Source: Betaproteobacteria bacterium (GTDB taxonomy: Bacteria; Pseudomonadota; Gammaproteobacteria; Burkholderiales; SG8-41). Taken from it: DNA of 64,000 nucleotides. Below the pieces are notes generated by a model that was given only the letters and a program-made list of their open reading frames with translations, ran no database searches and had not been told where the DNA came from. The position numbers and the translations under genes are program-made. The DNA is taken from contig JANYDM010000063.1 of the NCBI GenBank assembly GCA_025363575.1, positions 28,705 through 92,704 of the forward strand, read 5' to 3'. Positions 1 to 64,000 of the stretch are shown here, piece by piece; position 1 is the first letter of the stretch, and each line of letters begins with the position of its first letter.

Positions 1-18
1 TCAATCCTCAATTCTGCT

Positions 19-1914
19 TTACTGCTGCTGCCCTTTTTTCTCCAACCGGTCCTGCTGCACCTTGACGTCGGACCTCGCCTTCAGGCTTGCTACGTAAGCA
101 TTGAGTTCTTCCTGAGCGAGCAGTTGATGTAGTTCTTCCCTGGCGGCCTTGCGCTTGGCCTCGTCCAGCGTCTCCGCGTTCACGACGCGTGTGATTTTCA
201 GCAGCACGAACCCGCCTTGCGGATTCTCATAGCCCGCGTACGCAGGCAGTTTGATGCCGTCTGCCTTGAAGATTTCGGCAATCGCGGGCGCGGTGTAGCC
301 CTGCGCATTGTCGCGGCTTATTACCTTCGGCGCGCTCCACGCTCCTTCTTCAGCGCCACCCTGCTTGAGCTTGGCCAGCAGTTCGCGGCCCTGCTTCGCG
401 GCAAGCTCCGCCGCCTTTTCGCGCGTCAGGCGCTTGACGATTTCCGCGCTGACGTCCGCCAGCGGCCGTGTCGTCGCCGCTTTGTATTCGAGCACGCGTG
501 CCGACACGAGGTTATTGTTGCCGACGTCGACGACTTCGGTATTGCGCTTGTTCTTGACGGCTTCTTCGCCGAACACGGCCTGCAGCAGCTTTGCGTTGTT
601 AAGCAGCTTGGTCTCGCCGCCGCTGCGACTCATCCAGGCGCTCGTCTGTAGCGGCAGTTTCAGCGCGTCGGCGGCGGGCTTCAGGCTGTCGCCCTGCTCG
701 AACACTTTGTTGTTCAGTTCTTCGGCGAGTTCGGCATATCGCTTGCCCGCCTTTTGCCTCTTCAGGTCGAGCTCGACCTGCTTCTTCACCTCGTCAAATC
801 CATGCCGTTTCTCGCCGGTGAGTTTGATGATGTGAAAGCCGAACTGCGACTCGACGAGGCCGCTGATTTCGCCGACTTTCATGCCGAATGCGGCATCGTC
901 GAACGATTTCACCATCGCGCCGCGCGGAAACATGCCGAGATCGCCGCCTTTGGCCGCGGAGCCCGGGTCCTGCGAATTTTTCTTCGCGACATCCGCAAAG
1001 CTGGCCGGGTTTTGCTTGGCCTGCCTCAGCAATTGTTCCGCCTGCGCGCGCGCCGCCTGCTTCTGCTCGGCGCTCGCGTTGGCGTCCACCGTAATCAGAA
1101 TGTGGCTCGCCTGACGTTCGTCGCCCTTCGCATACTGCTTGAGGTTCTGATCATAGAACTGCTTGACCTCGTCCGCGCCGACGTCGGTTTGTGCCGCGAT
1201 CGCATCGAGCGACAGCAAGACGTATTCGAGGCGCGCCTGCTCGGGAACCTGAAACGCATTCTGGTTCGCTTCGTAATAGGCTTTCACCGCGGCATCGTCG
1301 ATATTGACCTGCGCGGCGTATTTCTCCGGGTCGAGCGTGCTTTGGCTCACTTCGCGCTGCTGCGCGTTGATGCGCAGTAACCGCTCGGCAACCGACTTCG
1401 GCGCGATCGCCGTCGCGAGATAGGCGCCATTGATCCGTTGCAGCATCAGATCGCGCCGCAAGCTTTGTTCGAACCCGGTTTCCGACAGATTCTGGCGCTT
1501 GAGCAATTCAACATAGCGGGCATGCGAAAATTTTCCGTCTTCCTGAAAGGCGGGCTGCTCGGCGATGACCTGCTGCAGCTGCTCATCGGAGACCAGCACG
1601 TTGCTGCGCAGCGCCTGATTGACGAGCAGGCGCTGGCGAATGAGCGCTTCCAGCACGGCAAAACGCAGCTCGGGGCTGTCGAGCATGGCGGGGTCGACTC
1701 GATTGCCGACGAGTCGTTGCAGATAGTTCTGGCGCTCCTGCAGCGCGATCGAGAACTCCTGCTGAGTGACCGGCGTGCCGGCCACGGTCGCGACGTGATT
1801 GCCGACATCCGCGGCGCGGAAATAGGAATCGATGCCGAAAAAGGCGAACGGCAGAGCGATAGCTGCCAGCACGAGCTGCGCCAGCGTCTTATGTTTGTGT
1901 ACAAGATCGAACAT
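19..1914 (-). CDS. ppiD: Periplasmic folding chaperone / peptidyl-prolyl isomerase PpiD
   Basis: This is a SurA/PpiD-type protein of 631 aa, close to the usual PpiD length. One N-terminal membrane anchor (about residues 12-29) is followed by a SurA-like N-terminal chaperone region (about 36-190), a parvulin rotamase domain (about 267-368, beginning ERQASHILI and containing [10 protein letters not shown]) and a long C-terminal chaperone-like part. PpiD is anchored in the inner membrane and helps outer-membrane and secreted proteins fold near the Sec translocon. It is the last gene of the tRNA-hupB-lon-clpX-clpP-tig group on this strand, a common betaproteobacterial order. The ATG start precedes the membrane anchor directly. 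Only 18 noncoding bases remain before the window edge. Confidence 0.93.
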
Positions 1915-1988
1915 ATCAGTTCACCGCGCAAATGATCCAACAGCGCTCGACGCCTCGGGCGCATGGGACCCGGACGCGCCTTGCGCGC

Positions 1989-2018
1989 AAAAAAAAGGCG
2001 AACACAGTTCGCCTTTTT
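1989..2018 (-). terminator. Intrinsic terminator of the tRNA-Val/tRNA-Asp transcript
   Basis: On the minus strand a 12-bp perfect stem (arms 2018-2007 and 2003-1992, AAAAAGGCGAAC with its complement) encloses a 3-nt loop and runs straight into a U-rich tract. It lies just downstream of tRNA-Asp and upstream of ppiD, so it should end the tRNA transcript. Confidence 0.85.
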
Positions 2019-2023
2019 GAGTC

Positions 2024-2100
2024 TGGCGGAGTGGACGGGACTCGAACCCGCGACCCCCGGCGTGACAGGCCGGTATTCTAACCAACTGAACTACCACTCC
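2024..2100 (-). tRNA. tRNA-Asp (anticodon GTC)
   Basis: The minus strand reads as a cloverleaf starting GGAGTGG and ending CCACTCC-G-CCA, with the CCA encoded. The anticodon arm CCGGCCT-GTC-ACGCCGG gives GTC, and the T arm holds GGTTCGAGTCC. The length is 77 nt. It is the second gene of a two-tRNA unit with tRNA-Val, 23 nt downstream of it. Confidence 0.97.
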
Positions 2101-2123
2101 AATGATGTTTCGCTTACAGACCC

Positions 2124-2199
2124 TGGTGGGTGCTGACGGGTTCGAACCGCCGACATTCGCCTTGTAAGGGCGACGCTCTACCAACTGAGCTAAGCACCC
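2124..2199 (-). tRNA. tRNA-Val (anticodon TAC)
   Basis: The minus strand gives a 76-nt cloverleaf from GGGTGCT to CAGCACCC-A-CCA (CCA encoded). The anticodon arm TCGCC-CTTACAA-GGCGA gives TAC, and the T loop has GTTCGAA. It is the first tRNA of the Val-Asp pair. Confidence 0.97.
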
Positions 2200-2238
2200 G
2201 TGACCTCGGGAAACGCCAAAAACGCCTGCTACGACGAA

Positions 2239-2273
2239 TTTGGGGTAGATGCGCGTCGCGCATCTACCCCAAA
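2239..2273. repeat. Perfect 17-bp inverted repeat between hupB and tRNA-Val
   Basis: Arms 2239-2255 and 2257-2273 are exact complements (outer part TTTGGGGTAGATGCG) around a single central T. Neither strand has a following U tract, so it is not a textbook intrinsic terminator. It sits 50 bp past the hupB stop codon and 40 bp before the tRNA-Val gene, so it may cap the hupB mRNA 3' end or act as a protein-binding palindrome. Confidence 0.8.
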
Positions 2274-2322
2274 GTGTAATCTGTGTATTCGCTTGAACTA
2301 CGCTTCAACTGCTGAGCGGGCG

Positions 2323-2595
2323 CTAGTTTACCGCATCTTTGAGTGCCTTGCCAGCGCTGAACTTGGGCACGCACGCGGCCTTGATCTTGATTTCCTCGCC
2401 GGTGCGCGGATTGCGTCCGGTGCGCGCCGCCCGCTTGCCGACCTTGAAAGTGCCGAAACCGACCAGCGTCACGCTCGAACCTTTTTTTAGCGCCCCCTTG
2501 ATCGCCCCCAACGCCCCGTCGAGCGCCTTTTCGGCAGACGCTTTGGAGATATCGGCGGATTTGGCGACGGACTCGATCAACTCAGATTTATTCAC
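2323..2595 (-). CDS. hupB: DNA-binding protein HU-beta
   Basis: This histone-like nucleoid protein has 90 aa, exactly the usual HU length. It carries the HU signature [18 protein letters not shown] and ends GKALKDAVN as HU-beta does. The start is taken at a GTG (2595-2593, VNKSELIE), because AAGGGGA lies about 6 nt upstream and the HU family begins MNKSELI. An ATG six codons further upstream would add residues foreign to the family and would place this Shine-Dalgarno inside the gene. HU dimers bend and compact DNA. The gene lies downstream of lon, as in many proteobacteria, and has its own candidate promoter at 2703-2731. Confidence 0.96.
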
Positions 2596-2649
2596 GTAAA
2601 TCCCCTTATTCAAATTTGCACAAAGCCGGCGCGAAACGCAGGCTGGAAT

Positions 2650-2684
2650 AAAAGCCCGGCACGCGTTTTCACGCAGTGCCGGGC
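2650..2684 (-). terminator. Terminator-like hairpin between lon and hupB
   Basis: A 9-bp GC-rich stem (GCCCGGCAC at 2684-2676 pairing with 2662-2654 on the minus strand) is followed by UUUUAUU. It fits an intrinsic terminator for lon. However, the best hupB promoter candidate (2703-2731) is upstream of it, so the hairpin would also lie in the hupB leader and could attenuate hupB. Confidence 0.75.
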
Positions 2685-2702
2685 GACAGTTCTTGTAAGT
2701 GA

Positions 2703-2731
2703 TTTATAGCAAGCGCGAAAACGCGGGTCAA
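2703..2731 (-). promoter_or_regulatory. Candidate sigma-70 promoter for hupB
   Basis: The minus strand shows TTGACC, a 17-nt spacer and TATAAA, a near-consensus sigma-70 promoter in the short lon-hupB gap. It would start RNA near 2696 and give hupB a leader of about 100 nt that includes the hairpin at 2650-2684. Confidence 0.6.
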
Positions 2732-2808
2732 GCCATAGCCAGCAAATATGCACGTTCATCGTAGGCGATGTGTGCAAATAGTCACACGGCAATATTTACA
2801 CCAGCGTT

Positions 2809-5226
2809 TCAGTGCTTGATTGCGGGCGCGTTGCTTTGCTCCACTGCCGGCACCGGCGGCACTTCCGGCTTGTCGGCGAGCGCCTCCGGCTTGCGTTCGA
2901 GCGCCATCTCCAGCACTTGGTCGATCCATTTCACGGGATGAATGTCGAGCCGGTTCTTAATGTTGTCAGGTATTTCCGCGAGATCTTTAACGTTCTCCTG
3001 CGGGATGAGCACGGTCTTGATGCCGCCACGATGCGCCGCGAGAAGCTTTTCCTTGAGACCGCCGATCGGCAGGACTTCGCCGCGCAACGTGATTTCCCCC
3101 GTCATCGCGACATCGGCACGCACCGGAATACCCGTAAAACACGAGACCATCGCGGTGCAGATGCCGATACCGGCACTGGGCCCGTCTTTTGGCGTAGCAC
3201 CTTCGGGCAAGTGTATGTGAATGTCATTTTTCTGATAGAAGTCTTCGGCGATGCCCAGCCTGCGCGAACGGCTGCGCACGACCGACAGTGCGGCCTGGAT
3301 CGACTCCTGCATGACTTCGCCGAGCTTGCCGGTGGTGATCGTCTTGCCCTTGCCCGGCATGACCGAGCTCTCTATCGTCAGCAGCTCGCCGCCGACCTCG
3401 GTCCACGCGAGACCCGTAACCTGGCCGACCTGGTTGTTCTTTTCAGCCAGGCCGAACGCGTAACGGCGCACGCCCAGGAATTTATCGAGGTTGCGCGAAT
3501 TGACGGCGACCTTTTTCAGCGCAGATTCGCCCTTCTTGACCACCAGCATTTTCACGACCTTGCGGCAGATTTTGGACACTTCGCGCTCGAGGCTGCGCAC
3601 GCCCGCCTCGCGCGAGTAGTAGCGGATTACGTCGCGCACTGCGCCGTCGGAAACCGTGAGCTCTTCGGACTTCAGCCCGTGGTTTTTCACCTGCTTCGGC
3701 AGCAGGTGGTGAATGGCGATGTGGACTTTTTCGTCCTCGGTGTAGCCCGACAAACGGATCACTTCCATGCGGTCAAGCAGCGCGGGCGGGATATTCAGCG
3801 TGTTGGCGGTCGCCACGAACATCACGTCCGACAGGTCGTACTCGACCTCGATGTAGTGATCGACGAACGTGTGGTTCTGCTCGGGATCGAGCACCTCGAG
3901 CAGCGCGCTCGCCGGGTCGCCGCGGAAATCCATGCCCATCTTGTCGACTTCGTCGAGCAGGAACAGCGGATTGCGCACCGCGACCTTGGTCATGTTCTGC
4001 AGAATCTTGCCCGGCATCGAACCGATATAAGTACGGCGATGGCCGCGGATCTCCGCCTCATCGCGCACGCCGCCGAGCGACATGCGCACGAACTTGCGGT
4101 TGGTCGCGCGCGCGATCGACTGGCCAAGAGAGGTCTTGCCCACGCCCGGGGCGCCGACGAGGCACAGGATGGGCGCTTTCATCTTGTCGACGCGCTGCTG
4201 CACGGCAAGGTACTCGACGATGCGCTCCTTGACCTTCTCCAGGCCGTAATGGTCTTCATCGAGGACCGCTTCGGCTTTAGTCAGATCAGTGCTGATCTTG
4301 CTTTTCTTCTTCCACGGCAGCGACACAATGGCGTCGATGTAGTTACGCACCACGGTGGCTTCCGCCGACATCGGCGACATCAGGCGCAGCTTTTTGAATT
4401 CGGTCTCGGCCTTCTTGCGTGCGTCCTTTGGCATGTGCGCGGACTTGATGCGCTTTTCCATGTCGTCCAGATCCGCTCCCTCTTCAAGCTCGCCGAGCTC
4501 TTTCTGGATCGCCTTGACCTGCTCGTTCAGGTAATACTCGCGCTGGCTTTTCTCCATCTGGCGCTTGACGCGGCCCCGGATGCGCTTCTCGACCTGCAGA
4601 ATGTCGAGTTCGCCTTCGATCAGCGTCAGCAAGTGCTCGAGGCGCTTCTTGGCGGCGAACATTTCGAGCACTTCCTGCTTTTGCTCGAGCTTGAGCGGCA
4701 GATGCGCGGCGATCGTGTCGGCAAGCCGGCCCGGCTCGTCGATGCCCGACAGTGAGGTCAGGATTTCGGGCGGAATTTTCTTATTCAGCTTGACGTACTG
4801 ATCGAACTGCGCGACCAGCGTGCGGCGCATCGCCTCGACTTCGGCAGTTATCTCGTTGTCCGCAGCGATCGGCGTCGCCTCGACCGTAAAATGCGTCGTT
4901 GCGTCGACCACTTGATTGATATGCGCACGCTGGCTTCCTTCGACCAGCACTTTGACCGTGCCGTCGGGCAGTTTCAGCATTTGCAGGATATTGGCGACCG
5001 TGCCGATCGAATACAGGTCTTCAGGCGCCGGCTCGTCCTTGGCCGCCGACTTCTGCGCGATCAGCACGATGCTCTTGCCCGCCTCCATCGCGGTCTCGAG
5101 CGCCTTGATCGATTTGGGACGCCCCACGAACAGGGGAATGACCATATGCGGAAATACCACCACGTCGCGCAAAGGCAAGAGCGGCAACTGCACCATATTC
5201 GTCACCTGGTCATTGGAAATGGACAT
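2809..5226 (-). CDS. lon: ATP-dependent protease La (Lon)
   Basis: Lon is a cytosolic AAA+ serine protease that degrades misfolded and regulatory proteins. The 805-aa protein has the N-terminal substrate-binding domain (about 12-205), Walker A GAPGVGKT at 358-365, Walker B LLDEVD near 423-428, and the C-terminal protease domain with the Ser-Lys dyad at Ser684 (KDGPSAG) and Lys727 (GGLKEKLL). All catalytic residues are present. It follows clpX with a 126-bp gap that contains a possible heat-shock promoter (5273-5299), so it may be both co-transcribed with clpX and separately induced. Confidence 0.97.
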
Positions 5227-5272
5227 GTCGATCTACCTGAGTGATGTACAAGAAAAAAGCGATATAAAACAG

Positions 5273-5299
5273 TGTTGGGGCGACCCCCGGCAATGCAAG
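5273..5299 (-). promoter_or_regulatory. Possible sigma-32 (heat-shock) promoter of lon
   Basis: On the minus strand CTTGCA, 13 nt and CCCCAACA resemble the RpoH pattern CTTGAA-N(13-15)-CCCCAT. It lies about 50 bp before lon, which is a classic heat-shock gene. The match is imperfect, so this is a suggestion only. Confidence 0.35.
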
Positions 5300-5352
5300 C
5301 TGCGACGCCTCCCCGCGGTATTTGCCGGCGCGGGACAGGGTTCATGTACAGA

Positions 5353-6618
5353 TTATACCGAACCCGCTACCTTGGGTTGATCGGAATAGATGAGGATAGG
5401 CCGCGTATCTGTGCCGATTGAACCTTCGTCGACGACAACCTTGATGACGTTGTCGAGCGATGGCAAGTCGAACATGGTATCGAGCAGTGTCTGTTCGAGT
5501 ATGGAGCGCAGGCCGCGCGCGCCGGTCTTGCGTTCGAGCGCCTTGCGCGACACGGCTTTCAACGCCGCGTCACGCACCTCGAGCTCGACGCCCTCCATCG
5601 AGAACATTTTCTGGTACTGCTTGAGCAAGGCGTTCTTGGGCTCGGTGAGGATCTGAATCAGCGCGACCTCGTCGAGCTCCTCAAGCGTGGCGACGACCGG
5701 CAGCCGTCCGACGAACTCGGGAATCAGCCCGTACTTGATCAGGTCTTCCGGCTGCACGCTGCGCAGAATCTTGGTCGCATCCTTGCGGTTGTCGCGGCTT
5801 TTGACTTCCGCGCCAAAACCGATGCCGCCTTTTTCCGAGCGCGCGCGTATGACCTTGTCGAGACCGTCGAACGCGCCGCCGCAGATGAACAGGATATTGG
5901 TAGTGTCGACCTGGACGAACTCCTGGTTAGGATGCTTGCGGCCGCCTTGCGGGGGCACCGAGGCGATCGTGCCTTCTATGAGCTTGAGCAGCGCCTGCTG
6001 CACGCCCTCGCCGGACACATCGCGCGTGATCGACGGGTTATCCGATTTGCGCGAAATCTTGTCGATTTCGTCGATGTAGACGATTCCGCGCTGCGCCTTC
6101 TCCACGTCGTAGTCGCATTTTTGCAGCAGCTTCTGAATGATGTTCTCGACGTCTTCGCCAACGTAACCGGCTTCGGTGAGCGTCGTCGCATCAGCCATGA
6201 CGAACGGCACGTTCAACAGGCGCGCGAGGGTCTGCGCGAGAAGCGTCTTGCCCGAGCCGGTCGGTCCGACCAGCAGGATGTTGCTCTTGGCCAGCTCGAC
6301 GTCGTCGTTCTTGGTCAGGTTCTTCAGCCGCTTGTAATGATTGTAAACGGCGACCGACAGTATTTTCTTGGCGAGGTCCTGCCCAATCACGTACTGATCG
6401 AGGATCTCGCGGATCTCGTGGGGAACCGGCAAATCGGATTTGGCGCCTTTCGTGCCGTGCTCGCCCTGCGTTTCCTCGCGAATGATGTCATTGCACAATT
6501 CGATGCATTCATCGCAGATGAACACCGACGGGCCTGCGATGAGCTTGCGCACCTCGTGCTGGCTCTTGCCGCAGAACGAGCAATACAGCAGTTTTTCGCC
6601 GCCGATCTTGTCTGACAT
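5353..6618 (-). CDS. clpX: ATP-dependent Clp protease ATP-binding subunit ClpX
   Basis: ClpX is a hexameric AAA+ unfoldase that feeds proteins to ClpP. The protein has 421 aa. Its N-terminal zinc-binding domain has Cys13, Cys16, Cys35 and Cys38 ([18 protein letters not shown]), Walker A GPTGSGKT is at 118-125, and the sensor and C-terminal AAA+ regions are intact. The start is at 6618 ([13 protein letters not shown]), where the family begins, with AGAGGA upstream. The reading frame is open further upstream, but that part overlaps clpP out of frame. It lies 37 bp downstream of clpP in the tig-clpP-clpX operon. Confidence 0.97.
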
Positions 6619-6655
6619 ACGATGTTTTCCTCTTATAGGCCCGTATTGTAGGACA

Positions 6656-7297
6656 TTATTTCGCGGTTTCTGCCCGATTGACCAGCACTTTATCGACCAG
6701 TCCGTAGTGGACCGACTGATCAGCTGACAAGAAGTTGTCGCGATCGGTGTCTTTCTCGATCGTCTCGATCTTCTGGCCGGTGTGCTTGGCCATGATTTCA
6801 TTGAGGCGGCCTTTGAGGAAAAGAATTTCCTTCGCGTGGATTTCTATGTCCGACGCCTGCCCCTGGAAGCCTCCCATCGGCTGGTGAATCATCACGCGTG
6901 AATTGGGCAGGCAAAAGCGCTTGCCTTTGGCGCCCGCCGTCAACAAGAGCGCGCCCATGCTGGCCGCCTGACCGACACACAAAGTTGAAACATCGGGCTT
7001 GATGAACTGCATCGTGTCGTAAATCGCGAGGCCCGCTGATACCGAGCCGCCCGGCGAGTTGATGTAGAACGAGATGTCTTTATCGGGATTGTCCGACTCG
7101 AGAAAGAGCAGCTGCGCAACGATCACGTTGGCGGTGACTTCCGTAACCGGGCCGACCAGGAAAACGACGCGCTCTTTGAGCAGTCGCGAATAGATATCGT
7201 ACGCGCGCTCGCCGCGGCCGCTTTGCTCGATGACCATCGGAATCAGGCCCAGGCCCTGCGGTTCCATGCTGTTGCGCTGCCAGTCGGGTTGCATCAT
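6656..7297 (-). CDS. clpP: ATP-dependent Clp protease proteolytic subunit ClpP
   Basis: ClpP forms the barrel-shaped serine protease of ClpXP. The 213-aa protein has the full catalytic triad: Ser113 (GQAASMGA), His138 (MIHQPMGG) and Asp187 (DTDRDNF). Spacings of 25 and 49 residues are the same as in E. coli. The start codon overlaps the tig stop in an ATGA arrangement (7297-7294), so translation is likely coupled to trigger factor. Confidence 0.97.
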
Positions 7298-8601
7298 TTG
7301 CTCGTCCCCATCAAATCGTCCAATTCGGTCGCTGTGTCTTCAACTTGCGCGGTCGCCAGCGCCCAGGCCACCACGTTTTCCTCGACTACCATCGCTTCAA
7401 CCTCACGCAAGCGCTCGGGTGACTGGTAGTACCACTTCACCACCTGCTCCGGCTGCTCATAGCTTTGCGCCTGCTCCTCCACCATGGCCCGCACCTGCTC
7501 GGGCCGGGCCTGCAAACTATGCGTCTTGACCACTTCCGCCAGGATCAAACCCAAAGCCACGCGGCGTTGCGCCTGCTGCTCGAAAATCTCGCGCGGCAGT
7601 TGCATGTCTTTCGACTTGACGCCGCGCGCCGTCAGGTCCTGCTGCGCCGCCGACTGCATGCGTTCGATCTCGAGTTCGACCAGCGACTTTGGCGCCTCGA
7701 CTTTTGTCGTATCGATCAGCGCCTGCATGATCTGGTCTTTGACGCGGCCGCTGATGCGGCGTTTCACTTCGCGCTCCAGGTTTTCGCGCACCTCGCGGCG
7801 CATCGTGTCCAGGTTGCCGTCCGCAACGCCTAATGACTTTGCGAATTCGGCATCCACTGCCGGCAGTTTTGCGCCTGCAACCTGCTTTAACTTTACGTCG
7901 AAAGTGGCGGTTTTTCCAGCCATTTCTTTTCCATGATAATCTTCCGGAAAGCGTAATTCAAATGTCTTGCCATCGCCGGCTTTCAAGCCGGCAAGCTGGT
8001 CCTCGAAATCCTTGAGCAGTCGGCCTTCGCCGAGCGTGAGCGAGAAGTCGTCGCCCTTGCCGCCCTCGAATGCTTCGCCGCCGATCTTTCCGGCAAAATC
8101 GATCGTTACTTTATCGCCCGTCTCCGCCGCTCGCGCCGCCGGCTCGTAAGTGGCGCGTTGCTTGCGCATGATTTCGAGCGTCTTGTCGACTTCGGCGTCG
8201 CTGACCTTGGTCTGCGGTCTCTTGATGACGACCTTGCTCATGTCGCTCGCGGTGACTTCCGGATAAATTTCGAAAGTCGCGCTGAATTCGACCTGCTCGA
8301 CGCTGCCGAGTTCGCCTTTCGGCTCAAATCGCGGATAGCCCGCTACCTTCAGGTTCTGCTCGCGCACAGCGTCACCGAAACTTTTTTGCAGCTTGTCGCC
8401 GAGCACTTCGCGCCGCACTTGATCCTCGTACTGCTGGGCGACGACTTTCATCGGCACCTTGCCCGGACGAAAGCCGTGCATCTTGACGTTGCGCGCAAGC
8501 TGCTTTAGCCGCGTCTGCACTTCGCTGTTGATTTCATGGGAGGGCAGCGAAATGTTGATGCGCCGCTCGAGCTGATTGATGTTTTCCAGAGTTGCCGCCA
8601 T
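7294..8601 (-). CDS. tig: Trigger factor (ribosome-associated chaperone and prolyl isomerase)
   Basis: Trigger factor binds the ribosome exit tunnel and shields nascent chains. The 435-aa protein has the N-terminal ribosome-binding domain with the signature [12 protein letters not shown] (about 44-55), a central FKBP-type domain (about 160-245, [20 protein letters not shown]) and a helical C-terminal chaperone domain. It is the first gene of tig-clpP-clpX and overlaps clpP by 4 bp. A tRNA-Leu gene lies just upstream on the same strand. Confidence 0.96.
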
Positions 8602-8658
8602 TATTCTTTCCTGAGTTCCTGACTAACTTCGTTCGTGAATGGTTGTGTGAACCGGGTC

Positions 8659-8752
<94 letters not shown>

Positions 8753-8765
<13 letters not shown>

Positions 8766-8781
8766 TACCCTCGTCCGTCAG
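8753..8781 (-). promoter_or_regulatory. Candidate promoter of tRNA-Leu(TAG)
   Basis: CTGACG, a 17-nt spacer and TACAAT end 10 bp before the tRNA 5' end on the minus strand, which is the expected geometry for a stable-RNA promoter. It overlaps the opposite-facing candidate for hpnC. Confidence 0.5.
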
Positions 8782-8798
8782 CTTCGAATACCGGCGAG

Positions 8799-9668
8799 GT
8801 GGCTAGCGCGAACCCGTTAAGCCGTTGTAATTCCGATCGTTTCCCGGGCCACTGCGTGACTATCGACCACTACGAAAATTTTCCTGTTGCGTCGGTGCTG
8901 ATGCCCGCGCGTTTACGCCGGCCGGTAGAACTCATTTATCGCTTTGCCCGCACGGCGGATGATTTCGCGGACGAAGGCGACTTGCCCGATGCAGAGCGGC
9001 TCGCGCTGCTCGCGGGCTATGGCACCGAATTGCGCTTGATTGAGCGTGGCTCTCAGCCGAAAACCGCGCTTTTCCGCGATCTTGCGACAACGATCGCAGA
9101 GCACTGCCTGCCGCTGGCGTTGTTCCACGACCTCCTGTCGGCGTTTGCCCAGGACGTGACAACAAAACGCTACGCCGACCTGCCTGCAGTGCTCGACTAT
9201 TGCCGGCGCTCCGCCAATCCCGTCGGACGTCTCCTGCTGGTCTTGTATGGGGCCGATACGCCGCAAAACAACGCGTGGTCGGACAAGATCTGCTCAGCGC
9301 TGCAGATCATCAATTTTATGCAAGACATCGCAATCGACTATGCAAACGGGCGCGTCTATATGCCGCAGGACGACCTCGCCCGCTTTCACGTCGGCGAATC
9401 GCAGATAGCCGCGCAAGAAGTGAACGGCGCATGGCGCGCCTTCATGGCGTTCGAAGTTACGCGGACGCGACGCTTGCTGCTTGACGGCGCGCCCCTGGGC
9501 CGCGTTCTCAGGGGCCGCATCGGGCTCGAAATGCGCATGATTATTGCCGGCGGCGAACGCATTCTGCACAAGATCGAAAGCACCGGCTATGACGTATTCC
9601 GCCGCCGCCCCGTGCTACGCTCCGTCGACTGGGTGTTGATGTTCGCCCGCACCTTCTCTCTCCGTTGA
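8799..9668 (+). CDS. hpnC: Squalene synthesis protein HpnC (hydroxysqualene synthase type)
   Basis: This trans-isoprenyl diphosphate synthase-type enzyme carries two aspartate-rich motifs, DDFADEGD early in the protein and QDIAIDYANGR-YMPQDDL later. In the HpnCDE pathway HpnD makes presqualene diphosphate from farnesyl diphosphate, HpnC turns it into hydroxysqualene, and HpnE reduces that to squalene for hopanoids. The frame starts with GTG at 8799 (289 aa). Family members usually begin near xVDHYENFPVAS, so the GTG at 8856 (VTIDHYENFPVAS) is an equally likely start, giving about 270 aa. It overlaps hpnD by 4 bp. Confidence 0.9.
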   Translation: MASANPLSRCNSDRFPGHCVTIDHYENFPVASVLMPARLRRPVELIYRFARTADDFADEGDLPDAERLALLAGYGTELRLIERGSQPKTALFRDLATTIAEHCLPLALFHDLLSAFAQDVTTKRYADLPAVLDYCRRSANPVGRLLLVLYGADTPQNNAWSDKICSALQIINFMQDIAIDYANGRVYMPQDDLARFHVGESQIAAQEVNGAWRAFMAFEVTRTRRLLLDGAPLGRVLRGRIGLEMRMIIAGGERILHKIESTGYDVFRRRPVLRSVDWVLMFARTFSLR

Positions 9669-10516
9669 ACGCAGCCACAACCGTGACCCCCGACGAGTAT
9701 TGCCAGCAGAAGGCATCGCAAAGCGGCTCGAGCTTTTACTACAGCTTTCTGTTCCTGCCGCCGCCGCGCCGGCGCGCGATCACCGCGCTGTATGCATTCT
9801 GCCGCGAGGTAGACGACGTCGTCGATGAATGCACCGATCTGGATGTCGCCCGCACCAAGCTCGCGTGGTGGCGCACCGAAGTCGCGGCAATCTACGCGGG
9901 CCACGCGCGGCATCCGGTCGCGCTGGCCCTCGCAACCGTCATTACGTCGATCAAGCTGCCGCAGGAACGGCTGCAGGAAATCATCGATGGCATGGAAATG
10001 GATCTGACGCAGCACCGCTACGTCGATTTTGCGGCGCTGAAGCTTTATTGTTATCGCGTCGCCGGCGTCGTCGGCCTGCTGTCCGCCGAAATATTCGGCC
10101 ATACCGATTCGCGCACCCTCGTCTACGCGGAAAATCTGGGCATCGCGTTCCAGCTCACCAATATCATCCGCGATGTTGGCGAAGATGCGCGCCGCGACCG
10201 CATCTATCTGCCGCTCGACGAGCTGGCGCGTTTCAACGTGCCGGCCGCTGACATCATGCACGGACGCGCGACGCCGCAATTCCAGGAATTGATGGAATTC
10301 CAGGTCGGCCGCGCGCTTGGGTATTATCGCGATGCCTTTGCGGCGCTGCCGGCGGACGACCGCAAGGCCCAACGCCCCGGCCTGGTGATGGCGGCGATTT
10401 ATCAGACGTTGCTCGCCGAAATCCGCGCCGACGGCATGCGCGTGCTGACACAGCGGACCTCGCTGACCCCGCTGCGCAAGCTGTGGATCGCGTGGCGCAC
10501 GTGGATGAAGGGGTGA
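9665..10516 (+). CDS. hpnD: Presqualene diphosphate synthase HpnD
   Basis: This second squalene/phytoene-synthase family protein (283 aa) condenses two farnesyl diphosphates to presqualene diphosphate. It has both metal-binding motifs (REVDDVVDECTD; NIIRDVGEDARRDRIYLPLDEL) and the early SFYYSF-FLPPPRRRAI region seen in HpnD. The TTG start (9665) overlaps the hpnC TGA in a TTGA arrangement, which suggests coupled translation. A GTG six codons downstream is the alternative start. Confidence 0.92.
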   Translation: MNAATTVTPDEYCQQKASQSGSSFYYSFLFLPPPRRRAITALYAFCREVDDVVDECTDLDVARTKLAWWRTEVAAIYAGHARHPVALALATVITSIKLPQERLQEIIDGMEMDLTQHRYVDFAALKLYCYRVAGVVGLLSAEIFGHTDSRTLVYAENLGIAFQLTNIIRDVGEDARRDRIYLPLDELARFNVPAADIMHGRATPQFQELMEFQVGRALGYYRDAFAALPADDRKAQRPGLVMAAIYQTLLAEIRADGMRVLTQRTSLTPLRKLWIAWRTWMKG

Positions 10517-10591
10517 CTTGCAACCCCGCACGGTAAAATCGACGGCTTGCGATTTTACAGATCGAGAATTTCTGCCGAGGAGTTGACTGCA

Positions 10592-11347
10592 ATGGATCTG
10601 CAACTGAAGGGAAAAACCGCGCTCGTCACCGGCGCCAGCCAGGGCATAGGACGCGCGATCGCCAAGGGGCTCGCCGCCGAGGGCGTAAGAATTTGCATCG
10701 CCGCACGCCGGCGCGAACTGCTCGACGCACTGGCGAAAGAAATAGTTGCCGCAGGCGGAGCGCAGCCGCAGATCGTGATAGTCGATGTCATGGAAGAAGG
10801 CTCGCCGCAGAAACTCGCGCAGGAAGCCATCAGGAGTCTCGGGCAGGTCGACGTGCTGATCAACTGCGCCGGCGGCAGCCGCCCCGCAATACCTGTCGAT
10901 GCGCCCGAATCGGAATGGAGCGAAGTCATGACGCTCAACTTTGTGCGCGTGCGTCAGCTGACGCACGCAGTGCTGCCCGACATGATCGAGCACAAATGGG
11001 GACGCATCGTCAATATCACCGGCAAATCGGAACCCGATGGATTGCTTGCCGCGACGCCCGCGAAAGCAGCGATGCATGGCTGGGCCAAGGGACTGTCGCG
11101 CGAAGTAGGTCCGCATGGCATCACCGTCAACTGCATTCCGCCCGGCCGCATCATGAGCGAGCAGATACGCCGCAAGTACACGCCGGAATTTCGCGCCCGG
11201 CAGTCGCAAGAAGAAATACCAATGGGTCGCTACGGCGAGCCGGAAGAACTCGCGTGCCTCGCAGTATTTCTCGCCTCGCCCATTGCCGGCTATATCACTG
11301 GGGCTGTCATGCCGGTGGATGGCGGCTTGCGACGCTATGCATTCTGA
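10592..11347 (+). CDS. SDR-family protein lacking the catalytic tyrosine
   Basis: This short-chain dehydrogenase/reductase fold protein (251 aa) has an intact cofactor motif TGASQGIG (13-20), the structural motif NCAGG (91-95) and the C-terminal PVDGG. The active-site region is not canonical. Where SDRs have YxxxK it reads ATPAK (Ala154-Lys158), and the serine-strand motif is NITGKSEP instead of NISS. So the lysine is kept but the tyrosine is absent. The start is the ATG at 10592, because GAGGAG lies 9 nt upstream and the family begins MDLxLKGKTALVTG. It lies between hpnD and hpnE on the same strand. A link to squalene or hopanoid metabolism is only inferred from position. Confidence 0.8.
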   Translation: MDLQLKGKTALVTGASQGIGRAIAKGLAAEGVRICIAARRRELLDALAKEIVAAGGAQPQIVIVDVMEEGSPQKLAQEAIRSLGQVDVLINCAGGSRPAIPVDAPESEWSEVMTLNFVRVRQLTHAVLPDMIEHKWGRIVNITGKSEPDGLLAATPAKAAMHGWAKGLSREVGPHGITVNCIPPGRIMSEQIRRKYTPEFRARQSQEEIPMGRYGEPEELACLAVFLASPIAGYITGAVMPVDGGLRRYAF

Positions 11348-11555
11348 AAAAATGCCTGCGCGCAAACGTACCGCAGTCCGTGTGATGACAGCTCTTATGA
11401 CGGGACAGTACGCGACGGCTGCAGTTGCCTGGGCCCGGTTCATACGCGATACCGGATGGAAGCTCGATTAGCCGGATTGGAGGCAGTGTGGGTCCACAAT
11501 TGACTCGCGCTGTTTTGCCTTCTGTCATGCAGCTGCCTGCACAGGCAGTGTCCGG

Positions 11556-12845
11556 ATGACCCATGTCGCGGTAATCGGCGGCGGTTATGCCGGTATGGCC
11601 GCCGCCGCGACGCTCGCCGGGGGCAACGTGCCCGTGACGGTATTCGAGGCCGCGCGGCAGCTCGGTGGACGTGCGCGCCGGGTCGACTACCGGGACATGG
11701 CCCTCGATAACGGGCTGCACATCCTGATCGGCGCGTACACCGAAACACTGCGTCTGATCGAACTTGTGAATCCCGCGCACGCCGCTGCGCTGCTGCGGCT
11801 GCCGCTCGACTGGCGCGTACAGGGAGAATTTCATCTGCGCGCGCCGCGCGTTCCGGCGCCGCTGCACCTCTTGATCGGACTACTGCGCGCCGAGGGCCTG
11901 AATGCGGCAGAGAAATTTGCGACTATTCGCATGCTCATTGCGTTACGTGCCTGCCGCTACACGCTGACGCACGACATCAGCGTCGAGCTTCTGCTCGAAC
12001 GGCATCGGCAAAGCGAAACACTGCGACGCGTATTGTGGCGCCCGCTGTGCGTGGCGGCGCTGAATACGCCGCCCGCGATCGCGTCGGCACAGGTTTTCCT
12101 TAACGTGCTGCGCGATAGCCTGGATGCCACGCGCGCGGCCAGCGACCTGCTGCTGGCGCGGGTCGACCTGTCGGCGTTGTTCCCCGAGCCCGCCGCGGTC
12201 TACGTCGAGAAGCGGGGCGGCACGGTGCGACGCGCGCAACGCGTGACAGCAATCGACCAGTCAGGCAATGAATTCGAAATCGAAGCTGATGGTCAGCGCA
12301 GCCGCTTTACTCATGTCGTGTGCGCAATAGCACCGCACCAGGTCAATGCGTTCCTGATCGGCATCACGGCGCTCGCCGATATCGCCGGCACCATTGAGCG
12401 GCTGCGTTATCAGCCGATACACTCCGTATGGCTGCAATACCCGGCACCGGTAGCGCTGCCGTTTCCCATGTTGGGACTTACGCGCGGTCTTATCCACTGG
12501 GTGTTCGATCGCGCAACGCTGTGCGGGCAGAGCGGGCTGGTTGGCGCCGTGATCAGCGCCACGGGCGAACATCAGGAGCTCACGCAGGAGGAGCTCGGCA
12601 TGCGCGTGCACCGTGAGCTGCAGCAACAGGTCGGCGGCCTGCCCGCCCCACTGTGGACCCGTGTCATCGCCGAGAAGCGCGCGACCTTCGCCTGCACTGC
12701 GGGCGTCAGGCGTCCGCCGCAAATTACCCCGCTCACGAATTTCTATCTCGCCGGCGACTACACAGCGAGCGACTATCCGGCGACTATCGAGTCGGCGATC
12801 AGGAGCGGCGTGACGTGCGCGCAGCAGATACTGCAACGTGCGTGA
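11556..12845 (+). CDS. hpnE: Hydroxysqualene dehydroxylase HpnE (squalene-associated FAD-dependent desaturase)
   Basis: This FAD-dependent amine-oxidase/desaturase family protein (429 aa) has an N-terminal dinucleotide-binding motif VAVIGGGYAGMAAA, the following GGRAR motif and the C-terminal FAD motif LAGDYTASDYPATIESAIRSG. It reduces hydroxysqualene to squalene, the last step of the hpnC-hpnD-hpnE route. A gap of 208 bp separates it from the SDR gene, with no clear promoter or terminator that I can identify. Confidence 0.9.
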   Translation: MTHVAVIGGGYAGMAAAATLAGGNVPVTVFEAARQLGGRARRVDYRDMALDNGLHILIGAYTETLRLIELVNPAHAAALLRLPLDWRVQGEFHLRAPRVPAPLHLLIGLLRAEGLNAAEKFATIRMLIALRACRYTLTHDISVELLLERHRQSETLRRVLWRPLCVAALNTPPAIASAQVFLNVLRDSLDATRAASDLLLARVDLSALFPEPAAVYVEKRGGTVRRAQRVTAIDQSGNEFEIEADGQRSRFTHVVCAIAPHQVNAFLIGITALADIAGTIERLRYQPIHSVWLQYPAPVALPFPMLGLTRGLIHWVFDRATLCGQSGLVGAVISATGEHQELTQEELGMRVHRELQQQVGGLPAPLWTRVIAEKRATFACTAGVRRPPQITPLTNFYLAGDYTASDYPATIESAIRSGVTCAQQILQRA

Positions 12846-12854
12846 ACTTACGCG

Positions 12855-12881
12855 TGGTTGCAGCCGCGCCGCCGGTATAAA
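12855..12881 (+). promoter_or_regulatory. Possible promoter of the ETF-QO gene
   Basis: TGGTTG, a 15-nt spacer and TATAAA precede the GTG start by about 35 bp. The -10 is good, but the spacer is short and the -35 is weak. Confidence 0.35.
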
Positions 12882-12914
12882 ATTGCGAAAAATTTACGAA
12901 GCAAGGAGCGCCAA

Positions 12915-14564
12915 GTGACAGAACGCGAAGCGATGGAGTACGACGTGGTGGTGGTCGGCGGCGGGCCGGCCGGCCTCGCGGCCGCGATCCGGCTCAAGCA
13001 GCTTGCGGCAAAACGCAATCACGAAATCGGCGTTTGCGTAATCGAAAAAGGTTCCGAGATCGGCGCGCACATTCTATCGGGCGCAGTGATGGATCCGCGC
13101 GCGATTTCCGAACTGTTCCCGGACTGGCAGGCGTTGAAGGCGCCGCTCAACGCGCCGGTGAGTGAAGACCGTTTTTTGTTCCTCACGGAGAAGTCGTCGT
13201 TCAAGGTGCCGAACTTCATGCTGCCGGGTTGTTTCCAGAATCACGGCAATTATGTGATCAGCCTGGGCAACGTGTGCCGCTGGCTCGGCCAGCAGGCGGA
13301 AAGCCTCGGCGTTGAAATTTTTCCGGGATTCGCCGCGGCCGAAGTGCTCTTTAACGACGACGGCAGCGTCAAAGGAGTCGCGACCGGCGATATGGGTGTC
13401 GGCAAGGACGGCAAACCCACCGACGCTTTCCAGCGCGGCATGGAGCTGCACGCGAAGTACACGTTTTTTGCCGAGGGTTGCCGCGGCCATCTCGGCAAGC
13501 AATTGCAGGCGCGCTACCACTTGCGCGACGGCGTCGATCCCCAGGTCTACGGCATAGGCCTCAAGGAATTGTGGGAGATCAAGCCGGAGAAGCACCAGAC
13601 GGGGCTCGTCGTGCATACCGCCGGCTGGCCGCTCGACTCCGCAACCTACGGCGGCTCGTTTCTCTACCACATGGAAAACAATCTGGTCGCGATCGGCTAT
13701 GTCGTCGGTCTCGGCTATACCAATCCGTATCTGAATCCCTACGAGGAATTCCAGCGTTACAAAACGCATCCCGACATCCGCACGTTCCTCGAAGGCGGCA
13801 AGCGCGTTGCCTACGGCGCGCGCGCAATCACGGCCGGTGGCTTGCAGGCGCTGCCGAAACTCGTATTCCCCGGCGGGTGCCTGGTCGGCGACGACGCGGG
13901 CTTTCTCAATGCATCGCGCATCAAGGGCAGCCATTGCGCGATCAAGTCCGGCATGCTCGCCGCGGAATCCGCATTCGAAGCGGTCGTCGCGGGACGCACT
14001 GCGGATGAACTCGCGAGCTACCCCACCTCATTCCGGCAAAGCTGGCTCTACGACGAGCTGCACCGCGCGCGCAATTTCAAGCCGTGGATGAGCAAGGGAC
14101 TTTATACCGGCACGCTGATGGTGGGCGTCGATCAGGTCGTATTCGGGGGGCGTGCACCGTGGACACTGCATCACCAGCACGCCGACAATGAAACGCTGGT
14201 GAAGAAATCCGCCGCAACGCCTGTGGCGTATCCCAAGCCCGATGGCGTGCTCACTTTCGACCGGCTGTCGTCCGTATTTATTTCGAACACCAATCACAGC
14301 GAAGACCAGCCCTGCCACCTGACGCTGAAAGATCCGTCAGTGCCGGTGAACGTGAACCTCGAGCTTTACGACGCGCCCGAGCAGCGTTATTGCCCGGCGG
14401 GCGTCTATGAAATCGTGCGCAACGACGACGGCACGCAGCCGCGCCTGCAGATCAACGCGCAGAACTGCGTGCATTGCAAGACCTGCGACATAAAAGACCC
14501 GACGCAGAACATCGTGTGGGTTACGCCTGAAGGCGGCGGCGGCCCGAACTATCCGAACATGTAA
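12915..14564 (+). CDS. Electron transfer flavoprotein-ubiquinone oxidoreductase
   Basis: This membrane-associated flavoprotein passes electrons from ETF (fatty-acid and amino-acid oxidation) to ubiquinone. The 549-aa protein has the N-terminal FAD motif VVVVGGGPAGLAAA, the quinone/FAD regions typical of the family (SGAVMDP, YGGSFLYHM) and a C-terminal 4Fe-4S site (CPAGVYE, INAQNCVHCKTCDIKDP). The start is taken as the GTG at 12915, since AAGGAG sits 6 nt upstream and this gives the usual family length. The frame is open for 19 more codons upstream but without a ribosome binding site. No etfAB genes are in the window. Confidence 0.95.
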   Translation: MTEREAMEYDVVVVGGGPAGLAAAIRLKQLAAKRNHEIGVCVIEKGSEIGAHILSGAVMDPRAISELFPDWQALKAPLNAPVSEDRFLFLTEKSSFKVPNFMLPGCFQNHGNYVISLGNVCRWLGQQAESLGVEIFPGFAAAEVLFNDDGSVKGVATGDMGVGKDGKPTDAFQRGMELHAKYTFFAEGCRGHLGKQLQARYHLRDGVDPQVYGIGLKELWEIKPEKHQTGLVVHTAGWPLDSATYGGSFLYHMENNLVAIGYVVGLGYTNPYLNPYEEFQRYKTHPDIRTFLEGGKRVAYGARAITAGGLQALPKLVFPGGCLVGDDAGFLNASRIKGSHCAIKSGMLAAESAFEAVVAGRTADELASYPTSFRQSWLYDELHRARNFKPWMSKGLYTGTLMVGVDQVVFGGRAPWTLHHQHADNETLVKKSAATPVAYPKPDGVLTFDRLSSVFISNTNHSEDQPCHLTLKDPSVPVNVNLELYDAPEQRYCPAGVYEIVRNDDGTQPRLQINAQNCVHCKTCDIKDPTQNIVWVTPEGGGGPNYPNM

Positions 14565-14584
14565 CGAGGCTGGGCGCGGCGCAG

Positions 14585-15565
14585 TTACGGCACGCCCAGC
14601 GCCGCGAGATTGCGCACGTCCACATTGCCGCCACTGATGATGATGCCGACCTTCTGGCCGCGCGCGGCCAGCTTCCCTTCGAACAGCGCCGCGGCGGCCA
14701 GCGCGCCGGTGGGCTCGACGACGATCTTCATGCGCTCCCACAGGTAATACATCGCCCTCAGCAGTTCGGCATCAGTGACCGTCAGCATGTCATCGACGTA
14801 CTGCAAGATCAGTGGAAACGTAAGTTTGCCCGCCGAACTCGTGCGCGCGCCGTCGGCGATGGTGTCGGGGTTGTGCACGGTCTGCAGAATCTTGGTTTGA
14901 AACGAACGCGTGACGTCGTCGCCTGCGGCCGGTTCGACGCCGCATACGCGAGTCCCCGGGGACAGGTGTTTGACCGCAATCGCGCAGCCCGCGGTAAGGC
15001 CGCCGCCGCCGCACGGCACCAGCAGATGGTCGAGCGGCCCGACCTCCTCAATCAATTCCATCGCGGCGGTGCCCTGCCCGGCGATGACGTGCGCGTGGTC
15101 GAATGGCGGAATCATGGTGAGACCGCGCGTCGCCGCCAGCGCGCTCGAAATCTTCTCGCGATCTTCCGTCGCGCGATTGTAGACGGCGACTTCAGCGCCG
15201 TATCCGCGCGTCGCAGCAAGTTTGACCGCCGGCGCATCGTCGGGCATCACGATGACGGCGGGCACGCCGAGCAGACGGCCGGCGAGCGCCACGGCTTGCG
15301 CATGATTGCCAGAAGAATAAGCGACGACGCCGCGCTCTTTTTGCTCTGCGCTTAAGTTGGACAGCGCGTTGTAGGCGCCGCGGAACTTGAAGGCGCCCAT
15401 GCGCTGCAAGTTTTCGCATTTGAAGAAGACCTCTGCGCCGGTGCGTTCGTTGACGCTCTGCGAAACCAAAACGGGCGTGCGATGGGCAACGCCGCGCAAG
15501 GTGTTCGCGGCAGCAGCGATATCGCCGTAACTGACGGGGGCGGGTTTATGTTCGTGCTGGCTCAT
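14585..15565 (-). CDS. PLP-dependent threonine/serine dehydratase family enzyme
   Basis: This fold-type II PLP enzyme has 326 aa. Lys60 in GAFKFRGA would form the Schiff base, SSGNHAQ (84-90) holds the substrate carboxylate loop, and PCGGGGL (184-190) is the phosphate-binding glycine loop. It lacks the C-terminal regulatory ACT-like domain of biosynthetic IlvA. It is therefore more like catabolic threonine dehydratases, serine racemases or hydroxyaspartate dehydratases, and the sequence alone does not choose between them. It is convergent with the ETF-QO gene, 20 bp apart. Confidence 0.88.
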   Translation of the reverse strand: MSQHEHKPAPVSYGDIAAAANTLRGVAHRTPVLVSQSVNERTGAEVFFKCENLQRMGAFKFRGAYNALSNLSAEQKERGVVAYSSGNHAQAVALAGRLLGVPAVIVMPDDAPAVKLAATRGYGAEVAVYNRATEDREKISSALAATRGLTMIPPFDHAHVIAGQGTAAMELIEEVGPLDHLLVPCGGGGLTAGCAIAVKHLSPGTRVCGVEPAAGDDVTRSFQTKILQTVHNPDTIADGARTSSAGKLTFPLILQYVDDMLTVTDAELLRAMYYLWERMKIVVEPTGALAAAALFEGKLAARGQKVGIIISGGNVDVRNLAALGVP

Positions 15566-15862
15566 TGCTGTCCTCGGTCAAACCCGTGCTTTGGGCGGGT
15601 TACTTCAGAAGCCGGCATGGGGCGGCCAAAAACCGTCGCTGATTGTAGTGGTCGTCGGCGGAGTCGTCGCCAAATCGACGGCCGTTGTAGCCCCCTAGAC
15701 CTGTTATTCGCACCTTGGGCTGCCATGTGCGGGTCTATATTTTTCACTATTAAACAGTAATTTACTTAAATAGTTGGACTGCCCGGTCTAATCTGCCGCT
15801 AGTTGGCCTGCAACTTGCAGATAGGTAGATGACTGGCGCAGCCAGCGGCTACGGAGACGAAC
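15566..15862. other. Intergenic region without a recognised gene
   Basis: This 297-bp spacer separates the dehydratase from the small gene at 15863. It has a short inverted repeat near its left end (AACCCG/CGGGTT, about 15581-15601) and an A/T-rich stretch at about 15735-15775 that could hold a promoter, but I see no convincing -35/-10 pair and no coding signal. Confidence 0.5.
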
Positions 15863-16093
15863 ATGGTGATCTATATGGACGAGTACAGGACGGCAAAAGC
15901 GGCCCCGGCGGCGTGGCTCAAGAACGGCACGTACGGGGACGAGGCCATGCTGGCAAGCCGGCATCCGGTCGTCATCCAGCTCGTCAGCGAAAAGACGCCG
16001 GCCGCGGCGAGTCCCGATTTGCCGGACGACATGCCGAACGCCGACGTCGACGAATTTCTGAAGCGTGTTTACGGACTTGCTTCACTGATTTAA
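15863..16093 (+). CDS. Small protein of unknown function (76 aa)
   Basis: This short soluble-looking acidic protein begins MVIYMDEYRTAKAA and ends VDEFLKRVYGLASLI, with a proline/alanine-rich centre. GGAGACGAAC just before the ATG is a good ribosome binding site, and a strong terminator (16171-16198) follows, so it looks like a real single-gene unit. The opening MVIYMDEYR resembles short conserved proteins I recall from other betaproteobacteria, but I cannot name a family or function. Confidence 0.65.
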   Translation: MVIYMDEYRTAKAAPAAWLKNGTYGDEAMLASRHPVVIQLVSEKTPAAASPDLPDDMPNADVDEFLKRVYGLASLI

Positions 16094-16170
16094 GGCGCTG
16101 CCTCGCGGCAGCGGCGGCGATGCCGGGATCCCCTCCTCCCCCGGTGTTGCCGCAATTTTTTCAGCACCAA

Positions 16171-16198
16171 AAAGCCGCGTTCAACCGCGGCTTTTTTT
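16171..16198. terminator. Bidirectional intrinsic terminator
   Basis: A 9-bp stem (AAAGCCGCG at 16171-16179 with CGCGGCTTT at 16186-16194) is followed by further Ts on the plus strand. A T run also follows on the minus strand. It separates the small plus-strand gene from the converging molybdenum hydroxylase operon. Confidence 0.85.
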
Positions 16199-16216
16199 CG
16201 TCCCTGCTCATGTTCG

Positions 16217-18337
16217 TTATTCCGCCAGCGCCGCGATTACGCGTTCGCGCGTGATCGGCATGTCGCGCACACGCGCATCGAGCGCGGCAGCGACCGCATT
16301 GGCGATCGCGGCCGCCGTAGGGCCGGTCGCACCTTCGCCCGCACCGACCGGCGGCAGGTCCGGCCGGTTGATCAGCGTGACTTCGATTTCCGGCGCCTCG
16401 CTGAACTTCAATACCGGATAGTCGTCCCACGTGCGCGACGTGATCCGGTCGCGATCGAACCTGACTTCTTCCTTTAACGTCATGCTGGCGGACTGGATGA
16501 TGCCGCCCTCGATCTGGTTGATCACGCCATCGGGGTTAACCACCAGCCCGACATCGACCGCGGCCCAGGCGCGCGTGACGCGAGGCGCCGACTCGATGTC
16601 GACTTCCACCACAACGGCGACAAAACAGCCGAGGTTCTTATAGCGCGCGAAGCCGATGCCGCGTCCGCGCGCGCCGCTCGCTGTCGCGGCGGAATTCCAA
16701 CCGGATTTTTGCGCCACCATTTCGATCACCGCGCGCGCACGCGCATCTTTGAGGTGGCGCAGGCGGAACTGCACGGCGTCCATACCGGCGGCCAGCGCCA
16801 GTTCGTCCATGAACGATTCGATCGCGAATACGTTCGCATGCCCGCCCAGCGCGCGCAACGCGGATGCGCGCAGCGGAGAGTGCGTAACGAGGTGATTGGT
16901 CACGCGCTGGCTCGGAAAATCGTAGAGCGGAATCGCGTTGCGGTGGCTGCCGCCCGGCGGCAGCGGCGGATTCGCCGGCGTCGCGGCCGGCTTGGCTTCC
17001 GCCAGATGCCATGCCGCGATCAGGTTCACGCCGTCGGCGCCGGCCGGGCGCGTGCTGTGCGGATAACTCCATACGTCGAGCTGCCAATCGACGATATTGC
17101 CGCCGGCGTCGAGCGCGGCGCGCGTCTTCACGACCATGGCGGGACCGTACGGTTCCCAGGCGAATTCATCCTCGCGCATCCACTGCACTTGCACCGGCCG
17201 CCCCGCGACCGCGCGCGCCAGCAATGCGGCATCGAGCGCAACATCGTCGGCGCCATTGTGTCCGTAGCAGCCCGCACCTTCCGCATGCATCACCGTCAAG
17301 GCCTCGGCGGCGACGTTCAGCGCCTTGGCCATGTCCTTGCGCAGCGGATGAATGCCCTGGCTGTGCGTCCACACTTCGTAATGCCCGTTTTCGAACTTGG
17401 CGACTGCGCACGATGGCCCCATCGAAGCGTGCGCGAGGTAGGGGCGCGTGTAAGTCGCCGTCAGTTCTTTCGCACCATTCTGCGCGGCCGGCACAGCGGA
17501 CTTTTCGCTGATGACTTCAGAGTGCGCGGGCTGGGCCAGCAAATATTCGGCAGGCGTAACATCCGCCGGCAGAGTCTGGTCGTTGGTCCACTGAGCGCCG
17601 AGTGCAAGCCGGCGCGCGGCGCGCACCGCCTGTTCTTCGCGCACGGCCACCACGCCGAGGAAACTGCCATCGCGCACGATAGCAACCACACCGGGCATCG
17701 CCTTCGCTTCGGCATCGTCGAGTGCGGAGAGGCGCGCTGCATACGCTGGCGGCCGCACGACGCGGCCGAACAGCATGCCCGGCAGTTCCATGTCCTGCAC
17801 ATAAGCCGGCTGACCCGTTATTTTGGCCGGCAGATCGCGACGCTGCACCGCGCTGCCTATATATCTATGCTCACCCGCCGATTTAGGCGCAGCCTGCGCC
17901 GTCGCCTCTCGCTTCAGCAAATCCGCGTCGGCCAGTTCCCAGTAGGTCACCGACTTGCCGCCGCCCCGGATGGTGCCGTCGTCGACAGTGATTTTCTCCA
18001 GCGACACACCGAGCTTTGCCGCGCCTCGCTGCAGAAGGAGCTCGCGCACTTCAGCGCACGCGTAACGCAGGGCGATTGCGCTTTCCTCGATGGACCGGCT
18101 GCCCGAGGTGATGCCTTCGTTCGGCCCACGCCCCGTCTGGGCGGTCTCGAGGCGGATGCGCTGTGGCGCGACGTCGAGCTCGTCCGCCACCACCTGCGTA
18201 ATCGCCGTCAGGATGCCCTGGCCGATTTCGACTTTACCGGTGTAGACGGTGACAGTTGCATTGGCGTTGATGCGCAGCCAGCGTGCGAGCTCGCGCGTCG
18301 TCTCCAGACTGCCCGGCAGCTTGCGCGGCGCCGTCAC
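16217..18337 (-). CDS. Molybdopterin-binding subunit of a xanthine dehydrogenase-family hydroxylase (IorB/NicB-like)
   Basis: This large molybdenum-cofactor subunit (706 aa) would hydroxylate an N-heterocycle or aldehyde. It carries the family end region LPPVGAGEGATGPTAAAIANAV, whose Glu in GAGEG is the catalytic base, and a DVGLVVNPDGVINQIEGGIIQ segment typical of this branch. The start is the GTG at 18337, overlapping the small-subunit TGA in a GTGA arrangement. The frame further upstream only shadows that subunit. No FAD subunit and no cytochrome c domain are present, so the operon is of the two-component isoquinoline-oxidoreductase type and its electron acceptor is unknown. The substrate cannot be read from the sequence. 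Confidence 0.88.
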   Translation of the reverse strand: MTAPRKLPGSLETTRELARWLRINANATVTVYTGKVEIGQGILTAITQVVADELDVAPQRIRLETAQTGRGPNEGITSGSRSIEESAIALRYACAEVRELLLQRGAAKLGVSLEKITVDDGTIRGGGKSVTYWELADADLLKREATAQAAPKSAGEHRYIGSAVQRRDLPAKITGQPAYVQDMELPGMLFGRVVRPPAYAARLSALDDAEAKAMPGVVAIVRDGSFLGVVAVREEQAVRAARRLALGAQWTNDQTLPADVTPAEYLLAQPAHSEVISEKSAVPAAQNGAKELTATYTRPYLAHASMGPSCAVAKFENGHYEVWTHSQGIHPLRKDMAKALNVAAEALTVMHAEGAGCYGHNGADDVALDAALLARAVAGRPVQVQWMREDEFAWEPYGPAMVVKTRAALDAGGNIVDWQLDVWSYPHSTRPAGADGVNLIAAWHLAEAKPAATPANPPLPPGGSHRNAIPLYDFPSQRVTNHLVTHSPLRASALRALGGHANVFAIESFMDELALAAGMDAVQFRLRHLKDARARAVIEMVAQKSGWNSAATASGARGRGIGFARYKNLGCFVAVVVEVDIESAPRVTRAWAAVDVGLVVNPDGVINQIEGGIIQSASMTLKEEVRFDRDRITSRTWDDYPVLKFSEAPEIEVTLINRPDLPPVGAGEGATGPTAAAIANAVAAALDARVRDMPITRERVIAALAE

Positions 18338-18795
18338 GGCAGGGTTGCGGCGGCTTTGCGGATCGCGCGCAGGATGCGCGCATGCGTGCCGCAGCGGCAG
18401 ATATTGCCGTCGAGTGCGGCGCGGATTTCCACGTCGTCCGGATGCGCGTTGCGCGCGAGCAACGCATACGCCGTCATAATGATGCCCGTGATGCAATAGC
18501 CGCACTGCGCCGCCTGCTCGGCAATAAACGCGCTTTGCAATGCGTGCATTTTTCCGTCACGGCTTATGCCTTCGATGGTAGTGATTTGCCTGCCGGCGGC
18601 TGCGGCCAGCGGAATGTCGCAGGACTGCACGGCCTTGCCGTCGATGACCACCGTGCAGGCGCCGCACGCGCCGATTCCGCAGCCGAAGCGCGCACCCTTC
18701 AGTTTTAAATCGTTGCGCAGCGCGTAAAGCAGCGGCGTCTCGTCATCGGCATCCACGACATGCGTGCCGCCGTTGACTTCCAGATTAACCGGCAT
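18334..18795 (-). CDS. 2Fe-2S subunit of the molybdenum hydroxylase (IorA-like)
   Basis: This 153-aa iron-sulfur subunit binds two clusters. The plant-type N-terminal cluster uses Cys39, Cys44, Cys47 and Cys59 (GCGIGACGACTV). The C-terminal helical cluster uses Cys98, Cys101, Cys133 and Cys135 (CGYCITG, CRCGTH). It passes electrons from the molybdenum centre of the coupled large subunit. It overlaps that gene by 4 bp. A 32-codon relic of another small-subunit/large-subunit pair ends 15 bp upstream. Confidence 0.93.
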   Translation of the reverse strand: MPVNLEVNGGTHVVDADDETPLLYALRNDLKLKGARFGCGIGACGACTVVIDGKAVQSCDIPLAAAAGRQITTIEGISRDGKMHALQSAFIAEQAAQCGYCITGIIMTAYALLARNAHPDDVEIRAALDGNICRCGTHARILRAIRKAAATLP

Positions 18796-18810
18796 CGGCC
18801 CCGCCTCGCA

Positions 18811-18909
18811 TCATGCCAGCGCGGCTTTCACGCGCTCGCGCGTGAACGGCAGGTCGCGCATGCGCTTGCCTGTATGCGCGTTGCCGTTAACGCTGAAGCT
18901 GGTTGTCAT
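18811..18909 (-). pseudogene. Fused remnant of a second molybdenum-hydroxylase operon (32 codons)
   Basis: This short open frame has a strong GGAGGGAGT ribosome binding site. It begins MTTSFSVNGNAHT, like the start of a 2Fe-2S subunit (compare VNGGTH in the neighbour), and ends KRMRDLPFTRERVKAALA. That end matches the last residues of a molybdopterin subunit (compare RVRDMPITRERVIAALAE at the end of the gene at 16217). The simplest reading is a deletion that joined the first codons of a small subunit to the last codons of a large subunit in a tandem operon copy. Whether the peptide is still translated is unknown. Confidence 0.7.
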
Positions 18910-19009
18910 ACTCCCTCCGCGCTAGTAGCCTGCACACGGCTGTCATGGCCGGAATTTCGAAAAAACATCGGCTTATACTGCCATTCCCGCGCGCCGGCCG
19001 CAAAGGTAT

Positions 19010-19037
19010 TTTGCCGCCGGCAGATTAGGGCTATACT
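19010..19037 (+). promoter_or_regulatory. Possible promoter of the DUF465-type gene
   Basis: TTTGCC, a 16-nt spacer and TATACT lie 30 bp before the ATG at 19068. The -10 is good and the -35 is weak. Confidence 0.4.
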
Positions 19038-19067
19038 TTTCGTCCTTCCTGGATGGAGGGCCTGCCC

Positions 19068-19271
19068 ATGCAGACTGATATGGACACCCTGAAACAGCGC
19101 ATCTACGAACTGAATGTCGAGCATCGCGACCTTGACGACGTGATCGCCAAATTAGGCGCCAAACCCGGCCAGGACCAGTTGCAATTACAGCGACTCAAGA
19201 AGAAAAAATTGCAGGTCAAAGACCAGATCTTCCATCTCGAACGCCAGCTGACGCCGGATATTTCTGCCTAG
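19068..19271 (+). CDS. YdcH/DUF465 family small coiled-coil protein
   Basis: This 67-aa, charged, helical protein has the DUF465 pattern HRDLDDVIAKL followed by QLQRLKKKKLQVKDQI. This family, named after E. coli YdcH, consists of short coiled-coil proteins of unknown role. The start is at 19068 (MQTDMDTLKQ), because GGAGGG is 7 nt upstream. An in-frame start five codons earlier would put the ribosome binding site inside the gene. It is convergent with dsbB. Confidence 0.88.
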   Translation: MQTDMDTLKQRIYELNVEHRDLDDVIAKLGAKPGQDQLQLQRLKKKKLQVKDQIFHLERQLTPDISA

Positions 19272-19318
19272 GCTCCGGCGTTGCGTCGCGATTTCGGCGC
19301 TGGTTCCTCGCCGAGCTC

Positions 19319-19819
19319 CTAGGACTTGCGTGCCTTGAGCGCAATCACAAGGGCAAACGCGCCCAGCAGAACGAACCACACGAGCGACCATTCGGCTATC
19401 GAAAGACCCAGCATGCGCCAGCCAACCTCGGCGCACTCGCCTGAACCGCGAAAAATTTTAGCGAAGGCCTCCACTAGCGGGAAGCGGTCGAGCATGTAAC
19501 CCAGGCCGGGCCCGCATTCGGGCACTTTATCCTTGGGCAAATGCTGCAGCCATACGTGGCGCGTCGCAATGCCGGCGCCGACAACGCTGACGATCGTGAG
19601 CAGCCCGCTATACGCGTAAGCCCCCTTGTGTCCGGGGCCATGCAATGCGCCAATCAAAAACACCACCATCAATACGATGTAGACGATGCGCTGCAATATG
19701 CACAACGGGCAGGGATTCTGATACTCGTAGTATTGCAAGTACAAGGCATAAGCTATCAGTCCGCCCGTAATCAGAAAGCCGAGCAAATAGCCGACGCGGG
19801 GTGTGAACCGCAGTTTCAT
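19319..19819 (-). CDS. dsbB: Disulfide bond formation protein DsbB
   Basis: DsbB is an inner-membrane quinone reductase that reoxidises periplasmic DsbA. The 166-aa protein has four hydrophobic helices, the first periplasmic pair Cys37-Cys40 (NPCPLC) and the second pair Cys102 and Cys129 (PECGPGLG, GSGECAEVGW), so all four redox cysteines are present. The ATG at 19819 is preferred over the TTG one codon earlier. Confidence 0.95.
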   Translation of the reverse strand: MKLRFTPRVGYLLGFLITGGLIAYALYLQYYEYQNPCPLCILQRIVYIVLMVVFLIGALHGPGHKGAYAYSGLLTIVSVVGAGIATRHVWLQHLPKDKVPECGPGLGYMLDRFPLVEAFAKIFRGSGECAEVGWRMLGLSIAEWSLVWFVLLGAFALVIALKARKS

Positions 19820-19843
19820 CAAGATGTTTCCTTTGCTACAAAT

Positions 19844-20338
19844 TTAAACATACGCAATCAAGCGTCCGCACGCGATGATTGCTATCCACAAGATGAGCGA
19901 CCCCGCGGCGTGCAGGCGCGAGCCCAGTGGCGCACGAACGCCACGCTCCCAGGTGGCGGCCGAGCGGAAGACGCCCAGGTGAAACGCCGCCGCATTGGTC
20001 AGTGCAAACATCAACAAGGTCAGCTTCAGTACGAAGGCGCGATTATCGACGAATTCACCGGCGTGCGCGGAAAACATCAGCAACCCGGTCGGCACGATGA
20101 CGAGCAGCGCCGCGCACGACCAGGGCAGCAAGTGGCGCGCAAGCTCTCGCACGGAGAGGCCGCGCGAAAAGCCGAGAACGCGCAGATCGAACATGATCAC
20201 CGACCCCACCAGAACAACGATGCCGCAGATATGCAGAATTTCGACGGCGGGATAAAGCCACAAATCGCCGCGCATGGCAGCGGCGGGTGCGCTCTGCTCG
20301 ACTGCGCGCAGTATGCCGTCGCCGGGGGTCGGCGTCAT
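19844..20338 (-). CDS. Multi-pass membrane protein of unknown function (DUF6644-like)
   Basis: This 164-aa hydrophobic protein has about four membrane helices, starting around ILHICGIVVLVGSVIMFDLRV. It has His and Phe/Trp residues at helix ends as in small quinone or heme membrane proteins, but no recognisable catalytic motif. It resembles the DUF6644 family and overlaps by 1 bp (TGATG) the preceding DUF6152-like periplasmic protein, so the two probably work together. The function is not known to me. Confidence 0.75.
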   Translation of the reverse strand: MTPTPGDGILRAVEQSAPAAAMRGDLWLYPAVEILHICGIVVLVGSVIMFDLRVLGFSRGLSVRELARHLLPWSCAALLVIVPTGLLMFSAHAGEFVDNRAFVLKLTLLMFALTNAAAFHLGVFRSAATWERGVRAPLGSRLHAAGSLILWIAIIACGRLIAYV

Positions 20339-20685
20339 CAGCGCAATTCGGTGGTTTTGGCGTTCACCGTAATACGTTCGGCGCGCATTTCTTCCGGCTT
20401 GCCGCGGTTGGGATAGCCGACGACCGTGACAGTGGCGCCGGGCTTTAGATCGGCCGCAGCGAGACCGCGATATTCCATGCGCGAAGGCGGCGCCAGGACC
20501 ACCAGCCAGGTCTTGCCTGGCGTTTCGAGTCTCACGTGGCCATGCGGATGCTCATAGCCGGACTCTTTGATGACGCCGGTCAGGTTGAGCGTCGTGGCGT
20601 TGTCGTACTCGCTCCAGCCGTGATGCGCGTAGGCAGCGCCCGTGACTGCGAATGAAAGAAGCAGCAGAATTGTCGATCGCTTCAT
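20338..20685 (-). CDS. Small exported protein, DUF6152-like
   Basis: This 115-aa protein has a clear signal peptide (MKRSTILLLLSFAVTGAAYA, cleavage before HHGWSEYD) and a small beta-rich mature domain. The mature start HHGW-EYD and the PHGHVRLETPG segment are typical of the DUF6152 family of periplasmic proteins. Two adjacent histidines at the predicted mature N-terminus could bind metal (inference). It is translationally coupled to the membrane protein downstream. Confidence 0.78.
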   Translation of the reverse strand: MKRSTILLLLSFAVTGAAYAHHGWSEYDNATTLNLTGVIKESGYEHPHGHVRLETPGKTWLVVLAPPSRMEYRGLAAADLKPGATVTVVGYPNRGKPEEMRAERITVNAKTTELR

Positions 20686-20755
20686 GATGAGGCCTCATAT
20701 TGTGACAACTGCATACGGCCGTGCTGCGCATTTTAACATGCGGTGAATGCCGTGC

Positions 20756-20784
20756 TTGTTGCTGTGACATCCCGCCGCTACAAT
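20756..20784 (+). promoter_or_regulatory. Candidate promoter of the Bug receptor gene
   Basis: TTGTTG, a 17-nt spacer and TACAAT on the plus strand end 54 bp before the ATG at 20839, in the divergent gap shared with the DUF6152-like gene. Confidence 0.45.
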
Positions 20785-20838
20785 CCGCTTCGCCGCATTG
20801 GCGCTGAGCATTTGCACTGATCAAACCCGCTCCGGACA

Positions 20839-21807
20839 ATGGCAAATACTTCAGACATGCGATGGTTTGCCGCGCTGTTTGCGTTGATCGCAAATGCAGC
20901 GATCGCGCAGTCGTTTCCCGATAAGCCGGTCACCATGATCGCGCCGTTCCCTGCGGGCGGCTCGGTCGACCTCGTCGCGCGCGCGGTTGCGCAGCAGATG
21001 AGCGAGATCTGGAAGCAGCCTGTCGTCGTCGCCAACCGGCCCGGCGCCGGCGGTAATATCGGCGCCGAAGCCGTCGCGCGCGCGGCACCGGACGGCTATA
21101 CGCTGCTCATGGGCACCACCGCGCTCGCGAGCAGCCCTGCGCTGTATTCGAAGCTGGGCTACGATCTCATGCGCGATCTCGCGCCTGTTAGCCTGGTCGT
21201 AACGATGAGCAACGTTCTCGTCGTCCATCCTGCGCTGCCGGCGCGCTCGGTGCCAGAGTTACTGGCGCTGGCTAAAGCGCGCCCCGGCCTGCTGAACTCT
21301 GCTTCAGCGGGCGTGGGCAGCTCAAACCATCTTGCGCTCGTGCTGTTCAACACCATAACCGGCGCCGGTATCGCCCACATCCCGTACAAAGGCGCGGCGC
21401 CGGCGGTGGCCGACGTGATGGGCGGCCATGTCGCGATGACTTTCGTGCCGATTGCCGCTGCCGTCGCGCCGGTAACGTCAGGCCGTTTACGCGCGCTCGG
21501 TGTAACCGGCACGGCGCGCTCACCGGCACTGCCCGGCGTGCCGACTATCCATGAGGCCGGCGTCACGGGTTACGCTGCGACATCCTGGAACGCGCTGCTC
21601 GCGCCAGGTGCGACGCCCCGCGACACCGTGGTCCGGGTCAATACCGTGGTAATGGAGAGCCTGCGCACGACGCGCGTCAAAGAAATTCTCGTCAGCGCGG
21701 GCGCCGACGCTGCCGGCGGCACGCCCGATCAGCTCGCGGGATTTCTGCGCGACGAAATGACGAAATGGGGCAAAGTTGTAAGAGACGCCGGCATCCAGCC
21801 GGAATAA
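20839..21807 (+). CDS. Bug/TctC-family periplasmic substrate-binding protein
   Basis: This 322-aa solute receptor of the tripartite tricarboxylate transporter type has a signal peptide (cleavage near AIA-QSFPDKP at residue 23) and the classic Bug motifs PFPAGGSVDLVAR, NRPGAGGNIGAEAVARA-PDGYTLLMG and IPYKGAAPAVADVMGGH. Such proteins bind carboxylates or amides in the periplasm and are expanded in Burkholderiales. No tctA/tctB membrane partners are adjacent, so this is an orphan receptor with unknown ligand. Confidence 0.93.
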   Translation: MANTSDMRWFAALFALIANAAIAQSFPDKPVTMIAPFPAGGSVDLVARAVAQQMSEIWKQPVVVANRPGAGGNIGAEAVARAAPDGYTLLMGTTALASSPALYSKLGYDLMRDLAPVSLVVTMSNVLVVHPALPARSVPELLALAKARPGLLNSASAGVGSSNHLALVLFNTITGAGIAHIPYKGAAPAVADVMGGHVAMTFVPIAAAVAPVTSGRLRALGVTGTARSPALPGVPTIHEAGVTGYAATSWNALLAPGATPRDTVVRVNTVVMESLRTTRVKEILVSAGADAAGGTPDQLAGFLRDEMTKWGKVVRDAGIQPE

Positions 21808-21816
21808 ACTGCCCCC

Positions 21817-22242
21817 ATGCTCAAGATCACCTCCACGCTCAGCGTTGACGACGCCGACCTCACGGAGCAGTTCGTGCGCGCGTCAGGGCCCGGCGGACAG
21901 AACGTCAACAAAGTCTCGACGGCCGTGCAACTGCGCTTTAACGTTTATGCATCGGCAGCGCTGCCGTGGGACGTGCGTGCGCGACTCGTCAAGATTGCGG
22001 GCAACCGGATGAACGCGGCGGGCGAGCTGATGATAACCGCCCAGCGTTTCCGCACGCAGGCGCAGAACCGCGCCGATGCGCGCGAACGCCTGGCCGAACT
22101 CATACGCGCGTCGCTGCATGCGCCAAAACCGCGCCGCAAGACGAAGCCCGGCGCGGGCGCCAAAAAGCGGCGCCTGGAATCCAAGCAAAGGATGGGCGCC
22201 TTGAAACGAGCACGTGCAAAAAACACGCAAGGTATGGAATAA
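21817..22242 (+). CDS. arfB: Ribosome rescue hydrolase ArfB (YaeJ)
   Basis: This codon-independent peptidyl-tRNA hydrolase frees ribosomes stalled at mRNA ends. The 141-aa protein has the release-factor catalytic GGQ at 26-28 (ASGPGGQNVNKVST) and the long basic C-terminal tail (about residue 100 onward, rich in Lys/Arg) that enters the empty mRNA channel. It lacks the codon-recognition domain of RF1/RF2. It starts 9 bp after the Bug gene. Confidence 0.93.
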   Translation: MLKITSTLSVDDADLTEQFVRASGPGGQNVNKVSTAVQLRFNVYASAALPWDVRARLVKIAGNRMNAAGELMITAQRFRTQAQNRADARERLAELIRASLHAPKPRRKTKPGAGAKKRRLESKQRMGALKRARAKNTQGME

Positions 22243-22347
22243 TCGCGCCTGTCAGATGTTGGCTATCTTCAAGCCGGAGCTTCCCGCGCGCCGGTTCGAC
22301 GGATCTGAAACGAGATGCGGGACGCATAATTAACGAGGGAGAAATGC

Positions 22348-22794
22348 ATGAAACTGGCAGTCTGCACCGCTGTGCTCGCGATGGTGATGTCCAACCTGGC
22401 CTCGGCCCAGGACGTCAAACCCGAAGACATCATCAAGTTCCGTCAAGGCGCCTACCGGGTCATCGGCTGGGAAATACGCCCCCTCGGATTGATGGTCAAA
22501 GGAGAGATGCCCTACAACAAAGACGTGTTTGCGCGCAATGCCGCCGTCATCGAGACCATGAGCCACGTCGTGCCCGAGGCGTTCGTCCCCGGCACCGACA
22601 AAGGCGAGACCCGTGCCAAGCCTGAGATCTGGAGCGATAACGCCAAGTTCAAGTCCGCGCTCGAGCGCTTTCAATCGGAAGCCGCCAAGATGAACGAAGT
22701 CGCCAAGACCGGCAACTTCGATGCGATCAAGGTGCAGTTCGGCTCGCTCGGCAAATCCTGCGGCAACTGCCACGACAGCTTCCGCATGAAATAG
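22348..22794 (+). CDS. Cytochrome c' / c-556 family protein
   Basis: This 148-aa exported c-type cytochrome has a signal peptide cleaved after Ala20 (NLASA-QDV) and a four-helix cytochrome c' fold. The single heme motif CGNCH lies at the C-terminus (Cys138, Cys141, His142), as in this class. It may bind NO or move electrons in the periplasm. A strong GAGGGAG ribosome binding site precedes the ATG. It is convergent with a cytochrome b561 gene, a plausible membrane electron donor. Confidence 0.92.
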   Translation: MKLAVCTAVLAMVMSNLASAQDVKPEDIIKFRQGAYRVIGWEIRPLGLMVKGEMPYNKDVFARNAAVIETMSHVVPEAFVPGTDKGETRAKPEIWSDNAKFKSALERFQSEAAKMNEVAKTGNFDAIKVQFGSLGKSCGNCHDSFRMK

Positions 22795-22817
22795 CCGGCG
22801 GCAGTTTCGCCAGCAGC

Positions 22818-22848
22818 ACGCCGCGCCGGCATATGGCGCGGCGTTTTT
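22818..22848 (+). terminator. Intrinsic terminator of the cytochrome c' gene
   Basis: A 10-bp GC stem (ACGCCGCGCC at 22818-22827 with 22835-22844) is followed by TTTTTATTTT on the plus strand. The T tract overlaps the stop codon of the converging cytochrome b561 gene. Confidence 0.85.
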
Positions 22849-23542
22849 ATTTTCGCACGATGAAAAACACAACGCACGCCGCGACGGCCACGACCGCAGC
22901 CGCAGTCCAGGTGCTCGCGTGACGTATGGCTTCAATCGATTCACCGGCTTGCCGCGTTTTATAACCGGTGAACATGGGCTTGATCAGATTGTCGCCTTTG
23001 TAAAACAAGTAAAAGAAAACTGCCGCTATATGCGCTGCGGCCAGCGCCAGCATCACGTAGAAGTTGTAATAGTGTACGGCCGTCAACAAATCACTCGTCT
23101 CCTTGGACACGAGTTTGTAGAGGGGCCCTTCCGTCACGATGTCGTCGTTCGCGAACAAGCCCGTGCCCGCTTGCAAAAGCAGGCAGGCGAGCAATAGCAC
23201 GACATTCCAGCCGCCAAGCGGATTGTGGCCGAGATGCACGCCGGCACGCCGCTCGGGCAAGGTGCGCAGGTTGCGCAGGTAGGCAAACGCCGCGCCGGGG
23301 CCGCGCACAAATCCAGTAAAGCGCGCGCTGCTGCTGCCGATAAAGCCCCACATCAGGCGGAACAGGCAAAGCGTCAGGATCGCGTAACCCGACCACATGT
23401 GATATTGCATGACATTGCCGCCCTCCTTGCCGCTCCACCAGGAGAACAGGATCAGGGTCACCAGCGTCCAGTGAAAAATGCGCACCGGCAGGTCCCAGAC
23501 TTCGACGCGCTGCACGGCGGCGGCACTCGGTATTTCGTTCAT
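22847..23542 (-). CDS. Cytochrome b561 / Ni-Fe hydrogenase-type diheme b cytochrome
   Basis: This 231-aa membrane protein starts with the family pattern VWDLPVRIFHWTLV. It has about four to five hydrophobic helices and conserved histidines (FHW, YHMWSGY, AVHYYNFYVMLALAAAHI) able to ligate two b hemes. Such proteins exchange electrons between the quinone pool and periplasmic cytochromes. The partner could be the converging cytochrome c' (inference from position). Confidence 0.9.
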   Translation of the reverse strand: MNEIPSAAAVQRVEVWDLPVRIFHWTLVTLILFSWWSGKEGGNVMQYHMWSGYAILTLCLFRLMWGFIGSSSARFTGFVRGPGAAFAYLRNLRTLPERRAGVHLGHNPLGGWNVVLLLACLLLQAGTGLFANDDIVTEGPLYKLVSKETSDLLTAVHYYNFYVMLALAAAHIAAVFFYLFYKGDNLIKPMFTGYKTRQAGESIEAIRHASTWTAAAVVAVAACVVFFIVRK

Positions 23543-23626
23543 AAGCTCTTCCCGGATCGTCGCGCCTTCGACCGCGCGGCCAGCAGCAGATTATAAGGTA
23601 AGCATTCTTCCTGTCGCGTACAGGCT

Positions 23627-23821
23627 TCAGCCCAAGTGATTTACCACTTCAAGCATAGCCGCCGCGTTAGTCACTCCGTTGAGTGTCACCGCCGCGAGCG
23701 AATTCTTCAGCATCACATAGTCGGTCTTTCCGTTACCGAGCAGCGGCAATTCCGAGACATGCTCGATGCGTCGGGCGACCGCAAGGTCCTGACTGTCTAG
23801 TGGTTTCGCATCAACTTTGCT
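23627..23821 (-). pseudogene. 3' remnant of an acyl-ACP synthetase-like (Aas-type) gene
   Basis: This frame of 64 codons has no start. It reads VARRIEHVSELPLLGNGKTD followed by YVMLK, which matches the C-terminal end of AMP-forming acyl-ACP synthetase/acyltransferase proteins (E. coli Aas ends with a similar PLLGSGKPDFVTLK segment). Everything upstream is missing. The frame meets a stop at 23822 exactly where the sequence becomes A/T-rich. It marks the left edge of the DSF island and suggests that the host gene was cut by the insertion or by a later deletion. Confidence 0.7.
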
Positions 23822-23929
23822 TCAGCGCAGCAATTTAAAAAATATACTTGATCAATTGTCATCAGGTTTTGGACAGATGCTGGTGTGTTATCTGCAAATA
23901 CCAGAATCGTCTTCGTCAATTAAAGCCTT

Positions 23930-23958
23930 TTTTGTTGGATGCTTTCCTGGCGTATAGT
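23930..23958 (+). promoter_or_regulatory. Possible promoter of the radical-SAM gene
   Basis: TTTTGT, a 17-nt spacer and TATAGT end 36 bp before the ATG at 23995. This supports the choice of that ATG over start sites further upstream. Confidence 0.42.
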
Positions 23959-23994
23959 ACAGTTCGTTATTCGATCATTACGTTGCACACAATT

Positions 23995-25512
23995 ATGACG
24001 AAACTGCGAGTGGTCCTGATAAAACCGAGCAAGTATGCCATTGACGGCTCGGTCGAGCGTTTTAAAAAGGGATTTTTACCTAACGCAACGCTCTACCACA
24101 TCGCAGCACTGACGCCCGCATGCATTGGCGACGCGCGGATTTCTGTTCACCTAGTTGACGAATACGTATGGCAGGATCTCGACTACCTGCGCTGGCTGGA
24201 AAAAGAGCCGGGAGAGATCACGCTCGTGGCACTGGTCGGCGTCCAGTCCCACCAATTTCATCGCGCGCTGGATATCGCGGCCTATGCGCATCATCACGGC
24301 GTGAGCCATTGCGTGATAGGTGGACCGCACGTAATGACTTGCGACACCACCGCTCTTCAAGGACGAGGCGTAAGCTTTGCTTTAGCTGAAGCGGAATTGA
24401 TTTGGCGGCAAATTTTGGATGATGCTATTGCAGGGGAGTTGCAGCCGACCTATGGCAGCCATCAACGCTGGGCTGAGACGCTTCCAAACACCGTTATCAA
24501 TCCGCCAACCACGGACGAGCTTGCGCGATACACGGAACCGTTGCTGGGACTCTATCCGGTTCGTGGGTGTCCGTATAAGTGCAATTTCTGCTCCGTAATC
24601 AAGATTTCCGGTCGCCAAGTGCGCAGTCCCGATATTGAGAGCACGTTGGAAAGTTTGCGGCGCGCAAAGCACGGCGGGGTGGAAAAGATAATGTTTGTTT
24701 CCGACAACTTCAATAAATTTCCCGCCGTCAGGGATTTGCTACAGGCAATGATAGACGAGCAGCTGACTGTCCGTTTTTCTTGTCAGTGCGACACCCAGAT
24801 CGCCAAAGACCCCGCTCTGGTAGCTCTCCTTGGTCGCGCGGGTTGTGGCGAAATGTTTGTAGGAGTCGAATCGTTTAACCGCAAGACATTGAAAATGGCA
24901 GGCAAGCACCACAATCATCCAACGCAATATGCGGAGATTGTTAGCCTTTGTAACGAAGTCGGTATTCGCGCACACTTCTCAAGTATTCTCGGCTTTCCGG
25001 ACGATAGTGAGGCCGAAATCCTGCATCATCTGGAAGTATTAAAAAGCCTGCATCCCCGCCAGGCGTCTTTTTTTATTTTGACTCCAATTCCCGGAACCGA
25101 GCAGTACGACGAGTTCCGGAAAGCCGGGTTGATAACAGAGCGCAATCTGGATCGATTTGATTCAACTCGCCCAACTTGGTCACATCCTACATTGCCACCT
25201 AAGCTCCTCGAAGAACTACTTTATAAGTGCTACATTAATTTTTACGGTTTTCTTCTTAAAAAACGAGGGCTGACTGATGAAGAACAACGTATGGCCGTTT
25301 ACCACCGCTACACGGCCGCACAGCGAACCCATCCCATGTCAGGCGGAGTTACGAGGGTTTGGCTGGATAACGCCGCAGACTTTGCGGGCCTGCGGCGCGC
25401 AACGTTTGACATCGATCTCGTCCCACTACCCAACAGTCTTTCACTGTCTGGGAGAGAAGCCGCGCTCAATAACAGGATTAAGCTTCGGCGCGTAACGTCC
25501 GCACTTGCGTAA
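23995..25512 (+). CDS. B12-binding-type radical SAM protein of unknown function
   Basis: This 505-aa protein has an N-terminal Rossmann-like cobalamin-binding-type region (about 5-150, with VIGGPHVMT near 107-115) and a radical-SAM core whose cluster cysteines are Cys192, Cys196 and Cys199 (GCPYKCNFC). A later GVESFNRKTLKMAGK segment and a GFPDDSEAEI loop are typical of the B12/rSAM class that includes lipid and tetrapyrrole methylases. The start is placed at 23995 (MTKLRVVLIKPSKYAIDG) because the frame upstream has no family-like sequence and a promoter candidate lies just before. It precedes an ACP and a ketoacyl synthase, so an acyl chain is a plausible substrate (inference). Confidence 0.82.
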   Translation: MTKLRVVLIKPSKYAIDGSVERFKKGFLPNATLYHIAALTPACIGDARISVHLVDEYVWQDLDYLRWLEKEPGEITLVALVGVQSHQFHRALDIAAYAHHHGVSHCVIGGPHVMTCDTTALQGRGVSFALAEAELIWRQILDDAIAGELQPTYGSHQRWAETLPNTVINPPTTDELARYTEPLLGLYPVRGCPYKCNFCSVIKISGRQVRSPDIESTLESLRRAKHGGVEKIMFVSDNFNKFPAVRDLLQAMIDEQLTVRFSCQCDTQIAKDPALVALLGRAGCGEMFVGVESFNRKTLKMAGKHHNHPTQYAEIVSLCNEVGIRAHFSSILGFPDDSEAEILHHLEVLKSLHPRQASFFILTPIPGTEQYDEFRKAGLITERNLDRFDSTRPTWSHPTLPPKLLEELLYKCYINFYGFLLKKRGLTDEEQRMAVYHRYTAAQRTHPMSGGVTRVWLDNAADFAGLRRATFDIDLVPLPNSLSLSGREAALNNRIKLRRVTSALA

Positions 25513-25584
25513 GGCTATCCGCATCTCATTCGCCTCCCGAATCAATTAGGCTATCTTACGGCTACATTGTAGATAGTTACCTCA

Positions 25585-25860
25585 GTGGCTCTGGACCAAA
25601 GAAATATGGAAAACGACGTACAACTGCGCGTGCTGCGAATCATCGCCGAGATTCTGGAAAAAAATGAACAGGAAATTTCACTTGATGCCTCTCTGGATAA
25701 GGATCTAAATCTTGACTCGCTTAAGCAAATGACACTTTTCATACTTCTCGAAGACGAGTTTAATCGAACAATGCCACCGGACGATTTAATAGAGATCGCC
25801 AGCGTCAAAGACATTATCGATTTCATAAATAGGAAACTGAAAGAACCTGCCCCGACATGA
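25585..25860 (+). CDS. Acyl carrier protein (phosphopantetheine attachment domain)
   Basis: This 91-aa acidic four-helix ACP has the attachment motif DLNLDSLKQMTL, whose Ser carries 4'-phosphopantetheine. It differs from housekeeping AcpP, which has DLGADSLDTVE, so it is a dedicated carrier. Its TGA overlaps the ketoacyl synthase ATG (25857-25860), giving tight coupling. The frame starts with GTG at 25585. The ATG at 25606 (MENDVQLRVL) is an alternative that would give 84 aa, and neither has a strong ribosome binding site. Confidence 0.88.
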   Translation: MALDQRNMENDVQLRVLRIIAEILEKNEQEISLDASLDKDLNLDSLKQMTLFILLEDEFNRTMPPDDLIEIASVKDIIDFINRKLKEPAPT

Positions 25861-27221
25861 GGCGTCGCGTCGTAATAACTGGCGCCGGGATTGTCAGTAC
25901 TAATGGTATCGGCGTAGAAAAGTTTTGGCGTAACTGTCTCGATGCCAAAACAACGGTTGCACCAATCCCCGCACGTTGGAGTTCCTACGCTGCGCCGCGC
26001 TCGCGGATCTGGTCACCGCTTCCAGATTTCAATTCTGAATCGATGGGCATCGGGCGAGCCGAACAATTGCAGCTCGATCAAGTTACTGTACTTGCGCTGG
26101 TGGCAACTCGCGAGGCGCTGGAAAATGCCGGATTTGTGCCTGTGTCAGTAAATGGAAGCTCGCGAGTATTCAAATTGCCTGGCACGGATGACTCCCGGAC
26201 GGGTGTATTTCTAGGGACAGGTTTAGGTGGAGCGAACACCTTTCTTCAGAACCATACCTATCATCTGCTTCATGGACCGCGGGCCGATCTATTGGACTAC
26301 GCTGAAAAACACGCCCCCGCGGGCGATCGCGAAAAATTACAAAATATTCTTTCACTGACTAACCACGGTCCCCGATTTAATCCATTCGAAGTTTCCATGG
26401 TAATGCCGAATGCAAGCGCCGCGGCAATCGCAATTAGGTATTCGATCACCGGTCCTAATACGACGTATTGTGTCGCGTGCGCGTCAGGCACGATCGCTAT
26501 TGGTAACGCCTATCGCGCAGTGCGAGAGGGTACCGTTGACGTTGCTATTAGTGGCGGATGCGAGTACTTCGGCGATGAGCATGGCCACATCTTTCACAGT
26601 TTCGACGTGACAGGCGCCCTGCTAAGGGAGTGCGCCGATCCGACAACTGCCAATCGCCCTTTCGACGAAAAACGTTCGGGATTCCTGTTCGCGCAGGGTG
26701 GGGCCGCAATTCTCGTTCTGGAGGAACTGGAACATGCGAAGCGCCGGCGCGCAAACATCGTCGCTGAAGTCGGTGGATATTCTGAATCTTTCGACGCCTA
26801 CTCGATGATGCGGCTCGCCCCGGGCGGGCAACAGATTGAAAACATGCTAAATATGGCGCTTGCCGATGCAAGTGTACATGCGCATGAAGTGGATTACATC
26901 AACGCCCACGGTACAGGAACTGTCAATAACGATGAAACTGAAGCCGACGTAATTCAGCGCGTATTCGGCAAGTCAGTTCGGGTTAATTCCACTAAGTCTC
27001 TGGTCGGCCATGCAATTGGCGCGAGTGGGGCAATCGAAATACTTGTCACAGCGCTCTCGCTACGTGATCAGACAACGCATATCTGCAAAAATCTGGACAA
27101 CCCGTTACGTGACCTCAACTTTGTGCGATCGAGCGGCCCAATGCATTTGCGGGTCGGCCTTTCGCAGTCGTTTGCTTTCGGTGGACACAATGCAGCTGTA
27201 GTCTTAAGTCAATCGGCCTAA
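25857..27221 (+). CDS. Beta-ketoacyl-ACP synthase (FabF-like)
   Basis: This 454-aa condensing enzyme has the full Cys-His-His triad: Cys208 (VACASGT), His351 (NAHGTGT) and His385 (KSLVGHAIGASG). It is longer than FabF (about 410 aa), with extra sequence around residues 95-175. It overlaps the ACP gene by 4 bp, so the two form a specialised elongation pair. Lying directly upstream of the rpfGC-rpfF signalling genes, it could extend the acyl chain that RpfF converts to signal, but that role is inferred from position only. Confidence 0.9.
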   Translation: MRRRVVITGAGIVSTNGIGVEKFWRNCLDAKTTVAPIPARWSSYAAPRSRIWSPLPDFNSESMGIGRAEQLQLDQVTVLALVATREALENAGFVPVSVNGSSRVFKLPGTDDSRTGVFLGTGLGGANTFLQNHTYHLLHGPRADLLDYAEKHAPAGDREKLQNILSLTNHGPRFNPFEVSMVMPNASAAAIAIRYSITGPNTTYCVACASGTIAIGNAYRAVREGTVDVAISGGCEYFGDEHGHIFHSFDVTGALLRECADPTTANRPFDEKRSGFLFAQGGAAILVLEELEHAKRRRANIVAEVGGYSESFDAYSMMRLAPGGQQIENMLNMALADASVHAHEVDYINAHGTGTVNNDETEADVIQRVFGKSVRVNSTKSLVGHAIGASGAIEILVTALSLRDQTTHICKNLDNPLRDLNFVRSSGPMHLRVGLSQSFAFGGHNAAVVLSQSA

Positions 27222-27330
27222 AATTAGCCATTGCATCAAGCGGCTACTGCCTACAACAGTAATGGTCCCGCCACCGAATTGAGTTGGCAATGTCATCGCC
27301 ATAGGCGTGGGGCTATATCCCTCCGCAGTT

Positions 27331-27359
27331 TTGACAAAGGCTGCCCCCCAGCGTAGCCT
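27331..27359 (+). promoter_or_regulatory. Possible promoter of rpfG-rpfC
   Basis: A perfect TTGACA is followed after 17 nt by TAGCCT, a weak -10. A second option is ATTGTC, 16 nt and TACACT at 27361-27388. Downstream (27391-27408) TTGGCGC and GGCGCCGA form an inverted arrangement that may be an operator. Confidence 0.35.
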
Positions 27360-27467
27360 GATTGTCCCTAAAAACAGATAGATACACTATTTGGCGCATA
27401 GGCGCCGATGAATTAGCGCCATAAGGTAGTTTGTTGGCGCGCCGAATGTAGTTATTGGGAGGATGTG

Positions 27468-28595
27468 ATGAAGACTTTGCCGCGGCCTATCTCACTCGTG
27501 CGTTCCATTACCGGCCAAACTGCCAGACAGAACACAGTCATGATCGTAGACGACCAGTCAACGGGGCGCGTGATTCTTGCCGAGATAGTACGCAATATTG
27601 ACAGATTCGTTGACGCTGTCACTTTTGAAGACCCCGAGGCTGCGCTCGATTACGCACGCACGCACACAGTCGACATGGTAATCACGGACTACCAGATGCC
27701 AAAAATGAACGGCGTTGGTCTGGTCCGGGAGTTGCGTAAGGTGTTCCGCGACGATTCCGTACCAATAGTGGTCATTACTGTCGACAAGTTGCCTGAAGTG
27801 CGATATCAGGCGCTCAATAGTGGCGCTATCGATTTCCTGACTCGCCCGATCGACCGAATTGAATACGGGCAGCGTTTCAAAAATCTACTGGCTTTGCGGC
27901 GCCACGAGATTGAGAACGCAAACCGGCGCAAATGGCTTGAGGAAAAAGTCCAAGCTGCAACTCAGGAACTTCGACGACGCGAAGTAGACACATTATTCCG
28001 CTTGTCACGAGCGGCCGAATCGCGCGACCAAACCACTGGGCTACACCTTCCCCGGATGGCCAAATATTCCGCGCTGATCGCCAAAGGTTATGGCCTTTCC
28101 GTGCCCCAGCAGGAAGCTATCGAGTTGGCTGCGCCCATGCATGACCTGGGAAAAATAGGAATTCCCGATCGAATTTTGCAATCTGGAGGCAAATTGTCTT
28201 CCGAAGAGATGGCCGTCATGAGAACACATACTTCGATCGGGTATGACCTTTTGAAAGACAGTAGTTCGGAATATCTGCAAATGGGCGCGGTGATCGCGCT
28301 CGGCCATCATGAAAAATATGACGGGGGCGGTTATCCCAATGGCCTCAGAGGAGAGGCCATCCCACTGGAATCGCGCATAGTCGCAGTTGGCGATGTCTTT
28401 GACGCGCTTACCTCAATACGCCCCTATAAAAGTGCCTGGAAGCCCGATCAGGCCTTTGCATGGATGAGCGAACAAGCTGGCCGCCATTTCGACCCTGAAC
28501 TCGTTGATGTGTTGATACGCTCGCGAGAGGAGGTTCTTGTCATCGCCGCCCAGTTTTCGGATCAAGCGCCCTCGTCGAATATATTGACTTCATGA
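27468..28595 (+). CDS. rpfG: RpfG-like response regulator with HD-GYP cyclic-di-GMP phosphodiesterase domain
   Basis: This 375-aa two-domain regulator has a receiver domain (about 22-140) with Asp28/Asp29 and phospho-acceptor Asp74 (VITDYQMP). The HD-GYP domain (about 172-365) has His225-Asp226 (HDLGKIGIPD) and the GYP signature at 288-290 (HHEKYDGGGYPNGL). In the DSF pathway RpfC phosphorylates RpfG, which then degrades cyclic di-GMP and changes biofilm, motility and secreted enzymes. The ATG at 27468 is chosen over the GTG one codon earlier because GGGAGG then has a 5-nt rather than 2-nt spacing. rpfC follows after 13 bp. Confidence 0.92.
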   Translation: MKTLPRPISLVRSITGQTARQNTVMIVDDQSTGRVILAEIVRNIDRFVDAVTFEDPEAALDYARTHTVDMVITDYQMPKMNGVGLVRELRKVFRDDSVPIVVITVDKLPEVRYQALNSGAIDFLTRPIDRIEYGQRFKNLLALRRHEIENANRRKWLEEKVQAATQELRRREVDTLFRLSRAAESRDQTTGLHLPRMAKYSALIAKGYGLSVPQQEAIELAAPMHDLGKIGIPDRILQSGGKLSSEEMAVMRTHTSIGYDLLKDSSSEYLQMGAVIALGHHEKYDGGGYPNGLRGEAIPLESRIVAVGDVFDALTSIRPYKSAWKPDQAFAWMSEQAGRHFDPELVDVLIRSREEVLVIAAQFSDQAPSSNILTS

Positions 28596-28608
28596 GGATA
28601 ATAAGCCT

Positions 28609-31125
28609 GTGGAGTTTTTAAGTTGGGCTAAAACGCGGCTCTCTGGCCGCAGCGACTCGGAACACGAGCAGGCAATGCTACGCTTGTTGCTCGGCCTATG
28701 CACAATCGCGTACCTGCAACATGCGGCAATTCAATATCCAAACGTTTGGCTATACGCGTCTGGAGCCTACGTGGCGGTTATGGTGCCGAGCCTGGTTGCC
28801 GGGCTAATCATCATCGCCTGTATTCTTGCTTGGCCACAACCCTCTACTACCAGGCGGGTAATCGGGAACATTGTCGACGTTGCGGTAATAACGTTTCTCA
28901 TGATCCACGGCGGAGAATATACGGCGCCGTTTTTTGGCATCTACCTTTGGGTGACATTCGGCAACGGGTTTCGTTTCGGCTCTCGCTTTCTTGCAAGTTC
29001 GTTAGCGCTGAGTACTGTCGGCTTCGTGATAGTTCTCGCCACCAGCGACTATTGGGCACAAAACCGCCATCTCGGAGTCGGCCTGCTAATAGGCATGATC
29101 GCCCTGTCGCTGTACGTATTGATGTTAATCAAACGATTGTATGAAGCGCTAGAACGCGCGGCGACGGCAAATCAGGCAAAGCGCGCCTTTGTCTCGTCCG
29201 TCTCACATGAATTACGAACACCGCTCAATGCCATCATCGGCATGAATGACCTGTTGCGAACAACCCCACTTAATGCCGAGCAATCCGAGATGACGAACAC
29301 CATGCACGGCGCATCCCGTGTAATGCTCTCGTTAATCGAAGACGTGCTCGATTTCTCCAAAATTGAGGCTGGCAAGCTTACTATTGAATCTGTCGATTTC
29401 GACTTACATGCTTTGATTCAGAGCACAGTAATCATCTTCTCGCGCCAAGCAGCGATGAAGGGGTTAAAGCTGGGCGTATTCGTGATGCCTGACGTCACGC
29501 CTACATTGAAAGGCGGCGCCCATCATCTCCAGCAGATATTAGTCAATCTGATCGGGAACGCAGTCAAATTCACCGAGCGCGGCGAAGTCCATCTTGCCAT
29601 ATCTGCACTTATTGACAGTCAGCAATCTATTCGTCTCCGATTTGCGGTGCGCGATACGGGTATTGGAATTCCGAAGCCTGACCAACAGCGGATTTTTGAA
29701 TCATTCTCCCAAGCCGAATCACCAAGCGACCGCAAGCATCGGGGTACCGGGCTTGGGACAACTATCGCCAAGCAGCTCGTCGAATTAATGGGAGGCACGA
29801 TCGGGCTCGAGAGCGCACCCGGCGCCGGCAGCACTTTTTGGTTTGAGGTCTCTTTTGCCAAACAAAGCGCTGCGAGTGCGGAAAGCCAGGCGCGATTCCG
29901 GGAAAGCCGCGCGTTGCTCGTGCAATTCCCCGACAAAGCGCGAAAGGAACTCGCGGCCGATCTAAAGCAGTGGGAAATGGAATCGAGCGTCGCCGAAAGT
30001 ATCACCGTCGCAGCTGCACGTTTGAGCGAAGCTGCCGCACTGGGCCGTCCGTATCGTATTGTTTTGATATACGCCGATAATACAGACCTGAATATTGCAC
30101 ACGCCGCGTCCGAATTGCGTGAGCAAAATCTCAAGTCTCTTTCGCTTATCCTGTGTGCGCCGCGGCATGTAGCCCTACTTTGGGGCACGCGCTTACCGGG
30201 AGAGTTTTCCTCAATCGTCGGTCTGCCTGCAGAAAAGCGCCTGCTTTATAACGCATTGCATTCAGTGCTGGCGAGCGAGGAAATGGCCGCGGGCGTCATT
30301 TCGCTTAGCGAGTACTATCAGCGCAAGGAACCCACCAGGTCTTACAGTATTCTCGTCGCCGACGACGATCATATCAATCGCACGGTAATATCCAAACAGC
30401 TTGAAATGGCTGGGCACCGGGTGAAACTCGTTGTCGACGGCGAAAAAGCGCTGGATGAATTACAACAAAGCGACTATGACCTTGTTATCCTGGATTCGCA
30501 CATGCCTGTGATGACGGGTCTCGAAGCTACCCGGCTAATTCGCGTGATGCAGGCCGGGCGTGCCGGCGTACCTATTATTATGTTCTCGGCAGATGCGACT
30601 CCCGAAACAATCGAAGAAGCACTCGATGCCGGTGTTAGTCTGTTTCTCCCAAAGCCGCTCGAAGCGAGCAGACTCTACGCTGCAATCGAGCAACTGGTTG
30701 ACAAGGTTGCCAAAGATACATCCAAGGTCATACAGATATTCGGCGGGCAACAAGCCGCGCGCCCTCCGCTAGTTAACATCAACACCCTTCACGATCTCGA
30801 GCGTATGAGTCACGATACGCAGTTCGTTCACAACCTCGTAAAACTATTCGTCGAAGACAGCTTTCAATTAGTAGTCAAAATCGAAAAGTCGCTAGCAAAT
30901 CGACGCCAGGAAGAGTTCCGGTCGCATATGCACGCGCTCAAAGGCTCGGCTCTCAACCTTGGTGCAGAGCGCCTATTCACTCATTGCTCCAAACTGGGAG
31001 CAACAAGCAACCGCCAATTAGACGAATCTTCGGCCGCTCTGGCGGCGGAAACTCGAGTGATAGTCACCGATACGCACGCGGCACTCAGTGATTACGTCAA
31101 AAACCGCAATAAAGCGACTCTATAG
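28609..31125 (+). CDS. rpfC: RpfC-like hybrid sensor histidine kinase for DSF
   Basis: This 838-aa membrane kinase begins with WAKTRLSGRSDSEHEQ, a segment very like the N-terminus of Xanthomonas RpfC that takes part in DSF sensing. About five membrane helices follow (about 24-175), then a HisKA domain with His200 (SVSHELRTPLN), a HATPase domain (about 305-415), a non-canonical region (about 433-555), a receiver domain with Asp629 (VILDSHMP) and an HPt domain with His775 (MHALKGSALNLG). A full phosphorelay is therefore present. It is longer than Xanthomonas RpfC (about 726 aa), and the extra length is the 433-555 segment, which looks like a receiver fold without the phospho-Asp. The start is GTG with GAGGA upstream. 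It ends 4 bp from the convergent rpfF. Confidence 0.92.
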   Translation: MEFLSWAKTRLSGRSDSEHEQAMLRLLLGLCTIAYLQHAAIQYPNVWLYASGAYVAVMVPSLVAGLIIIACILAWPQPSTTRRVIGNIVDVAVITFLMIHGGEYTAPFFGIYLWVTFGNGFRFGSRFLASSLALSTVGFVIVLATSDYWAQNRHLGVGLLIGMIALSLYVLMLIKRLYEALERAATANQAKRAFVSSVSHELRTPLNAIIGMNDLLRTTPLNAEQSEMTNTMHGASRVMLSLIEDVLDFSKIEAGKLTIESVDFDLHALIQSTVIIFSRQAAMKGLKLGVFVMPDVTPTLKGGAHHLQQILVNLIGNAVKFTERGEVHLAISALIDSQQSIRLRFAVRDTGIGIPKPDQQRIFESFSQAESPSDRKHRGTGLGTTIAKQLVELMGGTIGLESAPGAGSTFWFEVSFAKQSAASAESQARFRESRALLVQFPDKARKELAADLKQWEMESSVAESITVAAARLSEAAALGRPYRIVLIYADNTDLNIAHAASELREQNLKSLSLILCAPRHVALLWGTRLPGEFSSIVGLPAEKRLLYNALHSVLASEEMAAGVISLSEYYQRKEPTRSYSILVADDDHINRTVISKQLEMAGHRVKLVVDGEKALDELQQSDYDLVILDSHMPVMTGLEATRLIRVMQAGRAGVPIIMFSADATPETIEEALDAGVSLFLPKPLEASRLYAAIEQLVDKVAKDTSKVIQIFGGQQAARPPLVNINTLHDLERMSHDTQFVHNLVKLFVEDSFQLVVKIEKSLANRRQEEFRSHMHALKGSALNLGAERLFTHCSKLGATSNRQLDESSAALAAETRVIVTDTHAALSDYVKNRNKATL

Positions 31126-31129
31126 ATTC

Positions 31130-32059
31130 CTATCGCGTCGCCGCCTGCATTTCGACGGTGTTGTCAGTGGGGGCTGTGACTGTATTCCGCTTCAAGCGAT
31201 TTTGCGATTGCACTATTCGCGTCATCACCCGGAGATCCTTATCTTCAAGCCTAAGCGCGGCATCGACCCAAATAGTGGTTACCTTCATCAATTCCTCGTG
31301 CGTGATTGGAAATACCGCTTGTCGCGCCTGATAAGTCGCCATCACGCCATTACGGCGCTTCTGTGTCTTTCTAACGTAATCATATAAGGCCATTTCCCCT
31401 TGTCCCGCTTGAACCACAATGTCAACAATGCCCATTTCCTGCAACTTAGCAGCCGAATACAGATTACCGGACAGAATCATTTTTTCGGCCATTCGTGCAC
31501 CAACGCGGCGTGTGAGTAGACTATAGGCTCCCATACCTGGAAACATATTAAATAGAATCTCCGGCAGGCCCATTTTTACCTGCTCTTCTGCAATGATCAC
31601 ATCGTTTGCCAAAACACCTTCGAATCCGCCGCCTAATGCATCGCCTTGCACGAGAGCAATAGTAATTAGATTCGGGACATTATGATTGCGAACGCGCGAA
31701 TAAAGGTTATCGATCGCAAGCGTGGCATAGCTCATCAGCGCATCGCGGTCCATCTGTGCGATGCATTGCATGAAGTATGCAAGGTCCCCGCCTAGATTAT
31801 AAATCCCCGGGATGCGGGAACCTGTCACGTAATAATGGACTGGACGTAATTGTCCCTCGCTGTATACACGCCCGCCGTTGCTTTCGAACAAGCGATCATG
31901 CTTACGGATATCTTCGAGCAGTTTTAGAGTGGCGTTTGGCCCGCTTTGCGGACTATAAAATCCTCGTAGAATGGCGCATTCTGAGTCGATCTCCGTCTCA
32001 AATTCCGTTAGATTCAAACTGCGCTGTACTGCGAGATGCTGAACGGTTGCTGTCTGCAT
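31130..32059 (-). CDS. rpfF: DSF synthase RpfF (crotonase family)
   Basis: This 309-aa enoyl-CoA hydratase/thioesterase-like enzyme makes cis-2-unsaturated fatty acid signals from 3-hydroxyacyl-ACP. It has the oxyanion-hole segment NLGGDLAYF (88-96) and both catalytic glutamates known for RpfF: Glu147 (ALGGGFEG) and Glu167 (MGLPEILF), 20 residues apart as in Xanthomonas (Glu141/Glu161). The LFNMFPGMGAYS and SGNLYSA segments are also RpfF-like. The ATG at 32059 is chosen since GAGGGGGG lies upstream and overlaps the frame-extending TTG. It is convergent with rpfC, unlike the divergent or co-directional order in many xanthomonads. Confidence 0.92.
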   Translation of the reverse strand: MQTATVQHLAVQRSLNLTEFETEIDSECAILRGFYSPQSGPNATLKLLEDIRKHDRLFESNGGRVYSEGQLRPVHYYVTGSRIPGIYNLGGDLAYFMQCIAQMDRDALMSYATLAIDNLYSRVRNHNVPNLITIALVQGDALGGGFEGVLANDVIIAEEQVKMGLPEILFNMFPGMGAYSLLTRRVGARMAEKMILSGNLYSAAKLQEMGIVDIVVQAGQGEMALYDYVRKTQKRRNGVMATYQARQAVFPITHEELMKVTTIWVDAALRLEDKDLRVMTRIVQSQNRLKRNTVTAPTDNTVEMQAATR

Positions 32060-32237
32060 GATGCCCCCCCTCAAAGTAAAGACACAGAAATGTCAGAAGC
32101 CGGACGTGCAATCCGCATGCGGCGGGCTGGCGCGCCCAGACTGGCTGATTTGAGTCTAGCCCAACCGTCGGCGCCAACGCAAAGTAATGTGAAATTGTTC
32201 TCACTTGCCAGGAAGACCAACTTCGCTGTTAAAGCCT

Positions 32238-32532
32238 GAATCGCCGGTATCCACGGAGATATGCAAGGAGTTCGACTACCTGACGATTGACGGAGGCCTG
32301 ATCGGCAGCCTGGCTGACAAATAGGGTGGCAATAGCCTTTTCGTCAAAGCCGTCAAAGTCGCCAGCGGCATGCAAAAACAGGTGATCGCGGAACAGATGG
32401 AAACACCCGGCGCCCTCAAGCTATTGCAACAGATCGGCGCCCAATACGGTCAGGGGTATTTATTTCAAAAAACCGATCACGCTCGATCGTCGGAACGACA
32501 ACTACCCCGAGGAAATCGTCGGCGCAGCGTAA
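32238..32532 (+). pseudogene. Decayed C-terminal part of an EAL-domain (cyclic-di-GMP phosphodiesterase) gene
   Basis: The plus frame reads EFDYLTIDGGLIGSLADK, a TAG stop (32322-32324), then FVKAVKVASGMQKQVIAEQ followed by METPG, and GAQYGQGYLFQK. These are the last conserved blocks of an EAL domain (FDYxKIDG, VIAExVE, YGQGYLFxKP). At the A6 run (32467-32472) the frame has one base too many: removing it restores KP-ITLDRRNDNYPEEIVGAA and a TAA at 32530-32532. The 5' part is absent. So the gene is truncated, has a nonsense codon and a frameshift. It marks the right edge of the island and abuts the nudF stop codon. Confidence 0.75.
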
Positions 32533-33084
32533 TCAGGCCCGCAGCCAGTCGAGCCATGCCATGCCGGCTATTACCTTGACGTCGGTGATGCTGCCGTCGC
32601 GTATGCAACGCTTGACCTCGTCAATCGCCATCGGCACGACTTCGAGAAATTCGCCCTCGTCCAGCGCATGCCCGACGTATGTGAGCTCACGTGCGAGATA
32701 CAGCTCGATACGTTCGTCAGAATAGCCGATGCATGGATGTACTGTGCTTAGGTGCCGCCACGTGCCCGCGGTATAGCCGCACTCCTCCAGCAGCTCGCGT
32801 TTTGCGGTCGCCAGCGGTTCCTCGCCCGGCTCGATCTTGCCCGCCGGCAATTCCAGGAAATGGCGCCCAAGCGGATAGCGAAACTGCCGCTCCATGATTA
32901 CCGTGTCGTCGTCGAGCAGCGGAATCATGATGACGGCCCCAGGATGCTGCACCCATTCACGGCGTGCGCTGGCGCCGTCGGGCAGCCTAACGCTGTCTTC
33001 GTGCACCTTCAGCATTTTGCCGTCATAGACAAGCTTGCCGCTGATGCGGCGCTCGGAAAAATCGGAGGCTGGCTTGTCCGCCAC
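32533..33084 (-). CDS. nudF: Nudix hydrolase, ADP-ribose pyrophosphatase type
   Basis: This 183-aa Nudix protein has a perfect Nudix box at 82-104 (G-KIEPG-E-x7-RELLEECGY). The N-terminal RREWVQHPGAVIMIPLL and the downstream acidic ELTYVGHALDEGEFLEV segment fit the ADP-ribose/NDP-sugar pyrophosphatase branch. It hydrolyses ADP-ribose to AMP and ribose 5-phosphate. It follows nuoN by 9 bp, so it is probably the last gene of the nuo transcript, a fitting place for a housecleaning enzyme of NAD metabolism. Confidence 0.9.
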   Translation of the reverse strand: MADKPASDFSERRISGKLVYDGKMLKVHEDSVRLPDGASARREWVQHPGAVIMIPLLDDDTVIMERQFRYPLGRHFLELPAGKIEPGEEPLATAKRELLEECGYTAGTWRHLSTVHPCIGYSDERIELYLARELTYVGHALDEGEFLEVVPMAIDEVKRCIRDGSITDVKVIAGMAWLDWLRA

Positions 33085-33093
33085 GCGGCGCGC

Positions 33094-34572
33094 TTACTGC
33101 AGTGACAGCGCGATCGAGTACTCGCACAGCGCCATCAGCCCGCCCGGCAGAATTCCGAGCAGCAGCGTGGCGAGACCGTTCAGGCTCAGCACCCAATGCA
33201 TCCCCGCGGTCGGCTTGATTGGCGTGCGATCGACCGGCTCATCGAAATACATGAGCTTGACGATGCGCAGATAGTAGAACGCGCCAATTAGCGAGAAGAT
33301 CACGGCGATAACGGCGAGCCACACGAAACCCGCATCGACCACCGCCCACAAAACCGACAATTTTGCATAGAAGCCGACGGCCGGAGGCAGGCCCGCCATC
33401 GAAAACATCAGCAGCAGCATGATGAATGCATACCAGGGATTGCGCGCATTTAGACCGCGAAAATCCTCGAGCTCGTCGGCTTCGAAGCCCTCGCGCGACA
33501 TCAGCAATATCATTCCGAACGTGCCGAGGGCCATCAGCACGTAAACGACCACGTAGAACATCGCCGACGCGTAACCCTCGTTGGTGCCGGCGAGCACGCC
33601 GAGCAGCAGAAACCCCATGTGCGAGATGGTCGAATACGCGAGCATGCGCTTGAGGTTGGTCTGCGCGATCGCCGTGATATTGCCGATCGCCATCGAAAGC
33701 ACGGCCATGATGATCAGCATCCACTGCCACTGTCCGATCAGGAACTCCGCGCCCTCGCCGCCCAGGCCGCTGACCAGTACGCGCAGCATGAAGGCGAAGG
33801 CTGCAAGCTCAGGTGCCGAGCCGATGAACAGCGTAACCGCTGTCGGTGCGCCCTGGTAGACGTCGGGCACCCACATGTGAAACGGCACCGCACTCAATTT
33901 GAAGCCGATGCCCGCGACGATGAACACCAACGCAAACAGCAAGATGGTACTGTCTGCCGACCCGTCTGCTATCACGGCCGCCATGCGCGTCAGCTCGAGC
34001 GTGCCGGTGGCGCCGTACAGCATCGACATCCCGTAGAGCAGCATGCCCGACGCCAGCGCGCCCAGCACGAAATATTTCATTGCCGCTTCGGTTGCGATGG
34101 CCGAGTCGCGCTGCAGCGCGATCATCGCGTAAAGCGACAGGCTCAGCAGCTCCAGGCCCAGGTAGAGGGTCAGCAGGTGATTCGCTGACACCATCACCAT
34201 CATGCCGAGCATCGCGAACAATACGAGGACAAAAAATTCGCCGCGATACATGCCGCGCACGCGTATGTAGGCCTGCGAGTAAACGAGCACCACGGCAACG
34301 GTGATGTAGATGCCCAGCTTCAGCACGTTGGCCATCAGGTCGGAAACGAACAATCCGCTGAATGTGTAGACGACACTCGCTTCTGAATTCAAGGTGCTCC
34401 AGATGATCGAGGCCGTAAGGAGGAAACAGCCGAGCAGAGTCATCATCGTCAGCGCATAGGTCATCCAGCGCTTTTCATCGGGCACCAGCAAATCGAGCAG
34501 CAGGATCGCGCACGCCATGAAGAGCAAAAACACTTCGGCGTAGGCGTACGCGAATGGCGTGATGAATTCCAT
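33094..34572 (-). CDS. nuoN: NADH-quinone oxidoreductase subunit N
   Basis: This antiporter-like proton-pumping membrane subunit of complex I has 492 aa and about 14 hydrophobic helices. It carries the family segments [14 protein letters not shown] and [17 protein letters not shown], with the Glu and Lys residues of the proton channel (LGLELLSL, and the Lys in [12 protein letters not shown]). It is the final nuo gene, 2 bp after nuoM. Confidence 0.96.
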
Positions 34573-34574
34573 GA

Positions 34575-36065
34575 CTACGGTCCGATCAAGAGTTTGCGGC
34601 CCGGCTCCGCGAGCCGCAGAATTTCACTTACTGACTCGTGCAGAACGTCGCCGAGCGGAAACGGCCACAATCCCATTGCCAGCACGGCAACCGCCAGCAC
34701 GCCCAGCACTAGCATCTCGCGCCGGTTCAGGTCCGTCAGTTCCTCCACGTGCGGATTGGCGACCGCGCCGAAGATCACGCGCTTGTACATCCACAGCGTA
34801 TAGGCCGCACCGAAGATCAGCGTGCTGGCCGCGAAGAACGTGTACCAGAAACTGACCTGCATGGTCGCCAGTATGACCAGCCATTCGCCGACGAAACCGC
34901 TGGTGCCGGGCAGCCCCGAGTTGGCCATTGCGAACAGCATGAAAAGCGCGGCGAACACCGGCATCTTGTTGGCGACCCCGCCGTAATCCGCGATCAGCCG
35001 CGAGTGCATGCGGTCGTACATGACGCCAACGCACAGGAACATCGCGCCCGAAATAAAGCCGTGCGAGATCATCTGCAGGATCGCGCCCTCGACGCCCTGC
35101 GCGCTGAAAATAAAGATCCCCAGCGTCACGAACCCCATATGGGAAATCGAGGAATACGCGATCAGCTTCTTCATGTCGGCCTGCACCAGCGCGACCAGTC
35201 CGATATAAACCACCGCTATCAGCGACAGCGCAATCACGAAACCGGACAGGGCGTGGCTCGCGTCCGGCACGATGGGCAGCGACAAACGCAGGAACCCGTA
35301 GCCGCCGAGTTTCAGCATGATGGCCGCCAGCACGACCGAACCGCCTGTGGGTGCCTCGACGTGCGCGTCCGGCAGCCACGTATGCACCGGCCACATCGGC
35401 ACCTTGACGGCGAATGCGACCATGAAGGCGATGAAAATCAGCTCCTGCACCCCCAGCGGCAACTGCACTTCATAAAAATCGAGCAGCGAGAAGCTGCCGC
35501 CCGCGGCGTTGAACAGGTAGATCAGCGCGATCAGCGACAGCAGCGAGCCCATCAACGTATACAGGAAGAACTTGACCGCCGCGTAGACGCGGTTCGGGCC
35601 GCCCCATACGCCTATGATGATGAACATCGGAATCAGCGTAGCCTCGAAAAACACGTAAAACAACAATGCATCGAGGGCGCAGAACACGCCATTCATCAGC
35701 CCGGACAAAATCAGGAACGCCGCCATGTACTGCGACACGCGCGTTTTAATGACTTCCCAGCCCGCGATGATGACCAGCACTGTAGTCACGCAATTCAGCA
35801 GGATCAACAACAGCGACAGGCCGTCGATGCCGACGTGGTAATTCACGTTGAACGTTGAAATCCACGGGGCCAGCTCGGCAAATTGAAAATCGCCGCTCGT
35901 GCGGTCGAAATTCGTCCACAGCGGCAATGCAACAAGCAGCCCGGCAAGCGATCCGGCCAATGCCAGCACGCGCGCAGCCTGCGCGCGTGCATCGCCCAGG
36001 GCGAGCACTGCCAGGCCCGAGACTATCGGCACCCAGATAACCAGGCTTAGTATGTGCGATTCCAT
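34575..36065 (-). CDS. nuoM: NADH-quinone oxidoreductase subunit M
   Basis: This second antiporter-like membrane subunit has 496 aa. It contains [18 protein letters not shown] (with the conserved channel Glu), [23 protein letters not shown] (channel Lys and the signature [11 protein letters not shown]) and [15 protein letters not shown]. It pumps one proton per cycle. The start [11 protein letters not shown] leads into the first helix. It lies 27 bp after nuoL. Confidence 0.97.
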
Positions 36066-36092
36066 GTTTCTCTTGTCACCGTGTGTTTTTGT

Positions 36093-38099
36093 TTACTGCG
36101 CAAATGTCGGACCCAGCAGCCACACGGACATCAGCAGCAGAATACCGATGATCATCGCGAACGCGTAGTGATAGATGTAACCGGACTGGAGCTGCCTGAT
36201 GACCGTGGAACTCCAGCCGACGACGCGCGCGGCGCCGTTGACGAACAGCCCGTCGATCAAGAGGACGTCGCCGAATTTCCACAGGCCATTGCCGACCAGA
36301 CGCGCGCCGGCAGCGAAAAACCAGTCGTTGAAGCGGTCGAGATAATATTTTTCCTCAAGCATGGTCACCAGCCCGCCCCACCTCGCGCGCAACACCGGCG
36401 GCAAGTCAGGCCGCACAATGTATATAAACCAGGCAATCGATGCTCCCGCCAGAGCAAGCCAGAACGGCAGCGCCGTGAGGCCGTGCACCACCATCGCCCA
36501 CACGCCGTGGAACTCTTCCTTCATCGTCTCCAGTCCCAGGTGATTTTCGGCAACGAAGATCGACTTGCCGAAATAATCCCCGAACACGAAATCGCCTATC
36601 ACCCAGCCTGCACACACCGAAGGAATCGCCAGCAGGATCAGCGGCAGAGTGACGACCCAGGGCGATTCGTGCGGGACGCCACCGTGGTCATCATGATCGT
36701 GCCCGTCACCGTGGACGTCGTGCGCGTGGGTGTCGAAACGCTCCTTGCCGTGGAACGCGAAGAACACCAGCCGGAACGAGTAGAAACCGCCGACGAATAC
36801 TGCGCCGAGCGCGGCGAGATAGGCAAAGCCTGCACCCGGCACGCCTGCTGCATACGCTTCATGCACCGCTTCGACGATCGAATCCTTGGAGAAAAAGCCG
36901 GCGAACGGCGGAAACCCCGCGTTGGCAAGCGCCCCTATCAGCACCGTCAGATACGTGATCGGCAGGTATTTGCGCAAGCCGCCCATTTTGCGCATGTCCT
37001 GCTCGTGGTGCATCGCGATGATCACGGAGCCGGCGCCGAGGAACAGAACTGCCTTGAAGAACGCGTGCGTCATCAGGTGAAAAATCGCGACCGAATAAGC
37101 CGACACGCCCAGCGCCATCGTCATGTAACCGAGTTGCGACAGCGTCGAGTAAGCGACAACGCGCTTGATGTCGAACTGCACGGTCGCAATCAACGCCATG
37201 AAGAAACACGTGATCGCGCCGATGACGAGCACGAATGACAAGGCCGTCTGCGACAGTTCGAATAGCGGCGACATGCGCGCAACCATGAATATCCCGGCGG
37301 TGACCATGGTTGCTGCGTGGATCAGTGCGGAGATCGGCGTCGGGCCTTCCATCGAGTCGGGCAGCCACACGTGCAGCGGAAACTGCGCCGACTTGCCCAT
37401 CGCGCCGATGAACAACAGAATGCAGATCACCGTGATCAACGACCAGTCGCGGCCGGGCAGTATCTCGATGCTGTTGCCAGCCAGCGTTTTAGCGTTGTCG
37501 AACACCGTCTGATAATCCAGCGTGCCGAAATACACGAGCACCAGCGCGATGCCAAGCAGAAAGCCGAAATCGCCCACGCGATTGACCAGGAATGCCTTCA
37601 AGTTCGCATAAATCGCTGTGGGCCGTGTGAACCAGAAGCCGATCAGCAGATACGACACCAGACCTACGGCCTCCCAGCCGAAGAACAATTGGAGGAAGTT
37701 GTTCGACATCACGAGCATCAGCATCGAGAACGTGAACAGCGAGATATAGCTGAAAAAGCGGTTGTAGCCCGGATCGCCGGCCATGTAGCCTATCGTGTAG
37801 ATATGCACCATCAGCGACACGAACGTGACCACCACCATCATGGTCGCGGATAACTGGTCGATCAGGAAGCCGATGTCATAGCTCGTCGTCCCGCTGACGA
37901 GCCAGGTGTACACCGGCCCGTTGTAGATATGGCCTTGCCGCACGTCGCTGAACACCATGCCGGCCGCAACGGTGGCGATGACCATGCCCGCGATCGTCAC
38001 AGAGTGCGCGAAGCGGTTGCTGGTTTTCATGCAAAGCAGGCCCGACAACAATGCGCCGACAAGCGGTGCGAGCGGCACGACCAGATAAAGCGCTTGCAT
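36093..38099 (-). CDS. nuoL: NADH-quinone oxidoreductase subunit L
   Basis: This is the largest antiporter-like subunit (668 aa), with the long lateral helix at its C-terminus that braces the membrane arm. It shows FFGWEAVGLVSYLLIGFWF, KSAQFPLHVWLPDSMEGPTP and KRVVAYSTLSQLGYM. The ATG at 38099 (MQALYLVVPLAPL) is preferred over the GTG two codons upstream because the family begins this way. A His/Asp-rich loop (THAHDVHGDGHDHDDHGG, about residues 450-470) is longer than usual and could bind metal ions, but has no known role. Confidence 0.95.
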   Translation of the reverse strand: MQALYLVVPLAPLVGALLSGLLCMKTSNRFAHSVTIAGMVIATVAAGMVFSDVRQGHIYNGPVYTWLVSGTTSYDIGFLIDQLSATMMVVVTFVSLMVHIYTIGYMAGDPGYNRFFSYISLFTFSMLMLVMSNNFLQLFFGWEAVGLVSYLLIGFWFTRPTAIYANLKAFLVNRVGDFGFLLGIALVLVYFGTLDYQTVFDNAKTLAGNSIEILPGRDWSLITVICILLFIGAMGKSAQFPLHVWLPDSMEGPTPISALIHAATMVTAGIFMVARMSPLFELSQTALSFVLVIGAITCFFMALIATVQFDIKRVVAYSTLSQLGYMTMALGVSAYSVAIFHLMTHAFFKAVLFLGAGSVIIAMHHEQDMRKMGGLRKYLPITYLTVLIGALANAGFPPFAGFFSKDSIVEAVHEAYAAGVPGAGFAYLAALGAVFVGGFYSFRLVFFAFHGKERFDTHAHDVHGDGHDHDDHGGVPHESPWVVTLPLILLAIPSVCAGWVIGDFVFGDYFGKSIFVAENHLGLETMKEEFHGVWAMVVHGLTALPFWLALAGASIAWFIYIVRPDLPPVLRARWGGLVTMLEEKYYLDRFNDWFFAAGARLVGNGLWKFGDVLLIDGLFVNGAARVVGWSSTVIRQLQSGYIYHYAFAMIIGILLLMSVWLLGPTFAQ

Positions 38100-38109
38100 C
38101 GTCACGGCA

Positions 38110-38415
38110 TCAGCCTTTGAGTTCGTCGAGGTCTTCGACGTCTATGGTCTGCAGATTGCGGAACAACACGACCAGGATCGCGAGCCCGATGGCCGATTCT
38201 GCCGCGGCAACAGTGAGGATAAAGAAGACGAATATCTGCCCCGCCGTGTCGCCCAGATAGTGCGAGAACGCGACGAAATTCATGTTGACGGCGAGCAGCA
38301 TGAGCTCGATCGCCATCAGGATGATGATGATGTTCTTGCGGTTCAGGAAGATCCCGACCACGCTGATCGCGAACAGTATCGCGCCCAACACCAGGTAATG
38401 CTGTAGTGAAACCAA
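38110..38415 (-). CDS. nuoK: NADH-quinone oxidoreductase subunit K
   Basis: This small three-helix membrane subunit (101 aa) carries the conserved channel glutamates in [19 protein letters not shown] and in the third helix ([13 protein letters not shown]). The start is a TTG at 38415, supported by AAGGGG six bases upstream and by the family start ([15 protein letters not shown]). A repeat-like spacer separates it from nuoJ. Confidence 0.95.
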
Positions 38416-38426
38416 ACGTTGCCCCT

Positions 38427-38518
38427 TGTTCTAGGATTGAGGAGCGAGGATTGGAAATTGAGGTGTAAAAACCTTCACCCTTAACTCAATCCCCGTTCCT
38501 CGATCCTCAATCCTGTTT
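38427..38518. repeat. Imperfect inverted repeat of GGATTGA-type units between nuoJ and nuoK
   Basis: The left arm (38433-38465) has units AGGATTG, AGGAGCG, AGGATTG, GAAATTG. The right arm (38483-38514) is nearly its reverse complement (ending CCTCGATCCTCAATCCT). The RNA of the nuo operon would fold into a long hairpin here. The right arm runs into the last codons and stop of nuoJ. Similar units occur at the very start of the window (TCAATCCTCAATTC, 1-14). Confidence 0.7.
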
Positions 38519-39112
38519 TTTCTCCGACGGCATGGCCACGATGCGCACACGATCTTTGCGCCGGACCTCGACCTGCCGTGCCGGATCGATATAGCGCGAA
38601 CTCTTACGCTGGCGCAGCGTCAGCGCGATCGCCGCGACGATAGCAACCAGCAATATCACCGCCGCGATTTCGAACGGATACACGTACACCGTGTAAAGCA
38701 ACCGGCCCAATTCCTTGGTGTTGGAGAAGCCGGGGGCCGTCGCGGGCGGCTCCGCGACCTCCAGATCGGCGTAGTGGCTCCATAGAATTGTGCCCATTTC
38801 GAACACCAGCAGGGCCGCGACCACTCCGCCCAGCGGCAAATAGCTCCAGAAGCCCTCGCGCAGCTTGGCCAGGTTGATGTCGAGCATCATCACGACGAAG
38901 AGGAACAGCACCATTACCGCGCCTACGTAAACCAGCACCAGAGCGATCGCCAGGAATTCCGCCTGCAGCTGTATCCACAGGCCGGCGGACGTAAAAAACG
39001 CGAGCACCAGCAGCAGCGCCGAATGCACCGGATTGCGCGACGTGATGACGCCCAGGGCAGCGCCGATCAGCACCGTCGAGAAGGCATAAAAGATGAAGGT
39101 CTGGAAACTCAT
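38507..39112 (-). CDS. nuoJ: NADH-quinone oxidoreductase subunit J
   Basis: This membrane subunit has 201 aa and five hydrophobic helices, including the mechanistically important third helix VLVYVGAVMVLFLFVVMMLD. A hydrophilic tail after residue 165 ends in codons that belong to the repeat element at 38427-38518, so the last few residues (SEKKQD) may derive from it. It starts 10 bp upstream of the nuoI stop on the plus map. Confidence 0.95.
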   Translation of the reverse strand: MSFQTFIFYAFSTVLIGAALGVITSRNPVHSALLLVLAFFTSAGLWIQLQAEFLAIALVLVYVGAVMVLFLFVVMMLDINLAKLREGFWSYLPLGGVVAALLVFEMGTILWSHYADLEVAEPPATAPGFSNTKELGRLLYTVYVYPFEIAAVILLVAIVAAIALTLRQRKSSRYIDPARQVEVRRKDRVRIVAMPSEKKQD

Positions 39113-39122
39113 GTCCGTTGTA

Positions 39123-39614
39123 TTAACGATAGCCGGCGTCGGCGGCGCGGTCTTTGGCGATCTGCTCTTCGTACAGGTCGCCGATCGCGAGCAGCATCGG
39201 CTTGGTATAAATCAGGTCCCCGCGCTTTTCGCCGTGATACTCGAGGATGCGGGTCTCGACGATGGAGTCGACCGGGCAGGATTCTTCGCAAAATCCGCAG
39301 AAAATGCATTTCGTGAGGTCGATGTCGTAACGGGTGGTGCGGCGCGTGCCGTCGTCGCGCTGCTCGGATTCGATCGTGATGGCGAGCGCCGGGCACACCG
39401 CCTCGCACAGCTTGCAGGCGATGCAGCGCTCTTCGCCGTTCGGGTAGCGGCGCAGCGCGTGCAGGCCGCGAAAGCGGCCGGACTGCGGTGTTTTCTCCTC
39501 GGGAAACTGCACCGTGATTTTGCGTGCGAACAGATGGCGCCCGGTCAGCGCCATGCCCTTGAGCAACTCGAACAGCAGAAAGGTACGAAAGAAATCGCTT
39601 ATGCGGGTTAGCAT
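39123..39614 (-). CDS. nuoI: NADH-quinone oxidoreductase subunit I (two 4Fe-4S clusters)
   Basis: This peripheral iron-sulfur subunit has 163 aa and carries clusters N6a and N6b in two ferredoxin motifs, [12 protein letters not shown] and [12 protein letters not shown]. It conducts electrons toward NuoB. The start is the ATG at 39614 ([14 protein letters not shown]). The frame continues upstream for 17 codons but overlaps nuoH with non-family sequence. Confidence 0.96.
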
Positions 39615-39621
39615 CGGGGCC

Positions 39622-40746
39622 TCATTTCCACCAGACCCACAGCGGCGTCTGCATCCACGCGCCAAGCACGATGATCCACACGATGGTGATCGGGATGAAC
39701 ACCTTCCAGCCGAGCCGCATGATCTGGTCGTAACGGTAACGCGGGAAAGTCGCGCGGAACCAGATAAAAAGTATCAAGACGAAGAACACCTTGGCAAACA
39801 GCCAGTGAAAGCCGCCATAGGTCAAATACTGGAGGTATTGCACGTCGCGCCAACCCGCAAAATCCAGCGGCGACAACCAGCCGCCGAGGAACATGATGCT
39901 GCACAAGGCGGACACCAGAATCATGTTGATGTATTCGGCGAGGAAGAACACCGCGAACGTCATGCCGGAATATTCGACGTGGAAGCCGGCCACGATTTCC
40001 GATTCGCCTTCCGCGACGTCGAACGGCGCACGATTGGTCTCCGCCACGCCTGCAATCAGGTAAACCAGGAAAAACGGAAACAGCGGTATGAAAAACCAGT
40101 TCAGCGCGCCGTAGCTGCCCCCCTGGGCATTGACGATATCAGCGAGATTAAGGCTCTGCGCGGCCATCAGAACGCCGACCAGCGCGAAGCCCATCGCAAT
40201 CTCGTACGAAACGATTTGCGCCGCCGAGCGCAGCGCGCCCAAAAACGCATATTTGGAATTGGATGCCCAGCCGGCGACGATCACGCCATAGACGCCCATC
40301 GACGTAATCGCCATGATGTAGAGCAGCCCCGCGTCGATATCGGCGAGCACCATTTCGGGCCCGAACGGCACGACCGCCCATGCCGCCAGTGCGGGCATCA
40401 TCGCCATGACGGGCGCCAGCACGAACAGAAATTTGTTCGCGCCGGCCGGCACGATGATCTCTTTCGTCAACAGCTTGATGCCGTCGGCGATCGGCTGCAG
40501 CCAGCCGTAGCCGACGCGATTGGGGCCGTGGCGCACCTGTATCCAACCGATGACCTTGCGCTCGAGCAGGGTCAAATAAGCCATGCACAGCATCAATGGG
40601 ACAACGATGCAGACGATCAGGACCAGGATTTTGATTGCATACAGTATTGGGCCACTGTAGTCGCCGAACAAGGCGATCACAAAGGCGCCGAGCAGTCCCC
40701 ATGCCCAGGTTCCCAGATTGACCAATGGCTGCATTACTGCGTTCAC
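39622..40746 (-). CDS. nuoH: NADH-quinone oxidoreductase subunit H
   Basis: This membrane subunit has about 374 aa and forms much of the quinone chamber. It carries [20 protein letters not shown] and [20 protein letters not shown], with the conserved Glu/Arg charges of the quinone tunnel. The start at GTG 40746 overlaps the nuoG stop in a GTGA arrangement. The ATG four codons later (40734, MQPLVNLG) is the alternative. Confidence 0.95.
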
Positions 40747-43085
40747 ACTGCGACCTTTTGCTGAGCGGCAATGCGCTCGACGGTGACTGCACCTTCCGTG
40801 GCGCCAAGTCCCGCCGTTTGCGGATGCCCTGCCGCAACCCGTATGCAATTGGCGGGCAGCTTGTCGTCGCGCGCCGCGGCGAGTATTGCCGAGCCCGCGC
40901 CTTGCGTAATTCTTACCTGATCGCCATCCTGCAAAGCGAGCTGAGCAAACAGCGCGCCATTCATTGCGGCAATAGGCGATGCGACGGCGTCGTGCGTTTT
41001 CTGCAGCGGGGACGAGCGACGCACGATGGCGTCGGTCTGATAAATAGGCACTTCCGCGATGCGTTCAATGCCGCCCGCGGCAGCGCCGATTTTGCCGATT
41101 GCCGGCGACGACAGGCGGTTGTTCAGACGCCGCGCGATATCGGCGGGCAATGCGTCCTTCAGCACCTGCTCGCTGCTATCGTAATCAAAACCGGCGACTC
41201 CCAGCAGATTGCCGAGGACGCGCAGTACCTTCCAGGCCGGCCGCGTTTCGGCGAGCGGTTGCACCACGCCGCGGAAACTCTGCGCCCTGCCCTCGGTGCT
41301 GACAAACGTGCCCGAGGTTTCGGTGAACGGCGAAACCGGCAACAGCGCGTGCGCATAATCGAGCGCGCCGTGCTGATAAGATGACATCGCAACCACGAAC
41401 TCCGCCTGCTTGAGCGCTGCCATAGCCTGTTGCGGGTCGGCGCAATCGAGTTCGGGTTCGCTGCCCAGCAATACGTAGGCCTTGCGCGGCTGCGCCATCA
41501 TCTGCCCGGCATCGAGCTCGCCGCCTGCGGCGCCGGCGAGATAACCGCCCACGCTGTTCGCGGCCTCGCCGAGGAAACCGAGCTTCGCACCGGTGAGATC
41601 GGCGAGCGTCTGTGCCAACGCATGCAACTGCGTCGCCGCCGGATGGTGCTGTGCGAAATTGCCCAGGAAAATCGCGCTATTCTTGCCGGATGCGAGACTG
41701 TCCGCCATGCGTTGCGCGGCCTCGCCGACCTGCACGCCGGAAACTTCCGCCGGCACCTGGCTGTTTTTTGTCTGCGCAACTGCTTTAATGACTTGCGCCA
41801 GAGCATCCGCGAGCAATGACGGCGCAACGATCGCCTTGTTCGCGACGCGCATGAGCAATTCGTCGTCGACCGCGTTAATCAGATTGATCTGCAGCAGCTT
41901 TTTCGCCGCCTGGCGCAAACGGTTCGCCAACAGCGGATGGTCTTTGCGCAGAGTGCTGCCGATGACCAGCACGCGGTCGAGCTGTGAAACATCCGCGATC
42001 GGCATGCCGAGCCACGGTACAACATTGGCGTCGGCGCCGAATTCCGACTGGTGCGTGCGGAAGTCGACGTTGTTGCTGCCGAGCGCGCGCATCAGTTTCT
42101 GCAGTAAATACAATTCTTCGACCGTCTGGTGCGGCGTCGCCAGCGCGCCGATCTGCGCCGCACCGTGCGCGTCGCGCACTTTGCGGATGCCGGCTGCGAC
42201 GAAATCGAGCGCTATCTGCCAGTCGACCTCACGCCAGCTTCCGTTGTCCTTGATCATCGGCTTGACGAGGCGGCTGGCCGCGTTCAGGCCCTCGTATGCG
42301 AAGCGGTCCTTGTCCGACAGCCAGCATTCGTTGATGGCTTCGTTCTCGCGCGGCAGCACGCGCATGACGCGATTCTGCTTGACCTGCACGATCAGGTTGG
42401 AGCCGAGGCCGCAATGCGGGCTCACCGATTTGTGCCGCGTCAATTCCCAGGTGCGGGCGCTGTAGCGGAACGGCTTGGACGTGAGCGCGCCGACCGGGCA
42501 CAGATCGATCACGTTGCCCGACAGCTCCGAATCCACGGTCTTGCCAACGAACGCGATGATTTCCGCGTGCTCGCCGCGCCCTATCATACCGAGCTCCATG
42601 ACGCCGGCGATCTCCTGCCCGAAGCGCACGCAGCGCGTGCAATGGATGCAGCGCGTCATGTCGGTCGAAATCAGCGGGCCGAGGTTCTTGTTGTTGACGA
42701 CGCGCTTGGGCTCTTCATAGCGCGAGCCGCTGGCGCCATAGCCGACCGCCAGGTCCTGCAGCTGGCATTCGCCGCCCTGGTCGCAGATCGGGCAGTCCAG
42801 CGGATGGTTGATGAGCAGAAACTCCATCACGCCTTTTTGCGCGTTTATCGCCTGGTCGGAGTGCGTGAACACCTTCATGCCATTGGTCACGGGCGTTGCA
42901 CACGCCGGCAGCGGCTTGGGCGCCTTCTCGACCTGCACGAGGCACATGCGGCAGTTCGCCGCGATCGACAACTTCTTGTGATAGCAGAAATGCGGCACAT
43001 AGACGCCGGCCTGATTGGTGGCGTCCATCACGGTGCTGCCGTCGGGCACCTCGAGTTTCCTGCCGTCAATTTCGATTTCAAGCAT
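40743..43085 (-). CDS. nuoG: NADH-quinone oxidoreductase subunit G
   Basis: This large iron-sulfur subunit of the peripheral arm has 780 aa. It has an N-terminal 2Fe-2S domain ([18 protein letters not shown]), a His-Cys-ligated 4Fe-4S site ([18 protein letters not shown]), a further 4Fe-4S motif ([10 protein letters not shown]) and a molybdopterin oxidoreductase-like domain that no longer binds the cofactor. It overlaps nuoH by 4 bp. The length is typical for betaproteobacteria. Confidence 0.96.
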
Positions 43086-43097
43086 GGGGTGCGCGCA

Positions 43098-44411
43098 TCA
43101 GATGTAATCGGGGACGAGGCATTGTTTGTGATCGATGTGATGCTGGAATTCATCACGAAACACCTTGATGAACGCGCGCACCGGCATCGCCGCGGCATCG
43201 CCCAGCGCACAGATCGTGCGTCCCTGGATATTGTCGGCGACGTTGTTCAGCAGGTCGAGGTCCTCCTGCCTGCCCTTGCCATGCTCGATGCGGTCGACCA
43301 TGCGGTAAAGCCAGCCCGTGCCCTCGCGGCACGGGGTGCATTGCCCGCACGATTCCTCGTAATAGAAATAAGACAGGCGCAAAAGGCTTCTTACCATGCA
43401 GCGCGTCTCATCCATGACGATCACGGCGCCCGAGCCCAGCATGGAGCCGGCCTTGGCGATAGAATCGTAGTCCATGTCGGTGGCCATCATGACGTCGGCC
43501 GGCAGCACCGGCATCGATGAGCCGCCGGGGATGACTGCTTTCAAATTCTTGCCGCCGCGCATGCCCCCCGCCATTTCCAGCAGTTTGGCGAACGGCGTGC
43601 CGAGCTTCACTTCGTAGTTGCCGGGCCGCGCGACGTCGCCTGACACCGAAAATATCTTGGTGCCGCCATTGTTCGGCTTGCCGAGGCCGAGGAACGCATC
43701 ACCGCCGTTGTTGATGATCCACGGCACGGCCGCGAAAGTCTCGGTGTTGTTGATCGTCGTCGGCTTGCCATAGAGGCCGAAGCTCGCCGGGAACGGCGGC
43801 TTGAAGCGCGGCTGACCTTTCTTGCCTTCGAGCGACTCGAGCAGCGCGGTTTCTTCGCCGCAGATGTAAGCGCCCCAGCCGTGATGGTTGTGCAGCTCGA
43901 AACTGAATTCCGAACCCAGTATGTTATTGCCGATGTAGCCGGCGGCGCGCGCCTCGGCCAGCGCTTCTTCCATGCGCTCAAAAACGTCCCATATCTCGCC
44001 GTGTATGTAGTTATAGCCGACGGGTATGCCCATCGCATACGCGCCTATCGCCATGCCCTCGATCAGGATGTGCGGGTTGTAGCGCATGATGTCGCGGTCT
44101 TTGAACGTGCCGGGCTCGCCCTCGTCGGAATTGCAAACGAGGTATTTGGCGCCCGGGAACTGGCGCGGCATGAAGCTCCACTTGAGGCCGGTCGGAAACC
44201 CGGCGCCGCCGCGGCCGCGCAAAGCGGACTTCTTGAGCTCGGCAATGATCTGCTCAGGCGGGATCTTCTCGCCGAGTATTTTCTTCAGCGCCGAATAGCC
44301 GCCGCGCGCAAGATAATCCTGCAAATGCCAATTGGCCCCCGTGATGCCTTTCATAATTACAGCATCGGGACCGTAAAGATCGCCGGCGAACGGCGCGACA
44401 GGCAGGCCCAT
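43098..44411 (-). CDS. nuoF: NADH-quinone oxidoreductase subunit F (NADH- and FMN-binding)
   Basis: This subunit oxidises NADH. The 437-aa protein has the NADH/FMN glycine-rich segments [15 protein letters not shown] and [15 protein letters not shown], and the 4Fe-4S (N3) motif [12 protein letters not shown] with a further Cys near CALGDAA. Its ATG overlaps the nuoE stop by one base (TAATG). Confidence 0.97.
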
Positions 44412-44899
44412 TATTTCATTTCCTCGATCAATCTATCGAGATTGTCCGGCGTCATCGCGCACGCCATGCGCTTGTTGTTGACGAGCAGCACGGGGGCCTC
44501 GCCGCAGGCACCCAGGCATTCAGCCTCTTTCAGCGTAAACGCCCCGTCGGCGGAGGTTTCGCCGAAGCCGATGCCGAGCTTTTGTTTCAGGTGTTTCGCG
44601 GCGACGCCCGCGCCCTGCAATGCGCACGGCAGATTGGTGCAGAGGGCAAGCTTGCATTTGCCGATCGGCTTCAGATCGTACATCGTGTAGAAGCTCGCCA
44701 CCTCATAGACTGCGATCGGCGGCATGTCGAGATAGCGGGCGACGAAGTCCATCGTTTCAGTCGACAGCCAGCCTTTTTCGCACTGTGCGATGGTCAATGC
44801 CGCCATGACAGCCGACTGCTTCTGGTCGGGCGGATACTTGGCGACGGCGCGGTCGATGTCCGCTAGCGCGGCGGGGCTCAATAATAGCGGCGCGTTCAT
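44411..44899 (-). CDS. nuoE: NADH-quinone oxidoreductase subunit E (2Fe-2S)
   Basis: This thioredoxin-fold subunit carries 2Fe-2S cluster N1a. The cysteines are in CTNLPC and [10 protein letters not shown]. The ATG at 44899 ([12 protein letters not shown], 162 aa) is preferred over a TTG at 44917 that would overlap nuoD by 11 bp. Both starts have weak ribosome binding sites, so the choice is uncertain. Confidence 0.95.
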
Positions 44900-44906
44900 T
44901 GTTTGC

Positions 44907-46160
44907 TCATCGGTCAATTTCCCCGAACACGATGTCCTGGGTGCCGATAATCGCGACCACGTCGGCGATCATGTGGCCGCGCACCATCTCGTCGAGCGCC
45001 GCCAGGTGCGGAAAGCCCGGCGCACGGATCTTCACTCGATACGGTTTGTTCGCACCGTCGGATATGAGGTAGATGCCGAATTCGCCCTTGGGCGCTTCGA
45101 CCGCAGCGTACGATTCGCCCGGCGGCACGTGCATGCCTTCGGTAAAGAGCTTGAAATGGTGGATCAGCTCTTCCATGTTCTGCTTCATCGCCACGCGCGA
45201 CGGCGGCGCGACCTTGTGGCTGTCCGTCATCACAGGTCCTGGATTCAGGCGCAGCCACTCGATGCATTGCCTGATAATGCTGTTCGACTGGCGCATTTCC
45301 TCAATGCGCACGAGGTAACGGTCGTAGCAGTCGCCGTTAACACCGACCGGGATATCAAAGCTCATGCGGTCGTAAACCTCGTATGGCTGCTTCTTGCGCA
45401 AATCCCATTCGATGCCCGAACCGCGCAGCATCGGACCGGTAAAGCCCAGCGCCTTCGCGCGCTCCGGCGTCACTACGCCTATGCCTACGGTGCGCTGCTT
45501 CCAGATCCGGTTGTCCGTGAGCAGCGTCTCATACTCGTCGACGTACGTAGGAAAGCGCCGCGTAAAATCTTCAATGAAGTCGAGCAGTGAACCCTGGCGG
45601 TTGCTGTTCATGTCGCGGATCGCCGCCGCGTTATGTTTGCGCGCGGCCTCATACTGCGGCATCGTGTCCGGCAAATCGCGGTATACGCCGCCCGGGCGGT
45701 AGTACGCCGCATGCATGCGCGCGCCCGACACCGCTTCATAGCAGTCCATCAGGTCTTCGCGCTCGCGGAAGCAGTACAAAAACACCGTCATCGCGCCGAC
45801 GTCGAGCGCATGCGCGCCCAGCCACAGGCAGTGATTAAGAACGCGCGTAATCTCGTCGAACATCACGCGAATATATTGCGCGCGCAACGGCACTTCGATG
45901 CCGATCAGCTTTTCGATCGCCATCACGTAGGCGTGCTCGTTGCACATCATCGAGACATAATCGAGCCGGTCCATGTAAGGCACCGACTGGATGAAAGTGC
46001 GCGTCTCTGCGAGCTTTTCCGTCGCACGATGCAGGAGCCCGATATGCGGGTCGGCGCGCTCGATCACTTCGCCGTCGAGTTCGAGCACGAGGCGCAATAC
46101 ACCGTGGGCCGCCGGATGCTGCGGCCCGAAGTTCATGGTGTAATTTCTGATCTCCGCCAT
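44907..46160 (-). CDS. nuoD: NADH-quinone oxidoreductase subunit D
   Basis: This 417-aa subunit descends from the hydrogenase large subunit and forms the quinone-binding site with NuoB. It shows [13 protein letters not shown] (quinone-site His), [14 protein letters not shown] and the C-terminal DIVFGEIDR. NuoC is encoded separately upstream, so there is no CD fusion here. Confidence 0.97.
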
Positions 46161-46162
46161 GA

Positions 46163-46771
46163 TCAGCCTTTGCGGAACCCTTCGCTGTCGGCATAGTGCT
46201 CTTCACGCACGATGCGCGGCACGATTTCGCGCGGCTCTATGGTGACGGGCTGATAGATCACGCGCTGCTGGTCAGGGTCGTAGCGCATTTCCACGTTGCC
46301 GTAAACAGGGAAATCCTTGCGAAACGGATGCCCGATAAAGCCGTAATCGGTAAGTATGCGGCGCAGGTCAGGGTGGCCGTCGAAAACGATGCCATAAAGA
46401 TCGAACGCCTCGCGCTCGAACCAGTTCGCCGCCGGCCACACGCCTATGACCGAGTCGACCACCGGAAAATCATCCGCCGCGCAAAATATGCGCACGCGCA
46501 GCCGGCAGTTCTTGCTCAGGCTCAGCAAGTGGTACACGACGGCAAAGCGCGCACCCTCGTACCCGGAATAGGCGCTGTAATCGACGCCGCAGACATCGAT
46601 GAGTTGAGAAAAATCGAGTTCGGGCCGATCACGCAACGCTGTCATCACACTGAGCAAATCGGCGGCCTCCACGACGAGCGTCACTTCGCCGAGCACTTCA
46701 ACAATCGAAACGACCTGGCCCGCCAGCGCGGTCTGCACACTTTCGATCAGGGCCTGGTTACGCGCAGTCAT
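46163..46771 (-). CDS. nuoC: NADH-quinone oxidoreductase subunit C
   Basis: This 202-aa peripheral-arm subunit has the family motif [29 protein letters not shown] (conserved ERE-DLYG core) and a C-terminal [13 protein letters not shown] segment. It stabilises NuoD and NuoB. It lies 50 bp downstream of nuoB and 2 bp before nuoD. Confidence 0.96.
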
Positions 46772-46821
46772 GTGGCGTGCCCGCGTTCAAGGTACAAAAG
46801 CAACGTGCGCATTTGCAGTGT

Positions 46822-47319
46822 TTATCCACGGGCGATCGTATTGGTGCGCTTAATCTTGTTCTGCAGCTGAATGATGCCGTAGAGCAGTGCCTCGGCGGTC
46901 GGCGGACAACCCGGCACGTAGATGTCGACCGGCACGATGCGGTCGCAGCCGCGCACCACCGAATAGGAGTAATGGTAATAGCCGCCGCCGTTGGCGCACG
47001 AGCCCATCGAGATCACCCAGCGCGGCTCCGCCATCTGGTCGTAGACTTTGCGCAGGGCCGGCGCCATCTTGTTGCACAGCGTGCCGGCGACGATCATGAC
47101 GTCGGACTGGCGGGGGCTCGGGCGAAAGACAATGCCGAAACGGTCGAGGTCGTAGCGCGACGCGCCGGCATGCATCATTTCCACCGCGCAGCAGGCCAGG
47201 CCGAATGTCATCGGCCACATCGACCCGGTGCGCGTCCAGTTGATCAGCGTGTCCATGCTGGTCACGACGAACCCTTTGTCCGCTATGCCCCCGTTGTCCA
47301 CCAAGCCGCCGTCAGGCAT
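46822..47319 (-). CDS. nuoB: NADH-quinone oxidoreductase subunit B (4Fe-4S cluster N2)
   Basis: This 165-aa subunit carries the terminal cluster N2 that reduces quinone. The ligands are the adjacent cysteines in LACCAVEM plus cysteines in GSCAN and PGCPP. The first 20 residues before [20 protein letters not shown] are variable in the family, so the exact start is less certain. nuoA ends 18 bp upstream. Confidence 0.96.
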
Positions 47320-47337
47320 ATGAGGCCCTCTTCAAGA

Positions 47338-47706
47338 CTAGTCCCACTCCAGTGCGCCCTTCTTCCATTCGTAGACGAAGCCCACGACGAGAATGGCGAG
47401 AAACAGAACCATCGAGTGGAAACCGAACATGCCGATTTCCCGCAGGACGATGGCCCACGGAAACAGAAATGCGATCTCGAGATCGAACAGGATGAACAGG
47501 ATGGCGACGAGGTAATAGCGCACGTCGAATTTCATGCGCGCGTCCTCGAACGCCTCGAACCCGCATTCATACGGCGATAGCTTCTCGCTGTCCGGACGGT
47601 GCACACCGAGCAGGCGGCTCACGCCGCTGCCGAGCACGATGGGCGCGATGCCGGCGCCGGCGCCGACAATGATGAACAGCAGGATGGGAAAGTAGTTTTC
47701 TAACAT
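47338..47706 (-). CDS. nuoA: NADH-quinone oxidoreductase subunit A
   Basis: This small three-helix subunit (122 aa) has the conserved loop [43 protein letters not shown], including the Cys in the SPYECG segment that lies near the quinone entry. It is the first gene of the nuo operon, preceded by an extended -10 promoter candidate. Confidence 0.97.
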
Positions 47707-47739
47707 GGGGACAGAACGCCGGCGGCTGCAAGCTCGACC

Positions 47740-47748
47740 ATCATAGCA
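47740..47748 (-). promoter_or_regulatory. Possible extended -10 promoter of the nuo operon
   Basis: The minus strand has TGCTATGAT, an extended -10 (TGn plus TATGAT), 34 bp before nuoA. No good -35 is seen, which extended -10 promoters can tolerate. The upstream tRNA-Leu transcript could also read into nuo, since no terminator is visible between them. Confidence 0.4.
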
Positions 47749-47831
47749 ACAATTCGACCGCTCCCTGTTAGTCCGCGAATGCTTCTAATGCGTTCCAAAA
47801 AAACCTCTTTTGCTGCTTCGTGCCTATTGCA

Positions 47832-47916
47832 TGGTGCCGACGGAGAGACTCGAACTCTCACGGCTTTCGCCACCGCCCCCTCAAGACGGCGTGTCTACCA
47901 ATTCCACCACGTCGGC
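47832..47916 (-). tRNA. tRNA-Leu (anticodon GAG)
   Basis: The minus strand gives an 85-nt class II tRNA from GCCGACG to CGTCGGC-A-CCA with CCA encoded. The anticodon arm CCGTC-TTGAGGG-GGCGG gives GAG. It lies between secG and nuoA, a conserved place for this tRNA in betaproteobacteria. Confidence 0.97.
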
Positions 47917-47929
47917 GTCATTCAATCTG

Positions 47930-48298
47930 TTACTTCGGTATGTCCTTCGTCTTCGAATCCGCGTCGGCGGCCGGCTTGTCCGGCGACGGCACGGGAATCT
48001 GCGTGGCGGGCGCCGTTGACGGTGCCTGCTGCGTGACCGGCGCCGTCATGATGCCTTTGCTGCCGCCTTTGTGCGCGTAGAACCACGTCAGCGCCATGCT
48101 GGTCAGGAAAAACACGGTAGCGAGTATCGCCGTGGCGCGGCTCAGAAAATTGGCCGACCCGGTAGAGCCGAATACGCTGCCCGACGCGCCGCCGCCGAAC
48201 GCCGCGCCCATGTCCGCGCCCTTGCCATGCTGCAGCAGCACCAGGCCGATGATGGCGAGCGCCGCCGTCACGTGAAACACCAGCAATAAAGTCTCCAT
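47930..48298 (-). CDS. secG: Protein translocase subunit SecG
   Basis: This accessory subunit of the SecYEG channel has 122 aa and two membrane helices: METLLLVFHVTAALAIIGLVLLQ, and one around ATILATVFFLTSMALTWFYA. They are joined by the conserved KGADMGAAFGGGASGSVFGSTGSANFLSR loop. A Pro/Ala/Thr-rich tail follows. The start is the ATG at 48298; the longer open frame upstream is not family-like. Confidence 0.95.
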   Translation of the reverse strand: METLLLVFHVTAALAIIGLVLLQHGKGADMGAAFGGGASGSVFGSTGSANFLSRATAILATVFFLTSMALTWFYAHKGGSKGIMTAPVTQQAPSTAPATQIPVPSPDKPAADADSKTKDIPK

Positions 48299-48344
48299 GA
48301 TCCTTCCGCTTTTCCCGCGCCTTCTAGCGCTTCCAACCAGACCG

Positions 48345-49103
48345 TTAGTGACGCTCCGCCGCCCGGCAGATCGCCATGAAATCTTCCACCACCAGCGCCG
48401 CGCCGCCAATCAGCCCGCCGTCGATGTCGGGCATCGCGAACAACTGCGCCGCATTCGCGGCCTTCACGCTGCCGCCGTACAAAATTCTGAGCTCCGCCGC
48501 AACTGCTTTATCCTGCGCCGCGATCTTCGCGCGGATAAACGCATGCGCCGCCTGCGCCTGTTCCGGCGCCGCCGTCTTGCCCGTGCCAATCGCCCATACC
48601 GGCTCGTACGCAACAACCGCTTTTGCCAGCACCGCCGCACCTGCGACCGCCATCACCGCGTCCAGCTGCGCGCCGACGATTGGCTCCATCGCGCCGGCCT
48701 CGCGTTCCTGCAAAGTTTCGCCGACGCATAGTATCGGCGTCAGCCCGTTCTTCACTGCCGCGCCGAACTTTGCCGCGACAGTCGCATTGCTTTCGCCGAA
48801 AATACTGCGCCGCTCTGAATGGCCGACGATCGCAAACTGGCATCCGAATTCGCACAACATCGCCGCGGTGACAGCGCCCGTATACGCGCCGGCGCCGAAC
48901 TGGCTCACGTCCTGCCCGCCCCATGCCACGCCGGTTCCCGCCAGCAACTGCTGCGTCTGCGACAAGTACGGATAAGGCACACACACCGCACAGTCGACGC
49001 CCTTCAAAGCCGCAGCCGCAGTGCGCACATGGCCGAGCAAACGCTCGTTTTCAGCCAGATTGCCGTTGGATTTCCAATTGCCTGCAACCAGCCTGCCGCG
49101 CAT
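48345..49103 (-). CDS. tpiA: Triosephosphate isomerase
   Basis: This glycolytic TIM-barrel enzyme (252 aa) interconverts dihydroxyacetone phosphate and glyceraldehyde 3-phosphate. The substrate-binding Asn-Lys is in AGNWKSNG, the catalytic His in IVGHSERR and the catalytic Glu in [15 protein letters not shown]. The phosphate loop GGSVKAANA is intact. A near-consensus promoter lies upstream at 49131-49159. Confidence 0.97.
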
Positions 49104-49130
49104 CGACCGTCACCCGCTTAAAGCGTTGGG

Positions 49131-49159
49131 ATTTTACCGGTCTAGACCTGCAGGGTCAA
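49131..49159 (-). promoter_or_regulatory. Candidate sigma-70 promoter of tpiA
   Basis: The minus strand shows TTGACC, a 17-nt spacer and TAAAAT, ending 28 bp before the tpiA ATG. It would serve tpiA and probably secG and tRNA-Leu downstream. Confidence 0.6.
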
Positions 49160-49264
49160 CGTAAATCAGGTCGGGTGCAGCGCACAAGCGCTTTGATTCA
49201 AGAAGGATTTCGCCGTTTCGCCGCGGGTTGCCAACGCGCCGCCCGGCATGCGGCATCAAACGCG

Positions 49265-50617
49265 TCAGCGGGCTGCTTTGCGCACTGCAGCGGCGATGGT
49301 TTCCGCCCACGTTTTAACTTGCGCGCGCGCGCGCCCTTCAACCATCACGCGTATCACCGGCTCCGTGCCGGACGCGCGCAGCAACACGCGGCCATCGTCG
49401 CCCAGCGCATCCGTCGCCTGGGCGAGCGCGTGCTTCACGCCGCGGTCGGCTTCAAAATCGAATTTGCGCTGGGTGCGCACGTTAATGAGCAGCTGGGGAT
49501 ACAGCTTGACTGCGGCGGCCGCCTTGGTAAGCGGGATGTTATCGCCACGTAACGCACCGAGCACCTGCAACGCGGACACGAGTCCATCGCCGGTCGTGTG
49601 CTGATCGAGGCAGATGATATGCCCCGAATTTTCCCCGCCGAGTGTCCAGCCGCGCTTTTCCATCATTTCCAGCACGTAGCGGTCGCCGACCTTCGCACGC
49701 GCGAAAGGAATCTTGAGCCGCGCCAGCGCGTGCTCCATGCCGAGATTGGTCATCAGCGTACCGACGACGCCGCCCTTCAGTTGCCGGCGGTCGCGCATCC
49801 GATGGCTCGCGATCACGTAGAGCAGCTGGTCCCCATCGTAGACTTCGCCTTTGGCATCGACCATGACCAGGCGATCACCGTCGCCGTCGAGCGCAATGCC
49901 GAGATCGGCGCGCTCGCGCCTCACCGCGTCCTGCAGCGCTTGCGGGTGCACAGCGCCGCAGCCCGCGTTGATATTGAATCCGTCGGGCTGATTGCCGATG
50001 GCAGTCACGTCCGCACCGAGTTCGTGGAACACGTGCGAGGCGACGTGATAGGTGGCGCCGTGCGCGGTGTCGACGACCAGACGCAGGCCGCGCAAATCGA
50101 GCTGTGCCGGGAAAGTGCTTTTGCAGAATTCGATATAGCGCCCGGCCGCGTCGTCGATGCGCCGCACTTTGCCGAGTTTCGCCGAGGTCAGGCATTGCAG
50201 CGGACGAGCGAGCTCCGTCTCGATCGCGCTTTCGACCTTGTCGGGCAGCTTCGCGCCCGCGCCGGAGAAAAATTTAATCCCGTTATCGTCGTACGGATTG
50301 TGCGACGCGCTGATCACGATGCCGGCCGACAAGCGCAGCGCGCGCGTCAGATAGGCGACCGCCGGCGTGGGCATCGGCCCCGTGAGCAGCACGTCGACGC
50401 CCGCCGCGCATAAACCCGCCTCCAGCGAGGATTCGAGCATGTAACCGGAGATGCGCGTGTCTTTGCCGATCAGGACAGCCGGCCGCTCGCCGCCCTTGCC
50501 GGCGCGCGTCAGCACTTTGCCGGCGGCATAGCCGAGGCGCAGGACGAAGTCCGGCGTAATTGGCGTCGCCCCCACCGTGCCGCGTATGCCGTCAGTGCCG
50601 AAATATTTTCTTGTCAT
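49265..50617 (-). CDS. glmM: Phosphoglucosamine mutase
   Basis: GlmM converts glucosamine 6-phosphate to glucosamine 1-phosphate for peptidoglycan and lipopolysaccharide. The 450-aa protein has the phosphoserine loop [19 protein letters not shown] with active Ser105, the metal-binding DGDGDR segment ([13 protein letters not shown]) and the C-terminal phosphate-binding [15 protein letters not shown]. It starts 12 bp after folP, in the common ftsH-folP-glmM order. Confidence 0.97.
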
Positions 50618-50629
50618 GGTCTCTTTACT

Positions 50630-51457
50630 TTACCTGCCAGAATTTACGGCGGCCCACACCGCCAAAGCATCGCGCGTCGCCGCCACATCGTGCACGCGCA
50701 CGATACGCGCGCCCTTTTCAACCGCAATCAAAGCTGCCGCCACGCTCGCGTGCACGCGGTCGCCCACATCGCGACCGGTAATACGGCCCAGCATGCCTTT
50801 GCGCGATAGACCCGCCAGCACGGTGGCGCCGCTGGCGGCGAACCGGTCGAGCCCCCGCAGCAGTGCGAGATTATGCTCCAGCGTCTTGCCGAAACCAAAG
50901 CCGGGATCGATGACGATGCGTTCGAGCGCAATGCCGGCACCGCGCGCGGCCTGCACCCGCGTCGTCAATAATGACAGCACTTCAGTCACCACGTCGTCAT
51001 AGCGGGGATTGACCTGCATGTCGGCGGGCGTGCCCTGCATATGCATGAGGCACACTGCGGCATCGCTCTGCGCGACCGCTGCGAGCGCCGCCGGCGACTC
51101 CAACGCGCAAATATCGTTGATCATCGCCGCGCCGGCGGCGATTGCTTCGCGCATGAGGGCGGGCTTTTGCGTGTCTACGGATACCGGCACCGCGCCGCCC
51201 GCAAGTTGCTCGAGTACCGGCAGCACGCGCTTGCGCTCTTCGTCGAGTGTCACGCCGGCGGAATCCGGCCGCGTCGACTCACCGCCGATATCGATAATGT
51301 CGGCGCCTTCGCTTATCAGCTGGCGAGCGCGCGTGAGCGCTGCCTCAGTCGTCGCATGAATGCCGCCGTCGGAGAATGAATCGGGCGTGATATTAACGAC
51401 GCCCATGATTAAAGGGCGCGCGAGGGAAAGCCGGAATTTACCGCACTGGAGGTGCAT
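50630..51457 (-). CDS. folP: Dihydropteroate synthase
   Basis: This folate-pathway TIM-barrel enzyme condenses 4-aminobenzoate with hydroxymethyl-dihydropterin diphosphate and is the sulfonamide target. The 275-aa protein has MGVVNITPDSFSDGG, the pterin/Mg motif DIGGESTRPDS and IDPGFGFGKTLEHN. An inverted repeat separates it from ftsH. Confidence 0.96.
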   Translation of the reverse strand: MHLQCGKFRLSLARPLIMGVVNITPDSFSDGGIHATTEAALTRARQLISEGADIIDIGGESTRPDSAGVTLDEERKRVLPVLEQLAGGAVPVSVDTQKPALMREAIAAGAAMINDICALESPAALAAVAQSDAAVCLMHMQGTPADMQVNPRYDDVVTEVLSLLTTRVQAARGAGIALERIVIDPGFGFGKTLEHNLALLRGLDRFAASGATVLAGLSRKGMLGRITGRDVGDRVHASVAAALIAVEKGARIVRVHDVAATRDALAVWAAVNSGR

Positions 51458-51544
51458 CAGGATTCGGGACCCAGAATTCGGGAATCAGCAAATTGCGAAA
51501 AACCAGCGCCCTCCGAATCCTGAATCCCGCCTGCCGAATCCTGC
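51458..51544. repeat. Inverted repeat of GGATTCGG-type units between folP and ftsH
   Basis: An exact 10-bp inverted pair CAGGATTCGG (51458-51467) and CCGAATCCTG (51534-51543) flanks further related units (AGAATTCGGGAATCAG on the left, CTCCGAATCCTGAATCCC on the right). The layout resembles the element between nuoJ and nuoK but with a different unit sequence. It fills nearly all of the 89-bp gap. Confidence 0.65.
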
Positions 51545-51546
51545 TT

Positions 51547-53445
51547 TCAAGTTCCCTGTGCCGGTGCGGCAGTCGTCGCCGGGCTGGGCGGCGGATCTTT
51601 CGGCGGCGCGCTGGCCGGCGGCGTGACCGGCTTCGGCGGACGCGGCTCGCGCCCGTCCATAATGTCTTTCAACTGGTCGGCATCCATGGTTTCCCACTCG
51701 AGCAGGGTCTTCGCCATCCTCTGGACCTTGTCGCGATTGTCTTCGATGATCTTGCGCGCGACCTGATATTGCTGATCGATAATGCGGCGCAGCTCGGCGT
51801 CGACTTTCTGCATCGTCGCTTCCGACATGTTCTTGTGCGTGGTGACCGAGCGGCCGAGGAAAACCTCGCCCTCGTTCTCGCCGTACACCATCGGCCCCAG
51901 GGCATCCGACATCCCCCACTCGGTGACCATGCGGCGCGCAAGCGTAGTGGCGTTCTGAAAATCGCTGCTGGCGCCGGTCGTCATCTGGCCGAGAAACACT
52001 TCTTCGGCAATACGACCGCCCAGCGAAACCGAAATATCCTGCAGCAGATGCTCGCGGTCTTTGCCGTGACGGTCGGCTTCGGGCAGCATCCAGGTCAGCC
52101 CCAGCGCGCGGCCTCGCGGAATAATGGTGACCTTGTGCACCGGGTCGGCCTTGGGGAGCGTATAGGCAACCACCGCATGGCCGGCTTCGTGATAGGCCGT
52201 CGTGACGCGCTCGTCTTCCGGCATTACCATCGAGCGGCGCTCGGCGCCCATATAGATTTTGTCCTTGGCCTGCTCGAAGTCGTCCATATCGACCAGCCGC
52301 TTGTTCTTGCGCGCGGCAAATAACGCGGCCTCGTTGACCAGATTGGCGAGGTCCGCGCCAGACATACCCGGAGTCCCGCGGCCGATGATATCGGCCTTGA
52401 CGTCGGGGGCGACCGGCACTTTGCGCATATGCACGAGCAGGATCTGCTCGCGGCCGCGAATATCCGGCAGCGGCACTACGACTTGACGATCGAAACGGCC
52501 CGGCCGCAGCAATGCGGGATCAAGCACGTCAGGACGGTTTGTTGCGGCGATAACGATAACGCCCGCGGCGCCTTCGAAGCCGTCCATTTCTACCAGCAAT
52601 GCATTCAACGTCTGCTCGCGCTCGTCGTTGCCGCCGCCGAGGCCCGCGCCGCGCTGGCGGCCAACCGCGTCGATTTCATCGATAAACACGATGCACGGCG
52701 CGTGTTTCTTCGCCTGCTCGAACATGTCGCGCACGCGCGCCGCGCCGACACCGACGAACATCTCGACAAAGTCCGAGCCCGAGATGCTGAAGAAAGGCAC
52801 TTTGGCTTCGCCTGCAATCGCGCGGGCCAGCAGCGTCTTGCCGGTGCCCGGCGAGCCCACCATCAGCACGCCCTTGGGTATGCGGCCGCCGAGTTTCTGG
52901 AACTTGCCGGGGTCGCGCAGGAATTCGACCAGTTCGGCTACTTCTTCCTTGGCTTCTTCGCAGCCCGCGACGTCGGCGAACGTAACGGAATTATTATTTT
53001 CATCCATCATGCGCGCGCGACTCTTCCCGAATGAAAATGCGCCGCCGCGCCCGCCGCCCTGCATCTGGCGCATGAAGAATATCCAGATGCCGATCAGGAG
53101 CAGCATCGGGAACCATGAGATGAAGATATTCATCAGGAACGACTGCTCTTCCTCGGGCTTGGCGTCGACCTTGACGCCCGCCTTCAACAGGTCGCTCACC
53201 ATCCACAAGTCGCCGAGCGTGCCTGGGCTGTAGGTCACGTACTTGCGATTGTCCTGCGAGACCCAGCGCACGGTGCGCCCCTCGACCTGCGCCGAAGTGA
53301 CGCGGCCCTGCTTGACCTCGTCCATGAACTGCGAGTACGGAATGACGCTTTGGGCGGCCTGGCGGCTGCTGAATTGATTGAAAACGGTCATCAGCACGAC
53401 CGCGATGACCAGCCAGATTGCCACATTCTTGATCAGGTTATTCAA
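51547..53445 (-). CDS. ftsH: ATP-dependent zinc metalloprotease FtsH
   Basis: This membrane-bound AAA+ protease (632 aa) removes damaged membrane proteins and unstable regulators. Two membrane helices (about 4-22 and 103-124) flank a periplasmic domain. Walker A is GSPGTGKT at 197-204, and the zinc site is HEAGH at 419-423. The Pro-rich tail after about residue 600 is variable in the family. It lies 107 bp after rlmE, as in E. coli. Confidence 0.97.
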
Positions 53446-53552
53446 CGTTGCTCCTTGCCACTTTTGCGCCAGTCGGCACGCGTATCTGTTTCAATTCTAG
53501 ACCCTTTTCGATTCCGGTGTCGGCGGGCACCAATCGATGAAGGCGCTCGCTA

Positions 53553-54179
53553 TCAGTCCGTGCCCTTGCGGTTTCTGCCCAACAGGTAAAGCTCGTTGCT
53601 GCGGCCGCGCGATGCTTCGGGCTTGCGCGTGACGACCTGCGCGAAACGGCCGCGCAATTCGCGCAAGAACTCCTGAAATCCCGACCCTTGAAATACTTTG
53701 ACCAGCAGGCTGCCACCAGGTTTCAATTGTTTAACGGCAAATTCGAGTGCAAGTTCAGCCAGATACATCGCGCGCGCCTGATCGCTCAGAGCAATACCGC
53801 TGATATTGGGCGACATATCGCTTAATACAAGGTCTATCGCGCGGCCACCGAGTTCTAGCTCGAGCGCCTGCACCACCGCTTCTTCACGAAAGTCGCCCTG
53901 TAGAAAGGTGACGTTGCGCAGCGCATCCATTGGCAGCAGGTCGAGCGCGATGACGCGGCCGCGCGCGCCGACTTTGGCGGCGGCGACCTGCGACCAGCCG
54001 CCGGGCGCCGCGCCCAGGTCCACCACCACCATTCCCGGCTTTAGCAGTTTGTCGCGCTCGGCGACCTCGATCAGCTTGTAAGCGGCGCGCGAGCGATAGC
54101 CCTCCGCCTTCGCGCGCTGCACGTAGACGTCGTTGACGTGCTCCATCATCCACTGTTTGCTGGTCTTGGTACGCTTCAT
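53553..54179 (-). CDS. rlmE: 23S rRNA 2'-O-methyltransferase RlmE (FtsJ/RrmJ)
   Basis: This SAM-dependent methyltransferase (208 aa) modifies U2552 of 23S rRNA. It contains [18 protein letters not shown], the SAM-binding [18 protein letters not shown] and the SDMSPNISG catalytic region. The K-D-K-E set appears to be intact. It is divergent from yhbY with only 16 bp between the start codons, so their promoters must overlap the genes or each other. Confidence 0.95.
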
Positions 54180-54195
54180 CGGTTAGCATGCCGCC

Positions 54196-54552
54196 ATGAT
54201 TCTCGACATCACTTCAGCCCAGCGCCGCGAGTTGCGCGCGCGCGCGCACGCGCTGCATCCCGTCGTGATGGTCGGCGACGGCGGGCTGACCACGCCGGTA
54301 CTGAATGAGATCCATCGCAACCTCGCCAGTCACGAGCTGATAAAAATTCGCGTCATGGCGGACGAGCACGCGGGGCGCGACCGTATTATGGGCGAGATTT
54401 GCGCAACGCTGCATGCAGCGCCCGTCCAGCACATCGGCAAGATCCTGGTCATATTCCGCCCGCGGCCCGAGCAGGCCCCCGTTGCTCCGAAGAAAAAAAT
54501 CAAACGGCGGCCGAAACCCGCGCGCCGCACAAAACGCAGCTTTCAACGCTGA
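54196..54552 (+). CDS. yhbY: YhbY/CRS1 domain RNA-binding protein
   Basis: This 118-aa ribosome-associated protein has a single CRS1-YhbY (CRM) domain. RRELRARAHALHPVVMVGDGGLT holds the glycine-rich loop that contacts RNA, and LIKIRVMADEHAGRD follows. A basic tail (KKKIKRRPKPARRTKRS) extends it. The family binds pre-50S particles. It is divergent from rlmE and convergent with the DUF4149-like gene. Confidence 0.92.
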   Translation: MILDITSAQRRELRARAHALHPVVMVGDGGLTTPVLNEIHRNLASHELIKIRVMADEHAGRDRIMGEICATLHAAPVQHIGKILVIFRPRPEQAPVAPKKKIKRRPKPARRTKRSFQR

Positions 54553-54571
54553 AAGAGCGCCGTCATTGCAC

Positions 54572-55033
54572 TCAGCGCGAGTTGCGCGCGTGCAACCAGA
54601 CGAGCAGGATGCCGAGCACGCTCTGGATCAGGTAGAGCACGCTCGCTACGCCGTGCCATGCAACGAAGCGATCACGCAACACGCTTTCCATCACGCCTTT
54701 CGGCATGGCCTGATTTTTCAGGCCGGCCAATATCGGTTGCACGCCGAATTCGCCGGCTACCGTCAGCACCAGCATGACGAGCACTATCCAGAATATGCCT
54801 TGCCTGAAACAGGCTCCGCCGAAGCGAGCGAGCCGGAACAGCAGCAGGTAGACCGCGCAGCCGATGCCGACGCAGGCAATCAGCATGAATAATTTTCCCG
54901 CGAGGGCGCCCGCCTGCGCGCGATCCGCCAGCGTGTAGAACAGCGTCGGTGCGACGATGTAGCCGATCGCCCACAGGCCGCCTATCCACAGCGTCAGCGC
55001 GATTGCGTAAATACCTTCAGTGAGGATCTTCAT
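54572..55033 (-). CDS. DUF4149-like inner-membrane protein
   Basis: This 153-aa protein has four hydrophobic helices, beginning MKILTEGIYAIALTLWIGGLW, a motif (LWxGGLWxxGYxVAPxLF) shared by DUF4149/CopD-type membrane proteins. The ATG at 55033 is chosen because the longer open frame upstream is antisense-like low-quality sequence overlapping greA. It usually sits between greA and yhbY in betaproteobacteria. Its function is unknown. Confidence 0.85.
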   Translation of the reverse strand: MKILTEGIYAIALTLWIGGLWAIGYIVAPTLFYTLADRAQAGALAGKLFMLIACVGIGCAVYLLLFRLARFGGACFRQGIFWIVLVMLVLTVAGEFGVQPILAGLKNQAMPKGVMESVLRDRFVAWHGVASVLYLIQSVLGILLVWLHARNSR

Positions 55034-55059
55034 CGCGTGGGCCGGGCGCGCCCTGACAT

Positions 55060-55536
55060 CTAGATATACTTGACGTCGAGAATTTCGTATTCGCGCACGC
55101 CGCCCGGCGCCTTCACTTCCGCGACATCGCCTGCGTGCTTGCCGATGAGCGCGCGCGCAATCGGCGAACTGATGGAAATCTTGCCCTGCTTGATGTTCGC
55201 CTCGTCGTCGCCGACGATCTGATAGGTGACTTTTTCCGCGCTGTTCACTTCCTCGAGCTCTATGGTCGCGCCGAACACGCAACCGCCGTCAGCGTCGATG
55301 AGCGCGGGATCGATGACCTGTGCGTTCGACAGCTTGCTTTCGACTTCGGCGATACGCCCTTCGATGAAACTCTGGCGCTCCTTGGCCGCCGCGTACTCGG
55401 CATTCTCCGACAGATCACCGTGCGCGCGCGCCTCGGCTATTGCCGCGATGATCGCGGGACGCTGGACGAATTTGAGTTCCTGCAACTCGGCGCGCAGCTT
55501 GTCCGCGCCGACTACCGTCAAAGGAGTTTTAGCCAT
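55060..55536 (-). CDS. greA: Transcription elongation factor GreA
   Basis: GreA rescues backtracked RNA polymerase by stimulating RNA cleavage. The 158-aa protein has the N-terminal coiled coil with tip acidic residues ([29 protein letters not shown]; the D and E in GDLSENAEY reach the active site) and the C-terminal FKBP-like domain ([21 protein letters not shown]). It follows carB by 18 bp. Confidence 0.97.
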
Positions 55537-55554
55537 AGTGGACTCTTCCCGTTG

Positions 55555-58500
55555 TTACGCTGCGGCCGCGACGAGCCGGCGGTGCATGCCCTGCACATCG
55601 TAGGCCGTCAGCTCCCGCGATTGTTGCATACCCGTGCACGCAGCGCGCGCGCCGGCGACGGTCGTGTACGACGTGATGCGCGCCTGCAAAGCCGCGCGCC
55701 GGATCGCGTAGGAGTCGCGCACCGCGGCGCGTTTTTCCTCGACGGTGTTCACGATGAGCGCGACATCGTTGTTCTTGATCATGTCGACGACGTGCGGCCG
55801 GCCTTCGGCGACCTTGTTAATCGGCAGCACAGCGAGCCCTTCCGCCGCGAGCGCCGCCGCCGTGCCGCGCGTCGCCACCAGCTGGAATCCCAGCGCCACG
55901 AGATCGCGCGCGATCGCCACCGCCGCGGGCTTGTCGGCGTCACGCACGCTGATGAACACCTTGCCCGACTCGGGCAGGCGGTCGCCTGCCGCCAGCTGCG
56001 ATTTGACGAACGCCTCGCCGAAAGTCGCGCCGACGCCCATCACTTCGCCGGTCGATTTCATCTCCGGGCCCAGTATCGTGTCGGCGCCGGGAAACTTGAT
56101 GAACGGAAATACGGCTTCCTTGACAGAGTAATACGGCGGCACGACTTCGGTGATGCTGTTCTGTGCCGCGAGCGAAGTGCCGGTCATGCAGCGCGCTGCA
56201 ATCTTGGCCAGCGCCAGTCCCGTTGCCTTCGACACGAACGGCACGGTGCGCGAGGCACGCGGATTGACTTCGAGCACGTAGATGACGCCGTTCTGGATCG
56301 CGAATTGCACGTTCATCAGGCCGACGACCTTCAGCGCGTGTGCCATCGCGATCGTCTGCTGGCGCAGTTCGTCCTGCAGCTCAGGCGTCAGACTGAACGG
56401 CGGCAGCGAACACGCAGAATCGCCCGAATGCACGCCGGCCTGCTCAATGTGCTCCATGATGCCGCCGATCAGCACCGCCTTGCCGTCGCAGATCGCGTCG
56501 ACGTCGACCTCGGTCGCATCGTTGAGAAAGCGGTCGAGCAGCACCGGCGAATCATTCGAGACCTTGACGGCTTCGCGCATGTAACGTTCGAGATCGGCCT
56601 GCTCGTGCACGATTTCCATCGCGCGGCCGCCGAGCACGTACGACGGGCGAACTACCAGCGGATAACCGATTTCAGCCGCAAGAGCGAGCGCTTTCTGACT
56701 GCTGCGGGCAGTTCGATTCGGCGGCTGCTTGAGCTTCAGCTTGTGGATCAGCTTCTGGAAACGCTCGCGATCTTCGGCCATATCTATTGAATCGGGCGAA
56801 GTGCCAATGATGGGCACACCATTCGCTTCGAGGTCGCGCGCAAGCTTGAGGGGCGTCTGGCCGCCGTACTGCACGATCACGCCATACGGCTTTTCGACGT
56901 GCACGATTTCGAGCACGTCTTCCAGCGTCAGCGGCTCGAAGTAGAGACGGTCGGAGGTGTCGTAATCGGTCGATACCGTCTCCGGGTTGCAATTCACCAT
57001 GATGGTCTCGAAACCGTCTTCGCGCAGCGCCAGTGCCGCGTGCACGCAGCAGTAGTCGAACTCTATGCCCTGCCCGATGCGGTTCGGTCCGCCGCCCAGC
57101 ACGATGACCTTTTTGCGGTCGGTAGGCTGCGCTTCACATTCTTCCTCGTACGTCGAGTACATGTAGGCGGTGCTGGTAGCGAATTCCGCCGCGCAGGTGT
57201 CGACCCGCTTGTAGACCGGGCGAATACCGAGCGCGTGCCGGTGCGCGCGCATCTCGGTCTCGGTCGCCTTCATGAGATAGGCCAGGCGGCGGTCGGAAAA
57301 CCCTTTGCGCTTCAACCCGCGCAAAGTCACCGCGTCGAGGTCGGCAATCTTCCTGTCGTCGAGCTCCATCTCGAGATCGATGATTTCCTTGATCTGCACC
57401 AGGAACCACGGGTCGATCTTCGTCAACTGGAAAACTTCTTCGAGCGTAAATCCATTCTCGAATGCGTCGCCGACATACCAGATGCGCTCCGGTCCCGGCT
57501 CGCCAAGCTCCTTCTCGAGCGTCTCGCGGTCGGTGGTTTTCTGGTTCATGCCGTCGGCGCCGACCTCGAGCCCGCGCAGCGCCTTCTGAAATGATTCCTG
57601 GAAAGTGCGGCCGATTGCCATCACTTCACCGACCGACTTCATCTGCGTGGTCAGGCGATCGTTGGCGTGCGGGAATTTCTCGAACGCGAATCGCGGCACC
57701 TTGGTCACGACGTAATCGATGGTCGGCTCGAACGACGCGGGCGTAGCACCCCCGGTAATGTCGTTGCGCAGTTCGTCCAGCGTGTAGCCGACCGCCAGCT
57801 TGGCTGCGATCTTGGCGATCGGGAAGCCGGTCGCTTTCGACGCGAGCGCGCTCGAACGCGACACGCGCGGGTTCATTTCGATGATCAGCAAGCGCCCGTC
57901 ATCGGGATTGATCGCGAACTGCACGTTGGACCCGCCGGTGTCCACGCCGATCTCGCGCAGGCACGCGATCGACGCGTTGCGCATGATCTGGTATTCCTTG
58001 TCCGTCAGCGTCTGCGCCGGCGCAACCGTGATCGAGTCGCCGGTGTGCACGCCCATCGGGTCGAGGTTCTCGATCGAGCAGATGATGATGCAGTTGTCCT
58101 TGCTGTCGCGCACCACCTCCATCTCGAACTCTTTCCAGCCGAGCACCGATTCTTCGATCAGCACTTCCCTGGTCGGGCTCGCGTCGAGCCCGCGCTCGAC
58201 GATCGAGACGAACTCTTCCTTGTTGTAGGCGATGCCGCCGCCGGCGCCGCCCAGCGTGAACGACGGGCGAATAACAGTCGGAAACCCGACCATGGCTTGA
58301 ACCTGCAGCGCCTCTTCGAGACTGTGCGCGATGGCTGAGCGCGCGGACGCCAGCCCGATCTTCGCCATCGCCGCCTTGAATTTCTCGCGGTCTTCGGCTT
58401 TGTCGATCGCCTCTTTTTTCGCGCCTATCATTTCGACGTTGTATTTTTCGAGTACGCCGTGCTTGGCGAGATCGAGCGCGCAGTTAAGCGCGGTCTGACC

Positions 58501-58773
58501 GCCCATCGTCGGCAGCAGCGCGTCGGGCCGCTCTATCGCGATGACTTTCTCGACCATCTGCCAGGTGACCGGCTCGATATAAGTGGCGTCCGCCATGTTC
58601 GGGTCGGTCATGATCGTGGCGGGGTTCGAATTCACGAGCACCACGCGATAGCCCTCCTCGCGCAGCGCCTTGCACGCCTGCGCGCCGGAATAGTCGAACT
58701 CGCACGCCTGGCCGATGACGATAGGGCCGGCGCCGATGATCAGGATGCTTTTTATGTCGGTTCTTTTTGGCAT
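55555..58773 (-). CDS. carB: Carbamoyl-phosphate synthase large subunit
   Basis: The 1072-aa enzyme makes carbamoyl phosphate for arginine and pyrimidines from bicarbonate, ATP and ammonia channelled from CarA. Two homologous ATP-grasp halves are visible ([15 protein letters not shown] with [31 protein letters not shown]; then [12 protein letters not shown] with [29 protein letters not shown]). A C-terminal MGS-like allosteric domain follows ([14 protein letters not shown]). The length and order are normal. It lies 42 bp after carA. Confidence 0.97.
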
Positions 58774-58815
58774 AGATTCTTTAACCGAAAAGGACGCGAT
58801 GGACGCGAAGGTTTT

Positions 58816-60033
58816 TCATGAAATGGTTTCCCTGGCGTCATTCGTGTCCCTGGCGGTTCCAGATTTTTGCTTTGCCATCAGAGCAACAAACCGATCGAAC
58901 AAATATCCGACGTCATGCGGCCCCGGGCTCGCTTCCGGATGGCCTTGAAAGCAGAACGCGGGCTGGTCGGTGCGCGCGAAACCCTGCAGCGTTCCGTCGA
59001 ACAGCGATTTGTGCGTGATGCGCACGTTGGCCGGCAGGGTTGCGGGGTCAACCGCGAAGCCGTGGTTCTGGCTCGTGATCATCACGCGTCCCGTGTCAAG
59101 GTCCTGCACCGGATGGTTCGCGCCGTGATGGCCGAATTTCATCTTGAGCGTCTTCGCGCCGCTCGCCAGACCCAGCAATTGATGGCCGAGGCAGATGCCG
59201 AACACCGGAATGCCGGTCGCGACAAGCTCGCGTATCGCGCGTATCGCGTAATCGCAAGGCTCAGGGTCGCCCGGGCCGTTGGCGAGAAAAATTCCGTCGG
59301 GCGTCAACGCGAGCGCATCCTGCGCGGTGCTTTGCGCGGGTATTACGGTGAGCTTGCAGCCGCGCGACGCGAGCATGCGCAGGATATTGAATTTGACTCC
59401 ATAGTCGTAGGCGACGACGTGGAACTTCGGCTCCGCCTGCTGACCGTAGCCGTGACCGAGCTTCCAGTTCGTTTCGGTCCATACATACGACTTCGTGCAA
59501 CTGACCACCTTCGCCAGATCCATGCCGGCCAGACCCGGAAAAGCGCGTGCAGTCTTCAGCGCAGTGTCGACATCGATCTTCCCCGCCATGACACAGCCAT
59601 CCTGCGCACCCTTTTCACGCAGAATGCGCGTAAGCCTGCGCGTATCGATGTCGGCGATCGCGACGACATTCTGCTCGCGCAGATACGCGGACAGATCCTG
59701 CGTGCTGCGCCAGTTGCTCGCCACCAGCGGCAAGTCGCGGATCACGAGTCCGGCGGCGAACACCTTATTCGATTCGACGTCTTCAGGATTGGTGCCGGTG
59801 TTGCCTATGTGCGGATAAGTCAGCGTAACGATCTGACGGCAGTACGACGGATCGGTGAGGATTTCCTGATAGCCCGTCATCGAAGTGTTGAAGACGACTT
59901 CGCCCGCTGACAGGCCGGCCGCGCCGATCGACGTGCCGTGAAAAACCGTGCCATCTTTGAGGACAAGGATGGCTGGTTCACGATGCGGCAAGTCGAACTC
60001 CCGGGAGTAGATATGGAAAGCGGGACAGGTCAT
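58816..60033 (-). CDS. carA: Carbamoyl-phosphate synthase small (glutaminase) subunit
   Basis: This subunit hydrolyses glutamine and passes ammonia to CarB. The N-terminal domain includes [17 protein letters not shown]. The class I glutamine amidotransferase domain has the nucleophilic Cys in [10 protein letters not shown] and the His/Glu in [11 protein letters not shown]. The ATG at 60033 gives 405 aa. A TTG at 59991 ([19 protein letters not shown]) has a GGGAG ribosome binding site and fits the usual family start, so the first 14 residues are doubtful. Confidence 0.95.
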
Positions 60034-60058
60034 AAGACCCGTCCCGCTCGATGGCGCA

Positions 60059-60087
60059 ATTATACGCTAAAGACCAGTCGCCTTCAA
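60059..60087 (-). promoter_or_regulatory. Candidate sigma-70 promoter of carAB
   Basis: The minus strand shows TTGAAG, exactly 17 nt and a perfect TATAAT. RNA would begin near 60052, about 20 nt before the carA ATG. It shows that carAB can be expressed independently of bamE-dapB upstream. Confidence 0.65.
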
Positions 60088-60134
60088 TGCATCAGCGTCG
60101 AATCAACGTGCTGATTCGGCATTAAAAACGCGCG

Positions 60135-60941
60135 TCAACGCAAGCCGAGCACGTCCTGCATGTCGAACAGCCCGAACTTCCTGTCGGCGAGAAAACGCGC
60201 AGCTCTCAATGCCCCTTCGGCGTACGTGGCGCGACTGCCGGAGCGCACGATTATTTCGACGCGTTCGCCGGGACCGGCGAACATCACGGTGTGCTCGCCG
60301 ACGATGTCGCCTCCGCGCACCGCTGAAAACCCTATCGTCGAGCTTTTGCGCTCGCCGGTAACGCCTTCGCGGCCAAACACCGCGGCCTCGCCGAGGTTTC
60401 TGCCGAGCGCTTTGGCGATGATGGCGCCAATGTGAAGTGCAGTGCCCGACGGCGCGTCGACTTTGTGCCGATGGTGCGCCTCGATGATTTCCACGTCGTA
60501 ACCGTCCTGCAGCACGCGCGCAGCCATGTCCGCCAGCTTGAACACGAGATTGGTGCCGACGCTCATGTTCGGCGCCATCACGATCGCAATATCGCGCCCG
60601 GCGTCCGCTATCGATTTTTTCTGCGCGTCGTCAAAACCGGTCGTGCCGATCACCATTTTGACGCCGAGCTTGCGGCAGGCGGCGAGATGCGCCAGTGTGC
60701 CTTCCGGGCGTGTGAAATCGATCAATGCGTCGCAGCCACCCAGACTTTTCTCGACATCTGCGCTGACTATCACCCGCGCGGGCAGGCTGACGAGTTCACC
60801 CGCGTTTTTGCCGACGCTCGCGCCGCCCGCGACTTCGAGCGCGGCGCCGAGTTCCAGATCGGCGCTGTTCAGTACGCCTTCGAGTAGCGCGCGTCCCATG
60901 CGTCCCGCGCTGCCCGCTACCGCAATTTTCATTTTCACCAT
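60135..60941 (-). CDS. dapB: 4-hydroxy-tetrahydrodipicolinate reductase
   Basis: This NAD(P)H-dependent enzyme of lysine and diaminopimelate synthesis has 268 aa. It has the nucleotide-binding MKIAVAGSAGRMGRAL, the DFTRPEG segment and the catalytic/substrate motif EAHHRHKVDAPSGTAL. The ATG at 60941 follows GGGAG by 6 nt; an ATG three codons later is possible. It lies 60 bp after bamE on the same strand. Confidence 0.96.
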   Translation of the reverse strand: MVKMKIAVAGSAGRMGRALLEGVLNSADLELGAALEVAGGASVGKNAGELVSLPARVIVSADVEKSLGGCDALIDFTRPEGTLAHLAACRKLGVKMVIGTTGFDDAQKKSIADAGRDIAIVMAPNMSVGTNLVFKLADMAARVLQDGYDVEIIEAHHRHKVDAPSGTALHIGAIIAKALGRNLGEAAVFGREGVTGERKSSTIGFSAVRGGDIVGEHTVMFAGPGERVEIIVRSGSRATYAEGALRAARFLADRKFGLFDMQDVLGLR

Positions 60942-61001
60942 GGCGGCTCCCTGACTGCGCCCAACACGACACGCACGTTGCGCTAGGTTACGAGTTCCGG
61001 A

Positions 61002-61724
61002 TTAAAAACCGATCTTGTCCAGCATGCGGCCAAACATGCCGCGCTTTGGCGGTTCTTTTTTCTCGTCGGCCGCGGCGGTGTCTGCCTTGGCCGCATCGGC
61101 TTTTCCTGCGTCCGTTTTTGCCGTGTCTGCTTTTGCGGCATCCACCTTGGCGGCTTCTGCTTTTGCTGCAGCCGCCGTCGCTGCGTCCGCTTTTGCAGCT
61201 TCAGCTTTTGCCGCCTCAGCTTTTGCAGCTTCCACCCTGGCGCTGTCGGACTTACCCGGTTCGGGCCTGGTCGCTGCGACCGGCGGTTTTTCGACGGGCT
61301 TGGGCGCTACCGTTGCCGCGGCGGGTTTCGGCGGCGCGGATTTGGCCGCCGGCGGTTTCGGTATCAGCGCGTCCGGCTCGTGCGGCTGATCGGACAAAAT
61401 GATATCGCCCTCCAGCCGGAGCAATTTGTCGTCGTCGAAAATAACGGTCAGTCGCCGCCGCTCGTCGGGCTTGCCCTGCCGCTGCAGAAGGTAAATGTAG
61501 TCCCAGCGATCGCTGTGAAACATGTCGGTTACGAGCGGCGAGCCCAGCACGAAGCGGACCTGCGAGCGCGTCTGGCCGGCTTTGAGCTTGCCGACCATCT
61601 CCTGGGTGATGACATTACCCTGCTGGACGTCGATCCGGTAAGGTGAAATGATCGACGGCAGCTCGGGCGCCTGCTTGCACCCCGCGATCGTCAGCACAGC
61701 CATCAATGTAATCAGTTTTCGCAT
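61002..61724 (-). CDS. bamE: Outer-membrane assembly lipoprotein BamE with an Ala/Lys-rich tail
   Basis: This lipoprotein of the BAM complex inserts outer-membrane proteins. The lipobox TIAGC gives lipidated Cys16. The SmpA/OmlA domain spans about 25-110 (QGNVITQEMVGKLKAGQTRSQVRFVLGSPLV; WDYIYLLQRQGK). The 240-aa protein is about twice the usual length because of a tail (about 112-225) with many repeats of the type AAKAEAAKADAA, low in complexity and probably helical. It ends KRGMFGRMLDKIGF. It is divergent from fur, a standard betaproteobacterial pairing. The ATG at 61724 starts the signal peptide. Confidence 0.92.
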   Translation of the reverse strand: MRKLITLMAVLTIAGCKQAPELPSIISPYRIDVQQGNVITQEMVGKLKAGQTRSQVRFVLGSPLVTDMFHSDRWDYIYLLQRQGKPDERRRLTVIFDDDKLLRLEGDIILSDQPHEPDALIPKPPAAKSAPPKPAAATVAPKPVEKPPVAATRPEPGKSDSARVEAAKAEAAKAEAAKADAATAAAAKAEAAKVDAAKADTAKTDAGKADAAKADTAAADEKKEPPKRGMFGRMLDKIGF

Positions 61725-61830
61725 CGTGCCGTTTCCGGGCCTGCCGGTTATCACGCGCGCAGCGCGCGTCGAAAAGCCGGTATGATAACAGCCCCCATCC
61801 ATAAGCACTCTTCTGACGTCAGCCCAGCGC

Positions 61831-62262
61831 GTGAGTTCCCCGACCGATCTCAAGACCATGGGTCTCAAGGCAACGCTGCCGCGTTTGCGCATCCTCGAAT
61901 TGTTCGAGAAAAGCGACGTGCGGCACCTGACGGCCGAGGAAGTTTACAAAATCCTGCTCAAGGAAGGCACCGACACGGGGCTGGCGACCGTCTACCGCGT
62001 ATTGACGCAATTCGAGCAGGCCGGCCTGCTCGTGCGCCACCACTTCGAGAGCGGCAAGGCGGTGTTCGAACTGAACCGCGGCGGTCACCATGACCATCTG
62101 GTGTGCATGCAGTGCGGCCGCGTCGAGGAATTCTACGACGAGGCGATCGAAAAGCGGCAGATGGCCGTTGCAAAGGAACGCGGCTTCGCGATTCACGAGC
62201 ACTCGCTCCACCTGTACGTCGATTGCACCAAGCCGAACTGCCCGAACAAGAGCAAAAGCTGA
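61831..62262 (+). CDS. fur: Ferric uptake regulator Fur
   Basis: This 143-aa iron-responsive repressor has a winged helix (about 15-80, containing [27 protein letters not shown]) and a metal-binding/dimerisation domain with the [16 protein letters not shown] segment and the C-terminal DCTKPNC cysteine pair. The start is a GTG in the 106-bp divergent gap with bamE. Fur often represses its own gene; no clear Fur box is seen in this gap. It ends directly against the convergent gene at 62263. Confidence 0.96.
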
Positions 62263-63378
62263 TCAGCTTTTCCGGAAGTCCTCGACCGACTTTGCCAGCT
62301 GGCCGTCCTTGCGCTTGAGTGCGCGCGTGACCGCCTTCGTTGCGCCGAAGGTGGGAATATATGCGGAGTGCTTGCCGGCGCCGCCGATCACCGCAATGAT
62401 AATGTCATCGGCGTTCTGCACTGCGTAGACCGGCGCATCGAGGCCGGCGTTGGCATACCTGTCTTTGAACGTGACGCGGAAGCGGCGCTCGATGTTCTCT
62501 TTCGAGAATTTGCCAAGCGGCAGTTGCGCGCGCTCCTGCAGGAAGCGCTTGGCGTCCGCCTTGCTGTAGCCGTCGTTGGCGACCGCCTTGGCGTGCTCCG
62601 GCCCCATCACGATTACAGGCTGCGCCGCATAGTAAATGTCGTTCGAGCCGGTCGTTGCCATCGTGCCGGCAATCGTCGTGAGTATGCCCTCGCCCGACAG
62701 GCTTTCGTGGTCATTGATATTGTGCGGGCATTCGGCGCCGATAACGGTCACTGCGCTCGCTTCTTTTGCCAGCCCCCGCTCGACATGCAGCGGCGCCCAT
62801 GGGCTTTGCGCTTCGTTTTCTGCGACGAGATAGCTGAACTTCGACGGCGCACCGAACGTCGACATGTCGCCCAGCGTCGGGATCGCGCCGCCGATGTTGA
62901 CGAGCGCGAGGCGGATCGCGCGGCCTACGGTCGCATTGCTGCGCGTGCCTGGCCCGAACGCATTGTGGCCGCCGTTAATGCCGAGCTCGGTTGCGACCGG
63001 GCCATTGACGATGACCAATGGAGCGCAGAGATGGGTGGTCGCCTGCACGCCATAGAGATTGAACGGCTCTTCGCACATGGCTTCTATCGCCAGCATGAAG
63101 AGCGGGAAGTAGTTCGGCGCGCAGCCGGCCATGACGGCGTTGGCCGCGAGCCGCAGCGGCGTCGCTTCGCCGTAACGGGGCGCCATCTTCGCTATCGGCA
63201 CATCCCACGGCCGGTCGCAATACTCGAGCATCTTTTCAACGCGCCCGGCCGTCGGCGGAATGATCGGCAGGCCATCGCCCCAGCCGCGCTCCATGTAAAG
63301 CCGGTTGATCGCGTCGAAGTCGTCGTCCGCATCGATGCTCGCGTCCTGCGCCTTCAGAAGTTCGGCGAGATCGCTCAT
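62263..63378 (-). CDS. Conserved protein of unknown function coupled to the UGSC selenoprotein
   Basis: This 371-aa soluble protein has no signal peptide and no motif I can assign to an enzyme class. Notable parts are GWGDGLPIIPPTAGRVEKML (31-50), a MAGCAPNYFPLFML segment, CEEPFNLYGVQATTHLCAP and ECPHNINDHESLSGEG, so several conserved-looking Cys and His residues, and a late GGAGKHSAYIPTFG. Its ATG overlaps the selenoprotein stop (ATGA at 63378-63375), so the two proteins are very likely made in fixed ratio and act together, perhaps as a two-part redox enzyme (inference). Confidence 0.75.
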   Translation of the reverse strand: MSDLAELLKAQDASIDADDDFDAINRLYMERGWGDGLPIIPPTAGRVEKMLEYCDRPWDVPIAKMAPRYGEATPLRLAANAVMAGCAPNYFPLFMLAIEAMCEEPFNLYGVQATTHLCAPLVIVNGPVATELGINGGHNAFGPGTRSNATVGRAIRLALVNIGGAIPTLGDMSTFGAPSKFSYLVAENEAQSPWAPLHVERGLAKEASAVTVIGAECPHNINDHESLSGEGILTTIAGTMATTGSNDIYYAAQPVIVMGPEHAKAVANDGYSKADAKRFLQERAQLPLGKFSKENIERRFRVTFKDRYANAGLDAPVYAVQNADDIIIAVIGGAGKHSAYIPTFGATKAVTRALKRKDGQLAKSVEDFRKS

Positions 63379-63914
63379 TGCATGTGCTCCTTGATCAGTT
63401 TGACCAGCTGCGGCAATGCGACTAGTGAGCGGCCTTCCACCTGCTCCAGCGACAGACCCCCAAGCGGGTGCGGAATCTTGACGAGCGGCAGATCGGGCGT
63501 GCCGAACACCTTCGACTGCGTGCTGCCCAGCTTGATGAACGGATCGGAAACGATAACGGCGGTGACGAGGCCGCGCTTACGCAGTTCTGACATGTCGTGG
63601 ACACTCCACGACGTGCAGGACCCTCAATCACCCATCGCGGAGACGACGAAATCTGTCTCCGCGGCGAGCTTGTCGAGTATGTCGTTGGGCGCGGGCAAGC
63701 TCACGCTGCCTTTGCGCAATGTCACGACGGACGCGACGGGCACTGCCGCCTTGACGCCGTCGATGATGAATTTAAGCAGGTGGTCTGCGTTGCCCTTGCT
63801 GTTGTCGAGGATACCCAGCCGCAGGCCCCCTTGCGCGAACTTGCGTTGCGCCCTGGCCGCCGCGGTCGCGGGCACCGGCGCTTCCGGCACCACCAGTTTT
63901 ACTTTATTGCCCAT
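63375..63914 (-). CDS. UGSC-family selenoprotein (Sec97 encoded by in-frame TGA)
   Basis: The reading frame runs from ATG 63914 (GAGGAG 6 nt upstream) to TGA 63377-63375, 179 residues, with one internal TGA at 63626-63624. Across that codon the protein reads SAMGD-U-GSCTSWSVHD-MSELRKRG, i.e. Sec97-Gly-Ser-Cys100, the defining UGSC motif of a known selenoprotein family. The frame and composition continue unbroken on both sides (LVTAVIVSDPFIKLGSTQSK). A hairpin with bacterial SECIS features begins 11 nt after the TGA. Without selenocysteine reading it would look like two ORFs, one of 96 aa and one of 72 aa. The molecular function is unknown; Sec/Cys suggests redox chemistry. No sel genes are in the window. 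Confidence 0.85.
63594..63626 (-). promoter_or_regulatory. Bacterial SECIS element
   Basis: On the mRNA strand UGA (63626-63624) is followed by 11 nt, then GUCGUGGA (63612-63605), loop GUG (63604-63602) and UCCACGAC (63601-63594). This is a perfect 8-bp stem. A G is in the first loop position and the loop lies 19 nt from the UGA. Known bacterial SECIS elements have a short apical stem-loop with a G in the first two loop bases about 16-37 nt from the UGA, so the fit is close. Confidence 0.8.
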
Positions 63915-63950
63915 CGTCTGCTCCTCGCTGATTTAGAGCGCCAGCCGCCC

Positions 63951-64000
63951 TCAGGTTTTAATGCCCAGCATTTCCGCCGCGTGCTTGCGCGTCGTTTCCG
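63951..64000 (-). CDS. Partial gene, C-terminal end only
   Basis: An open frame runs in from the window edge and ends ETTRKHAAEMLGIKT-stop. Composition and frame look coding, and it lies 36 bp upstream of the selenoprotein start on the same strand, so it may belong to the same operon. Fifteen residues are too few to name the family. Confidence 0.5.
   Translation of the reverse strand, partial: ETTRKHAAEMLGIKT

What the first reader, a model, noticed from the sequence alone, without database searches (positions are those of the whole stretch)
63375..63914. Selenoprotein of the UGSC family hidden as two split ORFs
Seen: one continuous minus-strand frame of 180 codons is interrupted only by a TGA, which falls exactly at the U of a U-G-S-C motif (Sec97, Cys100). 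A perfect 8-bp hairpin with a G-first triloop starts 11 nt behind the TGA. Known: UGSC proteins are a selenoprotein family of unknown function, and bacterial SECIS elements sit just after the UGA with a G at the top of the loop. Inference: this host decodes UGA as selenocysteine. Standard annotation would produce two truncated hypothetical proteins.
Basis: partly seen in the sequence, partly recalled or inferred. Interest (0 to 1): 0.87.

Follow-up and report, generated by a model that had tools for sequence, protein, structure and literature searches.

The report
Selenoprotein gene from an amplified family
The gene very probably reads one "stop" codon as selenocysteine, and it belongs to a known but uncharacterised selenoprotein family that related bacteria carry in up to dozens of copies, mostly tied to the same unnamed partner protein.

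Summary
Confirmed. Minus strand 63914-63375 is one 179-codon frame broken only by TGA (63626-63624) at the U of U-G-S-C; an 8-bp hairpin with a GTG loop starts 11 nt behind it. The protein matches Pfam UGSC (E 2e-42). All 15 relatives found by one genome scan keep the TGA and a hairpin in the same place. Their 14 genomes hold selA and selD (14 of 14), selB and tRNA-Sec (13 each over cut-off). The window's own genome is not held.

A 371-aa gene (63378-62263) overlaps the UGSC stop; this partner is fused to or beside 87 of 90 distinct Sec copies inspected. And the family is amplified: 74 of 74 genomes of one taxonomic family carry it, and one 5.7-Mb genome has 58 matches, with 51 U-G-x-C genes confirmed, at most 75% identical. 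Cited totals for the largest whole bacterial selenoproteomes are 57 and 63 (PMC13188914, passages).

The predicted fold is flavodoxin-like, with weak, disputable similarity to GrdB/PrdB. A two-part substrate-specific reductase is my best mechanism (about 40%). The window gene is a new member of a known family.

The parts
63375..63914 (-). UGSC-family selenoprotein gene, 179 aa, read through TGA at codon 97
   Evidence: 15 of 15 relatives keep TGA here
63624..63626 (-). in-frame TGA, selenocysteine codon 97 (U-G-S-C)
63594..63612 (-). bacterial SECIS-like hairpin: 8-bp stem, GTG triloop, 11 nt after the TGA
   Evidence: z -2.51; same register, at least 7 of 8 pairs, in 82 of 112 distinct copies; synonymous constraint
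63375..63378 (-). ATGA overlap: start of the partner gene and stop of the UGSC gene (translational coupling, inferred)
   Evidence: the same -1 spacing is the commonest among 34 adjacent pairs
62263..63378 (-). partner protein, 371 aa, no Pfam or NCBIfam family at or above cut-off; fused to UGSC in many paralogues
   Evidence: paired with 87 of 90 distinct Sec copies
63951..64000 (-). 3' end of an upstream gene that reads like recN (ends TTRKHAAEMLGIKT), cut by the window edge; flank only
   Evidence: read by eye; a similar gene precedes UGSC in L002; the name recN is recalled, not from a family search
61831..62262 (+). fur, convergent neighbour; flank only

Best explanation
The locus encodes a UGSC-family selenoprotein in which TGA 63626-63624 is read as selenocysteine through the hairpin just behind it (supported by sequence and comparison, not biochemically). 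It is made together with the overlapping 371-aa gene, and the two proteins form one enzyme (inferred from near-universal pairing and frequent natural fusion). Most likely mechanism, inferred, about 40%: the selenol of Sec97, at the start of a helix in a flavodoxin-like domain, attacks or reduces a small substrate held at the interface with the partner. Cys100 resolves the selenyl-sulfide, and an unknown thiol donor re-reduces it. This would resemble the substrate-specific protein B (GrdB/GrdE) complexes of glycine reductase. Dozens of paralogues, often beside Bug/TctC receptors in relatives, would then serve different small organic acids. The confidence below is for the first two sentences.
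For: Profile match to PF24696. TGA and a hairpin in the same place in 15 of 15 relatives. 112 distinct copies: 82 with the triloop hairpin (at least 7 of 8 pairs), 23 with a hexaloop hairpin in the same place (at least 5 of 6 pairs), 7 other; stem pair 18:24 is G-C in 60 and C-G in 22 of the 82; the loop starts with G in 81 of 82. Sec machinery: selA 15 of 15, selD 15 of 15 (14 relatives plus G056; each best selD match itself with 1 TGA), selB over cut-off in 13 of 14, tRNA-Sec over cut-off in 13 of 14. Partner: 39 fused, 34 adjacent downstream, 14 upstream of 90 distinct copies. Models: UGSC domain pLDDT 93.1; natural fusion pLDDT 90.8, pTM 0.91. Remote GrdB/PrdB signal: GrdB model hit by 24 of 51 members, best E 1.8e-5; PrdB by 12 of 34 fused members, best 7e-4; profile-profile P 0.0066 with the Sec/Cys motif aligned on UxxC. 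Bug receptors 3.02 per 10 kb near UGSC genes against 1.48 in control stretches of the same genome.
Against: No selenium incorporation was measured. The window's genome is not held, so its own selABCD is unverified. NF041046 scores 1.6 bits below its cut-off. Sequence searches of solved structures give no credible relative, and the structure matches are generic alpha/beta folds. The GrdB/PrdB link is weak: hhalign probability 5.8%; the unrelated partner profile scores 21.3 (P 0.04) against the same PrdB-like set, not far below UGSC's 24.7; and Pfam scans of the same members list no glycine or proline reductase family at E <= 0.1. In the window there is only one Bug hit in 64 kb, so the receptor association comes from relatives' paralogues. 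L014 and L071 carry UGSC genes with no partner in the fetched stretch. In the hairpin, pair 12:30 is non-standard in 10 and pair 19:23 in 7 of the 82.
Confidence: 0.93

Rival explanations
1. The TGA is a mutation or sequencing error in a gene that is otherwise a Cys protein or a pseudogene.
For: One Cys copy (L082) turned up among the copies read in detail, 4 of 98 matches in G056 and G018 carry an extra stop besides the TGA, and 62 of 120 listed database relatives span the Sec position, presumably as Cys forms.
Against: 15 of 15 relatives have TGA at this codon with the rest of the frame open; 85 of 87 matches in four further genomes contain one TGA; synonymous constraint sits on the hairpin.
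Confidence: 0.02
2. UGA is reassigned genome-wide (for example to Trp or Cys) rather than read as Sec.
For: The frame is open if TGA is read as any residue.
Against: The UGSC gene itself ends in TGA at the start of its partner gene, and Trp in the same gene is coded TGG; relatives have Sec machinery and a conserved hairpin.
Confidence: 0.01
3. Both halves are made as separate proteins (termination at TGA plus re-initiation at the ATG at 63593).
For: An ATG directly behind the hairpin starts the 72-aa downstream ORF.
Against: The predicted fold runs continuously across the TGA with residue 97 just before a helix; in the natural fusions the TGA lies inside one long frame that joins UGSC to the partner.
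Confidence: 0.03
4. The pair is a general thiol/selenol oxidoreductase (thioredoxin-like redox partner) rather than a substrate-specific reductase.
For: UxxC motif; the 2008 marine survey suggested a likely thioredoxin-like fold (PMC2398784, passages).
Against: The model has five alternating beta-alpha units, not thioredoxin topology; a general reductase does not obviously need dozens of diverged paralogues in one genome.
Confidence: 0.25
5. The pairs detoxify electrophiles or organohalides by selenol attack, as proposed for the GrdB-like FarB protein on monofluoroacetate.
For: GrdB-like proteins have been assigned to C-F cleavage (PMC10838667, passages); weak GrdB similarity.
Against: The neighbours of the window gene that were identified (fur, BamE) suggest nothing of the kind; the commonest neighbours in relatives are Bug receptors and assorted catabolic enzymes. 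No dedicated search for dehalogenation genes was made.
Confidence: 0.15

Closest known systems
UGSC-containing selenoprotein family (PF24696; NF041046), reported from marine metagenomes in 2008
   Same: Same profile, same Sec-x-x-Cys motif, TGA plus hairpin; the 2008 paper (passages) also reports UGSC fused to a conserved domain Unknown_1, fused domains having as a rule a conserved Cys. Unknown_1 is probably the partner found here (inference; its Figure S1 was not seen).
   Different: Here the partner accompanies 87 of 90 Sec copies, the fold is predicted flavodoxin-like instead of thioredoxin-like, and the family is amplified to dozens of copies in some genomes.
Glycine reductase protein B / D-proline reductase selenoproteins (GrdB, PrdB)
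   Same: UxxC selenocysteine motif, two-part enzyme, several substrate-specific versions in one Synergistota strain (PMC10838667, passages).
   Different: Far below the GrdB model cut-off; only distant and disputable profile similarity. GrdA/GrdC counterparts were not looked for.
Olavius algarvensis Delta 1 symbiont and a Methylomirabilota MAG (largest bacterial selenoproteomes cited, 57 and 63 genes; PMC13188914, passages)
   Same: Very high number of selenoprotein genes in one genome.
   Different: Here one family alone reaches at least 51 genes in one MAG; the make-up of those two selenoproteomes was not seen.

Membership tests
UGSC (PF24696) | match to the Pfam profile above its cut-off | tested here: met
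   145.5 bits against cut-off 25, residues 8-174
UGSC (NF041046) | match to the NCBIfam equivalog model above its cut-off | tested here: inconclusive
   123.4 bits against 125, with U scored as C
UGSC | Sec (or Cys)-Gly-Ser-Cys motif | tested here: met
   GDUGSCT at codons 95-101; relatives have U-G-[SAGT]-C, with U-G-S-S in L073, U-G-T-S in L075 and C-G-T-S in L082 as exceptions
bacterial selenoprotein | in-frame TGA followed by a SECIS-type hairpin with a conserved loop G | tested here: met
   no dedicated bacterial SECIS program was available, and Rfam gives no SECIS match here
bacterial selenoprotein | selA, selB, selC, selD in the same genome | tested here: inconclusive
   own genome not held; in relatives selA and selD 15 of 15, selB and tRNA-Sec over cut-off in 13 of 14 each
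bacterial selenoprotein | selenium physically present in the protein | not testable with these tools
   needs 75Se labelling or mass spectrometry
thioredoxin-fold selenoproteins | thioredoxin topology | tested here: not met
   predicted order E-H-E-H-E-H-E-H-E-H at pLDDT 93.1; a prediction, not a solved structure, and not a defining feature of UGSC
GrdB/PrdB reductase family | match above the family models' cut-offs | tested here: not met
   window protein 13.4 bits against 602.2 for TIGR01917
GrdB/PrdB reductase family | distant common ancestry of the Sec-bearing segment | tested here: inconclusive
   24 of 51 members hit GrdB, best 1.8e-5; hhalign P 0.0066, score 24.7 against at most 18.9 in 20 column shuffles, but probability only 5.8% and an unrelated profile (the partner) reaches 21.3; no such hit in Pfam

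The most novel reading that the evidence does not exclude
The window gene is one copy of a genome-scale, substrate-diversified selenoenzyme superfamily. [quoted passage not shown] One betaproteobacterial lineage has duplicated it into dozens of Sec-dependent versions, many beside Bug/TctC receptors for small acids, possibly one of the largest single-family selenoprotein expansions in any bacterium. The expansion itself is close to shown (about 0.85); the functional reading is the uncertain part.
Probability: 0.4. Interest if true: 0.8.

Novelty: new member of a known kind. Interest (0 to 1): 0.6.

Why it matters
Ordinary gene calling splits this gene, and the same happens to its relatives: 119 of 120 listed database relatives of the fused form begin only behind the Sec residue. 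The family has been in print since 2008 and a 2026 review still counts it among largely uncharacterised ones (passages). Here it acquires a near-obligatory partner, a predicted fold and a natural two-domain fusion that can be expressed as one chain, so its function becomes directly testable. A single genome with at least 51 selenoprotein genes of one family would also stand beside the richest selenoproteomes cited, which a review places mainly in anaerobes (PMC13188914, passages). Whether the lineage here is aerobic was not tested.

Tried and rejected
Rejected: sequencing error or pseudogene (15 of 15 relatives keep the TGA); UGA reassignment (TGA terminates the same gene); thioredoxin topology.

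Led nowhere: solved structures by sequence gave no credible match for the UGSC protein, the partner or the two profiles. The structure lists for the UGSC model (50 shown of each kind) hold flavodiiron/flavodoxin-like, receiver, GTPase-type and other alpha/beta domains and show no thioredoxin, GrdB or PrdB entry; absence from such a list excludes nothing. The fold search with the fused model filled up with matches to the UGSC half, so the partner's fold stays untested on its own. Rfam found three tRNAs at gathering score and no SECIS or tRNA-Sec in the window. PrdB-like proteins were sought in 369 genomes of the class: 8 had a match at E <= 1e-15 and none reached the family cut-off; the ten listed matches formed the comparison set A3. 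Bug receptors looked specific at first (189 of 534 neighbour ORFs within 5 kb, by a home-made ORF caller), but G056 has 995 first-look TctC candidates, of which 150 were scored. The enrichment is about twofold: 160 Bugs in 530 kb of UGSC stretches against 59 in 398 kb of control stretches, 20 contig starts without a UGSC gene; in 20 stretches of three other genomes it is 1.97 per 10 kb with no control. The Bug profile was built from neighbours of UGSC genes, which could favour that side. 26 of 30 UGSC copies with full flanks have a Bug within 2.5 kb against 535 of 1000 random control windows; 21 of the 51 G056 copies were dropped for short flanks.

Literature: the searches showed no paper reporting this amplification. 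The library holds only open-licence PMC papers, and the primary paper behind the 63-gene Methylomirabilota genome was not found. I saw passages only of PMC2398784, PMC13188914, PMC9312934, PMC5029168, PMC9402790, PMC5330540, PMC7539508, PMC10838667 and PMC1088965, and only the listing of PMC7435645.

Limits of counts: one search scored at most 40 candidates per genome and at most 11, so their copy numbers are lower bounds. Searches list only part of their matches. One search contains duplicates of the same gene from overlapping loci; searches count distinct ones. Copies without U (such as L082) were dropped before the hairpin and partner counts. 'Adjacent downstream' means -60 to +300 nt; 'upstream' means that the partner profile starts 1.6-1.9 kb before the UGSC end on the same strand.

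Full report
1. The observation. Window minus strand 63914-63375 is one frame of 179 sense codons and a stop, interrupted only by TGA at codon 97 (63626-63624), inside GDUGSCT with Cys100. Eleven bases behind the TGA an 8-bp perfect stem closes a GTG loop (63612-63594). The 51-nt stretch folds at -20.8 kcal/mol, z -2.51; 4 of 200 dinucleotide shuffles do as well. Under the standard code the gene appears as 96-aa and 72-aa ORFs.

2. Family. Read with Cys for Sec, the protein matches Pfam UGSC at 145.5 bits, E 2.3e-42. NCBIfam NF041046 gives 123.4 bits, just under its cut-off of 125. UGSC-containing selenoproteins were reported in a 2008 marine metagenome survey, which lists 255 selenoprotein and 21 Cys forms and calls them the most frequently used in non-marine samples (PMC2398784, passages). 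A 2026 review lists them among families whose functions remain largely uncharacterised (PMC13188914, passages).

3. Conservation of the TGA and hairpin. A pattern scan of one genome per species returned 15 relatives in 14 genomes; 15 of 15 have TGA at this codon and a hairpin in the same place. With further paralogues I examined 112 distinct copies that carry U-G-x-C or U-G-x-S: 82 have the triloop hairpin in this register with at least 7 of 8 pairs, 23 a hexaloop hairpin in the same place with at least 5 of 6 pairs, 7 neither. In the 82, stem pair 18:24 is G-C in 60 and C-G in 22, pair 12:30 is G-C in 63 and A-T in 8, and the loop begins with G in 81. Some pairs do break: 12:30 is non-standard in 10 of the 82 and 19:23 in 7. 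Against synonymous recoding the hairpin region has mean z -1.44 over 112 copies (27% below -2); a control stretch about 90 nt further on has -0.34 over 110 copies (5% below -2). In a 15-sequence subfamily, 3 of 6 degenerate invariant-residue codons in the hairpin use a single codon, against 0 of 59 elsewhere. The constraint therefore acts on the nucleic acid, not only on the protein.

4. Decoding machinery. No whole genome is held for the window. In the 14 genomes of its relatives, SelB is over cut-off in 13 (in G012 it is present in pieces on two contigs) and tRNA-Sec in 13. The exception for tRNA-Sec, G002, has selA and selB on a short contig that ends about 150 bases after selB. selA and selD are over cut-off in 15 of 15 (the 14 plus G056), and the best selD match itself contains one TGA in 15 of 15. 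The nearest locus, L001, is 91% identical in protein.

5. The partner. The UGSC stop codon TGA overlaps the ATG of a 371-aa gene (63378-62263). That protein has no Pfam or NCBIfam family at or above cut-off and 6,629 relatives at E <= 1e-3 among the 7,998 candidates scored; the 120 listed carry no Pfam domain. In 90 distinct Sec copies on the longer loci, 39 are fused to it, 34 have it adjacent downstream, 14 upstream, 1 is cut by the locus end and 2 (L014, L071) have none in the fetched stretch: 87 of 90 paired. The 2008 paper mentions a UGSC fusion to a conserved domain Unknown_1 (passages). The partner has a nearly invariant Cys (C262 in A1) and is probably that domain (inference).

6. Amplification. 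PF24696 matches 4-36 times per genome in the 14 relatives (296 matches in all). G056 (5.7 Mb) has 58 matches, 54 containing a TGA, 51 of these with exactly one stop; G018 has 40 matches, 38 containing a TGA. I fetched 40 stretches of G056 and found 51 copies with U-G-x-C, 33 of them fused; the closest pair is 75% identical and the median nearest-neighbour identity 63%, so they are not near-identical strain duplicates. G056 has one SelB and one SelA match. The pattern also holds in better assemblies: G046 (20 matches, some on a contig longer than 1.15 Mb), G079 (19), G128 (24), G211 (24), 85 of these 87 with a TGA. Wider out, 34 of 300 genomes of the order have a match at E <= 1e-10, at least 9 of them members of the same family. 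A 2016 survey of more than 5,200 organisms has a table row 'UGSC-containing protein 26, 33', which I take as 26 organisms and 33 genes (PMC5029168, passages). The largest whole bacterial selenoproteomes cited are 57 and 63 genes (PMC13188914, passages). None of the searches I made shows this amplification in print.

7. Misannotation. Of the 120 listed database relatives of the fused form, 119 align only behind the Sec residue and one (P0356, 533 aa) spans it. Of the 120 listed relatives of the window protein, 58 end before Sec97 and 62 span it, presumably as Cys forms.

8. Structure and chemistry. The window protein is predicted with pLDDT 93.1 as five beta-alpha units, with residue 97 just before helix 98-113. 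The structural matches are generic flavodoxin-like, receiver-like, GTPase-type and similar alpha/beta domains; the topology disagrees with the thioredoxin-like fold suggested in 2008. A natural fusion (L091:8257-9849) is predicted with pLDDT 90.8 and pTM 0.91, which suggests a defined arrangement of the two halves. The partner half has no clear structural match, but it was not tested alone. GrdB and PrdB are the commonest non-self NCBIfam matches: GrdB in 24 of 51 UGSC members (best 1.8e-5), PrdB in 12 of 34 fused members (best 7e-4). Pfam scans of the same members list no glycine or proline reductase family at E <= 0.1. Profile comparison with PrdB-like proteins aligns the Sec/Cys motif on UxxC with P 0.0066 and score 24.7; 20 column-shuffled controls reach at most 18.9, but the unrelated partner profile reaches 21.3 and the probability is only 5.8%. 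I treat this as a lead.

9. Mechanism. Shown by sequence: the read-through frame, the constrained hairpin, the pairing and the amplification. Inferred: Sec97 is the nucleophile or reductant, Cys100 the resolving thiol, and the partner helps to hold the substrate. The analogy is glycine reductase protein B, of which one Synergistota strain has eight grdB genes predicted to contain Sec, with a GrdB-like protein assigned to C-F cleavage (PMC10838667, passages). In G056 Bug/TctC receptors occur at 3.02 per 10 kb around UGSC genes against 1.48 in 20 control stretches, consistent with a role on small organic acids. The window's own copy sits instead between the end of a recN-like gene and fur, with one Bug hit in 64 kb, so the receptor argument does not apply to it directly.

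10. Verdict. The gene is a new member of a known selenoprotein family; the interesting part is the partner and the scale of the amplification around it.

Noticed in passing
   Followed up: partly
L031, L032 (contigs of G003, G001) and L066 (contig of G012): A UGSC gene lies beside the Sec machinery: about 1 kb from the tRNA-Sec gene in G001 and G003 (gene cut by the fetched stretch), and a fused one next to selA in G012.
   Followed up: partly
L073 and L075 (G012): Two copies with altered motifs, U-G-S-S and U-G-T-S, and without the usual hairpin register; they may be decaying or specialised.
   Followed up: no
L145, L146, L147, L150, L153, L154: PrdB-like proteins with in-frame TGA (U-P-x-C) in genomes of the class, below the PrdB family cut-off; two of them in G009 together with its UGSC set.
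   Followed up: partly
G001-G014 and G056: The best selD match contains one in-frame TGA in 15 of 15 genomes, so selenophosphate synthetase is itself probably a selenoprotein.
   Followed up: no
window 55555-60941, minus strand: ORFs that read like carB, carA and dapB; ordinary chromosomal neighbourhood. Names recalled from the sequences, no family search made.
   Followed up: no
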